NCBI GenBank assembly: GCA_030424595.1
Contig: JAUHWG010000038.1
Location: 1-64,000 of the forward strand
Length of the DNA stretch: 64,000 nucleotides
From: Polyangia bacterium
GTDB taxonomy: Bacteria; Myxococcota_A; Polyangia; Nannocystales; Nannocystaceae
Direction: 5' to 3'
Below, in pieces: positions 1 to 64,000 of the stretch (the first letter of the stretch is position 1; each line of letters begins with the position of its first letter). The notes beneath the pieces are model-generated. The model was not told the DNA's origin. It searched no databases and worked only from the letters and a program-made list of their open reading frames with translations. Both the position numbers and the translations under genes were made by a program.

Positions 1-49
1 CTCCCTCGAACCTCTCATGCGCTGGACAAGCAGCTCGGCCCACATCCTC

Positions 50-258
50 AGCTCACCTTCCCCAGGAGGACGAGCCGCAGGGGACGGGCGAGGGGGGACA
101 CCGCGAACGAGTCTAGGACGCGGATGGACCCCTTGGTGACAAGGGGTCCATCCGCGCTCCGACCTGTCTGAGAGAGTGGTGTCCCCCCTTGACCGGCCCT
201 CGCCTCAGCCTCCGCCTCTACCCCAAACCTTCGCGTCTGAGGAGACCGCCGAAGAGCG
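50..258 (+). repeat. Structured repeat, copy A (nested covarying hairpins)
   Basis: An inner hairpin pairs 119-135 with 140-156, 17 perfect base pairs closed by the loop GTGA. An outer stem pairs 86-102 with 178-194, with one mismatch (88/192) and one G-T wobble (90/190); its inner 11 pairs (92-102 with 178-188) are perfect. The strands between the stems (103-118 and 157-177) are unpaired. A second copy lies inverted at about 12346-12560: those unpaired strands are identical there, while the stems differ by compensating changes. Weaker similarity extends on both sides to roughly 50 and 258. The element is co-oriented with the lipoprotein gene starting at 507 and ends 312 bases before it. I recognise no known family; a structured RNA, a structure-recognised DNA site or a mobile repeat are all possible. 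Confidence 0.8.
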
Positions 259-364
259 AGTGAGGAACCGACCTGCTAGCGTCGACCGCTGCCTCACCCG
301 AGATCGAGCTTGAGAGCGCCGGGTGAGGTCGTCGAAGCAGCTCCTCAGACCACGCTGCGACCGT

Positions 365-424
365 GCGCGGCGAGGACCGTGCGCGGCAAGGAGCGCGCGG
401 CAAGGACCGCGCGCGGCAAGGAGC
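365..424. repeat. Tandem array of GCGCGGCAAG-type units
   Basis: Units at 365-380, 381-394, 395-410 and 411-424 alternate 16 and 14 bases, giving a 30-base higher-order repeat present twice. The core is GCGCGGCAAG, with one G for A change in the first unit. The same core builds the array at 42107-42162. Each array lies upstream of a lipoprotein gene. Apart from this array and the structured repeat, I see nothing in 1-506. Confidence 0.75.
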
Positions 425-506
425 GCGGGGGGAGGAGCAAGCGCGCCCGTCCAGCGAGCGAGAGAGCGACCATAGAGCTCACAGCTCGGCTCTATAATGC
501 GGGCGC

Positions 507-2096
507 ATGCCGAAACGGACGCGACCTGCACTCCTCTCCTCGCTCGAGCTCGTCGTGATGAGCGGGCTTGTTCTCCTCCCCGCGGCTTGCGGTGACGATG
601 GGAGCGGATCGGAGTCGCTGTCGGCGACCGCGTCAGCGTCCGCGACTGCGACTGTGACCACGACTGCGACCGCATCTGCCTCGGCGTCGGCGACCGAGAC
701 CGCCAGCGACGGCTCGGCGACCGAGGACGGGACGTCGACCACGGAGGCGAGCGCCTCGGCGACGATGTCGACGTCGGACCCGACCGGGCAGGCGACCGAG
801 ACGGGCGTCGACACCACGACCGCCGGCGAGAGCTCATCGACGACCGAGGGCGTCGGCTGTGGCGCCTGCGATCAGCCAAACCAGAGCTGTGTCGACGATG
901 TCTGCGTCGAGAGCTGCCAAGGGCAGGACGATGACCCGTGCGGCCCCGATCAGGTCTGCGACGTGATCAGCGGCGAGTGCAAGGACGCGGGCGCGCTGTG
1001 CACCCTCGCGGGCGAGGCGACCGTCTGTGGTGAGCGGAGCTGCGGCGCGGGGACGACCTGCGACGGCGAGGGGCAGTGCCTCGCGATCGCCCCCTGCGCC
1101 GCCGTCGTCTGCACCGACGGCGGCGACTGTTGGGGCACCGCCTGCTCCTGCACCCGCGCCAAGGAGTGCGAAGATCCCAGCGACGAGCTGCTCAACGGCC
1201 CCTTCTCGGCGATGATCGCCGGCCTCGACTTCGCCGACGACTGCACCGCCTGGATGGTCACCCTGCGCGACGGCGTCGACTACCTCCGGCGCCTGCGGCC
1301 CGACGGCGAGCTCACCGAGTGGCCCGGGGTCTCCAACCTCGACATGGGCGAGGTCAAGGTGCTGCGCCGCCTGACGATCCCCCAGGCCAAGCTGCCGCCC
1401 GACGATCTCGCCGGGGAGAGCGTCGAGCCGCCGCTGCCGGTGGAGGGCTACGGCGAGGTCGCGCTCTCGTACATCTGCTGCGCCAATTGCGGGTGCGCCC
1501 TCGACCCGCCGCAGGGGGTCGCCCGCCTCGACGAGGAGAACATGGACGACCCGCTCGCCCTCGTCATCACCGCGACGACGACCGACGGCAAAGGCCCCTT
1601 CATGAGCATCCTCTTTGACGCCGGACCGCAGGGGCTGACCTGGGGCGAGGATCGGGTCTTCTACGTCGGCAACACGACCGCCAACGGGGAGTTCAACGCT
1701 GCCGACCTCGAGAAGGGCACCCAGGAGCTGGTCAACACCTTCGATGAGCGGGTCACCGCGGCGGCGCCGATCTCCCCCGTGCACCTGCTCGTCGGCCTCG
1801 AGGGGGGCGGCCTGCTGCGCTTCAACGTCAACACTCAGGAGACGGTGCTCGTCCTCGACGTCGACGCGGGGATCACGAGCCTCAGCCACGACAAGTTCAC
1901 CGGGCTCGTCTACGCCGGCCTGTCGACGCTCGAGATCGTCGAGCTCGATCCATTTTCGGGGGAGGCGTCGACCTTTGCGATGATGCCCGGCAAGGGCCGG
2001 GTCGCGGTCAGCCCGAGCGGGCGGCTCTGGTTCATGCCCGTGAAGTACATCCAGCCCGGGGAGCTCTCGGCCTGGGACCTGGCAGACGAGCTCTAA
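507..2096 (+). CDS. Secreted lipoprotein with Cys-rich region and beta-propeller-like C-terminus
   Basis: The 529-residue product begins with a short hydrophobic signal ending in the lipobox-like LPAAC (Cys28), so it is probably an outer-membrane or surface lipoprotein. Residues about 29-116 are a Ser/Thr/Ala linker of very low complexity. Residues about 117-225 are Cys-rich with closely spaced cysteines (GCGACDQPNQSC, CGPDQVCD), in the style of the small disulfide modules common in myxobacterial secreted proteins. The rest (about 240-529) looks like beta-propeller repeats, with phrases such as GLLRFNVNTQ, LVYAGLSTLEIVELD and VAVSPSGRLWF. An alternative ATG at 558 would shorten the signal to about ten residues, so 507 is preferred. 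The function is unknown. Confidence 0.8.
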   Translation: MPKRTRPALLSSLELVVMSGLVLLPAACGDDGSGSESLSATASASATATVTTTATASASASATETASDGSATEDGTSTTEASASATMSTSDPTGQATETGVDTTTAGESSSTTEGVGCGACDQPNQSCVDDVCVESCQGQDDDPCGPDQVCDVISGECKDAGALCTLAGEATVCGERSCGAGTTCDGEGQCLAIAPCAAVVCTDGGDCWGTACSCTRAKECEDPSDELLNGPFSAMIAGLDFADDCTAWMVTLRDGVDYLRRLRPDGELTEWPGVSNLDMGEVKVLRRLTIPQAKLPPDDLAGESVEPPLPVEGYGEVALSYICCANCGCALDPPQGVARLDEENMDDPLALVITATTTDGKGPFMSILFDAGPQGLTWGEDRVFYVGNTTANGEFNAADLEKGTQELVNTFDERVTAAAPISPVHLLVGLEGGGLLRFNVNTQETVLVLDVDAGITSLSHDKFTGLVYAGLSTLEIVELDPFSGEASTFAMMPGKGRVAVSPSGRLWFMPVKYIQPGELSAWDLADEL

Positions 2097-2330
2097 ACGT
2101 CCATCAAGGGGGCTTTGCGGGCTTCGCGGGGTGGTCTCAGGGCGGCCCTGGGGCCCTCACCCTTCGCCTCGAGGGGGGCGTTCTTCGCGGTCGAGGGCTC
2201 ATCGGCGATGGCTCAAGGGCGGCTTCGCGCGGCTCCCTCGCGCAAAGAAAATTGCCGATGCCCTTGGCCCGGGCGTCGGTTGATGTTCCGATGATGCTCG
2301 CGTCCCTCATCCGCGGACGCCGGAGACGAC

Positions 2331-3818
2331 ATGAGCACAACCTTGAGCATGTGGCTGGGCATCGCGTTTCTCTTCTTGGCGATCCTCGCCGTGTTGCTCC
2401 AGGCCTGGCTTTGGGGCCCCAAGTTTTGGAACGAGGAGAAGAAGAAGACCGAGGCGCCGCGGGCCTGGCTGCGAGTCCACGCCTTCGCCGGCTACGCCTA
2501 CGGCGCGATCTACGTCGTGATGATGTGGAACATGCTGCCGCGGCTGTGGGAGTACCAGTACGAGCTCCCGGCGCGGACGGTCTTCCACGCGGTCTTGGCG
2601 ATCACGATCGGCGTCCTGCTGATCTGCAAGATCCTGATCCTGATCTTCTTCCGGCACTTCGAGGAGGCGATGCCCCGCTACGGCTTCGGGCTCCTCCTCT
2701 GCACGGTGATCATGACGACGCTCTCGGTGCCCTACGCCCTGCGAGTCCACGACTTCGACGGTCGGACGGCGGATCCGGAGAACGTCGAGCGCGTGCGCAC
2801 ACTGCTCGCCGAGGTCGATCTCGGCCCCGGTGTCGACGTCAACGAGCTGGTCACGCCGGAGTCCTTTGACCGCGGCCGACGGGTGCTCGTCGGCAAGTGC
2901 ATCACCTGTCACGACATGCGGACCGTGCTCGTCAAGCCGCGGACCGCGAAGGGGTGGCACAAGGTCAACGAGCGGATGCTCGAGAAGCCGGCGGTCTTCG
3001 GCGAGGCGCTCGACGCCGACGACCTCCCCTACGTGACCGCGTACCTCGTCGCGATCACGCCGGACATCCAGAAGTCGGCGAAGAGCCGCCGCGAGGACAG
3101 CCGCGAGCTGATGGCCCGCAGCGACGCGGTCGTCGAGGCGATGCACGACGCGGAGGTCAGCGCCGATGCGGTCGATGAGGCGGCGGGCGAGGCCCTGCTC
3201 CAAAAGAAGTGCGTCGAGTGCCACGAGCTCGACGATGTCACCGCCCACGGTGGTGACGACGCGGCTGGCTGGCGCTCGGTGATAGCGTCGATGATCGACG
3301 AGGGCGCAGAGCTCAGCGACGACGAGATCGCGGTCCTCACCAATTATCTCGTCTTCAAGTACCCGCCCAAGCCGGAGCCGGAGGCGAGCCCCGCAGAGAA
3401 GGCCGCGGAGAAGGCCGCGGAGGAGGCCGATGAGGCCGCAGAGGCGGCGGCTGACGAGGCCGCGGCGGCTGACGAGGCCGCGGAGGACGCGGAGGAGAAG
3501 GCCGACGGAGGCGACGAGACCGAGGCCCACGCGAAGCCGAAGCCGAAGGCGCGGCCGAAGCCGAAGGGCGACAAGAAGGCGGGCAAGGTGATCTTCATGG
3601 CCAAGTGCAAGGCCTGCCACGGCGCCGACGGCAAGGGCGACACGATGTTCGGCAGCAAGATCGGCATCGTCTCGCTCCACCGCACTCGCCGCAGCCACGC
3701 GAAGATCCGCTCGTTCACCGCGAACGGTGTCCCCGGGACCAAGATGAAGCCCTACGAGGGCAAGCTCTCGGACGAGGAGCTCGACGACGTCGCCTCCTTC
3801 GTCAAGACGCTGCGCTGA
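2331..3818 (+). CDS. Membrane-anchored triheme c-type cytochrome
   Basis: The 495-residue protein opens with four predicted membrane spans (about 6-28, 50-70, 83-107, 116-137). Three CxxCH heme-attachment motifs follow: CITCH at 190-194, CVECH at 294-298 and CKACH at 426-430. A Glu/Ala-rich, probably helical linker (about 350-395) and a Lys/Pro stretch (402-412) separate the last domain, which ends like a normal cytochrome c (GTKMKPYEG, then SDEELDDVASFVKTLR). The heme domains must be periplasmic. An electron-transfer role in respiration is inferred; no oxidase or reductase subunit is adjacent. The start at 2331 has GGAG just upstream. Two inverted repeats at the 3' end resemble terminators. 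I do not recognise this four-span plus three-heme arrangement as a named family. Confidence 0.9.
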   Translation: MSTTLSMWLGIAFLFLAILAVLLQAWLWGPKFWNEEKKKTEAPRAWLRVHAFAGYAYGAIYVVMMWNMLPRLWEYQYELPARTVFHAVLAITIGVLLICKILILIFFRHFEEAMPRYGFGLLLCTVIMTTLSVPYALRVHDFDGRTADPENVERVRTLLAEVDLGPGVDVNELVTPESFDRGRRVLVGKCITCHDMRTVLVKPRTAKGWHKVNERMLEKPAVFGEALDADDLPYVTAYLVAITPDIQKSAKSRREDSRELMARSDAVVEAMHDAEVSADAVDEAAGEALLQKKCVECHELDDVTAHGGDDAAGWRSVIASMIDEGAELSDDEIAVLTNYLVFKYPPKPEPEASPAEKAAEKAAEEADEAAEAAADEAAAADEAAEDAEEKADGGDETEAHAKPKPKARPKPKGDKKAGKVIFMAKCKACHGADGKGDTMFGSKIGIVSLHRTRRSHAKIRSFTANGVPGTKMKPYEGKLSDEELDDVASFVKTLR

Positions 3819-3882
3819 GCGATTCTCAGCGCAGAGGACCACGCGGAGCGCCCGAGCCGAGGAGGCCGCGGCGCTCCGCGTG
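3810..3882 (+). terminator. Two consecutive hairpins at the cytochrome 3' end
   Basis: A perfect 10-bp inverted repeat (CTGCGCTGAG at 3810-3819 with CTCAGCGCAG at 3825-3834) spans the stop codon. A perfect 13-bp inverted repeat (3840-3852 with 3870-3882) follows. There is no long T run, only TTCTCG after the second arm, so factor-dependent termination or mRNA protection is as likely as classical intrinsic termination. Confidence 0.55.
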
Positions 3883-3962
3883 TTCTCGCGTGCGGCCTCT
3901 GCTCGGCGGGCCGACCTCTCTGGTAAAGTGGCGCGGATCCTCCGGACCCGGGGCCCGAGAGC

Positions 3963-6900
3963 ATGAGCGCGTCGCCGATAGCCCTCCACCCCGACATCGA
4001 AGCGGCCCTCGCCGAGGTCAGCCTCGCAGAGCCCTCAGAGCAGGCGCAAGGGGCGGAGCTCGGTCGCTTCACGGTCGCCCGCACGGAGGCGCTCCTCCGC
4101 CTCCGCGAGATCCCGCGCGCGCCCTGGGAGTGGACCGTCGGGCTGCTCCGAGCGGCGCTCTGCCTGGTCCGCTTCGCGCGGGCCCAGGTGAGCGCTCACC
4201 TCAGCGAGAACGAGCGGCGGATCGAGCTTCACTTCGCGGTCCCGGGGGCGCCGCTGGAGAACGCGCTCGCGGGGACAGGCGACCTCCTCTTCGTCGCCCT
4301 GGAGGAGGCGCCGGCGCTGCTCCGCGAGCCTACCCCCGAGGAGGGGCTCGCCCGTTGGCGGGTCGCGGTCGCGGCCGCGCTCAACGCTGGCCTCGCCGGC
4401 GGGCCCCTCGAGCTCAGCCTGATCACGCCCGGCGGTTCGCGGGTGCTGACGCGGCGCGAGGGGACGGTCGACGGGCGGCACGACCTCTACCGCGAGCGTC
4501 GCGATCCAGAGCGATGTCCGCCGGGCTCCTTCATCATCCGCCTCCGCGAGCCGCGGCCGAGCTTTGGCCGCCGCTTGGCGTCGATCCTGGCGCTTCGCGG
4601 CTCGGCCGAGCAGGAGATCGAGGAGGTCTGGCGGCGGGCGCTGCTGCTGTGGAGCGACGAGGACGGCGGTGGCGTCCGCGACGGCGTCGACCTCCAGCGG
4701 CGCCTCCCCGGGGTCCGCGTACGCCTCGGAGAGCACGCGCTGTGGGGGATGCTTCCCGAGGTCGGCGGCCCCTGGCTGGTCCGCGACGGGGTCAAGGTCT
4801 TCGACCTCTCGCGGGTGCTGGCGGAGCATGATCTCGACGCCAAGTTCTTCGCCGGCTGGATCGACTGCCCCGACCTCCGCCTCACCGCAGACCTGGCCGC
4901 GATCACTCAGGACCAGGCCTACGATCTCCTGATCGCGTGGCTGAGCGACGCCCACGCCCACACCTTCCCGGGCGCTGGCAGCCTGCCCCAGATCGCCTGG
5001 CCGACCGAGCTCGCCCACATCTCGACCGCCTCTGGCCGACCGCTGCCGCTCGCGGATATCCGTCAGCGCGCGCTCCAGGGCCTGGACTTCCCCTACGAGT
5101 GGCCCCATCTCCGGGAGATGGTGCCCAAGCGGGCGCAGGCGCGGGTCTTCGTGATCTGGCCCTCGGAGCTGGCGGTGCTGCGGACGATGGTCCCCGAGGT
5201 CCGACCTGTCCCGCAGAGCAGCCTCGGCGATCACATGCGCCAGGCGAGGGCCGACCTCGGCGGTCTCGCCCAGCGCTCGTTGCCGGCGACCCTGCTCCCG
5301 CTCGAGTCGGCGACCGTGATGGTCGGCGGGGACCCGGGCGATGACGCCAGCGCGGCGCCGGTCGCCGCCCATCTCCGGGTCGAGGCCTATGTCCATCGTC
5401 AGGCGACTGCGGCCGAGGGCGCGATCCTCATCCTCGCCTACGGTCGGCGGATCGCCCAGAGCCGGGATGACCCGAAGAACCTCCCCGGGGTGACGCTCAT
5501 CTGCACGGTCGAGTCTGCCGCGGGGATCGACGAGCTGCGGGCCGCGCGGGCGGCCCTCGTCGAGATCCTAGAGCGCTCTCGCCGGGCCCTCGACGCCCAC
5601 CGAGAGCGCCTCCTGGAGCTCGCGTTCGCGGAGGCGAACCCCTGGGAGATCCCGCTCGTCCGCGGCTGCGCGGCCGAGCTGACACCGCTCTCGCTCGGCC
5701 TCCGCTATCGCCTCGTCGACGGCCGGGTGACGCTCTCCTGGGGGGAGCAGGCGCTGCTCCGGCTCAGCATCGGCGCGGATCGTGCGGGCGGTGAGCGGCG
5801 CCTCGTCGACGCCCTGACCTCGCTCCGCGATCGCGGCGGCGTGATCGTCGAGCACCCGACCCGCCGCTGGGAGATGCTCGAGCCCGCCGACGCCCTTAGC
5901 TCGGTCTGGACCCTGAGCTCCTACGGTCGCGGGCTCTGCGAGCGGGTGCTCGGCGAGCGCGGTCTGTGGACGATGCCGATCGCCGTCGAGGCGCAGCTGC
6001 GCCCGGAGCCGGCGGAGGAGCAGCGCCGCCTTCTCCTCACCGAGGCGGGGCTGGACGATCATCGGCACAAGGCGGCGACCCAGCCCCGCGCTCGCGCAGC
6101 CCTGGTCGCGCACCTCCTCGTCGCCCGTGCGCTCGGCGAGCCGACCCACGGCCTGGGGCGCGAGCCCCTCTTCACCCGCTACGATCCTCGGGCGCTCTCG
6201 CCGAGCCGTCTGGTGAGCTTGGACGAGCTCGCGGAGGCGAACCCTCCGCCGCAGCTCTGCCCCGCGGGGGCTGTGCACCGCGAGCTCGCGGAGGTCGTCG
6301 TCGAGGCGACGCCCGGGGAGGCGACGCTCCTCCACGCGCTCTTGGGGCTGGTCCCGGCGCAGCTCCAGGGCAATGAGCGGCGCGGCGCGGCGTCGATCGA
6401 TCGCGGCGGCAGGGCTGCGATCCGCCGGCAAGGACAGGAGCGCGCGCCGCTGGTGACGCTGCCGGTGGTCGACGAGATCGCCGCTGGAGCGCTGCGGATC
6501 GACGACCCGGAGACGCCCGCCGCGATCGCCCTCTGGGCCGGCGGGCTCCACATCGACGACCTGACCCTGCCGGAGCCGCTCGACTGCATCGCCGGCCGCC
6601 TGTGGCTGACGCAGGCGGGGATCAAGGCGGGGACGGAGCGCCTCGCCGCGCGCCTGCGGGACCTCTCTCGCGATCTCATCCGGCGGGCGCTCGAGGAGCG
6701 CCTGCTCCACCCGCCGGAGAGCCGCGAGTCGACGGCGATCGCCGCCCTGATCGCCCGTCTCCAGGGGGCCTCGGCGGGTGAGCGGAGCTGGGTGAGCGAC
6801 CTCCTGCCGGCGGCGCCGCTCGGCCCCCGCAGGCAGCAGCTGCTCGCCAGCTCCCTCCAGCGCCATCCGCTGCGCCGCCTCCTGGGCTCGGGCTCGGAGC

Positions 6901-7220
6901 GCCTCACCCAGGTGCTGCGCCAGAGCCTCGGCCGTGGGGTGGTCTTGGAGACAGCCTTCCTGTCGTGGAAGGTGGCGCGGATCCTCGAGGTGCCCACCGG
7001 GAGGAAGGGCCATTGGCGGCTGGAGCTCGGGCGCCGCGACGCCTGGGTGCAGCGGGCGCTCGTCCGCGACGGGAGCCAAGCCGCGACCTTTGACGCGGCC
7101 GCGGTGATCCTGGCGACGCTCTTCAGCCGCGGCCGTCACGAGGGGCTGGACGGCTGTGACCAGGTCCAGGAGTCGATCGCCTACTACCGCCTCCTGGCGC
7201 TCGCCTTCTCTCACACCTGA
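3963..7220 (+). CDS. Large hypothetical protein (1085 aa)
   Basis: The single long frame has the strong GC bias at third positions expected of a real gene here. I do not recognise the product. It has no signal peptide, no clear membrane span and no Cys cluster. It is rich in Leu, Arg, Glu and Ala, so it is probably a soluble cytoplasmic protein built of alternating alpha/beta segments. Visible stretches include a compact basic region around residues 150-195, FIIRLREPRPSFGRR near 180, and a long charged C-terminal third. The gene is 144 bases downstream of the cytochrome stop, past two hairpins, so it is probably transcribed separately. The ATG at 3963 follows CGAGAG. Confidence 0.75.
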   Translation: MSASPIALHPDIEAALAEVSLAEPSEQAQGAELGRFTVARTEALLRLREIPRAPWEWTVGLLRAALCLVRFARAQVSAHLSENERRIELHFAVPGAPLENALAGTGDLLFVALEEAPALLREPTPEEGLARWRVAVAAALNAGLAGGPLELSLITPGGSRVLTRREGTVDGRHDLYRERRDPERCPPGSFIIRLREPRPSFGRRLASILALRGSAEQEIEEVWRRALLLWSDEDGGGVRDGVDLQRRLPGVRVRLGEHALWGMLPEVGGPWLVRDGVKVFDLSRVLAEHDLDAKFFAGWIDCPDLRLTADLAAITQDQAYDLLIAWLSDAHAHTFPGAGSLPQIAWPTELAHISTASGRPLPLADIRQRALQGLDFPYEWPHLREMVPKRAQARVFVIWPSELAVLRTMVPEVRPVPQSSLGDHMRQARADLGGLAQRSLPATLLPLESATVMVGGDPGDDASAAPVAAHLRVEAYVHRQATAAEGAILILAYGRRIAQSRDDPKNLPGVTLICTVESAAGIDELRAARAALVEILERSRRALDAHRERLLELAFAEANPWEIPLVRGCAAELTPLSLGLRYRLVDGRVTLSWGEQALLRLSIGADRAGGERRLVDALTSLRDRGGVIVEHPTRRWEMLEPADALSSVWTLSSYGRGLCERVLGERGLWTMPIAVEAQLRPEPAEEQRRLLLTEAGLDDHRHKAATQPRARAALVAHLLVARALGEPTHGLGREPLFTRYDPRALSPSRLVSLDELAEANPPPQLCPAGAVHRELAEVVVEATPGEATLLHALLGLVPAQLQGNERRGAASIDRGGRAAIRRQGQERAPLVTLPVVDEIAAGALRIDDPETPAAIALWAGGLHIDDLTLPEPLDCIAGRLWLTQAGIKAGTERLAARLRDLSRDLIRRALEERLLHPPESRESTAIAALIARLQGASAGERSWVSDLLPAAPLGPRRQQLLASSLQRHPLRRLLGSGSERLTQVLRQSLGRGVVLETAFLSWKVARILEVPTGRKGHWRLELGRRDAWVQRALVRDGSQAATFDAAAVILATLFSRGRHEGLDGCDQVQESIAYYRLLALAFSHT

Positions 7221-7319
7221 GCTCGGGCGTCGCGCATCCGGAGCTCACGGAGCCCACGCTGGGCTGCCGATGGCGGTGCGAGCGGGACCCCGCGCAGACG
7301 CCCCGCGCTCGCGGACGGC

Positions 7320-8126
7320 CTACTTCTTGCGCAGGTACCAGCCGGTGAGCAGCTCGCCGCCGTCGCACTGCTCGTAGGCCTGGGTGACCACGGCCTCGTA
7401 GTTCGCGCCGGCGAAGGAGAGCATCTTGAAGTTGGCGAGGCCGGGGCTGACCGACACCGGATCGCCGCCGTCGGCGATGAACTGGATGTTGTGCTGGGTG
7501 ACCGCGTCGCCGCAGCACCAGTCGCCGCTGCTGCTACAGGAGCACTCGCGCGGGGAGACGGCCGCGCTCTCGAGGGTCGCGGGGGTCAGCGCCGGCGGCG
7601 GCTCCGGGGTCAAGGACGTCGCGACGATCAGCGGCGCCGTCTCGCCGATCTGCCAGATCACGAAGCTCCGCGAGCGACAGAGGCTGTCGACGGTCTTGGT
7701 CTCATGGGCGATCTTGAGGCAGGTCTCCTCGGGGACCGCGGTCGACGAGCCAAAGTCGAGGTCGTAGGCGAGGTTGGGATCGCAGGAGGAGCAGGTGTCG
7801 TCGGTGCAGCGCTCGACCGAGAAGCCGCCGGCCTTGCGCTTGGCGAAGAACTCGAAGGGGGTGCCGCAGGTCCCGTAGGTGTCGGCGTCGGAGGCGATGC
7901 TGAGGGCGAAGGGCTCCTCGGCCTCACAGACGCCGCCGGTGGTGGAGGTCGTGTCGGCGGTCGTCGAGCTCGAGGTCTCGCCGGTGGTGGTCGTCGAGGT
8001 CGAGGTCGACGAGGTCGTGCTCTCCGTCGCGCTGCTCTGCGAGTCATCTCCGGAGCAGGCCGCGAGGGAGAGGGCGAGTGCGAGGGCGAGGCCCGGTGCG
8101 AGGAGCGTGAGGGGTGACGCGGACAT
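7320..8126 (-). CDS. Lipoprotein, paralogue A (Thr-rich linker, Cys-rich domain)
   Basis: The 268-residue precursor has a hydrophobic signal ending in LAAC (Cys24), then a Ser/Thr linker to about residue 66, then a Cys-rich domain. The domain matches the product at 9326-10237 along its length: PEPPPALT against PEPPPSLT, paired Cys in DWCCGD against SWCCGG, a late Asn-Tyr followed by VTQ, and an ending GWYLRKK against GWFMQRLGC. The two genes sit on the same strand either side of the lipase gene and look like a duplication. The protein is probably surface-exposed and lipid-anchored; its function is unknown. It diverges from the lipase gene at 8336 across about 209 bases that should hold both promoters. 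Confidence 0.8.
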   Translation of the reverse strand: MSASPLTLLAPGLALALALSLAACSGDDSQSSATESTTSSTSTSTTTTGETSSSTTADTTSTTGGVCEAEEPFALSIASDADTYGTCGTPFEFFAKRKAGGFSVERCTDDTCSSCDPNLAYDLDFGSSTAVPEETCLKIAHETKTVDSLCRSRSFVIWQIGETAPLIVATSLTPEPPPALTPATLESAAVSPRECSCSSSGDWCCGDAVTQHNIQFIADGGDPVSVSPGLANFKMLSFAGANYEAVVTQAYEQCDGGELLTGWYLRKK

Positions 8127-8335
8127 GACCCGCGCAGACTACCGCAAGCGGGCCGAAGGGTTCGAGGGCCGCCTCGTCGGCCCCTCGGCGGTGTCCGGAT
8201 CGTCGTGCCGTCGTGTCGTCGCCTCCGTCGCCTGGCCCTGGGAGGTCGCCGTCTTGGGCTGTCTTCGTAGGTAGGCCGAGGCCGGGGGCCGTCGGGATTG
8301 CATCCTCGGCCTCGGCGCCCCACACTGCGCCCGCT

Positions 8336-9097
8336 GTGATCACCCACCGCGACTGGCTCGCCGAGCGCCCCTTCACGCTGGTCCTGAGCGCCGGCTTCTT
8401 CGGCTTCTTCGCCCACACGGGCCTACTGACCGCCCTTGAGGGGGCCGGGCTGCGGCCCCGTCGTGTCGTCGGGATCTCCGCGGGATCCCTCGCGGGCGGG
8501 CTCTGGGCTGCGGGCCTCGACGCCGAGACCCTGACCGAGGAGCTCGTCCGCCTCCGGCGCAGCGAGTTTTGGGATCCCGGGCTCCCCTTCGGCGGGCTGC
8601 TGAAGGGCAGGAAATTCGCGGCCAAGCTCGACGCCATCCTCGGCGAGTGCGGGGTCAGCTCCTTTGACGGTTGTCGTGTGCCCTTCGCCACGATCGTCCA
8701 CGACGTTCTCCGGCGACGACCCGAGGTCGTCAGCGCAGGTCCGCTGGCCCCGGCGATCCAGGCCTCCTGCACGGTCCCGCTGATGTTCCGACCGCTGCGG
8801 GCCCCGGGGCGCGGCCTCGCGCGGAGGATCTGGGTCGACGGTGGGGTCAGCGATCGCTACGGCTACGCGGCCCTCGGGGAGGGCGAACGCGCGCTCTTCC
8901 ACGCCTTGCCCTCGCAGAGCGCGCGTAGCCGGCTCGTCAGGACCCAACCGCAGCCGCTCGCGGATCCGGACCGGCGGGTGATCGTGATCCCGGAGCTGCC
9001 CCGGGTCTCGCCCTTTCGCTTGCCCTTCGGACAGGTCGCGCTCGGGGTCGCCTACGACCACGTCCGCCGCTGGCTCGACGCCGACGCGAGCCTCTAG
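8336..9097 (+). CDS. Patatin-like phospholipase
   Basis: The protein is 253 residues from a GTG at 8336; a longer frame exists upstream but its extra residues look non-coding. The nucleophile motif GISAG (Ser48) and the aspartate motif DGG (Asp168) form the Ser-Asp dyad of patatin-type lipases. The usual glycine-rich oxyanion loop near the N-terminus is replaced by SAGFFGFFAHTG, which keeps Gly residues but with bulky aromatics. Patatins hydrolyse acyl esters of phospholipids or other lipids. There is no signal peptide, so it may act in the cytoplasm or at the inner membrane face. It lies between the two paralogous lipoprotein genes on the opposite strand. Confidence 0.85.
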   Translation: MITHRDWLAERPFTLVLSAGFFGFFAHTGLLTALEGAGLRPRRVVGISAGSLAGGLWAAGLDAETLTEELVRLRRSEFWDPGLPFGGLLKGRKFAAKLDAILGECGVSSFDGCRVPFATIVHDVLRRRPEVVSAGPLAPAIQASCTVPLMFRPLRAPGRGLARRIWVDGGVSDRYGYAALGEGERALFHALPSQSARSRLVRTQPQPLADPDRRVIVIPELPRVSPFRLPFGQVALGVAYDHVRRWLDADASL

Positions 9098-9325
9098 CGA
9101 ACCGCGGGACAACGGTCCCGCCCGCCCGGGCCCTCGTTGACCCCTGGCTGCCGTCTCGACCTGCGGCGCCGTCTCGACCTGCGGCGCCGTCCGGTGCTGC
9201 CTGCTGCTGCGGCGTCTCGTCGATGCGATGAGGGCCGCAGTACAGCAGCCCGTACAGCGGCGCTTCGTCGAAGCCGAGAGGGCCAACGATTGCGGCGCGA
9301 GAGCGCAGGTGCATCTCGCCGGTCG

Positions 9326-10237
9326 CTAGCAGCCGAGGCGCTGCATGAACCAACCCGCCTGGAACTCGCTCTCGCCGGCGCAGGACGGCGAGCCCTCGTG
9401 CCCCTGGGTGACGAAGAAATTGTAGTTGCAGCCGCGGTACTGGACGGGGGTGTACCCGAGGTACTCGGTGTAGTTCGCCCGATAGGTCATGTCGGCGTCG
9501 TTGGTGATCGAGTAGGAGCCCAGCGACAGCTTGCCGCCGCAGCACCAGGAGTCCTTGTTGACGATGAAGTCGACGCAGCCGACGGTCGTGCACTCACACT
9601 CGAGCCGCTCGCCGGCGTCGGTGATCGTCAGATCGGTCAGGGAGGGGGGCGGCTCCGGATCGTGCGAAGCGAGCATGATCTGGGGCGGGTCGCTCTGCGG
9701 ATCGTCGGTGTCGGCCCAGGCCGCGAGGGCGCGGGTGCGGCAGTTGCCGTTGATCCACCTCTGCTCGTGCTCGACGGTGATGCACTCGGCGAGCTGATTG
9801 ACGATGATCCCGTAGACGTCGGGCATCTCGATGACCAGCTCCGTGCAGGCATCGGCCGCGCAGGTGTCGACGTTGCCAGCGCAGCGGAAGAAGGAGGTCC
9901 CGCTGCGGAGGGCTACGTAGGTCTCGGTTCCATCGCAGGTCCCTTGGTCCGGGGCCTCAGCCACATCGGTGAAGAAGGGGCAGTAGGAGCCGTCCAGCGG
10001 GCATTGGATCGGCTCGCCGGTGGTCGAGCCAGTGGTCGTGTCGGTCGTGTCGGCGGTCGTGCCGGTGTTGGTCTCGTCGATGGTGGTGGTCCCGGTCGAG
10101 AGGCCCGTCGAGGAGCCCCCGGAGGCGCCCGCCGTCCAGCCTGGGTTGTCCTTTGTGCAGCCGGACAGGGCGCCCAGCCCCGCCACCATCACCATCGCCA
10201 CTGTATTGATAAGCCAAGCACGCATAGTGGGGAGCAT
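9326..10237 (-). CDS. Lipoprotein, paralogue B (Thr-rich linker, Cys-rich domain)
   Basis: The 303-residue precursor has a signal sequence ending in ALSGC (Cys27), a Gly/Thr/Asp linker to about residue 75, then a domain with many cysteines. Motif by motif it parallels the product at 7320-8126 (PEPPPSLT, CCGG, CNYNFFVTQ, GWFMQRLGC). It is longer in the first half of the domain. Met5 is an equally good start. The two genes probably arose by duplication, with the lipase gene between them. The likely place of action is the cell surface; no enzymatic motif is visible. Confidence 0.8.
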   Translation of the reverse strand: MLPTMRAWLINTVAMVMVAGLGALSGCTKDNPGWTAGASGGSSTGLSTGTTTIDETNTGTTADTTDTTTGSTTGEPIQCPLDGSYCPFFTDVAEAPDQGTCDGTETYVALRSGTSFFRCAGNVDTCAADACTELVIEMPDVYGIIVNQLAECITVEHEQRWINGNCRTRALAAWADTDDPQSDPPQIMLASHDPEPPPSLTDLTITDAGERLECECTTVGCVDFIVNKDSWCCGGKLSLGSYSITNDADMTYRANYTEYLGYTPVQYRGCNYNFFVTQGHEGSPSCAGESEFQAGWFMQRLGC

Positions 10238-10351
10238 AGCCCATGCCGGCTCATCACGAGCTTGTCGGAGAGCTGTCTCTGGTGCCAGGCGGGCTCTAGC
10301 GCCGACAGGACGATCGCTCCCCGGGGGCGGGCCGACGCTCGAAGACCGACG

Positions 10352-11500
10352 TTACGACGGCGGTTCGGCGCTGGGGTCGTCGCTTTGGCGCAGCTCGACA
10401 CCGCGGCGAAGCGCCGCCCAGGTCGCGGCCGCGGAGACCTGCGGATCGCTGTCTGTCGCCGAGCGACGGAGCGCCGCGATCTCCTCCTCAGAGGGCGGAG
10501 CCTCGCGATTTCCGAGGGCCAGGAGGGCGTTACGCCGGAGGTGTCGCCTGGGGATCCGGCGCAGGGCGGTGTCGCGCACAAGCGCGCGCTGGCGCGAGGA
10601 GCCGAGCTCGGCTACCTGGACCAGGTCAAAGACCCGCGGGCCTCCCGGCGGAGGCGCGAGCCGGGCGACCTCCGGGGTCCGACCCTGGCGGTCGCCGGCG
10701 TTGTAGGGGCAGACCTCTTGGCAGACGTCACAGCCGGCGATCCGCTCGCCGAGCTTGGCCGCGAGCTCGTCGGGGATCGGCCCCCGCTCCTCGATCGTCA
10801 GATAGGCGATGCAGCGGCGGGGATCGAGGACGCCGGGGGCGTCGAAGGCGTCGGTCGGGCAGGCGTCGAGGCAGCGACGACAGCTGCCGCAGGCGTCCCA
10901 GAGGGCGCTTTGGAGCCGATCTGGAGCGATCCCGCCGGGGGCGTCGGCGAGGGCTGCGGTCGTCATCAGGGCGCCGATGAGCACATAGGAGCCGAGGCCG
11001 GGGACGATCAGGCAGCCGTGCTTGCCGAGGAAGCCGAGCCCCGCCAGCGCGGCCGCGGCCCGCTCGAGGAGCGGCTTGGTGTCGACGCAGACGAGCGACG
11101 TGGCCCCCGGCGCGAGCTCGCCGAGGCGCTCCTCCAGGGCGAGGAGGCGACCGTGCAGCACGGTGTGGTAGTCGAGGCTCTGGGCGTAGCGGGCGATGGG
11201 GCCGGCTTCGCCGTCGTAGGGGACGCAGGCGACGAGGAGGGTGCGGGCACCCTCGAGCATCTGCGCCGGATCGGTGGCGACGGCCCGATTGCGCTCGAGG
11301 AAGCCCATCGACCCGGCCTTTCCGGCGTCGATGAAGCGGTCGTAGGCCTCCTTGGCGGGGACGAAGCCGGGATGCGCGAGATCGACGGCGCCGAGGCGGA
11401 GGAGGCCGAGCTCGGCGGCAGCGCAGCGCAGCTCCTCGAGCGCGGAGGCGTCGAGGAGGGGCGCCGCGGCCGGCTGTGGTGGTGGTCGTCGCCGGTTCAC
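10352..11500 (-). CDS. queG: Epoxyqueuosine reductase QueG
   Basis: The 382-residue protein carries the two ferredoxin-type clusters of QueG: CGSCRRCLDACP and CDVCQEVCP. The upstream cobalamin-binding part has the family's DYHTVLHGRL and GKHGCLIVPGLGSYV. The C-terminal tail has a HEAT-like repeat, as in longer QueG proteins. QueG performs the last step of queuosine synthesis, reducing epoxyqueuosine to queuosine in the wobble position of tRNA, using B12 and two 4Fe-4S clusters. The start is a GTG at 11500 that overlaps the stop of the NUDIX gene as GTGA, so the two are translationally coupled. Confidence 0.95.
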   Translation of the reverse strand: MNRRRPPPQPAAAPLLDASALEELRCAAAELGLLRLGAVDLAHPGFVPAKEAYDRFIDAGKAGSMGFLERNRAVATDPAQMLEGARTLLVACVPYDGEAGPIARYAQSLDYHTVLHGRLLALEERLGELAPGATSLVCVDTKPLLERAAAALAGLGFLGKHGCLIVPGLGSYVLIGALMTTAALADAPGGIAPDRLQSALWDACGSCRRCLDACPTDAFDAPGVLDPRRCIAYLTIEERGPIPDELAAKLGERIAGCDVCQEVCPYNAGDRQGRTPEVARLAPPPGGPRVFDLVQVAELGSSRQRALVRDTALRRIPRRHLRRNALLALGNREAPPSEEEIAALRRSATDSDPQVSAAATWAALRRGVELRQSDDPSAEPPS

Positions 11501-12099
11501 GGGCGGGGCTCGATCTCTAGACGTCGGAGGAGGTCAAAGACCATCCGCGCGGTCGCGCCCCACAGCGGCGGGGTGTGGATCGCGAACTCGTGGAGCTCGT
11601 AGTACTGCCCCTGCCACTCGGCGCTGCCCTTCCAGGTGTAGGTGGTCGGATCGCAGAGGCTGCGGAGGCTGGGGGTCAGGGTTCTCGCGACCTCGCCGCG
11701 ATCGAGGGCCTTGGGGGTCCAGTCGCTGAGCACACGGGCGACGTAGGGGATGATCAGGTAGCCGCTGGGCGTCGGCACAGGCGCGAGGCGGCCCAAGACG
11801 GACACCTCGGCGCGGTCGAGGGAGACCTCCTCCTCAGCCTCGCGCAGCGCGGTGTCGAGGAGGTCGCGATCGTCGGGCTCGGGCTTGCCGCCTGGGAAGG
11901 CGAGCTGACCGGCGTGCTTGCGCAGGGTCCCGGCCCGCTCGATCAGGAGGAGGCGCGGCCCCTCGTGGTCGATCGCGGGCAGGAGCGGGGCGATGACGGC
12001 GGCGTAGCGGAGCGGCGCAGGATCTGGGATCGGCGCAGCGATCGCGTCGAGGCGGGCGCCGAGGTCGAGCGGGAGATCGTAGGGAGAGGAGCCGGACAC
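11497..12099 (-). CDS. NUDIX hydrolase, CoA pyrophosphatase type
   Basis: The 200-residue protein has a NUDIX box with the spacing of the NudL/CoA pyrophosphatase branch: FPGGK, then REAEEEVSL. The usual Gly of the box is a Ser here. The C-terminal IHTPPLWGATARMV also fits this branch. Such enzymes cleave CoA and its thioesters to 3'-phospho-ADP and phosphopantetheine. The start is probably the GTG at 12099, preceded only by a weak GCGAAG. Its stop overlaps the queG start by four bases. Copy B of the structured repeat ends 310 bases upstream in the same orientation. Confidence 0.88.
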   Translation of the reverse strand: MSGSSPYDLPLDLGARLDAIAAPIPDPAPLRYAAVIAPLLPAIDHEGPRLLLIERAGTLRKHAGQLAFPGGKPEPDDRDLLDTALREAEEEVSLDRAEVSVLGRLAPVPTPSGYLIIPYVARVLSDWTPKALDRGEVARTLTPSLRSLCDPTTYTWKGSAEWQGQYYELHEFAIHTPPLWGATARMVFDLLRRLEIEPRP

Positions 12100-12150
12100 G
12101 CTTCGCCCGGATCATCGCACAGCGGCGCCGTGATGCTAGTCCGCGGCGGC

Positions 12151-12301
12151 GGGCGGGCGGGCGGGCGTTCGGGCGGTCGGTCGGGCGGGCGGTCGTTCGG
12201 TGAAGCTGCGTGTTGTTGAAGGCGAGCGGGCCTGGGGTCGTGGGCGAGCGGGTTCGGGGATCGTGGGCCTGGGGTCGTGGGCGAGCGGGTTCGGGGATCG
12301 T
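12151..12301. repeat. G-rich region: G-quadruplex motif and 37-bp direct repeat
   Basis: 12151-12165 is four G-triplets separated by single C, a textbook quadruplex-forming pattern on the plus strand. 12228-12264 is repeated at 12265-12301 with period 37, starting GGGCCTGGGG. Further G-triplets continue to about 12345. The region lies upstream of the minus-strand NUDIX gene, so the G-rich strand is the template strand for that transcript. Confidence 0.75.
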
Positions 12302-12345
12302 GGGCGAGCTGGGTGGGTGCTGGGTTGCTGGGTGCGGAGGCTGTT

Positions 12346-12560
12346 GGGCTCTTCGCCGGAGGTCAGAGGTCGGGGGCCGTATGGGAGGGGCGGAGGCTGA
12401 GGCGAAGGCCGGGCGAGGGGGGCAGCACTCTCTCAGACAGGTCGGAGCGCGCGTAGACCCCTTGTCCCAAGGGGTCTACGCGCGTCCTAGACTCGTTCGC
12501 GCTGCCCCCCTCGCCCGTCCCAGCAGCTCGTCCTCCGCTTGAGGTGAGCCGGGGGATCGA
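12346..12560 (-). repeat. Structured repeat, copy B (nested covarying hairpins)
   Basis: Read on the minus strand, this is the second copy of the element at 50-258. The inner hairpin pairs 12448-12464 with 12468-12484 (17 bp, loop GGA in the sense direction). The outer stem pairs 12410-12426 with 12501-12517, 17 perfect pairs. The strands between the stems (12485-12500 and 12427-12447) are identical to copy A. Relative to copy A the inner stem has three substituted pairs, all compensated, and the outer stem changes sequence and length on both arms together. It ends 310 bases before the NUDIX start, co-oriented with it, and abuts the 90-bp array on the other side. Confidence 0.8.
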
Positions 12561-13065
12561 GGGCTGGGTCGCGAACCCAGAGCACTGCGGTTGCGGAGTG
12601 AGCGGAGGAAGGAGGCCGGAGCGACTGGAGGAGGTGAGCCGGGGGATCGAGGGCTGAGGCGCGGACTCCGAGCACTGCGGTTGCGGAGTGAGCGGAGGAA
12701 GGAGGCCGGAGCGACTGGAGGAGGTGAGCCGGGGGATCGAGGGCTGAGCCGCGGACTCAGAGCACTGCGGTTGCGGAGTGAGCGGAGGAAGGAGGCCGGA
12801 GCGACTGGAGGAGGTGAGCCGGGGGATCGAGGGCTGAGCCGCGGACTCCGAGCACTGCGGCTCTGGTGTGTGTGGACGACGGGGTGAGCCGGGGGATCTG
12901 GGGCTACGGTTCTGGTGTGGCCGGAGCGACTGAAGGCGAGCGGGGGCTCGGGGGCTGGGCCGCAGACTCCGAGCACTGCGGTTGCGGAGTGAGCGGAGGA
13001 AGGAGGCCGGAGCGACTGGAGGAGGTGAGCCGGGGGCTCGGGGGCTGAACCGCGGACTCAGAGCA
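12541..13065. repeat. 90-bp tandem repeat array
   Basis: Units start at 12541, 12631, 12721 and 12811 with an exact 90-base period; the first three are full and nearly identical. Unit four diverges from 12861. Degenerate and partial units follow to about 13065, including a good copy from about 12934 and a truncated one at 13020. Each unit contains GAGCACTGCGGTTGCGGAG and GGAGGAAGGAGGCCGGAGCG. There are no spacers, so this is not CRISPR. Together with the preceding elements it fills the gene-free interval 12100-13081. Confidence 0.9.
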
Positions 13066-13081
13066 CGCGCCTGGGTCGGGG

Positions 13082-14530
13082 TCAGAGGTCGCGGACGTAG
13101 ACGCGGCCGTCTTTGACGACGAGCTTGGGGTCTTTTAGGAGGCTGATGTCCTCGAGGGGGTCGCCGTCGACGACGAGGAGGTCGCCGCGAAAGCCGACGG
13201 CGAGCTGACCTATGTCCGTGAGGCCGAGGAGCTCGGCGGCGCGGCTGGTGGCGGCTAAGATCGCGTCCTTCGGCGTCATGCCGAGGGCGACCATCTCGGC
13301 GAGCTCGCGGGCGTTGTCGCCGTGGGGGAAGACGCCGGCGTCGGAGCCGTTGGCGATCTTGACCCCGGACCTGTAGGCGAGCTGGAAGCTCTCGCGCATC
13401 TTCGGCGCGATGGCCTTGGCCTTGGCGGCGGAGTCCGGCGAGAGACGCCCGCCGAAGGCGGCCTCCTCGACATAGTGGCCGGCGTAGGTGGTCGGGACGA
13501 GGAAGACGCCGCGGCGCCGCATCTGCGCGACGGTCGGTCGGTCGAGGACGCTGCCGTGCTCGATGCTGTGGACGCCGGCCTCGACGGCGTCGCGGATCCC
13601 TTGGTTGCCGTGGGCGTGGGCGGCGACCTTTCGCCCGGCCCGGTTGGCCTCGTCGACGATCGCCCGCAGCTCCGCAGGCGTGAGCTGCGGCGCGCCGACT
13701 CCGTCGCCCTGAGAGAGGACCCCGCCGGTGGCGCAGACCTTGATCACGTCGGCGCCTTGCTTGACCTGGTAGCGGACGGCTCGCCGCACGGCGTCGGGTC
13801 CGTCGGCGATCCCCTCGCGAAAGTCCGGGTCGCGGCTCAGCTTCTCCGGGTTGACGCTGTTGCTGTGATCACAGTGTCCGCCGGTGATGCCGATCGAGTA
13901 GTTGGCGACGAGCATCCGCGGCCCGGGCACGCGACCGTCGACGATGGCGTCGCGGAGCGCCCGATCGGCGAGCGAACCACCGACGTTGCGGACCGTCGTG
14001 AAGCCTGCGCGCAGGGTCGCCCAGGCGTTCGCCGCCCCCCGCAGCGCGCGGTCAGCCTCGCTCTCCTTGAGCGTCCTCGTGACCAGCTCGGGGTAGGAGC
14101 CCTCCGGCTCCGAGAGCAGGTGCGTGTGCGCGTCGATCAGGCCCGGGAGTACGCTGCGGCCGCCGACGTCGATCACCTGCGCACCCGCGGGGGCGTCGAT
14201 CGTCCCGCTCCTCTCGATCGCCGCGATCGTCCCGCGGGCGTCGATCAGCAGGTCGACCCCGGCGACAGGATCACCGCCGCTGCCGTCGATGAGACGCGCC
14301 CCGCGGATCAGCAGCGGCGCTTGGTGGAGGTCGTCCATCGTCGGCGGAAGCTCGCTCGCACCGGTCTCCTCGGTCCCCACGAGCCGGTCCGGCACCGGAC
14401 AGACCGCGCCCTCCTGCGGGCTCTCACTCTCCGACCGGGCACCCGTCGTGCACGCGGCGACGGCGAGGGCGAGCGAGCAGGCCGCGACCGGTCGCGCGAG
14501 TCGAAGCAGGAGGCGATGGGCGGCGCACAT
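13082..14530 (-). CDS. Amidohydrolase-family lipoprotein (imidazolonepropionase/prolidase-like)
   Basis: The 482-residue precursor has a lipoprotein signal ending in AVAAC, then a metal-dependent amidohydrolase. The metal site is complete: DAHTH, the presumptive carboxylated Lys in VIKVCATGG, His in AAHAHG, His in SIEHGS, and Asp in NGSDAG. The N- and C-terminal beta-sandwich pieces (GARLIDGSG, then FRGDLLVVDGDPLEDI) are present. Relatives act on cyclic amides or on Xaa-Pro and Xaa-Arg/Lys dipeptides; the substrate cannot be read from sequence. With the lipid anchor it should act in the periplasm or on the cell surface. It ends next to the 90-bp repeat array. Confidence 0.9.
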   Translation of the reverse strand: MCAAHRLLLRLARPVAACSLALAVAACTTGARSESESPQEGAVCPVPDRLVGTEETGASELPPTMDDLHQAPLLIRGARLIDGSGGDPVAGVDLLIDARGTIAAIERSGTIDAPAGAQVIDVGGRSVLPGLIDAHTHLLSEPEGSYPELVTRTLKESEADRALRGAANAWATLRAGFTTVRNVGGSLADRALRDAIVDGRVPGPRMLVANYSIGITGGHCDHSNSVNPEKLSRDPDFREGIADGPDAVRRAVRYQVKQGADVIKVCATGGVLSQGDGVGAPQLTPAELRAIVDEANRAGRKVAAHAHGNQGIRDAVEAGVHSIEHGSVLDRPTVAQMRRRGVFLVPTTYAGHYVEEAAFGGRLSPDSAAKAKAIAPKMRESFQLAYRSGVKIANGSDAGVFPHGDNARELAEMVALGMTPKDAILAATSRAAELLGLTDIGQLAVGFRGDLLVVDGDPLEDISLLKDPKLVVKDGRVYVRDL

Positions 14531-14586
14531 GCCCCGACGATGCCCGATCCGCGGCCAGAGGACTAGCGACGGGCGGCATCACCTAC

Positions 14587-14681
14587 TCTCGGCCCCCCTC
14601 TCGGCCCCCCTCTCGGCCCCCTCTCGGCCCCCCCCTCTCGGCCCCCCTCTCGGCCCCCCCTCTCGGCCCCCCCCCTCTCGG
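14587..14681. repeat. C-rich microsatellite-like repeat
   Basis: The unit CTCTCGG followed by four to eight C is repeated about eight times. The unit length varies because of the C tract. It lies between the start of the amidohydrolase gene and the stop of the small Cys-rich gene, and may be length-variable. Confidence 0.85.
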
Positions 14682-14781
14682 CATAAGTGGCTCCTCATCC
14701 TGAACCTCCGTCTCTCCTCCAGTCAGTGATGGGCGTTGGCTCCCCGCGTCGCTCGAGGTCCAGTCGGAGCTCCGTCGGAGC

Positions 14782-15102
14782 TCAGTCCGAGCCCGCGCTA
14801 GAGCCTGTGTCGTCGCCGCTGCCGGAGCTCCCAGAGCTGGTTCCGGTCGCGTCGCCGCCGATGCACGGAGCGCCGCTCGCGGCGTCCCGATAGCGTCGTC
14901 CCAGGGGGCAGGTGTCGTCGGGATAGGAGCAGTGGCCGTCGGGCTCACAGCGGCCGTCAGGCTCCAGGTCGCAGGCCCTGTCGTCGGCGCAGGAGAAGGG
15001 CTCGGCGTCGGCGCAGCCGAGCTGCGCCCCCACGAGAGGAGCCGCGATCACGGCGCACACGATCATCGCGCGGATGATCGAGGTGCGGTCGCGGGTGGGC
15101 AT
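14782..15102 (-). CDS. Small Cys-rich secreted protein, possibly truncated
   Basis: The 106-residue product has an N-terminal hydrophobic signal and a possible but non-canonical lipobox at QLGC. A disulfide-rich module follows (CADDRACD, GRCEPDGHCSYPDDTC, then a conserved-looking GRRYRD). It ends in a Gly/Ser/Asp linker. In related myxobacterial proteins, as I remember them, this module precedes a linker and then a larger domain. Here the frame stops in the linker, shortly before a C-rich repeat, so it may be the surviving 5' end of a longer gene. It starts ten bases after the stop of the pseudouridine synthase gene and is probably cotranscribed with it. Confidence 0.6.
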   Translation of the reverse strand: MPTRDRTSIIRAMIVCAVIAAPLVGAQLGCADAEPFSCADDRACDLEPDGRCEPDGHCSYPDDTCPLGRRYRDAASGAPCIGGDATGTSSGSSGSGDDTGSSAGSD

Positions 15103-15112
15103 AGGACCGACC

Positions 15113-15919
15113 CTAACAGGCGCTGGGGGGCGTCGCCTCGGGCTTTGGGCGCTGCTTTCTCAGCGGTCTCTCTGCCGGGTGGAGGTCCGCGAAGATCGCG
15201 TGGAGATCGATCGGCAGGTTGCCCCCGAGCGGGAGGTCTCGGGGCAGCTCGACCGACCCGTAGGCCGTACGGCAGAGGCCGATCACCTCGGTGCCGAGCG
15301 CCGCAAAGATCCGCTTCACCTCGTGAAACTGACCGCTCGCGACCGTCAGCGTCGCCAGGCGCTCGGTCTCCTCGGGGATCGCCAGCGAGGGGTGGGCGTC
15401 GGCGCGTTCGAGCGCCTCGAGGCCGAGGATCGCCGGCTCGTAGCCGTCGTCGAGGAGCAGTGGCTCGTCCTCGGGGAGCGGCGCGTAGGGGCCCCGGAGC
15501 GCGGCCTGATAGACCCGCGGCACCGCATAGCGCGGGTGGGTCAAGCGGTGGAGCAGGTCGCCCTCGGTGGTCCACAGGAGCAGCCCCGAGACGTCGAGAT
15601 CGAGCCGGCCGACGGGGCGGAGCTCGCCGAGGAGGGGGATGTCTTCGAGCAGCTCACGGACCGTCGGATGACGTCCATCGCGGAGGGCCGTGACCACGCC
15701 GAGCGGCTTGTTTTGGAGGATGTGGTAGCGGGCGTGGAGCACCTCGAGGTGACCGTCGATGATGATCTCGCAGGGGAGCTCGCTGGGCTTGATCTGGAGG
15801 GCCGGGTCGCGCAGCGAGACGCCCTCTGGGGTGCAGACGCGGCCGCTGCGGAAGAGCCGAGTCGCCAGTCGACGACCCATGCTGAGGTTGCGGGCGAGGA
15901 GACGATCGACGCGTGGCAC
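15113..15919 (-). CDS. Pseudouridine synthase, RsuA/RluB family
   Basis: The 268-residue protein has an S4-like N-terminal RNA-binding segment and the family's catalytic motif GRLDLDVSGLLLWTTEG (104-120), with Asp107 as the catalytic residue. The later FHEVKRIFAALG matches the RsuA/RluB/RluE/RluF motif III. These enzymes isomerise one uridine in 16S or 23S rRNA; the exact target cannot be told from sequence. The start is a GTG at 15919. The next gene, a small Cys-rich protein, follows after ten bases. Confidence 0.92.
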   Translation of the reverse strand: MPRVDRLLARNLSMGRRLATRLFRSGRVCTPEGVSLRDPALQIKPSELPCEIIIDGHLEVLHARYHILQNKPLGVVTALRDGRHPTVRELLEDIPLLGELRPVGRLDLDVSGLLLWTTEGDLLHRLTHPRYAVPRVYQAALRGPYAPLPEDEPLLLDDGYEPAILGLEALERADAHPSLAIPEETERLATLTVASGQFHEVKRIFAALGTEVIGLCRTAYGSVELPRDLPLGGNLPIDLHAIFADLHPAERPLRKQRPKPEATPPSAC

Positions 15920-15957
15920 GGCGAGGCCTTGTATCAGGGAAGGGGAGGCGCGTCTCG

Positions 15958-15981
15958 TACGAGCGCTGGATTGTGCTCGTA
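15958..15981. promoter_or_regulatory. Inverted repeat in the divergent promoter region
   Basis: TACGAGC at 15958-15964 and GCTCGTA at 15975-15981 form a 7-bp inverted repeat with a 10-base spacer, 39 bases upstream of the pseudouridine synthase start. It could be an operator. Otherwise I see nothing notable in the 300-base interval 15920-16219 between the divergent genes. Confidence 0.3.
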
Positions 15982-16219
15982 TGCCCCTTGGGAGCGGGCG
16001 CTAGGCTGGACGCTGCACAACCTCGCAGGCGCGGGCGACGGTCGGGGAGGGCCTTGCGAACCGCTCGTGAGCGACCTGCTGGGGGACCCCGAGGGCGTGA
16101 CGCGCTGACCCTGCCGATCGCGAACGCGGGGCCGAGCACGTCCATCAGGCTGCCTTGGCCCGCCCTCGCCGATGCAGAGTGACCTTGACGAGCTCGGGAC
16201 CAGGGGATAGCAACGCGCA

Positions 16220-17086
16220 GTGCGGGTCGAGCTTGTCAGCCTGGCGATCTCCGCGACGCTGGGGATGAGCCCTCCCGCGGCGCAGGGCGACGGTCCAGAG
16301 AGCGGGGCCGCTGCCTCGCCCCTGGCGGCGGAGGCGAGCGGCCCAGGGGGCGCGACCAAGGTGAGCGAGCGCCTGCAGGACCCCGAGGCTCGCCGCTACT
16401 ACGAGGCCGCGAACAGGCACTTCGCGGAGGGTCGCTACGCGCTCGCGGCCCAACAGCTCGGCTTTGCCTACGCGGTCGAGCGTGTGCCCGATCTCCTCCT
16501 CCAGCGGGCGCTGATGCTCGACGCTGCCGGTCGTTGTCGGGAGGGGCTCCCCCTCCTCGAAGATTTTCTCCGGGCCGGGCCGAGCGGGGGGCGAGCGGCC
16601 CGTGCCCAGCGGATGATCGACGACTGTCGCAAGCGGAGCGAGCTCGAGACCACGACGGCCGGAGGAGCCGCGAGTACGGGGCCAGCCCAGGCGCCGAGTC
16701 GGCCGGTCGAGCCTGCGACCGCGGCGGAGTCGGGGGCCGAGGCAGCGCCGACCGTCGTCGACCCTTGGTACCGCGACGTCGCCGGCGGCGTGCTCCTCGG
16801 CGTCGGCCTCGCGGCTTTGACGACCGGGGCGGGCCTGATGATCGCCTCGGGGGCGCCGCGAAGGCGGGCCGCGACGAGCGCCCTGCACAGCGACTACGCC
16901 GACAATCTTCGTCAGGCGACGATTCTCCAGTCCTTCGGCAGCGGCGCGCTGGTGGGCGGCGTGGCGCTGACGATAGGCGCCATCATCCGCTATCGCGGGA
17001 GGCGGCCGGACGCCGAGCGGTGGCCGCGAGCGAGCGCGTGGCTCGACCATCGCGGGGGCGGGGTCGCCCTCCTCGGTCGCTTCTGA
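16220..17086 (+). CDS. TPR-type envelope protein with two membrane spans
   Basis: The 288-residue protein starts at a GTG and has a short hydrophobic N-terminus that could be a signal peptide. Residues about 48-140 form a tetratricopeptide-like helical region (ARRYYEAANRHFAEGRYALAAQQL, broken here for length, is its most typical stretch). A Pro/Ala/Thr-rich linker follows, then two hydrophobic segments (about 187-212 and 233-255) and a basic tail. This pattern is common in myxobacterial envelope proteins of unknown role; a scaffold function is likely but unproven. The frame containing YYEAANRHF shows strong GC3 bias. Confidence 0.75.
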   Translation: MRVELVSLAISATLGMSPPAAQGDGPESGAAASPLAAEASGPGGATKVSERLQDPEARRYYEAANRHFAEGRYALAAQQLGFAYAVERVPDLLLQRALMLDAAGRCREGLPLLEDFLRAGPSGGRAARAQRMIDDCRKRSELETTTAGGAASTGPAQAPSRPVEPATAAESGAEAAPTVVDPWYRDVAGGVLLGVGLAALTTGAGLMIASGAPRRRAATSALHSDYADNLRQATILQSFGSGALVGGVALTIGAIIRYRGRRPDAERWPRASAWLDHRGGGVALLGRF

Positions 17087-17149
17087 GGCGCTCGGGGTCC
17101 CAAGAGGGGATGCGCTGCGGTGACGGACTCACCTGTGTTCGGGTCCGAG

Positions 17150-17400
17150 AACGCAGCGAGTAGGGAAGGCGCCCGAGACAGCGAGGGGAAGGCAGCCGAC
17201 ACCGCCAAGGGAGGGCGCCCCGACAGCGAGGGGAGGCCCCGACGCCGGGAACCATCCGACGCTGCGAAGGGGGAGGGTGCCCGAGACGGGAGGGGGAGGG
17301 CGCCGACAGAGCGAGGTGAGGGGTGCCCGAGACAGCGAGGGGGAGGACGCCTGCGTAGGCATCCAACACGGCGAAGGGGGAGGGCGCTGCGGCCCGTCCC
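17150..17400. repeat. Degenerate GC-rich repeats
   Basis: This part of the gene-free interval 17087-17479 consists of imperfect copies of a unit around GCCCGAGACAGCGAGGGG, spaced irregularly at about 27-60 bases, with A/G-rich connectors such as GGCGAAGGGGGAGGG. I see no gene in it. It lies downstream of the nitrite/sulfite reductase stop (minus strand) and of the TPR gene (plus strand). Confidence 0.6.
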
Positions 17401-17479
17401 CCTCCTTTCGATCTGCCTGAACGGACAGGTCGTTGTCGGCGACCTGGCCACCTCGGCCAGGCTCACCGGGCTCACCGTC

Positions 17480-19237
17480 CTAGGCCGCGCACTCGCCGTC
17501 GCCGATGGCGACCGCGAAGGCGCTGTCCTTGCCGAGGTCCTTGAGGTCCTCGTCGCGGATGTTGGAGAAGTCGCTCTTGAGGACGATGTCCCCGAGCGCC
17601 GCGATGACGTCGGCCTTGTTCACCCGCGAGAAGAAGGCGCGGGGCTCCTCGCCCTCCTCGCGATCGTCGCGGTAGAGGTCGAGCAGGGCCAGGAGCGCCT
17701 CGCCAGCGCGCTGGGCCGGGATCTTGACGATGTGCTTGCCGAAGCGCACGCCGTCCTCGTCAAAGCCGCCGCCCAGGTGGAGCTGGTACTCCGGGACCTG
17801 CTTGCCGCCGCCGATGTGGCGCACCGTCCCGTGGAAGCCGATCGCCGCGACGTGGTGCTGCCCGCAGGAGTTGGGGCAGCCCGAGATCTTGATGTCGAGC
17901 TCGCGAGTGAGCTCGACGCTGTCAGCCGAGGCGCCCGGCTTCTTCAGGAAGCGGGTGAGGTGGGAGGCGAGGCCCATGCTCGAGGTGACCGCGAGGTTGC
18001 AGGTGTCGGCGCCGGGGCAGGAGACGATGTCGTGGATCGTGTTGGCGCCGGCGTCGGCGAGGCCGATCTCCTGCAGGGCGACGTAGAGGTGGGGCAGGGC
18101 GGCGGTGCGGACCCAGCGGATCATCAAGTTTTGCCGGTTGCCGGTGCGCAGCGTGCCGTCGGAGAAGGTCTCGACGATGTCGGCGAGGGCCCGGAATTGG
18201 TCGCTCGTCACGTCGCCGCGGTGGAGCTTGACGGTGACCGTCGCGAAGCCCGACTGCTTCTGCGGGTCGACGCAGCGCAGCCACGCCCGGTAGTCGCTGT
18301 CGTCCTCGGCGGCCTTGGGCGTCGCCATCGCGGCCGGGTTCGCCGGCGGGGCGCTCTCCTCAGGCGGCAGCTCGATCGCCTGGACCAGGCGTCCCGCGGC
18401 GCGGATCTTCTCGACCTCGGCCTCGTAGGCGGCGACGAAGCCCTCGGGCTTGAGCTTCTTCATCACGTACTTGAGGCGGGCGCGGGCCTTGTTCTTGCGG
18501 TTCCCCAAGAGCCCGAACATGCGGACGATCGCCTCGATCCGGCCGAGGATCTCGTCGGCGGGGATGAAGTCGTGGAGGCGATAGCCCGGCCTCGGGCTCG
18601 TGCTCAGGCCGCCGGCGACGAAGACCTCGAAGCCGCGGACGCCGTCCTTGATCTTCGCCCGCAGGCCGACGTCGTTGATCGCGGTCTGGGCGTGGTCCTC
18701 GTGGGTGCAGCCCTCAAAGGCGACCTTGAACTTGCGCGGCAGATCGTTGGCCCAGGGCGCCCGCAGGCAGAGGCGGACGGTCGCCTGGAAGTAGGGGGTG
18801 ACGTCGAAGGGCTCGGTCGGCGAGACCCCGGCGAAGGGGCAGGCGGTGATGTTGCGGACCGTGTTGCCGCAGGCCTCGACCGTGGTCACGCCGGCGTCGG
18901 CGAAGCGGGCCATCGCCGCCGAGGCGTCGCTCAGCTTGACGTTGTGGAACTGGATGTTCTGCCGCGTGGTGACGTGGCCCTTCTTCCAGGCCGTGTACTC
19001 GTCGGAGACGTCTGCGGAGACGCGGAGCGCCTTGGCGCTCATGATGCCGCCGGGGAACTTGACCCGGATCATCTGCACGTCGGTCTGGCGCTGGCCGTAG
19101 ACGCCGCGCGTCAGGCGGTAGGCGCGAAAGTCCGCGGCCGAGAGCTCGCCGCGCTCGAAGGACTCGAGGATCCGGACGAACTCCTCGACGTCTTCGGGGC
19201 GGGCGTAGTGCGTGTCGTGGCGAGCTTCTTGAGCCAT
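17480..19237 (-). CDS. Siroheme nitrite/sulfite reductase
   Basis: The 585-residue protein has the two ferredoxin-like half-domains and two 4Fe-4S/siroheme halves of the nitrite/sulfite reductase family. The cluster ligands are Cys407 and Cys413 (CPGADTC) and Cys454 and Cys458 (CPNSC). Substrate-side basic residues are seen in TTRQNIQFHNV and TGNRQNLMIRWV. It reduces sulfite to sulfide or nitrite to ammonia with six electrons; sequence alone does not settle which. No sulfate-activation or nitrite-transport gene is adjacent. The start at 19237 has GAGGAA eight bases upstream, and a small palindrome sits just beyond it. Confidence 0.93.
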   Translation of the reverse strand: MAQEARHDTHYARPEDVEEFVRILESFERGELSAADFRAYRLTRGVYGQRQTDVQMIRVKFPGGIMSAKALRVSADVSDEYTAWKKGHVTTRQNIQFHNVKLSDASAAMARFADAGVTTVEACGNTVRNITACPFAGVSPTEPFDVTPYFQATVRLCLRAPWANDLPRKFKVAFEGCTHEDHAQTAINDVGLRAKIKDGVRGFEVFVAGGLSTSPRPGYRLHDFIPADEILGRIEAIVRMFGLLGNRKNKARARLKYVMKKLKPEGFVAAYEAEVEKIRAAGRLVQAIELPPEESAPPANPAAMATPKAAEDDSDYRAWLRCVDPQKQSGFATVTVKLHRGDVTSDQFRALADIVETFSDGTLRTGNRQNLMIRWVRTAALPHLYVALQEIGLADAGANTIHDIVSCPGADTCNLAVTSSMGLASHLTRFLKKPGASADSVELTRELDIKISGCPNSCGQHHVAAIGFHGTVRHIGGGKQVPEYQLHLGGGFDEDGVRFGKHIVKIPAQRAGEALLALLDLYRDDREEGEEPRAFFSRVNKADVIAALGDIVLKSDFSNIRDEDLKDLGKDSAFAVAIGDGECAA

Positions 19238-19250
19238 GATAGATTCCTCG

Positions 19251-19265
19251 TTACCTTTGGGGTAA
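19251..19265 (-). promoter_or_regulatory. TTACC-N5-GGTAA palindrome upstream of the reductase gene
   Basis: A 5-bp inverted repeat with a 5-base spacer lies 14-28 bases upstream of the start codon, immediately before the ribosome binding site, in an unusually A/T-rich stretch (19250-19370). This position would suit a repressor operator or a 5' UTR element. There is no direct evidence of what binds. Confidence 0.35.
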
Positions 19266-19372
19266 ATGACGGCGCAGCGTGGCGCATCAGATCCCGATGT
19301 CGGGGAGACTAGGCGTTACAAGGTGCTCCTTCAACAAAAAGCGCCGTCGACAAAACAACATGGAATGTGTGC

Positions 19373-20005
19373 TTATCTCTCCCCCGAGGGGTCTGGGTGG
19401 GGGAGAGCTCGGAGCAGCCGACGCTGGAGCTCGGGGTCACCGCTGGCCTCCACCTCGCCTGTCGGGCGGATCCGCAGCTCCATCGCCGCCGGTCTCCGCC
19501 ACAGCTCGGGCGCGGCGTATCGGTCGCTGAGATGATGGAGCGTCTGGTTTGTCGAGCCGATGAAGGCTCGACCGCCGCGCAGGGGCTCCCGCCGCCGGGG
19601 ATCGAAGCGGCCGCAGACGAAGGTGTCGACGTTCGCGCAGAGCGCCGCGAAACCCGGGAGCTGCGCGGCTTCCCCCCAGGTGTAGCCGGTGAACACGAGC
19701 ACTCCGAGGCCCCGGGGCCGGACTGCGGCGGCGAGCGCGGCGACCCCGGCGAGCTGTTCGAGGGGCTCGCCCCCGACCACCGTCAGGCCGACGACGCCGT
19801 GATCTCGAGCGGCCGCGGCGAGCTCTGTGACGAGCCTGTCGACGGACATTCGATCTCCGCCGGCCGCGTCAAAGAGCTCGGGGTTGCAGCAGCCCGGGCA
19901 CTTCAGCGAGCAGCCCTGGACCCAGAGCGCGAAGCGCCGACCGGGCCCCTCTGCCTCGGTGATGGCGATTCGATGAGCGATCCGCAGGGATGGCGCCGCG
20001 TCCAT
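19373..20005 (-). CDS. Radical SAM protein, NrdG/activase-like
   Basis: The 210-residue protein has a CxxxCxxC cluster motif (Cys32, Cys36, Cys39 in GCSLKCPGC), placed as in the small activases of anaerobic ribonucleotide reductase. GGEPLEQ and VLVFTGYTWGE also follow that family. NrdG makes the glycyl radical on NrdD; no nrdD gene is in the window, so the partner is unknown and other activase roles are possible. The gene ends 135 bases upstream of the nitrite/sulfite reductase start on the same strand. Confidence 0.8.
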   Translation of the reverse strand: MDAAPSLRIAHRIAITEAEGPGRRFALWVQGCSLKCPGCCNPELFDAAGGDRMSVDRLVTELAAAARDHGVVGLTVVGGEPLEQLAGVAALAAAVRPRGLGVLVFTGYTWGEAAQLPGFAALCANVDTFVCGRFDPRRREPLRGGRAFIGSTNQTLHHLSDRYAAPELWRRPAAMELRIRPTGEVEASGDPELQRRLLRALPHPDPSGER

Positions 20006-20122
20006 CGTTCGTCGGTCCTCGGCCGCTGCCCGCCGCGCTGCGGGGACAGAGGCGTTCTCCCCGGCGAGGCTCGCGTAGATCCAGGCCCCGGGGAGGGCGA
20101 GGCCGCGAGCCGAGACGCCGGC

Positions 20123-20698
20123 CTAGGCCGCGGCGTCCTGCTTCTCTTCGCGGAGGCGGATGGTGTTCTGGTTCTCGGGGAATCGGCCGCGTATGTCCCG
20201 GTAGAACTCGCGGATCAGATCCATGTCCTTTGAGACATCTCCGCTGGGGATGACGAAGCCGCCGATGCCAGCCTCGCGCTTGCCGTAGTCGAGGTAGCCG
20301 AGGGCGATCGGCACCTCGGCGGTCGTGGCGATCCAGTAGAAGCCGGACTTCCAGTGGTCGACGGCCTTGCGGGTGCCCGAGGGGGGGACGGCGAGGATCA
20401 TCGACTCCGACTCGCGGAGGTGCTGCGCCGCCTGCTCGACGAGGTTATGTGAGGCGCTCCGCTCGACCGGGATCCCGCCGACCGCTCGCATCAACCAGCC
20501 GAAGGGGCCCTGGAAGAGCGTGTGCTTGCCGAGCCACCGGACCTTGATGCCGAGCTCGGTCGCGGTCGCCAGCATGAAGACGAGGTCCCAGTTGCTGGTG
20601 TGGGGGGCAGCGATCGCGACAAACTTGGGGTGGTCGATCGTTCCGCGGACGGACCAACCGTTGAGCTTGAGCCAGGTGCGGGCGAGGAGGCGCTTCAT
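20123..20698 (-). CDS. 1-acyl-glycerol-3-phosphate acyltransferase-like protein
   Basis: The protein is 191 residues from the ATG at 20698, chosen because GGAG sits about ten bases upstream; an upstream ATG would add twelve residues. The acyltransferase motif HTSNWD (His33, Asp38) is intact, and the second region reads PSGTRK where many relatives have EGTR. GGIPVERS fits the third motif. The short length and HTSNWD form match a small bacterial PlsC-like group. It likely transfers an acyl chain to a glycerophosphate-type acceptor at the inner membrane. It lies 117 bases upstream of the radical SAM gene on the same strand. Confidence 0.85.
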   Translation of the reverse strand: MKRLLARTWLKLNGWSVRGTIDHPKFVAIAAPHTSNWDLVFMLATATELGIKVRWLGKHTLFQGPFGWLMRAVGGIPVERSASHNLVEQAAQHLRESESMILAVPPSGTRKAVDHWKSGFYWIATTAEVPIALGYLDYGKREAGIGGFVIPSGDVSKDMDLIREFYRDIRGRFPENQNTIRLREEKQDAAA

Positions 20699-20770
20699 CG
20701 GGGAGACTCCAGAGGGCGGCATCCTACACCACACGGCGAGGGCCTCGCGCAGCCCCGACAGTCTCCATAG

Positions 20771-20833
20771 GCGGAGCGGACGTTCCAGACGGAGCGGACG
20801 TTCCAGACGGTCCAGACGGTCCAGACGGTAAAA
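20771..20833. repeat. 18-bp/9-bp minisatellite
   Basis: The unit GGAGCGGACGTTCCAGAC occurs twice in tandem and is followed by GGTCCAGAC twice and a final GGT. The tract lies between the acyltransferase gene and the terminator of the receiver gene. Confidence 0.8.
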
Positions 20834-20837
20834 TTGA

Positions 20838-20861
20838 CGAAGCCCGCGCTGTGGCGGGCTT
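20838..20861 (-). terminator. Intrinsic terminator of the kinase-tryptophanase-receiver operon
   Basis: AAGCCCGC at 20840-20847 pairs with GCGGGCTT at 20854-20861. Read on the minus strand the hairpin is followed by CGTCAATTTTACC, a short T-containing tract. A further hairpin (20911-20918 with 20928-20935) lies closer to the receiver stop codon at 20950. Confidence 0.55.
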
Positions 20862-20949
20862 GTCGGCGGAAGCTCGTAGAGCTTCAGGGTCCGGTCTCAG
20901 GCCGGTGGTCGGCGGAGATGAGAGGAGTCTCCGCCGGGCCGGCCTCGGC

Positions 20950-21417
20950 TTAGGCGCCGAGGATCCGGAAGGAGGGGACGTCGAGCCCCGCGTCCTTGTA
21001 GTACTTGCGCGCGCCCTCGCGGACCAAGGCCTTGAGGTCCTCGGCGTTCCAGGGCTTGGTCACGTACTTCCAGAGCAGCCCCTCGTTGACCCCGCGGATC
21101 ACCGCGTTGATGTCGGCGTAGCCGGTCAAGAGGATGCGGATCGTCGTCGGGTTGATCTCCTTGATGTGGGAGAAGAGCTCGATGCCCGTCATGTGGGGCA
21201 TCCGCTGGTCCGAGACGACCATGTGAATGTCATTCGCCTTGAAGAGCTCGAGGGCGTCCGGACCGCTGGTCGCGGTGTAGATCCGGAAGAGCCCGCGGAA
21301 GCTCTCTTCGAGCGTGGTCACGATCGACTTCTCGTCGTCGACGATCAGCAGGCCCAAGCTCGCGAGCTTTGAGTCAGCCTGAACCTGACCGGTCTTTTTG
21401 AAACTTTTCCAACCCAT
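20950..21417 (-). CDS. Stand-alone receiver-domain response regulator
   Basis: The 155-residue protein is a single REC domain with short extensions. The acidic pair is Asp27-Asp28 (LIVDDE), the phosphoacceptor Asp70 (VVSDQRMP), Thr98 (LLTGYAD) and Lys121 (VTKPW). QRMP and TGYAD are typical of receivers that pair with hybrid or HD-GYP-type systems. There is no output domain, so it acts by protein contact or phosphorelay. A strong AAGGAG overlaps the tryptophanase stop codon and places this as the third gene of the operon, 17 bases after tnaA. The kinase two genes upstream is its obvious partner. Confidence 0.93.
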   Translation of the reverse strand: MGWKSFKKTGQVQADSKLASLGLLIVDDEKSIVTTLEESFRGLFRIYTATSGPDALELFKANDIHMVVSDQRMPHMTGIELFSHIKEINPTTIRILLTGYADINAVIRGVNEGLLWKYVTKPWNAEDLKALVREGARKYYKDAGLDVPSFRILGA

Positions 21418-21434
21418 CTGTGGAACCTCTCTCC

Positions 21435-22820
21435 TTACAGGTAGCGGAACGTCGACGAGAAGTGGCGGATGCCCTCTGCCTCGTGGTCGAAGCAGATCCC
21501 GCGCTTCATGCGTGTCCCCTTCTCCTCCCGGACAGTACGGATGACATCAGCGACATACTCAAGATGCTCGAAAGTGTACACCCTGCGGGGGATGGTGAGC
21601 CGGCAAAGATCGAGCGCCGGTCGGATGTTCTCACCTGTGTCAGGGTCGCGCCCGGTGAGCACGGCGCCGACTTCGACAGCGCGCACACCACCCTCCTTGT
21701 ATAGCTCAGCGCAGAGGAGTTGCGCGGGGAACTCGTCGTCGGGCACATGTGTAAAGAAGCGGCGGGCGTCGATGAACACCGCGTGACCGCCGATCGGCTC
21801 GACGACCGGGATCCCGTAGCTCTGGAGGAGCTCTCCCAGCCGGCGGACCTGGCCGATCCGGTAGGCGAGGTAGGTCTCGTCGACGACTTCGCGCAGGCCC
21901 TGGGCCAGCATCTCCATGTCGCCGCCGGACATCCCGCCGTAGGTGAAATACCCCTCAAAGATGATCGCCGGGGTCTTGAGGCGCTCGTAGAGGTCCGGAT
22001 CGCGGCAGGCGATGAAGCCTCCCATCGGCACGATCGCGTCCTTCTTGGCGCTCATCGTGCAGGCGTCGGCATAGCTCATCATCTCGTGGATGATCTCGAT
22101 CACCGGCTTGTCCTGGTAGCCGGGCTCGCGGAGCTTGATGAAGTAGGCGTTCTCGGCGAAGCGAGCGGCGTCGAAGACCAGCGGCAGGCCGTGGGCCGAG
22201 GCGAGCGCCCTGACGTCGCGGATGTTCTGCATCGACACCGGCTGACCGCCGCCCGAGTTGCAGGTGATCGTCATCAAGATGTAGGCGATGTGGCGAGCGC
22301 CGTACTTCTCGATCACCTGCTCGAGCTTGGAGACGGCGACGTTCCCCTTGAAGGGGTAGTTGCCCTCGGAGGTCTTGCCGGCGTCGATCGTGCAGTCGAT
22401 CGCCCGCCCCTCCGCCAGCTCGATGTGGGCCTTGGTGGTGTCGAAGTGGGTGTTCCCCGGGACGAACATGTGCCGGCGGATGAGCACGTAGTTCAGCACC
22501 TGCTCCGCCGCCCGGCCCTGGTGGACCGGGATCGTGTAGGGGAAGCCCATGGTCTCCTGGATCTGCTGCTGCATCTCCTCGAAGGACCGAGAGCCGGCGT
22601 AGCTCTCGTCGCCCAACATCGATCGCGAGAGCTGCGACGCGGAGATGGCCCCGGTGCCGCTGTCGGTCAGGAGATCGATATAGACGTCGGCGGACCGAAG
22701 TCGAAAGACGTTGAGCCCAGCCGCTTGGATGCGCTTGAGACGCTCCTCGCGGGGGGGCAAGCTGATCGGCTCGATAACCTTCGAGCGATACGGAATGATC
22801 AGGCGTTCCCTACTCCTCAT
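21435..22820 (-). CDS. tnaA: Tryptophanase
   Basis: The 461-residue protein belongs to the tryptophanase/tyrosine phenol-lyase family. The PLP site SAKKDAIVPMGG (Lys260 inferred as the Schiff-base lysine) has the tryptophanase form. FDAARFAENAYFI, HQGRAAEQVL and the C-terminal RHFSSTF also agree. The enzyme splits L-tryptophan to indole, pyruvate and ammonia. Its ATG overlaps the stop of the sensor kinase gene as ATGA, and the receiver gene follows directly. No tnaC-like leader or tryptophan permease is present. The last 100 codons or so are visibly less GC-rich than the neighbouring genes. A tyrosine phenol-lyase activity is less likely but not excluded. Confidence 0.93.
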   Translation of the reverse strand: MRSRERLIIPYRSKVIEPISLPPREERLKRIQAAGLNVFRLRSADVYIDLLTDSGTGAISASQLSRSMLGDESYAGSRSFEEMQQQIQETMGFPYTIPVHQGRAAEQVLNYVLIRRHMFVPGNTHFDTTKAHIELAEGRAIDCTIDAGKTSEGNYPFKGNVAVSKLEQVIEKYGARHIAYILMTITCNSGGGQPVSMQNIRDVRALASAHGLPLVFDAARFAENAYFIKLREPGYQDKPVIEIIHEMMSYADACTMSAKKDAIVPMGGFIACRDPDLYERLKTPAIIFEGYFTYGGMSGGDMEMLAQGLREVVDETYLAYRIGQVRRLGELLQSYGIPVVEPIGGHAVFIDARRFFTHVPDDEFPAQLLCAELYKEGGVRAVEVGAVLTGRDPDTGENIRPALDLCRLTIPRRVYTFEHLEYVADVIRTVREEKGTRMKRGICFDHEAEGIRHFSSTFRYL

Positions 22821-24919
22821 TGAACCTCCGCGACGGCCGCCTGCGTGCTCTGTTGCTCCGGTGGTGCCGGCTCTTCCGGCTCTTCCGGCTGACTGGTTGG
22901 TATCCGGATCGAGAATACTACTCCAACGCCGTTCTCGTTTGGATCAACGGCGATCTTACCGTGGTGATCGGAGATGATCCGATAGCTGATCGAGAGGCCG
23001 AGTCCGGTCCCTTTGCCCACTGGTTTGGTCGTGAAGAACGGATCGAAGACCTTGGTGCGGATGTGCTCAGGGATCCCGTGTCCGCTGTCGCGCACGAAGA
23101 TCTCGACGAAGCCGTCGAGCTCGCGGGTCATCACGGTGACATCGCTCCCCGCGGGCGAAGCGTCGATGGCGTTGTTCACCAGGTTGAGCACGACTTGGTT
23201 GAGCTTGGCTGGGAAGCAGGGGTAGGGCCGCTCGAGGTTGAGGTCGGCGATCAGGTTCACCGACTGCTCGCGGGCGGGCTCGCGGAGGATCATCATCGTC
23301 TGACGGATCCCCTCGTCGATGTCCGCCTCTTGGAAGCCGGCCTCGTCGAGGCGAGAGAAGTTGCGGAGGCCGAGGACGATCTCAGCGACGCGGCCCAGGC
23401 CGATGAAGCTCTCGTCGAGCAGGGTCTGGACCCGGACCATCAGCTCGACCAGGCTGCCCTCGGTCATCTTCTTGGCCTGGCCGACGTAGTCGAGGAACTG
23501 GAGGACGAGGCCGAGGCGCTCCTCGCCGGTGAGGCTGTTGAGATCGGCTGTGACCTCTTTGACGTCATCACGGAGGTCGGGGTCGGCCTGGAGCGCCTCG
23601 AAGAGATCGTCTGCGACCTTGAGGCGATCCTCGAGGGGAGCCTCTTCGTCGGCGAGGAATTCCTCGACCATGAGGCGGCGGTGGGCTGAGGCGATCCGCT
23701 CGCTGGCGAGGTGGGTGTTGTTGCGGGTGAAGGCGAGGGGGTTGTTGATCTCGTGGGCGACGCCGGCGGTGAGCTGGCCGAGGCTCGCGAGCTTCTCGCT
23801 CTGGACCAGCTGGGCCTGGGTGTCCTTGAGCTCCGCGAGGTGGTTCTCCAAGCCCTCGTAGAGCGCGTTGTTCTCGATGCAGACCGCGGCCTGGCTGGTC
23901 AGCGAGGTCGACAGCTCGGTCGCGAGCTGATCAAAGGGGATGATGTCGCGGCACAGGTGCGGCGGCGCGGCCAGGCGCTCGTCGGAGCCCCGCTTGTTGA
24001 TCAGCTGGACGACGCCCATGACCTCGCCCTGCTGGTTCTTCATCGGCAGGACCAGCATCGACTGGGTGCGGTAGCCGGTCTGCTTGTCGAAGCCCTTGTT
24101 GAAGGAGTAGGGCGTGTCCTCGGGGATCTTGTAGACGTCCGAGATGTTGAGCAGCTGACCCGAGCAGGCGACGTAGCCGGCGAGGGTCTTGGTGTTCATC
24201 GGCATCGTGAAGCGGACGAGCGCCGGGGTCTCGATCGAGTCGTTCTGGGCGACCGTAAAGCGGAGGAGCTTGGCCCCCGCGGGCGCGTCCTCGACGAGGA
24301 AGAGGGAGCCAGCGTCGGCGCCGGTCAGCTCGCGGAGCGAGTGGAGGATCCGCTCGAGCAGCCGCTCGTAGTCCCGCTCGGTGGAGAGGGCGACGCCGAT
24401 CCGGTTGAGCTCGTGGATCTGGGCGGAGCGGACCAGCAGCTCGCTCTCGAGGTACTGGGTCTCGCACTCGTAGCTGACCTCGCGGATGGCCCCGCGGAGG
24501 GCCCGGGCGAGGGGGGCGGGGCCGGCGCTCGGCGAGATGATCGCGGTGAGCAGGGCGTCGGGCAGGGAGTCGTGGTCGAGCGGCCGGTCGGTCACGGCGA
24601 CGAGGCGCATCGGCACCATCGACGCGGTCTGGCTCGGGATCTTCGAACCTGTCTCTAGGAGAAGATCGTCGATGATGCCGACCAGCGGCTGGGTCAGCTC
24701 GGCGTCGGCGCAGAGGCTCAGGAGTTCAGCGCCGGAGACCGTACGCGCTTCGGCCCGGAGGCTCACGAGGGCTGCGCTCTCCGGGCGCCCTGCGAAACCA
24801 GACGAGTGGACGATGAGAGGTGCGGTCGAGGTGTTGACAGGTCTAGCCACGGCGTTGCTGAGGGCTCTGATTATAGGGAAGCCTCCGGAGGCTGGATACT
24901 CGTCGGCGTCAGCAGGCAT
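22817..24919 (-). CDS. Soluble GAF-domain sensor histidine kinase
   Basis: The protein is 700 residues from the ATG at 24919, which has GAGGGGCG upstream (a TTG at 24925 is the alternative). Domains in order: an N-terminal segment (about 30-150) like a degenerate receiver lacking the phosphoacceptor; a GAF domain (about 165-350); a coiled coil; an H box [11 protein letters not shown] with His389; an unusually long helical insert (about 405-500) before RNFSRLDE; and an ATPase domain with [26 protein letters not shown] and GKGTGLGLS. There are no membrane spans, so the signal is probably cytoplasmic and read by GAF. It is the first gene of the operon with tnaA and a receiver. Confidence 0.94.
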
Positions 24920-25209
24920 GGTCAAAGTCGCCCCTCGCAGCCCGCAGGAAGATCCCGCGCGCGCTCCTGCTCTCGGCGAGCCGCTCGACTCGGCCGACCC
25001 TCGGGGTCGAGCCCGGTACAGCGCGTTTCGCCCGAGAAGAGAGGACCGTCGATCGCGGCGTCAGGGCGGCGGTCACCGCCGGCTCTTCGCGGGCGGACAT
25101 CGGCAGGAGGACGCGGGCGGGTCCTGGCGATCCTGCGGCTGCGCTCGGATGAGCGCAGGACAAGGGACAAGGAACAGCGAAAAAGGAACAGGGAAAAGGA
25201 ACAGGGAAC
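24920..25209 (-). promoter_or_regulatory. Upstream region of the kinase operon
   Basis: This 290-base gap between the kinase start and the terminator of the next gene should contain the operon promoter; I cannot point to convincing -35 and -10 boxes. Its distal part (25157-25209) holds a purine-rich repeat, GGAACAGGGAAAA-like, three to four times. Confidence 0.4.
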
Positions 25210-25242
25210 AAAAAAAGGCCCCCGTCGCGAGGCGACGAGGGC
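25210..25242 (-). terminator. Intrinsic terminator of the Roadblock-like gene
   Basis: On the minus strand a GC-rich stem (25232-25242 with 25218-25228, one mismatch, loop CTC) is followed by an uninterrupted run of seven T (25216-25210). It sits 21 bases past the stop codon at 25264. This is the clearest rho-independent terminator in the window. Confidence 0.85.
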
Positions 25243-25263
25243 TCCTCTTTCGTCGACCCTAGC

Positions 25264-25659
25264 TCAGGAGGCGCGCGAGCCGAGCGCGGCGCGGAGCTGA
25301 GGGACGATGTCGGGCATCGCGACCGAGATGATGACGCCCATCGACGTCTTCGTCAGGTCGATGGCGAGTCCGAGGCGGTACTTGGAGTCGAGCTCGACGA
25401 CCGCGATCATGACGTTCTCATCCTCACCCAGGGTGAAGAGCATGGACGCGAGCTGATGCGGGATCGGAAGGCCGGACTTCTTGATCGAGTCGATCGTCCG
25501 CTCGCAGACGACGTTGAAGAGCGCACAGGCCTTCGGGGCCGTACGGATGCCGGCGATCGACATTCCAGACTGCTTGCTGAACACGTCGGCTGCGGCCATT
25601 CCGCCAGCCAGTTGGTCTTCCATTTCCGAGAGGAGCTCGTTGACTTGCTTCAGGTTCAT
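25264..25659 (-). CDS. Small Roadblock/LC7-like protein
   Basis: The protein is 131 residues from the ATG at 25659, which has AAGGAAG upstream. Pattern and length (helix, short strands, then GLAIDLTKTSMGVIISVAMP and a final helix) resemble Roadblock/LC7 proteins, which bind small GTPases in gliding and polarity systems. No invariant motif confirms it, and no GTPase gene is adjacent. It lies just upstream of the kinase-tryptophanase operon but has its own terminator. Confidence 0.5.
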   Translation of the reverse strand: MNLKQVNELLSEMEDQLAGGMAAADVFSKQSGMSIAGIRTAPKACALFNVVCERTIDSIKKSGLPIPHQLASMLFTLGEDENVMIAVVELDSKYRLGLAIDLTKTSMGVIISVAMPDIVPQLRAALGSRAS

Positions 25660-26084
25660 GGTTGCTTCCTTCGTGCGTCGAAAGGGCTCTAGACGTTGGC
25701 TGTCGCGATGGGGGAGGGCCTTCGGAGGGGCGAGTACGTGGAGCCAATGGGGTATCGGCCCGAGGTACGGTGCCGGTTCGGCGTGCAGCCGCAACAGACG
25801 CCGGATAATAGAAACACGAAAGCGGCCTAGGCGTCTAGCCGTGCAGATCGCGCGAGGTCTCCGGCGATGGCGCCGTCAGTGCCGCAGGCGGGCTGGGGAC
25901 GCCGGGCCCGGTCGCCGCGTCGGGGACGAGCGCGGAAGCGAGCGCGCGCTCCGCCCTCCGCCCGAGAAAAGTGGCGAGGCGATCGCTCGGGCGATGTCGA
26001 ACCTCGGAGAAACCTCGGCTTGATCCGGTCGCGGTCGAACGGTGTTGCTATCCTTTGTCGCCATCGGGGAAGAACCGGAGATCG
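25660..26084. other. Divergent intergenic region without a gene
   Basis: These 425 bases separate the Roadblock-like gene (minus) from the REC-PATAN gene (plus). I see no coding frame with convincing bias. An AACCTCGG direct repeat at about 26000-26018 is the only repeated element. Both promoters must lie here. Confidence 0.5.
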
Positions 26085-26831
26085 ATGCCCGCGCCGCGAA
26101 TTCTCGTCGTCGACGATGAGCCCAGTCTCCGCCGACTGATCGACCGATACCTGTCGATGGAGGGGTACGAGGTCGTCTGTGTCGCCGACGGCAGCGAAGC
26201 GCTCGCCGAGGTCGAGCTGTGGATCCCGGACCTGATCATCACCGACGTGATGATGCCGAAGATGGACGGCTGGGACCTCGTCGAGCAGCTCCGCCGCAAG
26301 GCTGATCTCCTCCTCGTGCCGATCATCTATGTCACGGCGTTGGGCGGCGGCCAGGATCGGATCCGAGGCTTTCGCAACGGCGGCGACGACTACCTGACCA
26401 AGCCCTTCGAGCTCGAGGAGCTGCACCTCCGGGTCCAGCGGGCGCTCTCTCGCCGCGAGACCCTCGAGCGCGACCTCCGTGCCGGTCAGCGGATCATCGA
26501 CGTCCCGGACGACCGAGCGATCTCCGGGTCCTTGGCCCAGATAGGCCTTCCTTCCGTGCTCACGCTCCTGGAGATGGAGCGCAAGAGCGGCGTGCTCTTG
26601 GTCCAGTGCGAGGACCCGATCGCGACCGTCCGGATCTTCATCCAGAGCGGTCGCGTCGTCGCTGCGCGCTCGGACAGCGAGCGCAACGAGCAGGCGGTCT
26701 TCCTCGCCCTCGCCTGGAGCCGCGGCCGCTTCGAGTTTGCGCCCCTCGACTTCGAGATCGACGAGGAGGTGCGGATGACGACGACCGGGCTGATCATGGA
26801 GGGCGCCCGCTTCATGGACGAGGGGGGCTGA
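26085..26831 (+). CDS. Response regulator with C-terminal PATAN (DUF4388) domain
   Basis: The protein is 248 residues from the ATG at 26085, preceded by CCGGAG. The receiver domain has Asp10-Asp11, phosphoacceptor Asp54 (IITDVMMPKMDG), Thr84 and Lys107 (LTKPF). Residues about 145-245 match the PATAN/DUF4388 pattern (SGSLAQIGLPSVLTLLEM, then SGVLLV and RVVAARS). In myxobacteria such proteins relay two-component signals by protein contact, often in motility or polarity circuits. There is no neighbouring kinase on this strand; the cyclic-nucleotide-binding gene lies 1.8 kb downstream. Confidence 0.92.
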   Translation: MPAPRILVVDDEPSLRRLIDRYLSMEGYEVVCVADGSEALAEVELWIPDLIITDVMMPKMDGWDLVEQLRRKADLLLVPIIYVTALGGGQDRIRGFRNGGDDYLTKPFELEELHLRVQRALSRRETLERDLRAGQRIIDVPDDRAISGSLAQIGLPSVLTLLEMERKSGVLLVQCEDPIATVRIFIQSGRVVAARSDSERNEQAVFLALAWSRGRFEFAPLDFEIDEEVRMTTTGLIMEGARFMDEGG

Positions 26832-27042
26832 GCCCCTCGCCGCCCGTGGCGAGGCTCCCCCGCGCTCTCCATCCCTCGTCGCTCAGCTCCGCCGAGCCTG
26901 GACTGTCGCCCGGGGCCGCGGCGTTGTCTCGCCGCCAGGAGGACCGACGAGCGCGGCGTGAGGGCGCAGGGGGCTTAGCCCTTGGCCCTCATCCTCGCGC
27001 CCTTCGGGGGCCGCTCAGCACGCGCCGCTCACCAGGCGCCGC

Positions 27043-28368
27043 TCACCAGGCGCCGAGGGTCGCCTGCAACGGGTCGAAGTGGAAGAGCTCCTCGTCAGCC
27101 GTCGGCGCAGGCGGCGAGGCCATCGGATCGCCGAGCGAACAGCTCCCCTTCTCGATCAGCTCGAGGACCGCCGCGAGAGAGGTCTCGCCGGGGTCGCCGA
27201 GCTGGCTCCGGAGATCGTCGTCGGCGACGCAGTCGGGCGCGAGGCCGTCGTAGTAGTCGCTCTCGCCGTCGACGTTCACCAAGCGGAACGTGATCGGGTA
27301 GAGGATCTTGTCGCAGAAGTCGAAGGAGCGCATCCCCACCGGCTTGCCGCCGGTCGTCCCGCCGATCACGTAGGTGTCGACGTAGGGCCTCACCGAGTTG
27401 ATCACCAGCTCGCTGGCGGAGAGGGTCCGCCCGGTGGTGATGAAGTAGACCCGATCGAGGGTCAGCGCGTGGGCGATCCGGTCGAGCTTGTAGCGCTCGT
27501 TCTCCTCGGCGAGGTCGTCGTTGTACTTGACCCAGTAGGCGGTCTCTCGGCTCTTGCTCGCCTCGCCGGCGATCAGGCTCGCGAGGTGGCGGGCGACCGA
27601 GAGGCGACCGCCGCCGTTGTAGCGGAGGTCGACGACGAGCTCGTTGATGCCGGCGTTGCGGAAGCCGGCGACGGCCTCGTCGAGCTCGGGGATCGCGGTG
27701 TCGACGAAGGAGGTGAAGTAGAGGTAGCCGACCTTGCGATCGCCCTGCTCGATGACCTCCGACACGGGGACCGTGACGAGCTTGATCCACTCGCGGGCGA
27801 GCTTGACGTCGCGGACCTCGCCGTCATCCTCGGCGATCTGGAGGTCGACGGTGATGCCGAGCTCGCGCGGGCCGAACATGTCGCCCCAGAGCCCGCCCGC
27901 GTCGATCTCGGAGATCGAGAGGCGGTTGATCTCGAGGATCTCATCGCCGCGCCGGAGGCCGGCGTCGGCGGCGGGAGAGTCCTCGTAGACGAACGAGACC
28001 CGGATCTTGCCGTCGTCGTCGCGCATGTGGCTAAAGCCGTAGCTGATCGTCTTGCCCTCCTCGAAGAGGGCGTCGCTCTGGACCTTGTCGGCGACCCGGC
28101 TCCAGCGATCGATCTCGCTGTAGCGGAGCGCGGCGAGGAGGTCGCGGGGCTCCTCGTAGTCGGCGATGTCAACGTCCTCCGGCACCTCGTGGTTCCAGAG
28201 GTAGGCGTGCCGCATGACCTCGAGGACATACGCGTTCTGGCTGGCGATCTCACAGTCGTCAGGGGGGTCGACCATGACCGGATCGGCGCAACCCGCCAGG
28301 CTCGCGATGACACCTCCGATCATCGAAGAGATGAGCGGGAGCCTCGCATTCGACGTCGATACCACCAC
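27043..28368 (-). CDS. S41-family (C-terminal processing) protease lipoprotein
   Basis: The 441-residue precursor has a signal ending in SLAGC (Cys27). A PDZ-like segment (about 105-175, with RRGDEILEINRLSI) is followed by the S41 catalytic domain: RYNGGGRL, then the nucleophile region TGRTLSASELV, then TTGGKPVG with the probable general-base Lys. It should cleave exposed C-termini of envelope proteins. The starting GTG is one of two adjacent GTG codons. Relatives of this length are common in myxobacteria, and the substrate is unknown. Confidence 0.9.
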   Translation of the reverse strand: MVVSTSNARLPLISSMIGGVIASLAGCADPVMVDPPDDCEIASQNAYVLEVMRHAYLWNHEVPEDVDIADYEEPRDLLAALRYSEIDRWSRVADKVQSDALFEEGKTISYGFSHMRDDDGKIRVSFVYEDSPAADAGLRRGDEILEINRLSISEIDAGGLWGDMFGPRELGITVDLQIAEDDGEVRDVKLAREWIKLVTVPVSEVIEQGDRKVGYLYFTSFVDTAIPELDEAVAGFRNAGINELVVDLRYNGGGRLSVARHLASLIAGEASKSRETAYWVKYNDDLAEENERYKLDRIAHALTLDRVYFITTGRTLSASELVINSVRPYVDTYVIGGTTGGKPVGMRSFDFCDKILYPITFRLVNVDGESDYYDGLAPDCVADDDLRSQLGDPGETSLAAVLELIEKGSCSLGDPMASPPAPTADEELFHFDPLQATLGAW

Positions 28369-28608
28369 AGGGGACGACTATAGCGGACTCCGCAGAGCTT
28401 GCGCGGTCGGCCGAGCAGAAGGTTTACCCGCTAGTTTGACAGTGTTCTGCGGCCTGCCCAAGAAGTTGGCGCGGATTTAGAGCTGTCCGACGGGGGAGGC
28501 GCGCGCTTTTCGCCAGTGTGGATGTGCGGCGGTGTGCGTGTGATTGCGACGAGTCGTATCCAGCCGCGGGTTCCGCTACTATCGCCGTCGCAAACGCCCT
28601 GGATACCT

Positions 28609-29124
28609 GTGAGCGACACCGACAACCAGAATAGTGCGAGCGGGCCGGCGAGCGCGAAGGCGATCGATCCGGCGACGGACCCTGCCCGGCTCGGGGTCTT
28701 CTCTGGGCTCTCACCGGAGGCTTGGAGCGACCTTCTCTCCTTTATGGAGGTCAAGCGGTTCCGTCCCGGCGATGTGCTGATCAAGCAGGGAGCGATCGAT
28801 CGCGGGATGTACTTGGTCCGCTCGGGACGCCTGGCGGTCCTCGTCGCCGATCAGGACGGCGGTCGCGTCCGTCGGGTCGGCACGATCGAGGCGGGCTCCG
28901 TCGTCGGCGAGCAGGCGCTCCTCGACGGCAAGCCCCGCTCCGCGACGATCACGGCGTTGGGCGAGTGCGAGCTGCTGCGCCTCGGCTTCGACTCCTTTCG
29001 CGAGCTCCACATGAAGACGCCGGAGCTCGCGGGGCTCTTCCTCTTCCAGCTCGCCCGGGTGATCTCGCTGCGCTTTCGGCGGGCTCAGACCTCCCCGGAC
29101 ATCCCTGACGAGATGCTCCCGTAG
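28609..29124 (+). CDS. Cyclic-nucleotide-binding domain protein
   Basis: The product is 171 residues from a GTG at 28609. It is essentially one CRP-like beta-roll: RPGDVLIKQGAIDRGMYLVRSG, shown here only in outline, then GEQALLDGKPRSATITA, which is the phosphate-binding cassette region. There is no HTH domain, so it is not a classical Crp transcription factor; it may bind a partner or sense a cyclic nucleotide alone. It lies convergent to the aldehyde dehydrogenase gene. Confidence 0.88.
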   Translation: MSDTDNQNSASGPASAKAIDPATDPARLGVFSGLSPEAWSDLLSFMEVKRFRPGDVLIKQGAIDRGMYLVRSGRLAVLVADQDGGRVRRVGTIEAGSVVGEQALLDGKPRSATITALGECELLRLGFDSFRELHMKTPELAGLFLFQLARVISLRFRRAQTSPDIPDEMLP

Positions 29125-29271
29125 CGGACGACGTCGGCGCGGCGGGACGGTCGGACGGTCGTCCTGCGGCGGTTCGTCGGCCTGGGCCACGTCGCCCGAG
29201 GGAGGAGGCGACGCCCAGCGGGGCGCTCTCCGTGGAGACCCCTCATGTAGCCAGGCGAGCGGCTCGCAGAG

Positions 29272-30882
29272 CTAGCCGCCGAAGAAGCGGCGGACGAGGT
29301 CGCGGCCGAGGTCGACGACGCCGCCGATCCGCTGGCGGATCCCGTGGCCGTAGATCGCCTGGATCGTCGACTTGGCCTGCTCGTAGTCGCCGGCGGCGAC
29401 GGGGTAGAGGCGGACCGGCCTGCCGCCGGGGAGGCGATCCTCGAGCAGCGCCTTGACGTTGGAGCAGGCGCGGAGGCCCTCAGGACCGTTGAGGCGGCCG
29501 AAGCCGGAGCCGCCGACCCCGCCGAAGGGCAGCTCGTTGGCCATGTAGGCCATGCTGAAGTCGTTGATCGTCGTCGAGCCGACGCGGAGCTCCTTGGCGA
29601 TCCGGCGGGCGCGAGCCGGATCTCGCGAGAAGACCGTGGAGCCGAGGCCGTAGTCGGTGGCGTTGGCGAGGCGGATGACCTCTTCATCGTCGCTCCAGCG
29701 CAGGATCGACATCACCGGGCCGAAGGTCTCGTGGTTGACGATGTCCATGCTGTGGTCGACGTCGGTGAGGACGGTCGGCTCGAAGAAGGAGCCGCTGGCC
29801 TGGCGACCGCGGGTCCCGCCGACGCGGACCCGCGCCCCCTTGGCGACGGCGTCCTGGACCAGGCGCTCGACGATCTCGACCTGACCCGGCATCGTCATCG
29901 CGCCGACGTCGACCGCCTCGGGGCCGGTGAGCGGCGGGGCCTGGCGGAGGCGACCGGCGAGCTCGACGACCCGCTCGACGAAGCGGTCGTAGATCCCCTC
30001 GTGGACGTAGATCCGCTCGGCGGCGAGGCACATCTGGCCGGAGGCGATAAAGGTCCCGGCGAGGGCCGCGTGGACAGCCCGCTCGAGGTCCGCGTCGTCG
30101 CAGATGATCATCGCATCCTTGCCGCCGAGCTCGAGGATCACCGGGGTCAGGGTCTCGGCGCTAGCCTGGAGGACCCGCTTTCCGTTGGGCATGGAGCCGG
30201 TGAAGATGATCAGGTCGACGCCCGCGGCGACGAGCGCCTTGCCGGTCTCCGCGTAGCCGGCGATGACCTGGACGAGATCACGGGGGATTCCGGCGGCATC
30301 GAGGGCCTCGTCGAAGATCTCCTGGATCCGCGGGGCCGACCAGGAGGTCCACTCGGAGACCTTGACGATCGCCGCGTTGCCGGCGAAGAGCGCCGGGATC
30401 GTCGGGCCGAGAACGTTCTGCAGCGGGAAGTTCCACGGGCAGATGATGCCGATGACCCCCTTGGGGTGATACTCGACGGTCGCTGTCTTATGGACCAGGA
30501 GACCGGGCGAGACCCGCCGCGGGCTGAGGGCCTCTTCGCCGTGGGTGATGGTGTGGCGGAGCTTCTCGCAGACCGGCCAGATCTCGCCGAGGATCGCGTT
30601 GTCGAGGGTCTTGCCGGCGTCCCTCGCGATCATCTGGCACAGCTCGTCGGTGTGCTCGAGCAGGTGGCGGAGGATCGTCCGCAGCACCTCGCGGCGCTCC
30701 TCGAAGCTCGTCTTGGCCCACTGCGCCTGGGCCTTGCGGGCCCGGACCAGCCGCTCGCGGACCTCGGCGCCGCTGACGACGGGGATGTCGCCGAGGTGCT
30801 CGCCGGTCGCCGGGTCGTGGCACGGGATCGAGGCGCTCGAGGGATCGGCGGCGACGCTGAGGGGTGGGGTCCGGGTGTCCAT
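29272..30882 (-). CDS. Aldehyde dehydrogenase
   Basis: The 536-residue protein is a full-length NAD(P)-dependent aldehyde dehydrogenase. The catalytic Glu lies in LELGGKDAM and the catalytic Cys in GQMCLAAERIYV. PWNFPLQNV, FTGSMPNGK and the later NHETFGPVM are the expected motifs. The C-terminus carries an extra 30 or so residues ending RRFFGG, an amphipathic tail like those that tie some relatives to membranes. A fatty-aldehyde substrate is therefore possible but not proven. Confidence 0.93.
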   Translation of the reverse strand: MDTRTPPLSVAADPSSASIPCHDPATGEHLGDIPVVSGAEVRERLVRARKAQAQWAKTSFEERREVLRTILRHLLEHTDELCQMIARDAGKTLDNAILGEIWPVCEKLRHTITHGEEALSPRRVSPGLLVHKTATVEYHPKGVIGIICPWNFPLQNVLGPTIPALFAGNAAIVKVSEWTSWSAPRIQEIFDEALDAAGIPRDLVQVIAGYAETGKALVAAGVDLIIFTGSMPNGKRVLQASAETLTPVILELGGKDAMIICDDADLERAVHAALAGTFIASGQMCLAAERIYVHEGIYDRFVERVVELAGRLRQAPPLTGPEAVDVGAMTMPGQVEIVERLVQDAVAKGARVRVGGTRGRQASGSFFEPTVLTDVDHSMDIVNHETFGPVMSILRWSDDEEVIRLANATDYGLGSTVFSRDPARARRIAKELRVGSTTINDFSMAYMANELPFGGVGGSGFGRLNGPEGLRACSNVKALLEDRLPGGRPVRLYPVAAGDYEQAKSTIQAIYGHGIRQRIGGVVDLGRDLVRRFFGG

Positions 30883-30983
30883 GGCGGCGGTGAAGCTACA
30901 CCAGGAGGGCCCCGCGAGCGGCGACCATGATCACATGGAGCGACCGTGGGGCGCCGGTTTGGCGGAGAGGAAGCCCGAGTACC

Positions 30984-31043
30984 GGGCCGAGACCAGGGCC
31001 GAGACCAGGGCCGAGACCAGGGCCGAGACCAGGGCCGAGAACA
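30984..31043. repeat. 12-bp minisatellite GGGCCGAGACCA
   Basis: Four exact tandem copies (30984, 30996, 31008, 31020) and a fifth with one change (31032). It lies in the 271-base gap between the aldehyde dehydrogenase start and the DUF4920 stop, where no gene is visible. Confidence 0.9.
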
Positions 31044-31153
31044 GGACGACGACCGCCGCAGCTCTCGCCGCGAGGTCGTCGTCAGCTCCTTCAGACCCGA
31101 GACTTCAGGGGTCAGGAGAGCGGGGCTCTTCGCGTGCCCACGCCAGCGACGAA

Positions 31154-31825
31154 CTAGGAGTTCACCGGGATCTTGACGCCGCTGGCGGTCAGGACGAACT
31201 CCTTACGCTCGCCCTCGACCTCGTCCGGGTCGCCGCCGCCGTCCTTCTCGAGGTGCTTGACCTCTTTCTCGGAGAAGGTGCGGGCGGTCAGTGTGCCCTC
31301 GACGATCGCCGACTTGCCCTTGGCGTCCATCGGCACGGTGAAGCTGTGGTCCTTCATGAGGATCCGAGCGACCGCGCTGTCGCCGTCCTTGAGGACCATC
31401 CAGCAGCCCTTCTTCTGGCAGACCGAGTCGACCTCGCCGGTGACCTGGATCGGGGTCGAGGGCAGATTATCGCCGGCGGAGGCGAGCACGTCCTTGAGCG
31501 GGCTGTTCTCGCTCAGGGCAAAGGTGGCGCCGTGGTGGCCGGGCTCGCCGGTGGCCTCGGGCGTGTCGCCCATGCCGTGGGGGCAGCCCTCTTCGGTGTG
31601 GTCGGCACCGCCGTGGTCCTTGCCGTAGATGCAGCCCTCTTCCCCGGCCTCGTCGGCCTTCGGATCGGCCTTGGCGATCGCGGTGTCGTCGACCTTGGCC
31701 GAGTCGTGGCCCTCGGCCGTCTTCGCGGCGTCGGCCGGCTTGGCGGCGTCGGCCGGCTTCTCAGCGCCGCCACAGGCGAGGGCAGCGCTACCAAAGAGGA
31801 CGATTGCAGCAATTCGCAGGTTCAT
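31154..31825 (-). CDS. DUF4920 lipoprotein
   Basis: The protein is 223 residues from the ATG at 31825, with AGGAG upstream. A lipoprotein signal ends in ALAC. A Lys/Ala/Asp linker and a His/Cys-rich stretch (EEGCIYGKDHGG, HTEEGCPHG) follow, then the DUF4920 core with its signature VCQKKGCWMVL. The His/Cys stretch could bind metal. DUF4920 has no assigned function that I know; the exposed CQKKGCW motif suggests metal or redox chemistry. It is divergent from the phosphatase gene. Confidence 0.85.
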   Translation of the reverse strand: MNLRIAAIVLFGSAALACGGAEKPADAAKPADAAKTAEGHDSAKVDDTAIAKADPKADEAGEEGCIYGKDHGGADHTEEGCPHGMGDTPEATGEPGHHGATFALSENSPLKDVLASAGDNLPSTPIQVTGEVDSVCQKKGCWMVLKDGDSAVARILMKDHSFTVPMDAKGKSAIVEGTLTARTFSEKEVKHLEKDGGGDPDEVEGERKEFVLTASGVKIPVNS

Positions 31826-31994
31826 CGGATCTCCTGTGGGCGAGCTTGAGACCTCGCCCAATGGCCCGAAGTGTGCCGATCGCCGGCGAGTGCTGTCAAT
31901 CCACGGTGTCGGCCGAGAGTTGAGGCCTCGCTCACATGGGCGACGCGAACGTTGCGCGGTGGCCGGGGGCGTCCTCTGCTGCGACAATCCGCCC

Positions 31995-33818
31995 GTGTTT
32001 GACCGCGGACGTCACGACAGCTCGCGCCGACCCCTGCCTGCGGTGGGTCGGCTCTTCGGCGCCGCTGTCCTCCTCGGCGGGGTGAGCGTCGGCTGCGGCG
32101 GGGCGACCCTAGCGCCGGTCGAAAATCCTGCGCCGACGGCTGGGGCGACGGACGCCGCGACTCCCTCGGAGACGATCGATCCGCGGCCGCGGCTCGTCGT
32201 CATCCTCGTCGTCGATCAGATGCGCGCGGACTACCTGAGCCGCTTCGGACACCTCTTTGAGCACGGCCTCGCCCGCCTCCGCGACGGGGGGGCCCGCTTC
32301 GCGGCGGCTGAGATCGCGCATGCGGTGACGATGACCTCACCAGGGCACGCGACGATCGCCACCGGGGTCGACCCGCGCCGCCACGGGGTGATCCAGAACA
32401 ACTGGATCGATCGCCCGAGCGGGGAGCCGGCCTACGCTGTCGATGATCCCGGGGCGACGATCATCGGCCCGCCGGGCAGCGAGACCTCGGAGCTCGGCGG
32501 TCGCTCGTCGGTGACGATGCGGAGCCCGACGATAGGCTCCTGGCTCAAGGCGTCGTCGCCCGCGAGCAAGGTCCTGTCGATCGCCTACAAGGATCGCGCG
32601 AGCGTATTGATGGCGGGCGAGGCCGCCGACGGTGTCTTCTGGTACGAGGCGGCGATCGGCGCCTACGTCACCTCGAGCTCGTTCGCTGAGGTTTTGCCGC
32701 CCTGGGTCGTCGAGTTTGATGGCTCGTCGGTGATCGGCGACGCGATCGGGGCGACCTGGGAGAGGAGCCTCCCTGACTCTGACTACGCCTTTGTCGGCCC
32801 CGACCAGGTCGAGGCGGAGGGGACCCTGTCGACCTTCCCCCATCGCCTGGAGATGTCTGGGGACAGCACGAGCGCCGCCTTCTACCGCCTCGGGGCCTCG
32901 CCGATGAGCGACGCGATGAGCTTCGAGCTCGCGCTGCAGGGGCTCTCCGGCGCGGAGCTGGGCGCCGATGATGCGCCCGATCTGTTGATGCTCAGCCTCT
33001 CCGGGGCGGACCTCGTCGGTCACACCTTCGGCCCCGACAGCCATGAGATCGTCGACTACTACGTCGATCTCGACCGCCGCCTCGGGGAATTCCTCGGAGC
33101 GCTGGATCGTCGCTATCCCGGGGATTACGCCGTGATCCTGACCGCCGATCACGGCGGGACGCGGATGCCCGAGGTCGCGCGAGCAAAGGGACAGGTCGAG
33201 GCGACGCGGGTCCTGAGCGAGGACTTCGATCGCGGGGTCGCGGCCGCGGTCACCCGGGCCTGCGAGCGCCTCGGTCTGGCCGAGCCCGTCGCCGTCCGCG
33301 ACGTCGGCGAGGGCCTCTGGCTCGACATGGGGGCGGGCCAGGCGGGCGGCGAGCAGAGCCCCGGGGTCGACGTCGTGAAGATCCGCGCGGCCGTGGCCGA
33401 GGAGCTCCGCGGGCTCCCCTTCGTCGCCGACGCCTACACCTACGATGAGCTCGCCGACCCGAGCACAGCGGCGGCGCAGCGGCGGCCGTGGCTGCAGCGC
33501 TACGCCCTCGGCTTCGTCGCCGATCGGAGCCCGGACGTCCAGCTCCGCGGGCCCGAGGGCTGGCTCCTCAACGCCCGCCCCACCGGCACCAGCCACGGCT
33601 CCCCCTACGACGATGACAGCGACGTGCCGCTGATCATCTTCGGCGAGGGGATCCCGGCGGTCGAGATCGACACACCTGTGCGGACCCGCGACGTCGCGCC
33701 GACCGCAGCGGCGCTCCTCGGCCTCCCCGCGCCGGAGGTCGACGGTCGCTCGCTCCTCCCGCTCCTCCGCCAAGGGGCCGCAGGCGAGGCCGTGGCGACG
33801 GATCATTCGCGGACGTAG
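31995..33818 (+). CDS. Alkaline phosphatase/phosphodiesterase family lipoprotein (PafA-like)
   Basis: The product is 607 residues from the GTG at 31995, which puts a signal with lipobox SVGC directly at the N-terminus. Metal ligands of the alkaline phosphatase superfamily are seen: VVDQMRADYL (Asp74), TSPGHATIATG with the probable nucleophile Thr114, SGADLVGHTFGP and TADHGG. This is the pattern of PafA-like phosphomonoesterases and related phosphodiesterases. It should act in the periplasm or on the surface to release phosphate. Its 3' end overlaps the convergent UbiB-family gene by 16 bases. Confidence 0.9.
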   Translation: MFDRGRHDSSRRPLPAVGRLFGAAVLLGGVSVGCGGATLAPVENPAPTAGATDAATPSETIDPRPRLVVILVVDQMRADYLSRFGHLFEHGLARLRDGGARFAAAEIAHAVTMTSPGHATIATGVDPRRHGVIQNNWIDRPSGEPAYAVDDPGATIIGPPGSETSELGGRSSVTMRSPTIGSWLKASSPASKVLSIAYKDRASVLMAGEAADGVFWYEAAIGAYVTSSSFAEVLPPWVVEFDGSSVIGDAIGATWERSLPDSDYAFVGPDQVEAEGTLSTFPHRLEMSGDSTSAAFYRLGASPMSDAMSFELALQGLSGAELGADDAPDLLMLSLSGADLVGHTFGPDSHEIVDYYVDLDRRLGEFLGALDRRYPGDYAVILTADHGGTRMPEVARAKGQVEATRVLSEDFDRGVAAAVTRACERLGLAEPVAVRDVGEGLWLDMGAGQAGGEQSPGVDVVKIRAAVAEELRGLPFVADAYTYDELADPSTAAAQRRPWLQRYALGFVADRSPDVQLRGPEGWLLNARPTGTSHGSPYDDDSDVPLIIFGEGIPAVEIDTPVRTRDVAPTAAALLGLPAPEVDGRSLLPLLRQGAAGEAVATDHSRT

Positions 33819-35107
33819 GGCTCGACCAGCGGCCAGTGGCGGCCGCGGGCGCCGAGCTTGCGCAGGTTGCCGTAGTGGCCGCCGATCATGCGATCGATGA
33901 AGACGAGCTCGACCGGCGGCTGAAAGCTGGCCATCCGCTTGAGCGCGCCCGGGACCAGCTTGAGCACCTCGTCGTGGATCGTCGCCGCGGCGTAGTCGAA
34001 GAGCTCGTCGTGGACGAAGGGCTGGACGAAGAGGTCACGCCAGGGCTTGTAGTAGGCGAGCTCGACCGCCGGTCCCTCGGGGTTGCGGACGCCGAGCTCG
34101 ACGAGGCTGTGCTCTAGGGCAGGGTAGTCCTCGGCGATCCCGGCTCGGATCGCCGCCCGGTACGATCGCAGGGTCACGTCGTCGACATGTTTGACGCAGC
34201 CGTAGTCGTAGAGCACGACCGAGCCGTCGGGGCGGAAGGCGAAGTTCCCCGGGTTGGGGTCGGCGTGGATCGCCTGGAGGTCGAAGAGCTGCGCCGCCAT
34301 CATCGTGAAGAGGTTGTCGCCGAGGGTGTCTCGGGTCGCCTGATCGTAGCGGTCGTCGAGGCTGTCGATGTGGTCGCCTGGCTCATAGGTCAGGGTGAGC
34401 ACGCGGGCCGAGGAGCGCTCGCCGACGACCTCGGGGATCACCAGGAAGGGGTGGCGCTCGCGGTGGTAGTCGCGGAAGAGGCGGACGTTGTCGGCCTCGT
34501 TGCAGTAGTCGAGCTCCTCGTGGAGGCGGGTGCGGACCTCCGAGAAGAGGGCGTCGAGCGCTCGCTTGTTGATCCGGACGAGGCCGCTGGCGCGGAGGAC
34601 CAGCTTGAGGTGGGCGAGGTCGGAGTCGACGGCCTCGTCGACCCCCGGGTACTGGACCTTGACGACGACGTCGCGGCCGTCGTCGGTGGTCGCCCGGTGG
34701 ACCTGGCCGATCGACGCGGCGGCGAAGGGCTCGCGGGAGAACTCGCGGAAGAGCAGTTCCGGCGGGGAGCCGAGCTCGCGCTCGATCTGCTCGGCGATCA
34801 CCTCGTAGTCCATCGGCGGCGCCGCGCGCTGGAGCGCGCGCAGGGGCTCGGCGATCTCGCGCGGGAGGATGTCGCTGGCGATCGAGGCCATCTGGCCGAC
34901 CTTCATGACCGCGCCCTTGAGCTCGCCCAGGGTCTTGGCGATCAGCTCACCGCTGCGCTCGTAGCTCTCGAGCTTGCTCGCGGCGGCGTCCTCGGCGCTC
35001 TGGAAGACCGACTTGATCCGGGTCGCGGCGTAGGAGCTCGCGACCGACGCGGTCATTCCCGCCAGGCGGAAGAATCGTCGGCCTTTGCTCGCTGGTCGTT
35101 CGGCCAT
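33803..35107 (-). CDS. ABC1/UbiB-family atypical kinase
   Basis: The protein is 434 residues from the ATG at 35107 (an open frame continues upstream without coding character). It has the hallmark KxGQ motif (KVGQ, Lys69-Gln72), the Ala-rich AAAS loop (129-132) in place of a P-loop, the VVVKVQYPG lysine (Lys150), HADPNPGNF and LYDYG. UbiB-family proteins bind ATP and act in isoprenoid lipid and quinone biology. An envelope lipid role is inferred. It overlaps the convergent phosphatase gene by 16 bases. Confidence 0.93.
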   Translation of the reverse strand: MAERPASKGRRFFRLAGMTASVASSYAATRIKSVFQSAEDAAASKLESYERSGELIAKTLGELKGAVMKVGQMASIASDILPREIAEPLRALQRAAPPMDYEVIAEQIERELGSPPELLFREFSREPFAAASIGQVHRATTDDGRDVVVKVQYPGVDEAVDSDLAHLKLVLRASGLVRINKRALDALFSEVRTRLHEELDYCNEADNVRLFRDYHRERHPFLVIPEVVGERSSARVLTLTYEPGDHIDSLDDRYDQATRDTLGDNLFTMMAAQLFDLQAIHADPNPGNFAFRPDGSVVLYDYGCVKHVDDVTLRSYRAAIRAGIAEDYPALEHSLVELGVRNPEGPAVELAYYKPWRDLFVQPFVHDELFDYAAATIHDEVLKLVPGALKRMASFQPPVELVFIDRMIGGHYGNLRKLGARGRHWPLVEPYVRE

Positions 35108-35424
35108 AGGACCCTTGTTGCACGATTTGCCCGCGTTGCACGCGTTTGCCCGCGGATGCTGCCAGAGTGCCGTCCGCTGGCGATCTGCGCAAGGCGAGCG
35201 CGGAGCCAGGCGAGGGCCGGCCCCTGCGTCGGTAGGCCGCGAGGGGGCCTGTGCAGAGCTTCGGGGCGCTCTCGGGCCCTCGCTGTGGCTCACGAGCTCG
35301 CTGCTCGCCCATCGGCGGGCGGTCTCCCCGGGAGCTGGGCGCAGCCCGTGCGCTCGTCGGCGCAGCGGCTCTCCCCACGGGCCTCCGGCGCACGCGGCTG
35401 TGCGGGTCGCTCCTCGCGGGCTTC
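35108..35424. other. Intergenic region without a gene
   Basis: I see no credible gene in these 317 bases between two minus-strand genes. Near 35115-35160 GTTGCACG and TTTGCCCGCG each occur twice, a short irregular direct repeat just upstream of the UbiB-family gene. Confidence 0.5.
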
Positions 35425-36462
35425 CTAGCCGTCGCTGCTGCGCTGGCCGTTGGGGTCGAGGCGGCGGGCGACGGAGGCGGCGAGGCGGGCGAGGGTAAGC
35501 GGAGACGATCCCTCGGCCTTGTTGTTGGCGATGACGAAGGTCGGCTTGGCGCTGCGCGCAGCGTCGACGATCAGCTCGGAGAGCTGCTCGCGGTGGAAGG
35601 GATCCTCTTCGACGAGGCGATCGAAGGGGTGGAAGAGCGCCTTGGCCTGCTCGTAGCTGAGTTGGGGCTGGAGCATCCAGCGGATCACCAGGGCGCCGCC
35701 GCGGTCGGTGCCGGCCCGCTGGCGCTGGACCGCCGGCGGCGGCATGCCGGGATAGACGTTGACGCAGTGGCAGGCGCCGACGTCGGCGAGCACGTCGCGA
35801 TAGGCGGGGCAGAGGAGCTCGGCGTTGCGGAGCTCGACGGCGTAGATCGGCCCGCGCGGGAGGGCGGAGAGGAAGCGGTGCAGGCGCTCCGCGAAGAGGC
35901 GCGGCCCGCCGAGGGCGCCGACGTCCTGGGGCGCGAACTGAAAGAGGACAGGCCCGCCGCGCTCGCCGAGAACCTCGATGAACGGATCGATCACCGCGAG
36001 GGTCGCGTAGCCCGGCTCCAAGAAGGCCTCGCTCGGCCGCCCCCGGCGGGCGCCGTAGCGGGCGTGCCGAGGATAGTGCGCCATCGTCAGGGACTCGTGC
36101 GCCTTCATCAGGAAGCGGAAGTCGTCCGGCACCGCGTCGGCGTAGCGTTGGAGCTCGTCCCGGCGCAGGGGCGCGTAGTAGGAGCGGTCGATGCCGACGG
36201 TCCGGAGGAGCGGGTGTTGGGCGTAGGCCATCAGGCCGCCGCGGGCGAGCCGCTCCTGGCTGTAGTTCTGCTCGTAGACGATCCCGGCCCAGCCCGGGAA
36301 GGACCACGACGAGGTGCCGAGGTGGAGGTCGCGCGGGAGGGCGGCGGCGATCTCCAGGAGCGAGTCCGGGGCCTGCGCGGGGGCGACACCGCGGCGTCCG
36401 CCTGCGGCGATCGGCGTCGGCGGGCCGCCGAAGAGGTCGAGCTGGGCTAGCGGTGGCGCCAT
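35425..36462 (-). CDS. DUF72 family protein
   Basis: The protein is 345 residues from the ATG at 36462; a TTG 21 bases upstream is the alternative. GTSSWSFPGWAGIVYEQ, VGIDRSYYAPL and FRFLMKAHESLT are the characteristic stretches of DUF72 TIM-barrel proteins, and the later VELRNAE is also expected. Its biochemical function is not established as far as I know. The C-terminal part ending FVIANNKAEG is complete. Confidence 0.9.
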   Translation of the reverse strand: MAPPLAQLDLFGGPPTPIAAGGRRGVAPAQAPDSLLEIAAALPRDLHLGTSSWSFPGWAGIVYEQNYSQERLARGGLMAYAQHPLLRTVGIDRSYYAPLRRDELQRYADAVPDDFRFLMKAHESLTMAHYPRHARYGARRGRPSEAFLEPGYATLAVIDPFIEVLGERGGPVLFQFAPQDVGALGGPRLFAERLHRFLSALPRGPIYAVELRNAELLCPAYRDVLADVGACHCVNVYPGMPPPAVQRQRAGTDRGGALVIRWMLQPQLSYEQAKALFHPFDRLVEEDPFHREQLSELIVDAARSAKPTFVIANNKAEGSSPLTLARLAASVARRLDPNGQRSSDG

Positions 36463-36526
36463 CGCAGTGTCGCTATAGCGCAATGGACGCGCGGAGGCGA
36501 GCGGTTGTGCGCGACTTCGCCCGTGG

Positions 36527-36592
36527 GGGGCCCGCGGGGGGCCCGTGGTGGGCCCGTGGTGGGCCCGTGGTGGGCCCGTGGTGGGCCCCGCG
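36527..36592. repeat. 12-bp repeat GGGCCCGTGGTG
   Basis: The unit GGGCCCGTGGTG is repeated in tandem about four times with degenerate edges, between the divergent DUF72 and oligoribonuclease genes. It would fall within their promoter interval. Confidence 0.85.
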
Positions 36593-36648
36593 GACCGTCT
36601 GCCTGCGCCGGCTCTCGTCTCGGACGTTTTTGCGCGTACGATGCGCCC

Positions 36649-37200
36649 ATGAGCACGAAATCGTCGGCGGCGCCGCTTGTCTGGATCGACCTCGAGATGT
36701 CAGGTCTCGAGCCGGAGCGCTGCGAGATCCTGGAGATCGCGACGATCGTCACCGACGGGGAGCTCAACATCCTCGGCGAGGGGCCCGATCTGGTGATCCA
36801 CCAGGAGGACGCGGTCCTGGAGGCGATGGACGCCTGGTGCACCCGTCAGCACGGCGAGAGCGGGCTGACCGCGGCCGTGAAGGCGTCGACGATCAGCCTG
36901 GCGGAGGCGGAGGCCCAGACCCTGGAGTTCATCGGCCGTCATTGCGAGGCCGGGCGTTCGCCGCTCTGCGGCAACTCGATCGGCCATGACCGGCGCTTCA
37001 TCATCGCCCACATGCCGAAGCTCGCGGCGTTCCTCCACTACCGCAGCGTCGACGTCTCGTCGGTCAAGGAGCTGGCTCGGCGGTGGTACCCGGAGGCGCT
37101 GACCTCAGCGCCGAGCAAGGGCGAGAGCCACCGCGCCCTCGACGATATCCGCGAGTCGATCGCCGAGCTTCGCCACTACCGGTCGACGGTCTTCCGCTAG
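36649..37200 (+). CDS. orn: Oligoribonuclease
   Basis: The protein is 183 residues from the ATG at 36649. It is a DEDDh exonuclease with all catalytic residues: Asp14 and Glu16 (WIDLEMSGL), Asp114 (GHDRRF), His161 and Asp166 (HRALDDI). Orn degrades 2-5 nt RNAs and pGpG, so it also matters for cyclic-di-GMP turnover. The last 120 bases are duplicated in decayed form directly downstream (37220-37326). Confidence 0.96.
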   Translation: MSTKSSAAPLVWIDLEMSGLEPERCEILEIATIVTDGELNILGEGPDLVIHQEDAVLEAMDAWCTRQHGESGLTAAVKASTISLAEAEAQTLEFIGRHCEAGRSPLCGNSIGHDRRFIIAHMPKLAAFLHYRSVDVSSVKELARRWYPEALTSAPSKGESHRALDDIRESIAELRHYRSTVFR

Positions 37201-37219
37201 TCGCCGAGGGCAAGCATGT

Positions 37220-37326
37220 CGGTGGTGCCCGGAGGCGCTGACCTCAGCGCCGAGCAGGGGCGAGAGGCGTCGCGCCCTCGACGGAACGCCGAGCTTCACC
37301 ACTGCTGGTCGACGGTCTTCCGCTAG
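37220..37326 (+). pseudogene. Decayed tandem copy of the orn 3' end
   Basis: These 107 bases match 37081-37200 of orn closely, including the terminal CGGTCTTCCGCTAG and the CGGAGGCGCTGACCTCAGCG stretch. One internal deletion of about 13 bases and several substitutions break the frame. A weaker echo (GCATGTCG and following) begins near 37339. The rest of the gap to 37567 shows no gene. Confidence 0.85.
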
Positions 37327-37567
37327 CCCGTGCGGGCCGGCATGTCGCCTGGCGCAGGTGCTGGCCCGTCGGGCGGAGGCCGACGGATCGAGGCGCAGGG
37401 CCGGGCCGGGCCGCGATCCTGCGGTGAGGGTCGCCGCGAGCGAGCCCGTGCAGCGGAACATCATGCCTGGAGAGACAGGCGTTCGGCTCGGCCTCGGGCG
37501 GGTTGAACACCGGCGTGTGAGGTCGCAGGCGTCCCGCGGAGTCGCTCGTTTGCTGTAGGATCGGTCG

Positions 37568-38404
37568 ATGTCGACGGCCACGATCAAGCTTCGTGACGCA
37601 CAGGACGCGGACTACCCGCTCTTCGCCCGTCTCTTCCCGGAGCTGACCACCGGCGATCCCGTCCCGAGCGCAGAGCGCTGGCGCGAGCGGGTCGCCCCGG
37701 ACTCGCTCATCGCCGAGGTCGACGGCGCGGTCGCGGGCTACATCTTCTACGAGGTGCTCGACGGCGCCGGCTACATCCGCCACATCGTCGTCGACGCGCC
37801 GGCCCGCGGTCGCGGCCTCGGTCGCCATATGGTCCAGGCCGTCGGCGAGCGGATGCGCGAGCGCGGGTGTCGGACCTGGCGCTTGAACGTCCGCCCGGAG
37901 AACACCCCGGCGATCGAGCTCTATCGCAGCGTCGGCCTCGAGGTCGTGCACGCGTCGGTCGCCTTCCGCTTCCCGTGGGCGCTGGTCGACCGCCTGCCCC
38001 CGCCCCGGCGGAGCCTCGACGCGGTCCCTGTCGGCGATGATGAGGCGACCGCGATCGAGGCGCACTTCGGCCTGCCCTCGGGGCAGCTTCGCCAGCTAGG
38101 GGCGGCCGCTGGGGTGTATGTCCGCCGGCTCGCGGATCCGTCGCGGCCGGAGCTCGATCCGAGCCTCGGCGTCGCGGCCTTTGACACGGGCTTTCCCGGC
38201 TGCTTTCCCTTCCGCCTCGGCGACGCGCGGGACCTGAGGTCGATGCTCGCGGGGCTGCGACCGCTGGCGACGTCGCCGGAGATGGGCGTCGTCGCCGAGG
38301 GTCACGAAGAGCTCGCGCAGGTCCTGATCGCCGCGGGGGCGACGATCAAGTTCCGCTTTGTCCATATGACCGGCGAGCTCGCGGGCGCGGCCTCCGAGCC
38401 CTGA
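37568..38404 (+). CDS. GNAT-family acetyltransferase with C-terminal extension
   Basis: In the 278-residue protein the first 140 or so residues form a GNAT domain with the acetyl-CoA motif VVDAPARGRGLGRHMV and the NTPAIELYRSVGLEVV stretch. The remaining 130 residues form a second alpha/beta domain without recognisable motifs. The substrate is unknown. It starts 367 bases after orn and is probably transcribed separately. Confidence 0.88.
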   Translation: MSTATIKLRDAQDADYPLFARLFPELTTGDPVPSAERWRERVAPDSLIAEVDGAVAGYIFYEVLDGAGYIRHIVVDAPARGRGLGRHMVQAVGERMRERGCRTWRLNVRPENTPAIELYRSVGLEVVHASVAFRFPWALVDRLPPPRRSLDAVPVGDDEATAIEAHFGLPSGQLRQLGAAAGVYVRRLADPSRPELDPSLGVAAFDTGFPGCFPFRLGDARDLRSMLAGLRPLATSPEMGVVAEGHEELAQVLIAAGATIKFRFVHMTGELAGAASEP

Positions 38405-38424
38405 AATGGGCGCTGGTGTCGGGC

Positions 38425-38447
38425 GCTGGTGTCGGGCGCCCACACCA
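38425..38447. repeat. Short direct repeat with inverted symmetry
   Basis: GGGCGCTGGTGTC-type units recur twice around 38406-38440, and GGGCGC pairs with GCGCCC. It is a weak hairpin candidate between the GNAT gene and the convergent Hsp70 gene (gap 38405-38584). Confidence 0.35.
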
Positions 38448-38584
38448 CCCCGCGGACAACCGCTGACGTCACGGAGCTCGTACTTCGACCGGAGCTGCGC
38501 CGGTGAGCGCTCACCTCGTGATTCGCGACGGGCGGAGCTAGGGGCGCGAGGCGGGCGCGAGGCGGGCGGTCGCGGCGAGGCGGG

Positions 38585-41500
38585 CTACTGCGACGCTTCG
38601 CCCTTGGACATCCGGCTCTTGCGCCGGTTCTTGCGCTTGTTCTTGCGCCGCTTGTCCTTCGCGCTGGAGCCCCCGCTCTCGGCCTCGGCCTCCGAGTCGT
38701 TGGTCCCGGTGTTCTCGGAGGTGGCGTCCTGGGAAGGGGCGTCCTGGGAGGGCTTGTCTTCGATGGGGTTGTGCTTGGCCGCGACATCCTTGGCTGGCTC
38801 GTCGGCGCCGGGCTGGGGGTCCTCTGCCGGCCTGGTGATGGCCTCTTGGACCGCCCGGGGGAGCTCGCTCAGGAGCGTCGTCAGGCGCTCGTCGATCGCC
38901 TCCAGGGCGGAGAGGGAGCCCGTGAGAACAGCGTCCTGGATCGCCTGCAGCGCCCTCTTGAGCTGGGCTTGATCGCCTGCAGGGATCCCGGCCTCGAGGT
39001 CGACGAGCACCTTCGTGATCCGCTCGTGGGCGCCCTTGAGCTTGATCGTCAGCTCCTGGGTCTGTCGCTGGCGGCGGAGCGCCTCCTCGATCGCCCGCTC
39101 GCGCTGGGCGAGCGCCTCGACCTCCTCCGGCGGCATGCCGCCGCCGCCGATCACGTCGAGGACGGCCTCCTTGCCGCGGAAGCTCTGGCGGAAGGAGAGG
39201 CTCAGGATCCCGTTGGCGTCGACCCGAAAGGTCATGTCGATCGCCCTCCGACCGCGGAGCACGTACTCGCCGAGCGGATCGCGATCTCGCAGACCCTCGT
39301 GGAGGTAAAAGTGAGCGGTCGCTCCGTCGCCTTCGGCCTCAAAGAGCTCGGTGTGGCTCGTCGGCAGGGTGATCGTCGGCGGGAAGAGCAGCTCGGACTC
39401 GCCGCGCTCTCGCTCTCGCTCCTGGACCGCGGGGCGCTCCGCGGCGTCGGTCGGGGCGGTCGCGATGTCTTCGGAGGCGTCGGGGGCGTCGGGGGCGTCG
39501 GAGGCGTCGGAGGCGTCGGTGGCGTCGGTGTCGGTGTCGGTGCCGGTGCCGGCAAGTCCGGAGGTCGGAGCGGTCACGATGCCTTCGGGGGGAGTGTCGG
39601 GCCCCGCGTCGGGACTCTCGGCAGGGCTCTTCTCGAGCGTCTCCGAGGGGGTCGTGTCGGGTAGGTCTGCGGCCCCGGTGATGTCCGCGCTCAGGGCGTT
39701 GCTGTGCTCTTCGGTCGCGTCTGCCGAGGTGTCGGCGGCTCTGTCGGTCGAGCTCGCGGCGATGTGCTCGTCACCGCTGTCAATCTCGCCCTCGTCGTCG
39801 TCGGGCGCGTCGTCGTCGGTCAAGAGCACACGATGGGGGGCAAGGGGAACCCGGGCGCGGAGGCGGAGCCTGGGGACGACAGCCTCGCGGGTGTCCGAGC
39901 TAGCTTCGCGGTCGGCGCGGTCGTCGTCAGGCTCGGCGCCGGGCTCTCTTGGACTGTCGGGCGCAGCCTCGGGGTCTGACGGGGAGGCGAGGTCGGCGTC
40001 GGCGTCGGCATCAGCGTTAGGGTCAGCGTCGGCTCCTGGCCGGGAGGCCAGGTCCGTGTCGGTCCCAGCGAGATCTCCTGGTTGGGAGGACGGGTTCGTG
40101 TCGGCGTCAGCGTCGGCGTCAGCGTCATCTCCTGGCCTGGGAGACAGGTCCGTGTCGGCACCAGCGACATCTCCTGGCCGGGAAGACGAACTCGTGTCGG
40201 CGTCAGCGTCCGTGTCGGTCCCGTCCTCCTCAGCCCTGGGCACGCTCTCGTCCGACACCTGGAGGTCAGCGTCGGCGGCGGAGGGACCCGCCTGCTCGGC
40301 GAGCTCCTCGGTCTCGTCGTCTGCGCGAGACGAGGCGTCAGAGCCTCGGTCGGGGGCTTCGCCTGCGCGCCGACGGATCACGAGCCCCGCGCGAGCCTTG
40401 CTCTCGGGAGCCTGCTCATCTTCGGTGTCGGCCTCCTCGGTGTCAGCCCCCTCGACCGCGGAGTTCTCAGCAGCTTCAGCCGCGGTCGCGTCCTTGTTCG
40501 AGTCGTCATCGGCGTCGGCGGCATCGCCCGTGTCGTTCGCGTCGGCGTCGGTCTCGTCGGTCTCGTCGGTCTCGTCGGTCTCGTCGGTCTCGTCGGTCTC
40601 GTCGGTGCTGTCGTCGTCGGTGTCGTCGTCGTCCACCTCCGGCGAGGGCGCTTCGGTCAGCGAAGCGAAGGCCTGCGGCAGCGGGAGCTGGACCGGGGAG
40701 GGGGGCTCGCCTACGCCGCGCTCGAGGGTGATCGGCCTGCCGAGGACCTCGTCGAGCTCGACCGGATCGATCAGGGGATCGCCGGCGAGCTGTGCGGCCA
40801 GCCGTGCGGCCCCGAGGGCGGCGAGATCTCCGTCGAGCCAGCGGAGGTTGGGCTCCCGCTCGAGGGTCGCCTCGAGCCGGTCTTGAAGGAGAGGAACATG
40901 GGCGCCTCGGCCGATGAGGAGCACGTCGCTGAGGTCGCCGAGGCTCCGGTTGCTGCCGGCGAGGGCCCGCCTGAGGGTGCTGAGCCAGCGGCCGACGAGA
41001 TCTTCGATCCGCTCCTCGAGCTCCCCCTGGGCGAGGGCGGTCTCGAGGTGCTTGGTGCCCGAGGCGTCGGCGGAGAGGAAGGGCAGGTGGACGGCGCGCT
41101 CGCGCTCGCTGGAGAGGTCGATCTTGGCGCGCTCGCTGGCGTGGCGGAGGCGGACGAGCGCGACCGGGTCGCCGGCGATGTCCGGCTTCTCGCAGGCGAT
41201 CGCCGCCTCCTCGGCGAGGCGCTCGGCGAGGCGTCGGTCGATCTCGAGGCCGCCGACGCGGGGCTCGGTAGCGCTGCTGAGGACGGTGAGGCCCCCCTCG
41301 CGCAGCTCGACGATCGACGCGGAGAAGGAGCCGCCGCCGAGATCGCAGATCGCGAGGGTGGGCTCGTCGACGTGGGCGAGGTGGCCGGAGGCCTGGAGCT
41401 CGAGGGCCGCGGCGGTGGTCGCCGGGAGCAGGCGTTGGAGCTGGATCCCGGCGATCGTGCAGGCGTCGACGAGGCCGCGGCGCGCGAGGTTGCCGAGGCC

Positions 41501-41938
41501 CGGCGGGATCGTCAGGGTCGCGGGCGGGAGCGGCTCGGCGCTGGTCTCCTCGATCCTGCGCCGGAGGTCGAGGAGCTGGGCCGCCACCAGCTGGACCGGA
41601 GAGAAGGTGCGCTCGCCGATGCGGACGCGGGCGTCGCCGTGGGCGTCACGGACGATCCGCAGGGGCGCCCAGGCCTGGAGGTCGAGCTCGTCAAAGCGCG
41701 CGCCGAGGAGCGCGAGCGGGGCGACGATGGTCGACTTCGGTCGGGTGAGCTGGAGGCGGCGGGCCCGGTCGCCGGCGACGAGGCTGCCGTCGGCGTCGAG
41801 GCCGACCGCCGCGGGGATCCGAAGCTCGCGCTTGCCTATCCGGAGGAGGGCCGCGCGGGGGTGCTCTCCGCCGATCGCCGAATAGACCGCCGCGCGGATC
41901 TCTGAGGTGCCGAGGTCAATTCCGATCGCGTGGGCCAT
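38585..41938 (-). CDS. Hsp70-family protein with a giant acidic insert
   Basis: The protein is 1117 residues from the ATG at 41938. Residues 1 to about 395 form an actin-like Hsp70 ATPase domain (GIDLGTSEIRAAV, CDLGGGSFSASIV, LLIGRGAHVPLL). The start of a substrate-binding domain (VLGRPITLERG) is then interrupted by about 435 residues of Asp/Glu/Thr/Ser/Ala low complexity (about 415-850), including (TDE)n from six exact 9-base units at 40551-40604. The domain then resumes (PPTITLPTSHTELFEAEGD, MTFRVDANGILSLSF) and continues with a helical lid and a Lys/Arg-rich tail (KDKRRKNKRKNRRKSR). It is probably a chaperone with a tethered acidic tail; the partner is unknown. No dnaJ or grpE gene is adjacent. 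Confidence 0.9.
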   Translation of the reverse strand: MAHAIGIDLGTSEIRAAVYSAIGGEHPRAALLRIGKRELRIPAAVGLDADGSLVAGDRARRLQLTRPKSTIVAPLALLGARFDELDLQAWAPLRIVRDAHGDARVRIGERTFSPVQLVAAQLLDLRRRIEETSAEPLPPATLTIPPGLGNLARRGLVDACTIAGIQLQRLLPATTAAALELQASGHLAHVDEPTLAICDLGGGSFSASIVELREGGLTVLSSATEPRVGGLEIDRRLAERLAEEAAIACEKPDIAGDPVALVRLRHASERAKIDLSSERERAVHLPFLSADASGTKHLETALAQGELEERIEDLVGRWLSTLRRALAGSNRSLGDLSDVLLIGRGAHVPLLQDRLEATLEREPNLRWLDGDLAALGAARLAAQLAGDPLIDPVELDEVLGRPITLERGVGEPPSPVQLPLPQAFASLTEAPSPEVDDDDTDDDSTDETDETDETDETDETDETDADANDTGDAADADDDSNKDATAAEAAENSAVEGADTEEADTEDEQAPESKARAGLVIRRRAGEAPDRGSDASSRADDETEELAEQAGPSAADADLQVSDESVPRAEEDGTDTDADADTSSSSRPGDVAGADTDLSPRPGDDADADADADTNPSSQPGDLAGTDTDLASRPGADADPNADADADADLASPSDPEAAPDSPREPGAEPDDDRADREASSDTREAVVPRLRLRARVPLAPHRVLLTDDDAPDDDEGEIDSGDEHIAASSTDRAADTSADATEEHSNALSADITGAADLPDTTPSETLEKSPAESPDAGPDTPPEGIVTAPTSGLAGTGTDTDTDATDASDASDAPDAPDASEDIATAPTDAAERPAVQERERERGESELLFPPTITLPTSHTELFEAEGDGATAHFYLHEGLRDRDPLGEYVLRGRRAIDMTFRVDANGILSLSFRQSFRGKEAVLDVIGGGGMPPEEVEALAQRERAIEEALRRQRQTQELTIKLKGAHERITKVLVDLEAGIPAGDQAQLKRALQAIQDAVLTGSLSALEAIDERLTTLLSELPRAVQEAITRPAEDPQPGADEPAKDVAAKHNPIEDKPSQDAPSQDATSENTGTNDSEAEAESGGSSAKDKRRKNKRKNRRKSRMSKGEASQ
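40551..40604. repeat. In-frame 9-bp repeat in the Hsp70 gene
   Basis: The plus-strand unit GTCTCGTCG occurs six times exactly, encoding Thr-Asp-Glu repeats on the minus strand. Changes in copy number would keep the frame and only alter the length of the acidic insert. Confidence 0.95.
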
Positions 41939-42106
41939 ATCCAAGCCTGAGGGGCGCAGGGTACGCGGTTGCAGATCGCTGTCAACCGCCTCTGTGAAGC
42001 GGCTGCGGCGCGTCCTCGGCCCACAGGAGCTCGTCGGGCCGGTGTCGGCAGCGCTCAGCGTCCGTCGTCGCGGCTCCGTCGGGCGCGGCGCGTGACGTCA
42101 GCGGGT

Positions 42107-42162
42107 GCGGCAAGTCGCGCGCGGCAAGTCGCGCGCGGCAAGTCGCGCGCGGCAAGTCGCGC
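42107..42162. repeat. 14-bp tandem repeat GCGGCAAGTCGCGC
   Basis: Four exact consecutive copies, 42107-42162. It shares the core GCGCGGCAAG with the array at 365-424. It lies in the 570-base gap 41939-42508 between the Hsp70 and DUF4215 lipoprotein genes, where I see no other gene or repeat. Confidence 0.95.
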
Positions 42163-42508
42163 GCAGGTCGTCCGTCGCCGCTGCTCGCGGGGCGATCCGG
42201 AAGCTCCGCCGAGCCCGGGCGTTTGCTCGCAGCGTCCCGCGGGGATCAGGGCGGACGGTCGCGGTCGACGACGCTGGGGCCTCGAGCCGGCGCCGGCAGC
42301 CGGTGGCGGGCAGCGTGTCCGCCCATCAGCGGCGGGCTCGCCTGTGGGTGATCGCCTACCTCGATTCACCCATGAACCAGGGGCTCCAAAGGGGGACTGG
42401 AGACGGCCAGCGGACCTCTCCTCGCGCGGGGAGAGCTGCCTGACGATCGCGGCTCATCGCGGCTCGTCGCGCCTTGTCTGGGCGTTAGCTTCGGCCTACA
42501 ACCGATCC

Positions 42509-44167
42509 ATGGTGGAACTTGTGGTTGTAGGTGGACGCGGGCTTCGCAGCCTCGCGGTGGTGGCCCTTGGCCTTGGCGCGGCGTTGTTGGGGGCGTGCAG
42601 CGGCGACGACGAGGCGACCACGACGATGACCGGGACCACAGGGACCGGGGTGACGACGGCGACGACGACGTCGACGACGACCGATCCGACGACGACGATG
42701 ACGACGACGACGGACGGTGAGACCACCACCGCAGGGGAGACCACGGGTGCGCCCGCGAGCTGCGGCGACGGTGTCGTCGATGACGGTGAGGAGTGCGACG
42801 ACGGCAACGGCGAGAACGGCGACGCGTGCACGAACCTCTGCACGGTCGCCGCCTGCGGCGACGGGATCGTCGGGCCCGGTGAGGCCTGTGATGACGGCAA
42901 CGACGTCGACGATGACGAGTGCAGCAACAGCTGCGCACCCCTGAGCTGCGGCGACGGGATCCAGAGCGGCGATGAGGCCTGCGACGACGGCAACGCCGAC
43001 AACACCGACGCTTGCCTCGACACCTGCGTGCTCGCGAGCTGCGGCGACTCCTACGTCCAGGAGGGCGTCGAGGAGTGCGATGACGGCAACGACGACGACG
43101 CTGACGCCTGTGTCGCCTGCGCGATGGCGGTGTGCGGCGACGGTGCTGTCCAGGACGGGATCGAGGAGTGCGACGACGGCAACGATGACGACACCGACGC
43201 CTGTCTCGCCGGCTGCATCGCCAACGTCTGCGGCGACGAGATCGTCCACGTCGGGGTCGAGGAGTGCGACGACGGCAACGACGACGACACCGACGACTGT
43301 GTCGCCTGCGCCGACGCGGTCTGCGGCGACGGATTCGTCCAGGAGGGCGTCGAAGACTGCGACGACGGCAACGACGTCGACGACGACGACTGCAGCAACG
43401 CCTGCGAGGTGACCGTCCTCGCCAACTGCAAGGAGATCAAGGCCGCCAAGCCGGAGTCGGTGAGCGGCCTCTTCATCATCGATCCGGACCTTGACGGGCC
43501 AAACCCGCCCTTCCAGGCCTACTGCGACATGACGACCGACGCCGGCGGGTGGACGCTGATCCTCAACCGCAGCGTCAACTCCGACAACACCGGGCAGCCG
43601 GACATCAACCTCATCAACGGCACCTTCGACAACACCCGGGCGAACAACTGGAACTACGACGTCGACCACTTCTGGGCCGACGCGACCGACATCGTCTTCG
43701 CCGACCGCGAGAACAACCTCTGCGACAACTGCGAGATCTCAGGCTATGACGCGGCGATCCGCGTCGCCAAGCCGATGATCGACGCCTACTCCCCGGCCTG
43801 CACCAACATCTCGACCGGGCTCTCGGCGAAGAAGCTGGTCGGGCCGAGCGCTGGTCAGACCGGGACCGCCTATATGTGCGCGGCGTCGCTTGGTTGGGGC
43901 AACTGTAGCGGCAAGGTCTGTCACTACGGGACCCACACGACCAACACCCCAAACAACGGGTCGTGGTCGCAAAACCAGTGGAACGAGATGCACTTCCCCT
44001 CGAAGTACTCGAGCTACGCGGCCCACGGGGATCACCAGAACGAGGGCAGCGCCTGGTGTCGGAGCTGCGGCGGCGGACAGGCGCCGATCGTCAACCAGTC
44101 GAGCACCTGCTGCAAGCAGTCGAACCAGAACAACGCCAAGTCGCGGTGGACGATCTGGGTCCGGTAG
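42509..44167 (+). CDS. Lipoprotein with seven DUF4215-type repeats and fibrinogen-like C-terminus
   Basis: The protein is 552 residues from the ATG at 42509. The signal ends in LLGAC (Cys30), followed by a Thr-rich linker to about residue 85. Seven CGDG...ECDDGN-type repeats of about 32 residues follow, a module common in myxobacterial surface proteins and probably calcium- and disulfide-stabilised. The last 240 residues begin [15 protein letters not shown] and contain [14 protein letters not shown], the opening of a fibrinogen-like domain. The architecture suggests a surface adhesin or ligand-binding protein. Confidence 0.92.
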
Positions 44168-44192
44168 GCAGGGGAACCGGCGAGGAGCGGGA

Positions 44193-44897
44193 TCAGAAGG
44201 CGCACCCCGAGGGGAGGGGCTCCGAGCTCTCCAGGCCCTCGGCGAAGCTGGCGGTGATCGTCGCGTCGACCGTGAAGCCCGCGTTCGCGCTGCCTCGCAT
44301 CGCTTGCCCGCCGTAGCCGCCAGGGTTCATGTGGGCGCGGACGATCACGGTGTCGTCACTGCCGACGTCGACCGGGCCGCCGCTGCGGGTGAAGGGCTGC
44401 TCGTCGACGTGGCTGTGCGCGAGGATCCGACGATAGAGGAGCTCGCCCTCGGGGGTCACGACCTCCCACCAGTCGGCGTAGTTCGAGCAGCCGACGTCGG
44501 GGCTTTGGAGCTCGACGCTGAAGCTCGTGCCGCGGACGCTGACGCTGAGCACATCCGCCAGCGGAGCGTTGGCTTCGGTGGTGGACGCGTCGGTGGTGGA
44601 GCCGGTGGAGCCGGCGGAGCCGGCCGAGCCGGTCGAGTTGGAGTCGGCCGCCGATCCCTCCGCGGCCGCGCTCCCCGTCGCCGAGTCCGAGCTCGGAGCG
44701 GTCGACGCCGTCGGCGCTGTCGAGGTCGGCTCCCCGCGGGTGCACCCCCCGACCAGTGCGCCCAAGGGTGTGACCAGGCCGACGACGAGCGCGAGCGCGA
44801 GCCGCGAGCGCCCTCGCCAGGCTTCGGGGCGACCGAGGGACGAGGGGCGAGCAGCGGAGCGCGACACGCCTCCAACAAAGCAGGCGAAGCCCTCCAC
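44193..44897 (-). CDS. Lipoprotein of unknown function
   Basis: The 234-residue precursor starts at a GTG. A hydrophobic segment (31-50) ends in LVGGC (Cys52). The long stretch before it is unusual for a signal, so a start inside the frame is possible. A Ser/Thr/Ala/Gly linker to about residue 108 precedes a beta-rich domain with VSVRGTSFSVELQSPDVGC and a short Cys-containing end. It is convergent with the DUF4215 lipoprotein gene, 25 bases away. Confidence 0.75.
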   Translation of the reverse strand: MEGFACFVGGVSRSAARPSSLGRPEAWRGRSRLALALVVGLVTPLGALVGGCTRGEPTSTAPTASTAPSSDSATGSAAAEGSAADSNSTGSAGSAGSTGSTTDASTTEANAPLADVLSVSVRGTSFSVELQSPDVGCSNYADWWEVVTPEGELLYRRILAHSHVDEQPFTRSGGPVDVGSDDTVIVRAHMNPGGYGGQAMRGSANAGFTVDATITASFAEGLESSEPLPSGCAF

Positions 44898-45083
44898 GGC
44901 AAGGGCTCATCGGCCCCGGTCAGCGAGCAGTCCGCGGCGCAAGTCCGGTGTGCTCTCGCGCCGCAGGTGTCGCTCCTCGGGGCTTCGACAGGACGCCGCT
45001 GCGCGGGGCTCTCCTGCGAGTTGTGGCGGAGCCGAGAGGGGCGACGGGGGCAAGAGCGCGAGCAGGAGGCTTGCGCGGGGCGC

Positions 45084-45344
45084 TCAGTCCGCGGTGCTCG
45101 GCGGGTCCCCGAGGATCGCGAGCTCCCACATGTGCAGCCACTCCTTGAGGGTGATGACCCCGTCGGCGTTGAAGTCGGCGCGGGCGAGCTCGCGGTCGAT
45201 CACGGCGGCGCTCGGGTGGTGGCCGGCGGCCTCCATCGCCGCGCGCAGCTCCTCGCGGGTGATCTCGCCGTCACCGTTGGGGTCGAGGCGGTGGAATTCC
45301 TCGCTGATCGAGGCGATCTGATCTTCGTTGAGTCGTCGCTGCAT
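45084..45344 (-). CDS. Two-EF-hand protein
   Basis: The 86-residue protein has two canonical calcium-binding loops, DPNGDGEITREE and DFNADGVITLKE, separated by a helix. It has no signal or membrane span, so it is probably a cytoplasmic calmodulin-like calcium sensor or buffer. The ATG at 45344 has no strong ribosome binding site. It follows mutB on the same strand after 81 bases. Confidence 0.9.
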   Translation of the reverse strand: MQRRLNEDQIASISEEFHRLDPNGDGEITREELRAAMEAAGHHPSAAVIDRELARADFNADGVITLKEWLHMWELAILGDPPSTAD

Positions 45345-45425
45345 GGTCGTCTTGTGGATCTGCGTGAGTGCGTGAGGGGGTACGTGCGCGGACGTGAGCG
45401 GACGTGGGCAGGTGGTGTCGCGGGC

Positions 45426-47690
45426 TCAGGTCGCCGCGGCCGGGCCCGGCTCCGGGTCCAGCTCGAGGCCCAAGACCTCGGCGATCTGGCGGACCATCGC
45501 GGCGGCGGCGACGTGCAGGACGGTGCCGGGGCCGAAGACGGCGGCGACGCCCATCGCCTCGAGCTTGGCGAAGTCCTGGGGCGGGATCACGCCGCCGACG
45601 ACCACCAAGATGTCCTCGCGGCCGAGCCGCGCGAGCTCCGTCTGGAGGGCGGGGACCAGCGTCAGGTGACCGGCGGCGAGGGATGAGACGCCGACGACGT
45701 GCACGTCGTTCTCGACCGCCTGCATCGCCGTCTCCTCCGGGGTCTGGAAGAGCGGGCCGATGTCGACGTCGAAGCCCATGTCGGCGAAGCCGGTGGCGAT
45801 CACCTTGGCCCCGCGGTCATGGCCGTCCTGGCCCATCTTCGCGACCAGCAGGCGCGGGCGTCGGCCCTCGGCCTCGGCGAAGGCGGCGGCGAGCGCTTGC
45901 ACGGCGGCGACGCGGTCGGTGTCGTTGGCCACCGACGCAGCGTACACGCCGGCGATCGTCCGCGTCTCCGCCTGATGCCGGCCCCAGACCGCCTCGAGGG
46001 CGCTCGAGATCTCGCCGACGGTCGCCTTGGCGCGGGCCGCCTCGACGGCGAGCGCGAGGAGGTTGCCCTCTCCCTTCGCCGCCCGGGTGAGGGCGCCTAG
46101 GGCGGTCTTCACAGCGCTCTCATCGCGGCTCGCGCGGAGCTCCGCGAGGCGTCGGAGCTGGGCCTCACGGACCGCCGAGTTGTCGACGCTGAGGACGTCG
46201 ACCGTCTGCTCCTTCGCGGGCCTGTAGCTGTTGACGCCGACGAGGGTCTGCTGGCCGCTGTCGATCCGCGCCTGGGTCCGCGCCGCGGCCTCCTCGATCC
46301 GCAGCTTGGGCAGCCCGCGCTCGATCGCCTTGGCCATCCCGCCGAGCTCCTCGACCTCCTCGATCAGGGCCCAGGCCTTCGCCGCGAGGTCGTGGGTCAG
46401 CTGCTCCAGGAAGTAGGAGCCCCCCAGCGGGTCGACGACCCTGCAGAGGTCGGTCTCCTCCTGGAGGTAGATCTGGGTGTTGCGGGCGATCCTCGCCGAG
46501 AAGACGCTGGGCAGGGCGAGCGCCTCGTCAAAGGCGTTGGTGTGCAGCGACTGGGTGCCGCCGAGGGTCGCGGCGAGGGCCTCGACGCAGGTCCTGGCGA
46601 CGTTGTTGTAGGGGTCTTGGGCCGCGAGGCTCCAGCCCGAGGTCTGTGAGTGGGTCCGCAGCGCCAGGGACTTCGGGTCCTTGGCGCCGACGCTCTGCAT
46701 CAGCTTGGCCCAGAGGAGACGGCCGGCGCGGAGCTTGGCGATCTCCATGAAGGTCGACATGCCGATCCCCCAAAAGAACGAGATCCGCGGCGCGAAGGCG
46801 TCGACGTCGAGGCCCGCGCGCATGCCCGTTCGGACATATTCGAGCCCGTCCGCGAGGGTGTAGGCGAGCTCCAGGTCGGCGGTCGCCCCCGCCTCCTGCA
46901 TGTGGTAGCCGGAGACCGAGATCGAGTAAAAGCGCGGCATCTCGGCCGCCGTGTACGCAAAAATGTCCGCGATCACCCGCAGCGACGGCGTCGGCGGGTA
47001 GATGTACGTGTTGCGGACCATGAACTCCTTGAGGATGTCGTTTTGGATGGTCCCGCTCAGCTTCTCGCGGCTGACGCCCTGCTCCTCGGCGGCGACGATG
47101 TAGAGGGCCATGATCGGCAGGACCGCGCCGTTCATGGTCATCGACACCGAGGTCCGATCGAGGGGGATCCCCGCGAAGAGGAGGCGCATGTCGAGGATCG
47201 AGTCGATCGCCACCCCGGCCATGCCGACGTCGCCGACGACCCGCGGATGATCGGAGTCGTAGCCGCGGTGGGTCGCCAGATCGAAGGCGATGCTGAGGCC
47301 CTTCTGCCCCTCCGCCAGGTTGCGACGGTAGAAGGCGTTGCTCTCCTCGGCGGTCGAGAAGCCGGCGTACTGGCGGATCGTCCAGGGGCGCCGGGTGTAC
47401 ATCGTCGCGTAGGGCCCGCGGAGGTAGGGCGCGGTCCCGGGGACGGTCGCGAGGTGATCGACGTTGGCGTGGACGGAGGCGTCGTAGAGGGGGGCGACGT
47501 CGATCCCCTCGGCGGTCCGCCACGGTGTGGGCGGCGCCTCGGCCTCCGCGGGCGCTGCCGTCGCGCCCGCCTTGTCTGTCCCTGGGGACATGTTATCTGC
47601 GCGGCTAGCGAGGGCGTCGAAGTCGAGGTTGGCGAAGTCGGGCGTTTTTGTTTTTGTTTTTGTTTTCGTCGTCGTCGTCGTCGTCGTCAT
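45426..47690 (-). CDS. mutB: Methylmalonyl-CoA mutase, large subunit
   Basis: The 754-residue protein has a complete catalytic barrel ([28 protein letters not shown]) and a C-terminal cobalamin domain with DGHDRG at 622-627 (His624 the lower Co ligand). It interconverts methylmalonyl-CoA and succinyl-CoA, linking propionate and odd-chain fatty acid or branched amino acid breakdown to the TCA cycle. The N-terminus is a low-complexity Thr/Lys leader encoded by simple repeats. Its ATG overlaps the mutA stop as ATGA. Confidence 0.97.
47643..47690. repeat. Simple repeats encoding the MutB N-terminus
   Basis: Several TTTTTG hexamers and a GTC-type trinucleotide run (plus-strand reading) cover the first codons of mutB, giving a Thr-rich then Lys-Thr leader. 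Both unit lengths are multiples of three, so copy-number change would not shift the frame. Confidence 0.9.
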
Positions 47691-49765
47691 CGTCCGGCCT
47701 CTCGGGTGATGGTTGCGCGGAGGCGCCGGAGGGCCGAGAGCGCCTCGCCGCCACGGGCGAGGAAGAGGTCGACGCCGGCGGCGACGAGGGCGGCCTTGGC
47801 GGCCTCATCCTTGGGTCCCCCGGCGATCGCGATCACCTCTGCGCCGGTCCGCTGGAGCTCGGGGATCAGGCGGGGGAGGAGCACCGGATAGTCGTCCTCG
47901 GTGGCGACGATCACGGCGGCCCTGGAGGTCGCCTGGGCGAAACTCGCCGCGGCCGCGTCGGCCGCGGAGGCGCCGTCGAAGAGCGTGTCGGCCCCCTCGG
48001 CGACGATCCCACCGCTGGCCAGGAGCGCCTGCGTGAAGTCGATACGCGGCTTGATCGCCGCGAGCGCGCCGACGCAGAGGACGGGGATGCTCGCCGCTCC
48101 GGCGCCGCGGAGGGCCTCAAAGGGCGCTGCGAGCCGCTCGCGGACGAGGGCGGGCGCGTCGTCGGTCGCCCCGGCGTCGACGAGGGCCGCGAAGGTCACG
48201 CCTTCGCCGAGCGCGTCGGCGACGGCTCCGACGCTGCGATCCGCGAGGGGCAGCGGCGCGACCTCGGCCTCGTGGGGGGGCGAGAGGAGCGTCCGCTCGA
48301 GGACGCTCGGCGTGCCCTCACCGTTGATCGCGTAGCGGTTGACGCCGGTGATCGGCGACCGTGCACGGGCGACGTCGGCGGCCGCGGAGGAGCTCGCGTC
48401 GGCGAGGCGCCTCTGGAGAGCGCCGCGGCCGAGCTCCGCCGCGATCCCGCCCGCCGCCTCGATCTCCTGGACACGCTCCCAGGCGGCCCGGGCCAGGCTC
48501 TCGGTCAGGGACTCGACGTACCAGGAGCCCCCCGCCGGATCGGCGACGCGGCCCAGGTGGCACTCCTCGCGGAGGAGGAGCTGGGTGTTGCTCGCCATGC
48601 GCCGGGCATCCTCGTCGGCGCGGCCGAGGGCGTCGGTGAAGGCGGGCGTGGCGATGCTCTGGGCCCCGGCGATGGCGCCGACGAAGGCGCTCGTGGTCCC
48701 GCGCAGGAGGTTGACCCACGGATCGAAGGCGCTGAGCTCTCGCCAGGACCCCTCGAGGTGGAGGGGGACGGAGGCGCTCTGCGCCGGCGCGCCGCAGGCG
48801 AGGAGGACCCTCGCGGCGAGGAGGCGGGCGGCCCTGACCTTGGCGATCCCGACGAAGAGATCGCGGTCGACGCTGAGGGCTGCGAGGAGGCGCGGGGCGA
48901 TGAGCTCGACGCCGATCCCGAGGCGGCCGAGTCGGCGAACGTGATCGATGATCGTGCAGAGGAGGAGGGCGATCTCCTCGCTCGCGCCGGCTCCGGCGTC
49001 GGCGTAGGGGACCGCCGTGGCGAGGACGGTGCGGACTTGGGGCGCGGTCTCGGCGAGCGAGCGCAGGCTGGCGGCGAGATCTTCGTAGGCGCGGTCGAGG
49101 CCGCCGCCGAGGTGGCCGCGGAGGGCGAAGGCGGAGATCGGATCGCCGCCGATCGTCAGCCGGAGGGCGCGGGGATCGAGGCCTCGGCGCTCCGCGAGGG
49201 TGAGGACCCCTGCCGTGATCGGCAGCGCTGCGACGCCGGCCTCGATCACCAGATCTCCGGCGAGATCGATCCCGTCGAGGAGCGCGTCGAGCTCCTCGAG
49301 ATCGCGCACGACGACGCCCGGACGGATCGGCCCGGGCGCGCCAGGACGTCGATCCCCCGCTTGCATGCGCTCATCGAGGCGGAACCACAGCGAGTCCGCG
49401 CCGTTTGCCAGATCGGCGCGGGCGTCCGCGTTCGCCGCGCGCACGGAGGTCGTGTCGATCGTCTGGCGGATGCTCCAGCGGTGCTCGCCAGCCTGGGCCC
49501 CGCGGAGGAAGGGGGCCTCGCCGGGGCTGCGGCCCAGCGCTGCGCGCTGCTCCTGCGAGATCTGTCCGATCTCGTCGCCGCAGTAGAGCGGCTCTAGGGT
49601 GACGCCGTGTCGGGTCTGCCGCCGGAGGACCTCGAGGGGGGCGCCCGCGAGCTCGCGGAGCGCACGTCGCTCCCAAGCGTCGCGGCCGACGGGGGGGAAT
49701 TCGCAGAGGCGCGGCGGCGCCTCACCGGATCGTGGCTCGGACACGGCGGCATCATAGCCGCTCAC
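47687..49765 (-). CDS. mutA: Methylmalonyl-CoA mutase, small subunit
   Basis: The 692-residue protein is a mutase-barrel homologue with degenerate catalytic and cobalamin regions. I see no DxHxxG cobalamin motif in its C-terminal domain, as expected of the non-catalytic small subunit. [38 protein letters not shown], split here for length, and GVNRYA are family stretches. The start at 49765 is a GTG. It is directly coupled to mutB by an ATGA overlap. Confidence 0.95.
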
Positions 49766-49878
49766 CTCTGTCGGCGGGCGCCTCCTCGGTTCACCCGGGG
49801 ATCCACCCCAGGGCGCGGCCGTGAAGCGGCCGTGACTTGCCGTGAATGGCCGTGAATGGCCCCCTCGCGCCTTCTCGT

Positions 49879-50772
49879 CTACTTTGGCTGGAACAGACGG
49901 CGCCCCGGAAAGTTGTGCACGTCGCGGAACCAGGGCTTGGCGAAGGTGAAATAGAGGATCGGTCGGATCCGATCGGTGCGGTTGGCGAGACCGCGGTGGA
50001 GGAGTCGATAGTCGAAGAGGAGGGCAGATCCCGCAGGGACCTCCAGGGGGAGAGGACGTCCTCGCCAGCCGATGGTCCGCATGTGCTGTGCGGACTGCTC
50101 GTAGATCTCAGGGACGCCGCGGGTCAGCTGATGCGATCCCGGGCACAGCTCGGTGCCGCCGATCTCGGGGGTGATGTCGACGAGCGGGACAAACACGTTG
50201 AGGCAGTGCGGCGGCAGGATCGGGACCTCGGGGCCGAAGAGGTGCTCCCCGTCGGTGTGCCAGGGCTGCTCCGCGGCGCCGCCCAGGGTCATCAAGAGGC
50301 CGCAGAAGAGGAGCGTCGCCTCGCCGCCCAGGAGTTCGTCGACCAGCGGTCGCCAGGGAGCGTCGGCGCGGAGCGGAGCCTCGTCGAAGGGGGCCGTGTC
50401 GGTGCCGTAGAGCATGTCGTAGCGGCCTGGGGCGCGGGCGACGATCTCGGCGTAGCCGTTGTCGGTGCCCCGCTCGATCGCCGGTTCGCCGCGGCGCTTC
50501 ACCTCGCTCAGGCAGCGGTGCAGACGCTCCTCGGAGGCCTCCCGGCAACGCTCCAAGAACTCCCCTTGGATCGCCGAACGCTGCCAACACAGGCCGTAGC
50601 GGTCGAAGAGATCGACGGCGCGGCGGATCGTCGGGCTCGTGGTGGAGCCCCGTAGCTCGAGCTCCTCAAGGTCGACCGATGTCGTCGAGGGATCCTCGCT
50701 CCTCGTCCTCTGGGGTCGGGTCGAGCGGCTCAGCGTCGTCATCACACGTAGGTCTCGCATGGATAACGACAT
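49879..50772 (-). CDS. Phytanoyl-CoA dioxygenase (PhyH) family protein
   Basis: The protein is up to 297 residues from the ATG at 50772; ATG codons at 50760 and 50742 are also possible and none has a strong ribosome binding site. The Fe(II) ligands are His172 and Asp174 (WHTDGEHL) and a distal His259 (LLHRGLANRT), with an Arg for 2-oxoglutarate near 270. Such enzymes hydroxylate small lipids or natural-product precursors. It is 113 bases upstream of mutA on the same strand. Confidence 0.9.
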   Translation of the reverse strand: MSLSMRDLRVMTTLSRSTRPQRTRSEDPSTTSVDLEELELRGSTTSPTIRRAVDLFDRYGLCWQRSAIQGEFLERCREASEERLHRCLSEVKRRGEPAIERGTDNGYAEIVARAPGRYDMLYGTDTAPFDEAPLRADAPWRPLVDELLGGEATLLFCGLLMTLGGAAEQPWHTDGEHLFGPEVPILPPHCLNVFVPLVDITPEIGGTELCPGSHQLTRGVPEIYEQSAQHMRTIGWRGRPLPLEVPAGSALLFDYRLLHRGLANRTDRIRPILYFTFAKPWFRDVHNFPGRRLFQPK

Positions 50773-50774
50773 GA

Positions 50775-50825
50775 GCGTAGTGAGACGCACAAAAGGATCA
50801 CAATTTATATTGCGGAGTCTCCTGC
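50775..50825 (-). promoter_or_regulatory. A/T-rich promoter region of the PhyH gene
   Basis: In a very GC-rich setting this stretch contains ATATAAATT on the minus strand, a plausible -10 element, about 25-35 bases before the first start codon. No clear -35 is visible. The region is shared with the divergent binding-protein gene at 51037. Confidence 0.45.
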
Positions 50826-51036
50826 TCGTAGGTCCAAACGCGGACGCTGGGCGACGGTGCACCTGCAACAACACCGAGGAGGCGGCCTTTGACCTCGGCC
50901 TCCTAGAGACGGTCTTGGCTCGACCTCCGGGGGCGCGTCGTCGCGCGCACGGGCGCGCGCGGGAATGCCCGCAGCGGGGGCTCAGAGCCTCAGCGTCGGT
51001 ATCCAAGTCGACGGCGGTGGTACTACACTGCGCGAG

Positions 51037-52539
51037 ATGTCCGCATTGTCCCTCGCCCGTGTTCTCTTCTGCGCTGGCGCGGCCCTGTCGCTCGGCGCCG
51101 TCCTGAGCTGCTCGGCGGTCTCCCAGATCCCGCAGTCCTCCTGCACCGAGGACCAGGCCTGCCGCGACGGCTTCGGCCTGGCGTGGACGTGCAATCAGGA
51201 CTCCGGCCTGTGCGAGGAGGTCGTGGAGAGCAAGCTGTGCAGCGGCGTCTACCCGGCGGATCTCTTCAGCGACCCCGACAAGTACCCCGGCGACACGATC
51301 CTCTTCGCCACGCTCCTCGACGGGGAGGGCGACATCCAGATGATCCGCTCGGCCAACCTGGCGATCGAGCAGGTCCGCAACAACGACCTCGAAGGCCGGG
51401 CCTTCGGCATGATCAACTGCTCCTACGGCGACGACATGGACGGCATGCGCCAGCTCGACGACGCGGTCGAGGCGGCCCGATTCGCCGTCGACAACTACGG
51501 GGTCAAGGCGATCATCGGCCCCGGGACCTCGAGCCTCGCCGAGGCGGTCTACAACGAGGTCGGCGACGAGGTCCTGATCGTCTCGCCGTCGGCGACGAGC
51601 GACTCGCTGACCGAGATCGACGGGACCAACAAGAGCCCGCAAAACCCCGGCACCTTCTGGCGGACCGCGCCGCCCGACTCGGGGATCGCCCGCAAGATGG
51701 CGGAGATCCTGGTCGCCGGCGGCCGGCAGAACGTCGCCTTGATCTTCAAGGAGGTCACCTACGGCGAGAACCTGGCCAACCTGCTCAACAAGAGCCTGAT
51801 CGAGCTCGGCCTGCCCAACCCGCTGATCAAGGTGTCCTACTCGAACGCCAGCGTCGACCTCGGCGAGGCGATGACGATGGTCAACGCCGAGAATGTCGAC
51901 GAGATCGTCTTCATCGCCGACTCGAACGACGACGTCGTCTCGTTCTTGAACAGCGCGGCGACCCTCGGCATGAACGACGCGAGCAGCTTCAAGGACACGC
52001 CGATCATGCTCGGTGACGCCGGCTTCAGCGAGGCGAACGTGCTCAACATGTTGAACGCGACGACCCTCGCGGATGTCTTCGACAAGGGGGAGGATCCGGA
52101 CGACGGCGACGGTGTGCTCGACATCCGCCTGGTGATCCCGGTCGCGCCCTCGGGCAACGTCTTCGACGCCTTCAGCATCGCCTACTCCTCGACCTTCGAC
52201 GAGAGCCCGGCGAACAACGGCTACACGGCGGAGTCCTACGACGCCGCCTGGCTGGCGATCTACGGCTCCGCGTGGTCGCTCTTCAACGAGGGCGACCTCT
52301 CCGCGAAGGGGATGGGCGCGGGTCTCCACATGATCAGCTCTGGACAGAGCGTCGAGATCACCGGCACCAGCTGGCCGTCGATCCGCTCCGCCTTCGAGGC
52401 GAAGCAGATGGTGAACGTGGTCGGCGCGTCCGGGCTCCTCGACTACGACAGCGCCACCGAGGAGACCACCGGCGAGGGCGAGCTGTGGCAGATCATCGTC
52501 GAGGGCGGCGTGCTGAGGTATCAGAAGGCTGCGGGCTGA
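51037..52539 (+). CDS. Substrate-binding lipoprotein, Leu/Ile/Val ABC-transporter type
   Basis: The protein is 500 residues from the ATG at 51037. The signal ends in AVLSC, followed by a Cys-rich segment (CTEDQACRDGFGLAWTC). From about residue 85 it is a type I periplasmic binding protein: FATLLDGEGD, AIIGPGTSSLAEAV, SPSATSDSL and a closing region with GYTAESYDAAWLA. No permease or ATPase gene is adjacent, so it may serve a transporter elsewhere or act as a stand-alone sensor. Confidence 0.9.
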   Translation: MSALSLARVLFCAGAALSLGAVLSCSAVSQIPQSSCTEDQACRDGFGLAWTCNQDSGLCEEVVESKLCSGVYPADLFSDPDKYPGDTILFATLLDGEGDIQMIRSANLAIEQVRNNDLEGRAFGMINCSYGDDMDGMRQLDDAVEAARFAVDNYGVKAIIGPGTSSLAEAVYNEVGDEVLIVSPSATSDSLTEIDGTNKSPQNPGTFWRTAPPDSGIARKMAEILVAGGRQNVALIFKEVTYGENLANLLNKSLIELGLPNPLIKVSYSNASVDLGEAMTMVNAENVDEIVFIADSNDDVVSFLNSAATLGMNDASSFKDTPIMLGDAGFSEANVLNMLNATTLADVFDKGEDPDDGDGVLDIRLVIPVAPSGNVFDAFSIAYSSTFDESPANNGYTAESYDAAWLAIYGSAWSLFNEGDLSAKGMGAGLHMISSGQSVEITGTSWPSIRSAFEAKQMVNVVGASGLLDYDSATEETTGEGELWQIIVEGGVLRYQKAAG

Positions 52540-52776
52540 GCTCGGCAGCACTTCGACGAGCAGCGAGCAGCGACCGAGGTGAGTGCGTCGGCCTGTGCCG
52601 ACCTCTGCGTGCTGGCGCTCGTGCCATTTCGCTCCGCGCTCCGATTGAGCCGGAGACGAGCATAGAAGAGGCCGCGGAGCCTGCTCGGAGCGTTACCGTA
52701 CCCTTCCTAGGGTGGGGGCGCCCGACCTCGTCCGCCCACCTCAGATCGTGTACGCTGCTTCGAGGCGTAAACCACG

Positions 52777-54447
52777 GTGAGCGAAGAACAAACCACCAAC
52801 CGGACCGTCGTCACCCCCTCGACGAGCCCCGATCGATCGACCGGCGCGTACGCGGCGGTCCCGACCGAGGCCCCGGATCTGTTGGGCAGCGTCCTCCTCG
52901 ACCGTTACCGTGTGATCGGCCACTTGGGGGACGGCGGCATGGGCTCGGTCTACCTGGTCGAGCACACGACGATCCTGAAGAAGTTCGCGGCCAAGGTGCT
53001 GAGCCCCGCGCTGTGCACCCGCCAGGACTTCATCGATCGCTTCCTGCGCGAGGCCCGAGCGTCGTCGCTGATCTCCCACCCGAACGTGGTCGAGATCACC
53101 GACTTCGGCACGACCCCGAGCGGCGCGCCCTTCTTCGTCATGGAGTATCTCCAGGGCGAGGATCTCTCGGAGACCATCGCCGACGAGGGGCCGATGCCCT
53201 GGAGCCGGGTCCAGGGGATGATCCTCCAGATCTGCGGCGCCTTGGAGGCCGCCCACGAGAAGGCGATCGTCCACCGCGACATGAAGCCCGGCAACTGCCT
53301 GCGGGTGAAGTCCGGGAACAACACGGACTTCATCAAGGTGCTCGACTTCGGGATCGCCAAGATCCAGTCGCTCGAGGCCGAGGAGCGCTCGCTGACCCAG
53401 ACGGGCACCGTGATCGGCACCCCCGAGTACATGTCCCCCGAGCAGGGCTGGGGGCACCCGGTCGATCATCGCTCCGACATCTACGCGATCGGCGTGATCC
53501 TCTACGAGCTCCTGACCGGCCACGTCCCCTTCACCGGGGAGACGATGATGGAGGTGCTGAACCGCCACATCTACGAGGTCCCGAACGTCGACCATCCGCA
53601 CATCTCGCAGGAGGTCGGCGCGATCATCCTCAAGGCGATGCAGAAGGACCGGGAGCTGCGCTTCCAGGCGATGTCGGAGATGATCGACGCGATCGAGAGC
53701 GTCGGCACCGGCGCCTCGGCGGTCCAGGTCGTCGACGAGGAGATCAAGGCGCCGTGGGGCCCGGTCACGGCCCGCTACACCACGGCGATCACCCAGATCA
53801 ACGTCGGCGCCAACGACCACGACACGGCCCCGGGCGTGCTCGTCGAGGAGCCGCTGGAGAAGAAGAGCGGGCGCGGGATGATGATCGGCCTCCTCCTCGC
53901 AGGAGTGGCGAGCATCGGCGTGATCGCGATGGTGCTCAACAGCAACGACGACCCGCCGGTCGACGAGCCGAGCCCGCAAGCGCCTGTGGTCGCGACCCCC
54001 GACTCGCTCGGGGACGAGCCTGAACCGGAGCCGCCGCCGCCTGTCGTGATCGCACCGGACGTCGCGACCGTGACCGTGAAGATCGGCACCCCCGGGGTGG
54101 AGGCCCAGATCCTCGACGCCCGCGACGAGGCGATCTACGGCATGACCAACAGCCCGGACGGCGTCGAGCTCCGCCAGGGCGAGGAGCCCGTCAAGCTGAT
54201 CCTCCGCGCGGACGGCTATGAGGATCTCGAGGTGTCGGTGGTCCCCGACGTCGACGACAAGGTCTTCGAGAAGACGCTGGTCAAGTCGAAGTCGACCAAG
54301 AAGAAGACGCCGAAGAAGAAGGTCGCCAAGGAGCCCGCCGGCGACACATCGCCGAAGCCCGACGACCCGCCGGATTCGCCGCCGGAGTCGCCGCCGAAGG
54401 ACAACGGCTCGAGCCTCGGCGAGATCAAAAACCCCTTCAACAAGTAG
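52777..54447 (+). CDS. PknB-like Ser/Thr protein kinase with periplasmic tail
   Basis: The 556-residue protein starts at a GTG. The kinase domain (about 44-310) is complete: GDGGMGSVY, Lys73, Glu92, HRDMKPGN (Asp168), DFG (190-192) and GTPEYMSPEQ. A single membrane span (about residues 365-390) follows a basic juxtamembrane segment, then a Pro/Glu linker, a PEGA-like beta repeat (VTVKIGTPGVEAQIL) and a Lys/Pro tail. It is typical of myxobacterial eukaryote-like kinases. It is convergent with the FecR/TPR gene. Confidence 0.95.
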   Translation: MSEEQTTNRTVVTPSTSPDRSTGAYAAVPTEAPDLLGSVLLDRYRVIGHLGDGGMGSVYLVEHTTILKKFAAKVLSPALCTRQDFIDRFLREARASSLISHPNVVEITDFGTTPSGAPFFVMEYLQGEDLSETIADEGPMPWSRVQGMILQICGALEAAHEKAIVHRDMKPGNCLRVKSGNNTDFIKVLDFGIAKIQSLEAEERSLTQTGTVIGTPEYMSPEQGWGHPVDHRSDIYAIGVILYELLTGHVPFTGETMMEVLNRHIYEVPNVDHPHISQEVGAIILKAMQKDRELRFQAMSEMIDAIESVGTGASAVQVVDEEIKAPWGPVTARYTTAITQINVGANDHDTAPGVLVEEPLEKKSGRGMMIGLLLAGVASIGVIAMVLNSNDDPPVDEPSPQAPVVATPDSLGDEPEPEPPPPVVIAPDVATVTVKIGTPGVEAQILDARDEAIYGMTNSPDGVELRQGEEPVKLILRADGYEDLEVSVVPDVDDKVFEKTLVKSKSTKKKTPKKKVAKEPAGDTSPKPDDPPDSPPESPPKDNGSSLGEIKNPFNK

Positions 54448-54666
54448 GGGCGCCGGAGCTCGGCGCGGGAGGTCGACGCGTCGCCGTCGCGCAGCAGGTG
54501 TCGACCCGCATGGCGGTGACCAAGCGCCTCCGCAGGGGCCGAACCGGCCGCGGTGTAGGAGATCGGGGAGGGGTCTCGTCGAGGGTCGAGCCGACGGCGG
54601 TGCGGTCTCGCCGTTGGAGGAGCCGAGGCGGGGGGGCGCCGGCGGTGCGCCGGGGGTCTCTCGCGG

Positions 54667-56424
54667 TCAGGGCGCTGCGAGCTCGCGGGCGCGGGCGCGG
54701 AGCTTCTCGGCCTCGATGTGCTTGGGGTGCCGGCTCAGGAAGTCGGCGATCGCGGCGGCCTCGTCGCTGCGGCGCCCGAGCTGCTGGAGGGCGAGCACCT
54801 TGCCGAAGCGGGCCTCGGCGGCGAGCGGCCCGCCGCGGGCGATGTAGGCGTCGAAGTGGACGAGGGCCGCCGCGGGCTGGCCGAGGCGACGGCGGAGCAG
54901 GTCGCCGAGCTGGACCCGGGTGTTGAGGGCCTCGGGGGCGTCAGGGTAGCGCTGGAGCAGCTCCTCGTAGGCTGCCTTGGCGTCTCTCCAGCTCCGGCTC
55001 GCTCGAGCGTCGCTGGCCTGCGTCCGCAGCTCGGCGATCGAAGGCTCGACCGCTGCGCTGATGGGGCGGGTCCCGCCGCGGGTCGCGGCGCGCGGCGCCT
55101 CGAGCTCGCTCGAGCTGAGGACGACCGGCGCGTCGGGGCTGGCGCTGACGCTGTGCGACTTGGCGCCAGACCTGCCGTAGACGTCGAGGCTGTGCTCGCC
55201 TGCGGAGACGAGCACGTCGAGCCCTGCGGGGAGGTCGTGATAGGTGTCGCCGAGGGTCCGGCCGTCGACGCTGAGGGCCGCCGAAGACGCCGCGAGGTGG
55301 AGCTGGCTGGGGTTGTCGAGCTCGCGCCAGAGGTCGGCGAGGGCCGAGCGATCTCTCGACCATGCCTTGAGATCCGCGGGCAGCCCTCGGACCACGCTGG
55401 CGGGGTTGAAGTCCGTGTGCTCGAGCTCCCTCAAGCTCCGGACAGCGCCCGCGTTGGAGTCGGCGCTCCGGAGCTCGACGACCCCCTCGAAGACGCCGAG
55501 CTCGGCGTCTCCGTCGGCGACGCGCACGGAGAACACTGTGCCGACCGCGCGCGCCCGGTAGCCGTCGGCCGCGATCGTGAAGGCGTGACCCTTCGGGATC
55601 CTGTCGAGCGTCGCGACGATAGCCCCGCGCTCGAGGTCGAAGAGGCGATCACCGTCGTCGGCGCGGCTCAGGCTGGCGATCGTCCCGGGGCTCAGGCAGA
55701 CGCTGGCGAAGGGGGCGTTGAAGACCATGCACGTCTCGGTCTTCGCGGCGAAGGTCATGCCCTCCGCGACAGGGCTGCCGGTGGTCGCGGGTCGACCGTT
55801 GATCGTGAGCCCGCCCGGGGAGCTGAGGGCGATGAGTCCGCTGTCCAGGGCCCGCGGAGGCGCGGGTGCGGGCGCAGGTTCCCTGTCTGATGGGACAGGA
55901 TCTTGGTCGACCGGCAGCTTCGCCTGGGCCTGACGGGGAGGGGGGGGCTGGGTCGTCGTCGGCTCGTCAGGGAGGAGGACGAGCGCGAGGGCGGCCGCCG
56001 CCGCGAGGGCTCCGACGGCGAGCAGAGGCCATCGCGGGCGGGGGGACAGGCTGTGGACCGTCGCCAGCGGCGGCGCATTCCCGGACGCGGGCGCGGCGTC
56101 CTCTGGCTCGGGGCTGGAGTCGGTGGAGTCGGCGGCGGGCTGACCCGCGCGGTGAGTCGCTAGGAGGGAGGCGATAAAGGCCCCGTCGTCGGCACCGTCG
56201 GCGGCACCGTCGGCGTCCTCGAGGCCGGTCCCGCCGGCGTCTTCGGTCGGCCTGCGAAGATCCCCCAAGAGCTCGTCCCACAGCTCATTCTCCGCGGCGC
56301 ACTCGGGGTGCGAGGCGGCGTACTCGGCGAAGAAGGTCGCGTCGTCGTCGGCGAGCGGGACCCCCATCGCCTCGAGATCGGCGAGCGCTTGCCAGCGTTG
56401 ATCGTCGTCGCTCGCGCCGATCAT
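54667..56424 (-). CDS. FecR-like anti-sigma factor with TPR tail
   Basis: The 585-residue protein has a cytoplasmic N-terminus, a membrane span (about 132-150) and a FecR-type periplasmic domain (VGTVFSVRVADGDAELGVFEG, split here for length). A C-terminal tetratricopeptide region (SWRDAKAAYEELLQRYPDAPEAL, also split) resembles YbgF/BamD repeats. Its ATG overlaps the stop of the sigma factor gene as ATGA. It presumably holds the sigma factor until an envelope signal is sensed. Confidence 0.88.
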   Translation of the reverse strand: MIGASDDDQRWQALADLEAMGVPLADDDATFFAEYAASHPECAAENELWDELLGDLRRPTEDAGGTGLEDADGAADGADDGAFIASLLATHRAGQPAADSTDSSPEPEDAAPASGNAPPLATVHSLSPRPRWPLLAVGALAAAAALALVLLPDEPTTTQPPPPRQAQAKLPVDQDPVPSDREPAPAPAPPRALDSGLIALSSPGGLTINGRPATTGSPVAEGMTFAAKTETCMVFNAPFASVCLSPGTIASLSRADDGDRLFDLERGAIVATLDRIPKGHAFTIAADGYRARAVGTVFSVRVADGDAELGVFEGVVELRSADSNAGAVRSLRELEHTDFNPASVVRGLPADLKAWSRDRSALADLWRELDNPSQLHLAASSAALSVDGRTLGDTYHDLPAGLDVLVSAGEHSLDVYGRSGAKSHSVSASPDAPVVLSSSELEAPRAATRGGTRPISAAVEPSIAELRTQASDARASRSWRDAKAAYEELLQRYPDAPEALNTRVQLGDLLRRRLGQPAAALVHFDAYIARGGPLAAEARFGKVLALQQLGRRSDEAAAIADFLSRHPKHIEAEKLRARARELAAP

Positions 56425-57041
56425 GCGGTCCTCCGCTCCGCTCGGGGATGGGTGACGTGGTCGCGGCGGACCATCCTCCGGATCTCCTGCCGGGCGGTGA
56501 CCAGGCGATCCTTGACGGTGTTGGGGGAGACCTCGGTCATCTCGGCGATCTCAGCGACCGAGTGCCCGAGGACATGGCGGAGGACTAGCGCCTCGCGGCG
56601 CTCCTCGGTCAGGACCCCCAGGTACTCGCGGAGGTCTCGGGGGAGATCGGCGGCGGTCAGGGCCGCATCGGCGGCCTTGCCCCCGCAGAGGGCGTCGGGC
56701 TCCGCGGCGCCGTCGATCCGCTGCTCTTGGCTGCGCTTGCGCTTCGCCTGGCGGAGGGTCGTGCGGATGACGATCCGATCGGACCAGGCCTCGATCGAGC
56801 CGGCCCCGCGGAAGCTCTTCGCGCTGCGGAGAACCTCGAGGAGGCAGAGCTGGGTCGCGTCGTCGGCTTCGCTGCGGTCGCGGAGGAGCGCCCGCGTCGC
56901 CCTGCGGACCCGCGGCAGCAGTCGATGCGCCAGGGTGTTCTGGGCGTTCGAATCGTTGGCTGCGACCAGCTCCATGAGTCTGCGATCTCCCTCGGGGTCG
57001 GGAGCGCGAATCGGCTCGCGCGTCTTCTTCACCGTGTCCAT
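56421..57041 (-). CDS. ECF-type RNA polymerase sigma factor
   Basis: The 206-residue protein has a sigma-70 region 2 with RDRSEADDATQLCLLEVL and AWSDRIVIRTTLRQAKRK, and a region 4 helix-turn-helix ending SVAEIAEMTEVSPNTVKDRL. It directs RNA polymerase to a small regulon, probably including this operon. The FecR/TPR gene follows with a four-base overlap, the classic sigma/anti-sigma pair. Confidence 0.92.
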   Translation of the reverse strand: MDTVKKTREPIRAPDPEGDRRLMELVAANDSNAQNTLAHRLLPRVRRATRALLRDRSEADDATQLCLLEVLRSAKSFRGAGSIEAWSDRIVIRTTLRQAKRKRSQEQRIDGAAEPDALCGGKAADAALTAADLPRDLREYLGVLTEERREALVLRHVLGHSVAEIAEMTEVSPNTVKDRLVTARQEIRRMVRRDHVTHPRAERRTA

Positions 57042-57355
57042 GGGCTAGTGGCGCGGGGCCAGCGAAGCGGGCGGAGAAAACTTCTGCGCGCAGCTCGATG
57101 GCCCCTAACATGCCATGGGAGGGCCTTTCGGGGAAGTTGACCCTCGAGCCGAAGATCGCGCGGTCGGTCGCGAGGGGGCGCCCTGAGCTCGCCGAGGTGG
57201 ACCGCTCCGCCTCGCAGCCGCAGCAGGCCGGGCCCCCGAGACCTACGATGCCGCTGGGGAGCCCTGCGGCAGACGTCCCACGCCCGCGCCTCCGCGCCGT
57301 GATCGCGCGGTGGGACCCTTGCGCATCCGCCGACCGACGTGGCACCGTCACGACG
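57042..57355. other. Divergent intergenic region without a gene
   Basis: The 314 bases between the sigma factor gene (minus) and the lipoprotein gene (plus) carry no convincing gene, though the lipoprotein frame stays open upstream to 57098. Both promoters, possibly including the autoregulated sigma promoter, lie here; I cannot identify its boxes. Confidence 0.5.
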
Positions 57356-57886
57356 ATGTTGCTCCGTCCACTCGCCGCATGCCTCACCTTCGCCCTGCTC
57401 TCCGCCGCCTGCGGTCCCTCCGGCCCGAGCCCGGAGGAGGTCGCCGCCAAGAAGGCCGCCGAAGACAAGAAGAAGGAGAAAGAGGACGCGCTCGCGAAGC
57501 GTAAGGCGGACCGCGAGGCCGAGGCCAAGGCCAAGAAGGACGCCGAGGAGGCTGAGCTCGCGGCGATCGCCGCGCTGGCGGTGCTCCCGGCCGAGATGCC
57601 GAAGAAGCTCGAGAAGATCTGCGACGCCCGTGCCCAGGCCGAGGACGACTTCATGGCCAAGCACTACGAGGGCGAGGCGCTGGAGAAGTGGAACGCCGCC
57701 AAGAGCAGCCAGCTCGCCTTCGCCAAGACGGACTGCGTCAAGGTCGGCAACCTCGAGGTGCCGGCCTGCCAGGTCGAGGCGATGACGAACGCCCCGTCCG
57801 AGATGCGCAAGAAGCTGCCCGACCTGCTCAAGGCCTGCATGGACAAGTTCGGCGCCGGCGCGGCCGCCCCCCCTGCCGGCGAGTAG
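57356..57886 (+). CDS. Small lipoprotein with charged helical linker
   Basis: The protein is 176 residues from the ATG at 57356, chosen because it places a signal with lipobox LLSAAC at the N-terminus; the upstream open frame looks non-coding. A Lys/Glu/Ala-rich helical stretch (about 28-70) leads to a short domain with Cys residues (KICDARAQAEDDFM, CVKVGNLEVPAC). rlmN starts only two bases after its stop, so the two are probably cotranscribed. Confidence 0.78.
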   Translation: MLLRPLAACLTFALLSAACGPSGPSPEEVAAKKAAEDKKKEKEDALAKRKADREAEAKAKKDAEEAELAAIAALAVLPAEMPKKLEKICDARAQAEDDFMAKHYEGEALEKWNAAKSSQLAFAKTDCVKVGNLEVPACQVEAMTNAPSEMRKKLPDLLKACMDKFGAGAAAPPAGE

Positions 57887-57888
57887 TC

Positions 57889-58986
57889 GTGCGCGGCGGC
57901 CTGACCCCGGAGGACCAGCGCTTCGCGCTCCAGGGAGTCGGGCCGGAGGAGCTCGCCGCCCGGGTCCCAGAGCTGTCGCCCGGCGAGGCCCGGCGCGTGG
58001 TCTCGTCGATCTATCGCCGCGGTCCGGCGTCGGTCGACGGGCACATCCCCCATGTGCGGGCGATCGCGCTCGACACCCTGCGAGAGCGGGCCCACGCGCC
58101 GATCTTGGAGCTCGTCGATCGTCAGACGAGCGCTGTCGACGGGTTCGCGAAGTACCTCTTTCAGACGAGCGAAGGCGCGTCGATCGAGGCGGTGCGGATC
58201 CCCCTAGAGCGGCCCGACCGATTCACCGTCTGCGTCAGCTCGCAGGTCGGCTGCGCCCTCGCGTGCGCCTTCTGTGCGACCGGCCGTCTCGGCCTCGGCC
58301 GCAACCTCGCCGCCTGGGAGATCGTCGAGCAGGTCCGCCAGGTGCGGCTCTCGCTGCCCGAGGGGGCGCGGGTCCACGGCGTCGTCTTTCAGGGGATGGG
58401 CGAGCCGCTGGCGAACCTCGATCGGGTGCTCGCGGCGATCCGGGTGCTCACCTCACCGTCGGCGCTCGCGATCAACGCCCGGGCGATCACCGTCTCGACC
58501 GCCGGTCTGCCCGCGGGGATCCGCAGGCTCGCCGCGGAGGCGCCGAGCGTCCGCCTGGCGCTCTCGATCGCCAGCGCCCGGAGGTCTCAGCGGCGGCGGT
58601 TGATGCCGATCGACGGCGCCCACCCGCTCTCGGAGGTCATCGACGCCGCGGTCGAACATGTCCGGACGACCCGGCTCGCGCCGATGTTCGCGGTCACGCT
58701 CCTGCGCGGGGTCAACGACGGAGAGGAGGACGCCGTCGCCCTGGCGGAGCTGATCCTCGACGTCGAGGCCCGAAGTGGTGTGCGACCGCGGCTCTCGATC
58801 ATCCCCTACAACGAGATCGAGGGCGCCGGGGGGGCCGGCCAAGAGCCCTTCTCGAGGTCGCCAAGGTCGGTCGAGGACGCCTTCCGCGACGTCCTCTCGG
58901 CCCGCGGCGTGTACTCGCATAGACGCTACAGCGGCGGCGGTGATATCAGCGCCGCGTGCGGCCAGCTCGCGGCGCGGCGGGCCTGA
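57889..58986 (+). CDS. rlmN: 23S rRNA/tRNA adenosine-2-methyltransferase RlmN-like
   Basis: The 365-residue radical SAM protein starts at a GTG. The cluster Cys are 122, 126 and 129 (CALACAFC). The second essential Cys is 357 in the C-terminal DISAACGQL. FQGMGEPLANL, VSTAGLPAGIRRL and IPYNEIEG are family motifs. It methylates A2503 of 23S rRNA and A37 of some tRNAs. The C-terminus RRYSGGGDI differs a little from the usual RxSRGxDI. A Cfr-like role is unlikely but not excluded. Confidence 0.92.
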   Translation: MRGGLTPEDQRFALQGVGPEELAARVPELSPGEARRVVSSIYRRGPASVDGHIPHVRAIALDTLRERAHAPILELVDRQTSAVDGFAKYLFQTSEGASIEAVRIPLERPDRFTVCVSSQVGCALACAFCATGRLGLGRNLAAWEIVEQVRQVRLSLPEGARVHGVVFQGMGEPLANLDRVLAAIRVLTSPSALAINARAITVSTAGLPAGIRRLAAEAPSVRLALSIASARRSQRRRLMPIDGAHPLSEVIDAAVEHVRTTRLAPMFAVTLLRGVNDGEEDAVALAELILDVEARSGVRPRLSIIPYNEIEGAGGAGQEPFSRSPRSVEDAFRDVLSARGVYSHRRYSGGGDISAACGQLAARRA

Positions 58987-59063
58987 CGTAGAGAGATGTT
59001 CGAAGGGGCATGTTTGTCCATCCTCGCCTGATCCTCGCCCGATCCTCGCCCGATCCTCCGCTT

Positions 59064-61193
59064 CTAGACGAGCTCGTAGTGGGGTAAGCCCTGGATCAAG
59101 GCCTCGACCTCCGCGAGGGCGGCGGCGTCGCTCTTGAGCGCGAGCGGGCGGACGCGGAGCCTGCCGAACTCGCCAGCGTCGATGATGAAGTGATCATCGC
59201 CGACGTGTTCGACCTCGAGGTCGTGGGGCGAGCGAAGGGTCGGCTTCAGGGGCTCCTCGACCTCGACGACGTGGACGTCGACCGCCGGCGCGGCGCAGAG
59301 ACGCTCGCGCAGCGACGGGAGATCGGCGAGGGGGGTCAGGAGACCGTTGGCGAGCTGGAGGAGGAGGGGCTCGCCGTCGCAGGTGAGCACCCGCAAGGGA
59401 CGATCATCCGCGCGTAGCTCCGGGGCGGCGATGTAGGTCCGCACTTGATTGCGAAAGGTCAGGCGGTCGCCGTAGACGACGCCGTTGGTCAGGGCGCCGG
59501 ACCACTCGCACTCGAGATCCCACAGGCCCGTCGGCATCGCCCGAAGGTCTGCGTGGAGCACCAAGAGACGCGGGGTCTGGCGGGCGATGGCGAGGGGACG
59601 ACGGTGAAAGCCGCTGACCAGGTGGGCGCAGATAACCCCGTCTAGGGCATGGCCGCTGACATAGAGGTTGATGCTCGTCGGCAGGTTCTTCGGCGGTCGG
59701 AGGGGGGCGAAGCCTGCGACCGTGAGCGCCCGCGCGGGCGATGTGGAGGGCGCGGGGTCAGCCTCGCCGTGGGTCGGCGCACGGTCGCGGCTGCCGTCGT
59801 CGTCGCCGCCGTCGTCCTCGGTATCGCTGTCGTCCTCGTGGGGCCCGGAGCTGTCGCCCGCCCGTCGCCAGCCCAAGAGGATCGACGCCGGCCCGATGGT
59901 GTTGATCCGCAGCGGGACCTCGAGCGGGGTCTTGGTCACGCCGGAGCGCGGCGGCGGACGGTAGGCGACGCCGAGGGTCAGGCCGCGGGGGCTGAGGTCG
60001 ACACGGACGAGCATCGGCCGGTCGACGAACGCGGCGAGCTCCGGCGGTAGGGGCTGGAGCAATGCGCTCACGAGGGAGCCGAGGGGGCCCATCGTCCCCT
60101 GGTCCGTCGCCCGCGTGAGCCCGCGACCGCTCGCCCCGTAGACCCAGCTCTCGAGGGTCGCTGGGATCCCTGGGAGCACGAGGAGGAAGAGCTGGGGGAG
60201 GATGGCCGTAAGGACATAGAGGAGCTCCGGCAGAGCGTCCGTCCCGCGCACCTGGAGCTTGCTCGCGTTGACGCTGGTGCGGAGCTGGGGGACGTCGCTG
60301 CTCGCCCGCTCCAGCGTGTAGCCGATGTAGAGCGGACCGCGGGCGCTGCACTCATGCCCGTCGACGCGGGCCACAAGCTCGACCTCGAGGCCGCCGGCGA
60401 TCACCCGCGGGACCGCGATCCGCTCGATCTGAACCTCCGCCCCGTCGGCCTGGATCACGCCGAGGTTGGAGAGGCCCTCGGTGAGGAGCGCGCGGACGAC
60501 GGGCGCGTCGATCAGGGCCGCCCAGTCTTCGCGGTGGAGCACCTGGACCGGGCCTCCGTCCTGGGTCTTCTTGCCGCTGGGGAGGCGACGGAGGAGCAGA
60601 GGCAGCGGCGCGGGTCGGCGGGCGGGGTGGGCCGAGGGGCGCTCCGAGGCCCCGCCTAGCGCCGCGTCGAGCTCCGGGGAGGAGAGGAAGAGGAGCGCTC
60701 GCCCGCCCTCCTCGGAGCTCGTCCACATGACCGCTCGGACACCCTGGGGGAGACGCCAACGGAGCGGTCCGCGGCCGGCGAGCGCGAGGTGGAGGAGCTT
60801 TGGCGGCAGGTGATCGATCGGCTGTGAGCCTGTCGGATCGATGAACGCGATGTGGAGGGAGAGGTCGCCGTCGCCGGGTCGGACCGCAAAGTAGATCGCA
60901 TAGGATCCGGTCTCGCCGGTGGCGGTGTCCTGGAGGGTCGCGACCACGCCGATGAGCGCCGATTCGACGGCGGGCGTCGGCGCCGGCCCGCCGCGTCTCG
61001 GCCGCGCGGGCGGGCTCAGGGTCAGGCGGACGCCGGGCAGGAGCGCGTAGGGGCCGCGTCCTGGGCGGGGATCGGCGAAGGTCTGCCCCGGCGGAAAAGC
61101 GGCGTGGAGCATCGCCTGGAGGAGCTGCGACAGGATCGTCGTCGACAGCTCGACGACCGCGGGGTAGCCCTGTGTCGACGCTCCTCCGATCAC
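59064..61193 (-). CDS. Hypothetical protein (709 aa)
   Basis: The long frame has strong coding bias. I do not recognise the product. It is Leu/Pro/Arg-rich, apparently soluble, with an acidic low-complexity patch around residues 455-475 (EDDSDTEDDGGDDDGSRD). The start is probably the GTG at 61193, which sits in a GTGA context with the stop of an upstream open frame; a start further in is possible. It is convergent with rlmN. Confidence 0.7.
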   Translation of the reverse strand: MIGGASTQGYPAVVELSTTILSQLLQAMLHAAFPPGQTFADPRPGRGPYALLPGVRLTLSPPARPRRGGPAPTPAVESALIGVVATLQDTATGETGSYAIYFAVRPGDGDLSLHIAFIDPTGSQPIDHLPPKLLHLALAGRGPLRWRLPQGVRAVMWTSSEEGGRALLFLSSPELDAALGGASERPSAHPARRPAPLPLLLRRLPSGKKTQDGGPVQVLHREDWAALIDAPVVRALLTEGLSNLGVIQADGAEVQIERIAVPRVIAGGLEVELVARVDGHECSARGPLYIGYTLERASSDVPQLRTSVNASKLQVRGTDALPELLYVLTAILPQLFLLVLPGIPATLESWVYGASGRGLTRATDQGTMGPLGSLVSALLQPLPPELAAFVDRPMLVRVDLSPRGLTLGVAYRPPPRSGVTKTPLEVPLRINTIGPASILLGWRRAGDSSGPHEDDSDTEDDGGDDDGSRDRAPTHGEADPAPSTSPARALTVAGFAPLRPPKNLPTSINLYVSGHALDGVICAHLVSGFHRRPLAIARQTPRLLVLHADLRAMPTGLWDLECEWSGALTNGVVYGDRLTFRNQVRTYIAAPELRADDRPLRVLTCDGEPLLLQLANGLLTPLADLPSLRERLCAAPAVDVHVVEVEEPLKPTLRSPHDLEVEHVGDDHFIIDAGEFGRLRVRPLALKSDAAALAEVEALIQGLPHYELV

Positions 61194-61750
61194 TGGGATC
61201 GAGTATCGGCGAGATCCTCGGCACTGTCAGCGTCGCCCTCCGCGGGCTCGTCGTCATCGCCGGCGCGAGACGGCGCAGCGATGGCGCGCTCCCAGACAGA
61301 GGAGGGGCGGACGCCGCTCGCTCGGGGACCGGCGCGCTTGTAGGGGCGGGGCGCGGCGGTCCTCGGTCGTCGCGATCCTCCACGAGGGGTGACTTCGTCA
61401 GCGGCTGTCCTCGGTCGTCGCGATCCTCCACGAGGGGTGACTGCGTCAGCGGCTCTTCCTCGGTCGTCGCGACCTTCATCAGCTACGCGCGGTGGCCAGG
61501 CGCGGAGCAGCGCTGCGAGCTCGGCCGGGCCCCGCTCGAGCTCGCCAGCCCGGCCGGCGGGTCTAGTGGTCAGGTCGGGATCGAACGGTTCAGCGAGGCG
61601 GGACCCTCGGAGATCTCCTGGGGCGGCGGTGAGGCGAGCTCGCTCGAGATCGAGCTTGAGGGACTCGGCATGGCCTCTGCGTCGACGACCGAGAGAAGCA
61701 CCCCGCTGACTTTCGCCGCAGGCCCCTGAAGCTGGCTAGGGCGGCTGCTC
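61194..61750 (-). other. Unresolved region upstream of the 709-residue gene
   Basis: One minus-strand frame is open from 61735 to a stop at 61190-61192 that overlaps the next start as GTGA, but it lacks ATG, GTG or TTG. A second frame starts with ATG at 61479 and runs past the junction out of frame with the gene. Either a small gene with an unusual start or non-coding DNA is possible. Confidence 0.35.
61361..61474. repeat. 48-bp tandem repeat
   Basis: 61361-61408 and 61409-61456 are near-identical copies beginning CCTCGGTCGTCGCGATCC; a third partial copy begins at 61458. The period is a multiple of three, so any coding frame through it would be preserved. Confidence 0.9.
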
Positions 61751-63313
61751 TCAGCCTGCGCCGTGGTCGAGAAAACGATCGCCGGTGAGCTCCTCGTAGA
61801 GGCGCGAGCCGGTCCAGATCGTCCCCGCGAAGCCGCCGTAGCCGGCGCTGGCGTTGCAGAAGTAGAGCCCGGGGAGCCCGGAGCGATGGTCGAGGCGGCC
61901 GGGTCCGACGCTGCCGGGGCTCATGTCGCTGCCGTAGGAGTTCCCCTCGGGGCTCAGGCAGTAGCGAAGGTTTGAGGTCGGTGAGCCGAGCATCTTGAAG
62001 CAGATTCTCTCGCCGAAGCCCGGCACATAGTCCCGCTCGATCACCCTGAGGATCGACTCGAACACCTCCCGCTTCTTCGCGTTGTAGGCCTTGATGTTGC
62101 TGCTGCGGAGGTGGGCGAAGCGGGTGAAGTCGGCGACGGTCAGGAGCTCGACGATCTGGGTCCCCGGCGGGCAGTCGCTGGTGTCGTCGGTGAGCAGGCT
62201 CGGGGTGGTCAGGGCGAAGCTCGGCCGGCGGTAGTCGCCGTGGCGCTCCATCTGGGTGAAGGCGCGGTTCAGGTCCGGCTCGTCGGTGTGGAAGAGGTTC
62301 GATCGGCCAAAGCCGTGGTCGCGGAGATCGATCCCCTCGACCCCGAGGTAGGCGACGAAGTTCGACGGCGAGTAGGCGTAGTCGAGGCGCCTGCGGAGCG
62401 TCTTGGAGAAGCGCTCGGGGCCGATGATCGCCGCCGCCGCCCGCGGGTCCATGTTGCAGATGATCTCGCCGCCGAAGTGATCGACGCGCTCGCCCTCGCC
62501 GATCCCTCGCGCGTCGACGACCTCGGCGCGGACGCCCGTCAGCCGATCGCCGGCGAAGAGGAAGTCGATCACCCGCTGGCCCAGGATCACCTCACCGCCG
62601 CCGGCCTCGATCGTCGCGACCAGCGAGTCGATGACGTGCTCGAAGTGACGCTTGGGGTAGTAGGCGCCGCGGCAGTAGCCGACGAAGAGCATCACCCAGG
62701 CGAAGAAGGAGAGGCGCGCCGGCGGCAGGAGGAAGTCGGGCCACTGCAGCGCGAGCAGGGTCTGGGCCGGCAGCGGCAGGTCGAAGCGGTCGAAGACGTC
62801 CTGGAGCGAGGCCCTGCGGTAGCGGACGACCCGGCGGAAGCGGTGGGCGCGGAGGAGGTCGCGGGGGGTGACCGGGCTCGGGACGCTGTCGAGCTCCTCG
62901 GCGGTCGCGAAGACCTCGTCGACGAAGGCCGCGAGGGCGGCGCGGTCGCGGGGGAAGAGGGCGAAGAGGCGCTCCTTCAGGAGCGCGGGATCGCCGGGGA
63001 TGTCGAGGGCGTAGCCGGGCATCCGCATCCGGTCAAAACCCTGCGGATCGTAGCGGACGAATTCGACCTCCTCGGCGAGGCCGAGCTTGCGGAGGAAGCG
63101 GTTGACCGTCTGTCCCTCGCCGCAGTTCCAGACGTAGTGGAGCTGGGCGTTAAAGCGAAAGCCCGCGGCCTCAAAGGTGTGGGCGTAGCCCCCTGCGTGC
63201 TCGTGGGCCTCGATCACCCGGACCGAGCGTCCCCGCCGCGACATCAGGGCGGCGAAGGAGAGGGCCGCGAGCCCGCTGCCGACGATCAGGTAGTCCGGAC
63301 GGGAGCCGCTCAT
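61751..63313 (-). CDS. FAD-dependent phytoene-desaturase/retinol-saturase family oxidoreductase
   Basis: The protein is 520 residues from the ATG at 63313. The dinucleotide-binding motif is LIVGSGLAALSFA, followed by EAHEHAGGYAHTFEAAGFRF, split here for length, which is the Glu/Arg-type FAD motif of the CrtI-like family. The C-terminus has GLYFCNASAGYGGFAGTIWTG. Such enzymes desaturate carotenoids or saturate retinoid-type double bonds; no carotenoid gene is adjacent. An in-frame upstream extension through the hexamer repeat exists but overlaps the divergent gene start. Confidence 0.9.
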   Translation of the reverse strand: MSGSRPDYLIVGSGLAALSFAALMSRRGRSVRVIEAHEHAGGYAHTFEAAGFRFNAQLHYVWNCGEGQTVNRFLRKLGLAEEVEFVRYDPQGFDRMRMPGYALDIPGDPALLKERLFALFPRDRAALAAFVDEVFATAEELDSVPSPVTPRDLLRAHRFRRVVRYRRASLQDVFDRFDLPLPAQTLLALQWPDFLLPPARLSFFAWVMLFVGYCRGAYYPKRHFEHVIDSLVATIEAGGGEVILGQRVIDFLFAGDRLTGVRAEVVDARGIGEGERVDHFGGEIICNMDPRAAAAIIGPERFSKTLRRRLDYAYSPSNFVAYLGVEGIDLRDHGFGRSNLFHTDEPDLNRAFTQMERHGDYRRPSFALTTPSLLTDDTSDCPPGTQIVELLTVADFTRFAHLRSSNIKAYNAKKREVFESILRVIERDYVPGFGERICFKMLGSPTSNLRYCLSPEGNSYGSDMSPGSVGPGRLDHRSGLPGLYFCNASAGYGGFAGTIWTGSRLYEELTGDRFLDHGAG

Positions 63314-63354
63314 GGCCTGGGATTGTCGGCGATCGTCGGCGGCTTTGCGACCGG

Positions 63355-63396
63355 CCTTTGCCTTTGCCTTTGCCTTTGCCTTTGCCTTTGCCTTTG
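63355..63396. repeat. Hexanucleotide repeat CCTTTG x7
   Basis: Seven exact tandem CCTTTG units lie between the divergent FAD oxidoreductase (start 63313) and the gene starting at 63492, in the shared promoter interval. A change in copy number would alter promoter spacing. If the upstream frame of the oxidoreductase is used, the units encode Lys-Ala repeats. Confidence 0.95.
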
Positions 63397-63491
63397 CCTG
63401 CGCCGCGATGTCGGTCGATGTCGAACGATGTCGAACGATCACGAGCGCCGCCTTGCCTGCCGCGCGGGTGATCGGCGATCGTGGGCGGGTG

Positions 63492-64000
63492 ATGGCCTCC
63501 ACTGCGCTCGCCGAGCTCCGCCGCGAACTCCTCGTCACTCACCATGTCGGTCGGATCCAGCGGATGCTGGGGTTGGGCCGTGAGGCGAAGGCCGGCGGCG
63601 CTGCGGGCGAGCGCGCGTTGGCGCTGATCGACGCGTTCTCGGCCGGTGATGTCTACGAGCGTCGTCTCGCGCTCTTCGCCCTCCAGATCGCCGGCGACGG
63701 CGAGCGTCTCCTGCCCTTCACCGAGGATGAGGCGACGTCGCTGTGGTCGATGGCCTTCTCGATCGTCCCGCGGATCTGCGACGAGGAGCAGGCGTTGCGA
63801 GCCCTCCGGGTGGCCTATGCCCTCCGCCGTGACCGCGAGCTCCTCCGCGCGCTGGCGCGCCGCGGTCGACGTGCGGTGGTCGATCGCTATCTCGACTGGC
63901 TCTCCGAGCAGCCCGGTCTCCACGACTTCGCCGACCTCGTCCCGCTCGCGAGCGAGGCCGGCGTCCGCCGTCACCTGAGCCGCGCCCTCGAGCGGCCGAG
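63492..64000 (+). CDS. Hypothetical protein, N-terminal part (runs off the window)
   Basis: The frame starts at the ATG at 63492 (a GTG three bases earlier is in frame) and stays open to the window end, 169 codons, with strong GC3 bias. The residues visible (AELRRELLVTHHVGRIQR, ALIDAFSAGDVYERRLALFAL, split here) form repeated amphipathic helices of HEAT-like character. The function is unknown and the C-terminus is missing. Confidence 0.75.
   Translation, partial: MASTALAELRRELLVTHHVGRIQRMLGLGREAKAGGAAGERALALIDAFSAGDVYERRLALFALQIAGDGERLLPFTEDEATSLWSMAFSIVPRICDEEQALRALRVAYALRRDRELLRALARRGRRAVVDRYLDWLSEQPGLHDFADLVPLASEAGVRRHLSRALERP

Follow-up and report, generated by a model that had tools for sequence, protein, structure and literature searches.

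What is the element that stands near one end of this DNA and recurs, inverted, some 12 kb away, with paired arms that differ between its two copies and intervening strands that do not? The window, by which we mean the whole analysed stretch of 64,000 nucleotides, lies on contig C38 of a Nannocystaceae genome assembled in 65 contigs (here G000). A preliminary description, drawn from the letters of the window, had proposed selection on structure, in RNA or in single-stranded DNA, and knew no family that would fit. We consider in turn the evidence for structure, the folded strand, the extent of the family and the explanations for its spread.

An interrupted hairpin with compensating stems and fixed loop strands

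Read directly from the sequence, copies A and B are an inverted pair with nested stems, as had been described (Table 1). The two strands between the stems agree at 37 of 37 positions, the inner-stem differences are compensated, and so is the change in the outer stem from GACACC/GGTGTC in copy A to GCAGC/GCTGC in copy B. The folding energy of copy A is -90.3 kcal/mol, compared to a mean of -51.9 kcal/mol for dinucleotide shuffles (z = -10.6).

Table 1. Positions of the hairpin copies, their parts and neighbouring modules in the window, and of the reverse transcriptase operon elsewhere in the same genome
Feature	Position	Strand	Remarks
Copy A, core hairpin	86..194	+	outer stem, two invariant strands, inner stem, GNRA loop
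Copy A, outer stem	86-102/178-194		17 positions, one G-A mismatch (88/192), one G-U (90/190)
Copy A, 5' invariant strand	103-118		GCGAACGAGTCTAGGA
Copy A, inner stem	119-135/140-156		17 bp
Copy A, apical loop	136-139		GTGA, GNRA class
Copy A, 3' invariant strand	157-177		CTCCGACCTGTCTGAGAGAGT
Copy A, full model length (R1/R2)	80..200	+	adds pairs beyond the stem first described
5' module, conserved	47..79	+	TCCTCAGCTCACC...AGGAGGACGAGC; small hairpin TCCTC/GAGGA; upstream of most copies
3' module	201..262	+	CGCCTCAGCCTCCGCC...GAAGAGCGAG; recognisable but diverging fast
Copy B, full model length	12405..12522	-	encloses 12410-12517 of the preliminary description
Tandem array of 5' module	12541..12860	-	3.6 units of 90 bp, 96% match; immediately upstream of copy B
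RT and SWIM operon	L105:9013-10329 and 10332-12227	-	contig C15 of G000

The compensation holds throughout the family, which a covariance model (A1/R1) built from 40 aligned copies extends to about 80 members in G000. In an alignment of 48 copies from two species that was fitted to the structure, and thus favours pairing, 98.9% of 2049 pair cells contain standard pairs and 24 of the 43 pairs have changed on both sides; a simple MAFFT alignment of 40 copies agrees. The covariation score is 0.316, compared to 0.126 for shuffled alignments and no more than 0.096 when partners were slid, and no shuffle and no slid version reached the observed value. The stems of the second species (G001) differ almost throughout from those of G000 and have retained their pairing. 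Uncompensated stem differences in further copies had been named as the observation that would speak against selection on structure; across these 48 copies the stems are compensated.

Pairwise difference among 40 close copies is 0.3% in the 5' internal-loop strand and 1.9% in the 3' strand, while it reaches 7-14% in the stems, 25% in the apical loop and 9-41%, mostly 17-41%, in the flanks. The fixed strands read GAGTC(TAG)... and ...GACCTGTCTGA, with GAGTC...GACCTGTCTGA as their invariant centre, whose GTC is able to pair with GAC. The invariance first described is thus borne out, although the strands, then called unpaired, are probably paired in part (GTC:GAC, GGA:TCC, with a TA bulge), so that the whole element is probably one long interrupted hairpin. 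Its core of approximately 110 nt evolves by compensating changes in the stems while the two loop strands stay fixed.

The pairing signal is one-sided, which identifies the top strand as the folded one. G-U or U-G pairs occupy 168 cells and A-C or C-A only 3, whereas the opposite strand would carry 168 A-C mismatches; one G-U pair is retained in all 48 copies and a second in 43 of them. The RNA fold of the top strand is better than that of its complement in 68 of 75 copies, and the 75 apical loops include 33 of GNRA type, 31 GNA and two CUUG. GNA triloops are stable in DNA as well. Given the 168:3 ratio and the predominance of GNRA and GNA loops, the top strand probably folds as RNA, and of the two molecules left open by the preliminary description the evidence leans to RNA. 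To judge from these sequence patterns the element likely acts as RNA, which would be carried either by a transcript of its own or by read-through transcripts, the latter being conceivable because orientation to the surrounding genes is random.

Size, range and genomic setting of the family

The covariance model finds 76 strong copies in G000 (9.54 Mb), plus four that are truncated, partial or diverged; its coincident hits on the other strand are the shadow expected of a palindrome. Used as a query against the same genome, copy A gave at least 40 long matches (40 of 108 candidates were scored and all 40 were long). The exact core pattern matches 72 times in G000 and in none of 378 other sampled Myxococcota genomes. 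About nine copies are present in G001, a 65% complete genome of the same genus (Myxococcales MAG HKST-UBA11), some of them belonging to a different subfamily, GAGTCCCGCAGGAC...GAGGACCTGTCTGA, and two in a Nannocystis MAG (G012), while a model search of 26 other Nannocystaceae genomes found none. When GTDB contigs and IMG/VR were scanned with exact patterns, genuine hits were confined to G001 and the Nannocystis MAG, and a search of phage and plasmid records gave no match. The matching Psychrobacter and viral sequences fail to fold as the hairpin does and were taken as chance hits.

Nothing in the window exceeds the gathering threshold of any Rfam 15 model, the relatives' loci gave tRNAs only, and the highest-scoring weak matches are to miRNA models and lie far under threshold. 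The statement that no known family fits therefore stands for Rfam 15, at gathering and at relaxed thresholds. The element is real, strongly supported and uncatalogued in Rfam; it is a covarying structure that a single bacterial genus carries in very many copies, and its natural variants are numerous enough for direct mapping of a recognition motif. Close to two of the relatives' hairpins, at about 1 kb or less, lie tRNA genes (L137:1245-1316 and L043:601-683).

Copies in G000 are intergenic, with 26 between convergent, 40 between codirectional and four between divergent genes, counts that are approximate because gene context was taken from a home-made codon-usage caller on a 65-contig assembly. 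The excess of convergent over divergent sites (26 vs 4) is significant (p = 6e-5). Among codirectional sites the two orientations relative to the neighbouring genes occur 21:19, without bias, and a riboswitch-like or terminator-like role in cis is therefore unlikely. The flanks of the copies contain no widely recurring protein family and no autonomous member was seen; an autonomous element carrying the hairpin was rejected for lack of a recurrent flanking protein. Likewise, neither target-site duplications nor defined ends of the hairpin family were found, nor an enzyme that would mobilise it. Tandem arrays occur within 350 bp upstream of 36 of 75 copies and downstream of 20 of 76, compared to 9 of 29 stretches of control intergenic DNA, and their units vary between loci, the array beside copy B being one example.

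In both G000 and G001, the ends of several contigs fall within or close to copies. Only 80 bp separate copy A from the start of C38, and contig C15 opens within a hairpin identical to it; C38 and C15 may therefore be neighbours in the genome.

Copying between loci and its alternatives

Copies less than 20 kb apart share 0.89 identity, compared to 0.827 when positions are shuffled, and the observed value was reached in 0 of 2000 shuffles. Hairpin identity and flank identity correlate at just 0.15, and some pairs of copies whose hairpins share 98-100% identity are far less alike right outside. A derived stem, CGCGGATGGAC, is common to copy A and to the copies L002, L003, L015 and L031, most of which share one contig, and such shared derived stems suggest that the hairpin has been copied between loci. 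The contrast between hairpin and flank is due in part to selection on the hairpin, and the identical hairpins of some pairs may represent a retained consensus rather than recent copying.

We propose, with a probability of roughly 0.55, that the family is a non-autonomous, dispersed structured repeat specific to a lineage within the Nannocystaceae, copied or converted locally and distributed like REP/BIME elements without a RAYT. Its folded strand would be read by a factor acting in trans, presumably a protein that recognises the internal-loop motif; the hairpin would pass between loci as a short unit, by copying or conversion, with the need to fold allowing only foldable variants to persist; and copies would be tolerated between genes, mostly outside divergent promoter regions, as in REP/BIME. 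We regard copying as probable. The preliminary description had also allowed for a symmetry that is incidental to a known mobile repeat: no such repeat was found, although in its behaviour the family is indeed dispersed and homogenised.

Two hairpins in G001, on contigs C1380 and C258, adjoin orthologues of genes that flank copies in G000 (L085/L084 and L140/L089), in the same relative orientation and with protein identities of 71-96% and 72-84%, respectively. Their stems are remodelled relative to G000 yet paired, the surrounding intergenic DNA can otherwise hardly be aligned, and the hairpin at the second locus is of another subfamily. In three further cases a G001 contig breaks off at approximately the place expected from a G000 copy, which fits the presence of a copy there and does not prove it. 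No empty site could be shown in G001, where one candidate contig is non-syntenic and the three orthologous contigs end at the expected site. Together with loop strands that are nearly invariant at each copy while adjacent DNA diverges, the two shared loci would also fit long-lived functional loci, each copy serving the host as a small RNA or 3'-end structure (an mRNA stabiliser or a protein sponge) under selection of its own, with the expansion secondary. We consider this doubtful, since the copies lack both orientation bias and a common flanking gene family, were not found in the 26 other genomes of the family and show strong local similarity to one another.

A different origin is suggested by the only reverse transcriptase found in G000, which is of retron type XIII (RT_XIII, 1e-159; SWIM_XIII, 5e-85) and lies directly behind a SWIM-domain gene and a gene of roughly 2200 aa. 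SWIM and RT genes are 2 bp apart, which leaves no room for an ncRNA in cis upstream of the RT, and there is no msr-msd in cis. Similarly tight spacing occurs in several other Myxococcota, while a clear ncRNA precedes the RT at loci L116, L121 and L125. Lampson and Rice reportedly proposed, in 1997, retrotransposition for the msDNA-like repeats of Nannocystis exedens, and the old idea that such repeats spread in Nannocystis becomes testable in sequenced genomes. As described in a review, which credits Lampson and Rice 1997, N. exedens carries several duplicated msr/msd copies of retron Ne160 with no RT close by (PMC6868368). These copies, and a sole RT lacking an ncRNA in cis, make retron origin an attractive guess, and a possible one: the hairpin would provide the RT, in trans, with an msd-like or msr-msd-like template, the resulting single-stranded DNA rewriting other copies.

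All three genomes with the hairpin carry the type XIII RT or a close orthologue (71-86%), although the association is weak, as many RT-bearing genomes have no hairpin. The model finds nothing in complete Nannocystis genomes with the same RT, and the core motif is absent from 400 kb taken from one of them (G026); a de novo scan of those 400 kb, run without a positive control, found one long hairpin, which is unrelated. Downstream of the RT in G026 (L195) are several short intergenic hairpins of the form CCTGTCC-TTCGGG-CCAGG, possibly another repeat family. The 20 kb around the RT of G000 hold no significant R1/R2 match, pairing of a1/a2 type was no better with a copy's own flanks than with swapped ones (-80.4 vs -82.4 kcal/mol), and the hairpins bear no resemblance to the ncRNAs before the type XIII RTs of L116, L121 and L125. 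On these three grounds the hairpin was rejected as the retron ncRNA itself, and a retron-derived family appears improbable. The more specific proposal, that the roughly 80 loci supply a template or guide in trans for a type XIII RT without its own ncRNA, whose cDNA overwrites other copies, is a shade more speculative still; if true, it would represent a retro-homogenised RNA family in a bacterium.

It is very unlikely that the top strand folds instead as single-stranded DNA at replication and is cut by a recombinase, in the manner of attC or IS200/IS605. The long hairpin, its fixed extrahelical bases, one-sided folding and mobility-like distribution would suit such a mechanism, as would the GNA triloops; however, the kept G-U wobbles and the GNRA and CUUG loops are RNA-like, no Y1_Tnp match was found, and in place of RYYYAAC and GTTRRRY core sites the hairpin ends read GGGACGGGC...GACCGGCC. 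Finally, template switching at quasi-palindromes, which corrects one arm from the other and could yield compensating changes without selection, deserves almost no credence: the near-perfect or perfect stems and the slippage-prone DNA implied by tandem duplications beside many copies are compatible with it, but the same process would remove the retained G-U pairs along with the fixed, asymmetric internal loops, and the loop strands are the least diverged of all regions.

Comparison with known systems

Integron attC sites resemble the hairpin in having variable stems, constant extrahelical bases and a folded strand that matters, and differ from it in their core-site motif and cassette array, neither of which accompanies the hairpin, and in lacking its RNA-like wobble pairs and loops. 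The msr-msd of type XIII retrons is likewise a long variable hairpin, and G000 encodes the matching RT and SWIM proteins, but its hairpins lie away from the RT, in about 80 copies, and are unlike the ncRNAs of L116, L121 and L125. The msDNA-like repeats of N. exedens (Ne160), as far as a review describes them (PMC6868368), share with our family the bacterial family, a repeated sequence and an RT at a distance; msr, a1 and a2 features were not found in the hairpins.

The closest parallel in distribution is with REP/BIME elements, which are also dispersed palindromic intergenic repeats, form mosaics with accessory modules and are rare in divergent promoter regions; the corresponding observations here are the approximately 80 intergenic copies, the module arrays and the 26 convergent against four divergent sites. 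REP units are described as palindromes of 20-40 bp with a GTAG or CGTC tag (PMC3733652), whereas the core of approximately 110 nt is no such tagged palindrome and is distinguished by its nested stems, two fixed internal-loop strands and wide covariation. A search for PF01797 (Y1_Tnp, the RAYT domain) gave no match in G000, which is 93% complete, and was positive in 5 of 14 control genomes. The family would thus show a REP-like repeat under selection for RNA structure without the usual RAYT enzyme. Dispersed structured intergenic repeats are a kind already known; what is new is the structured element itself, uncatalogued in Rfam.
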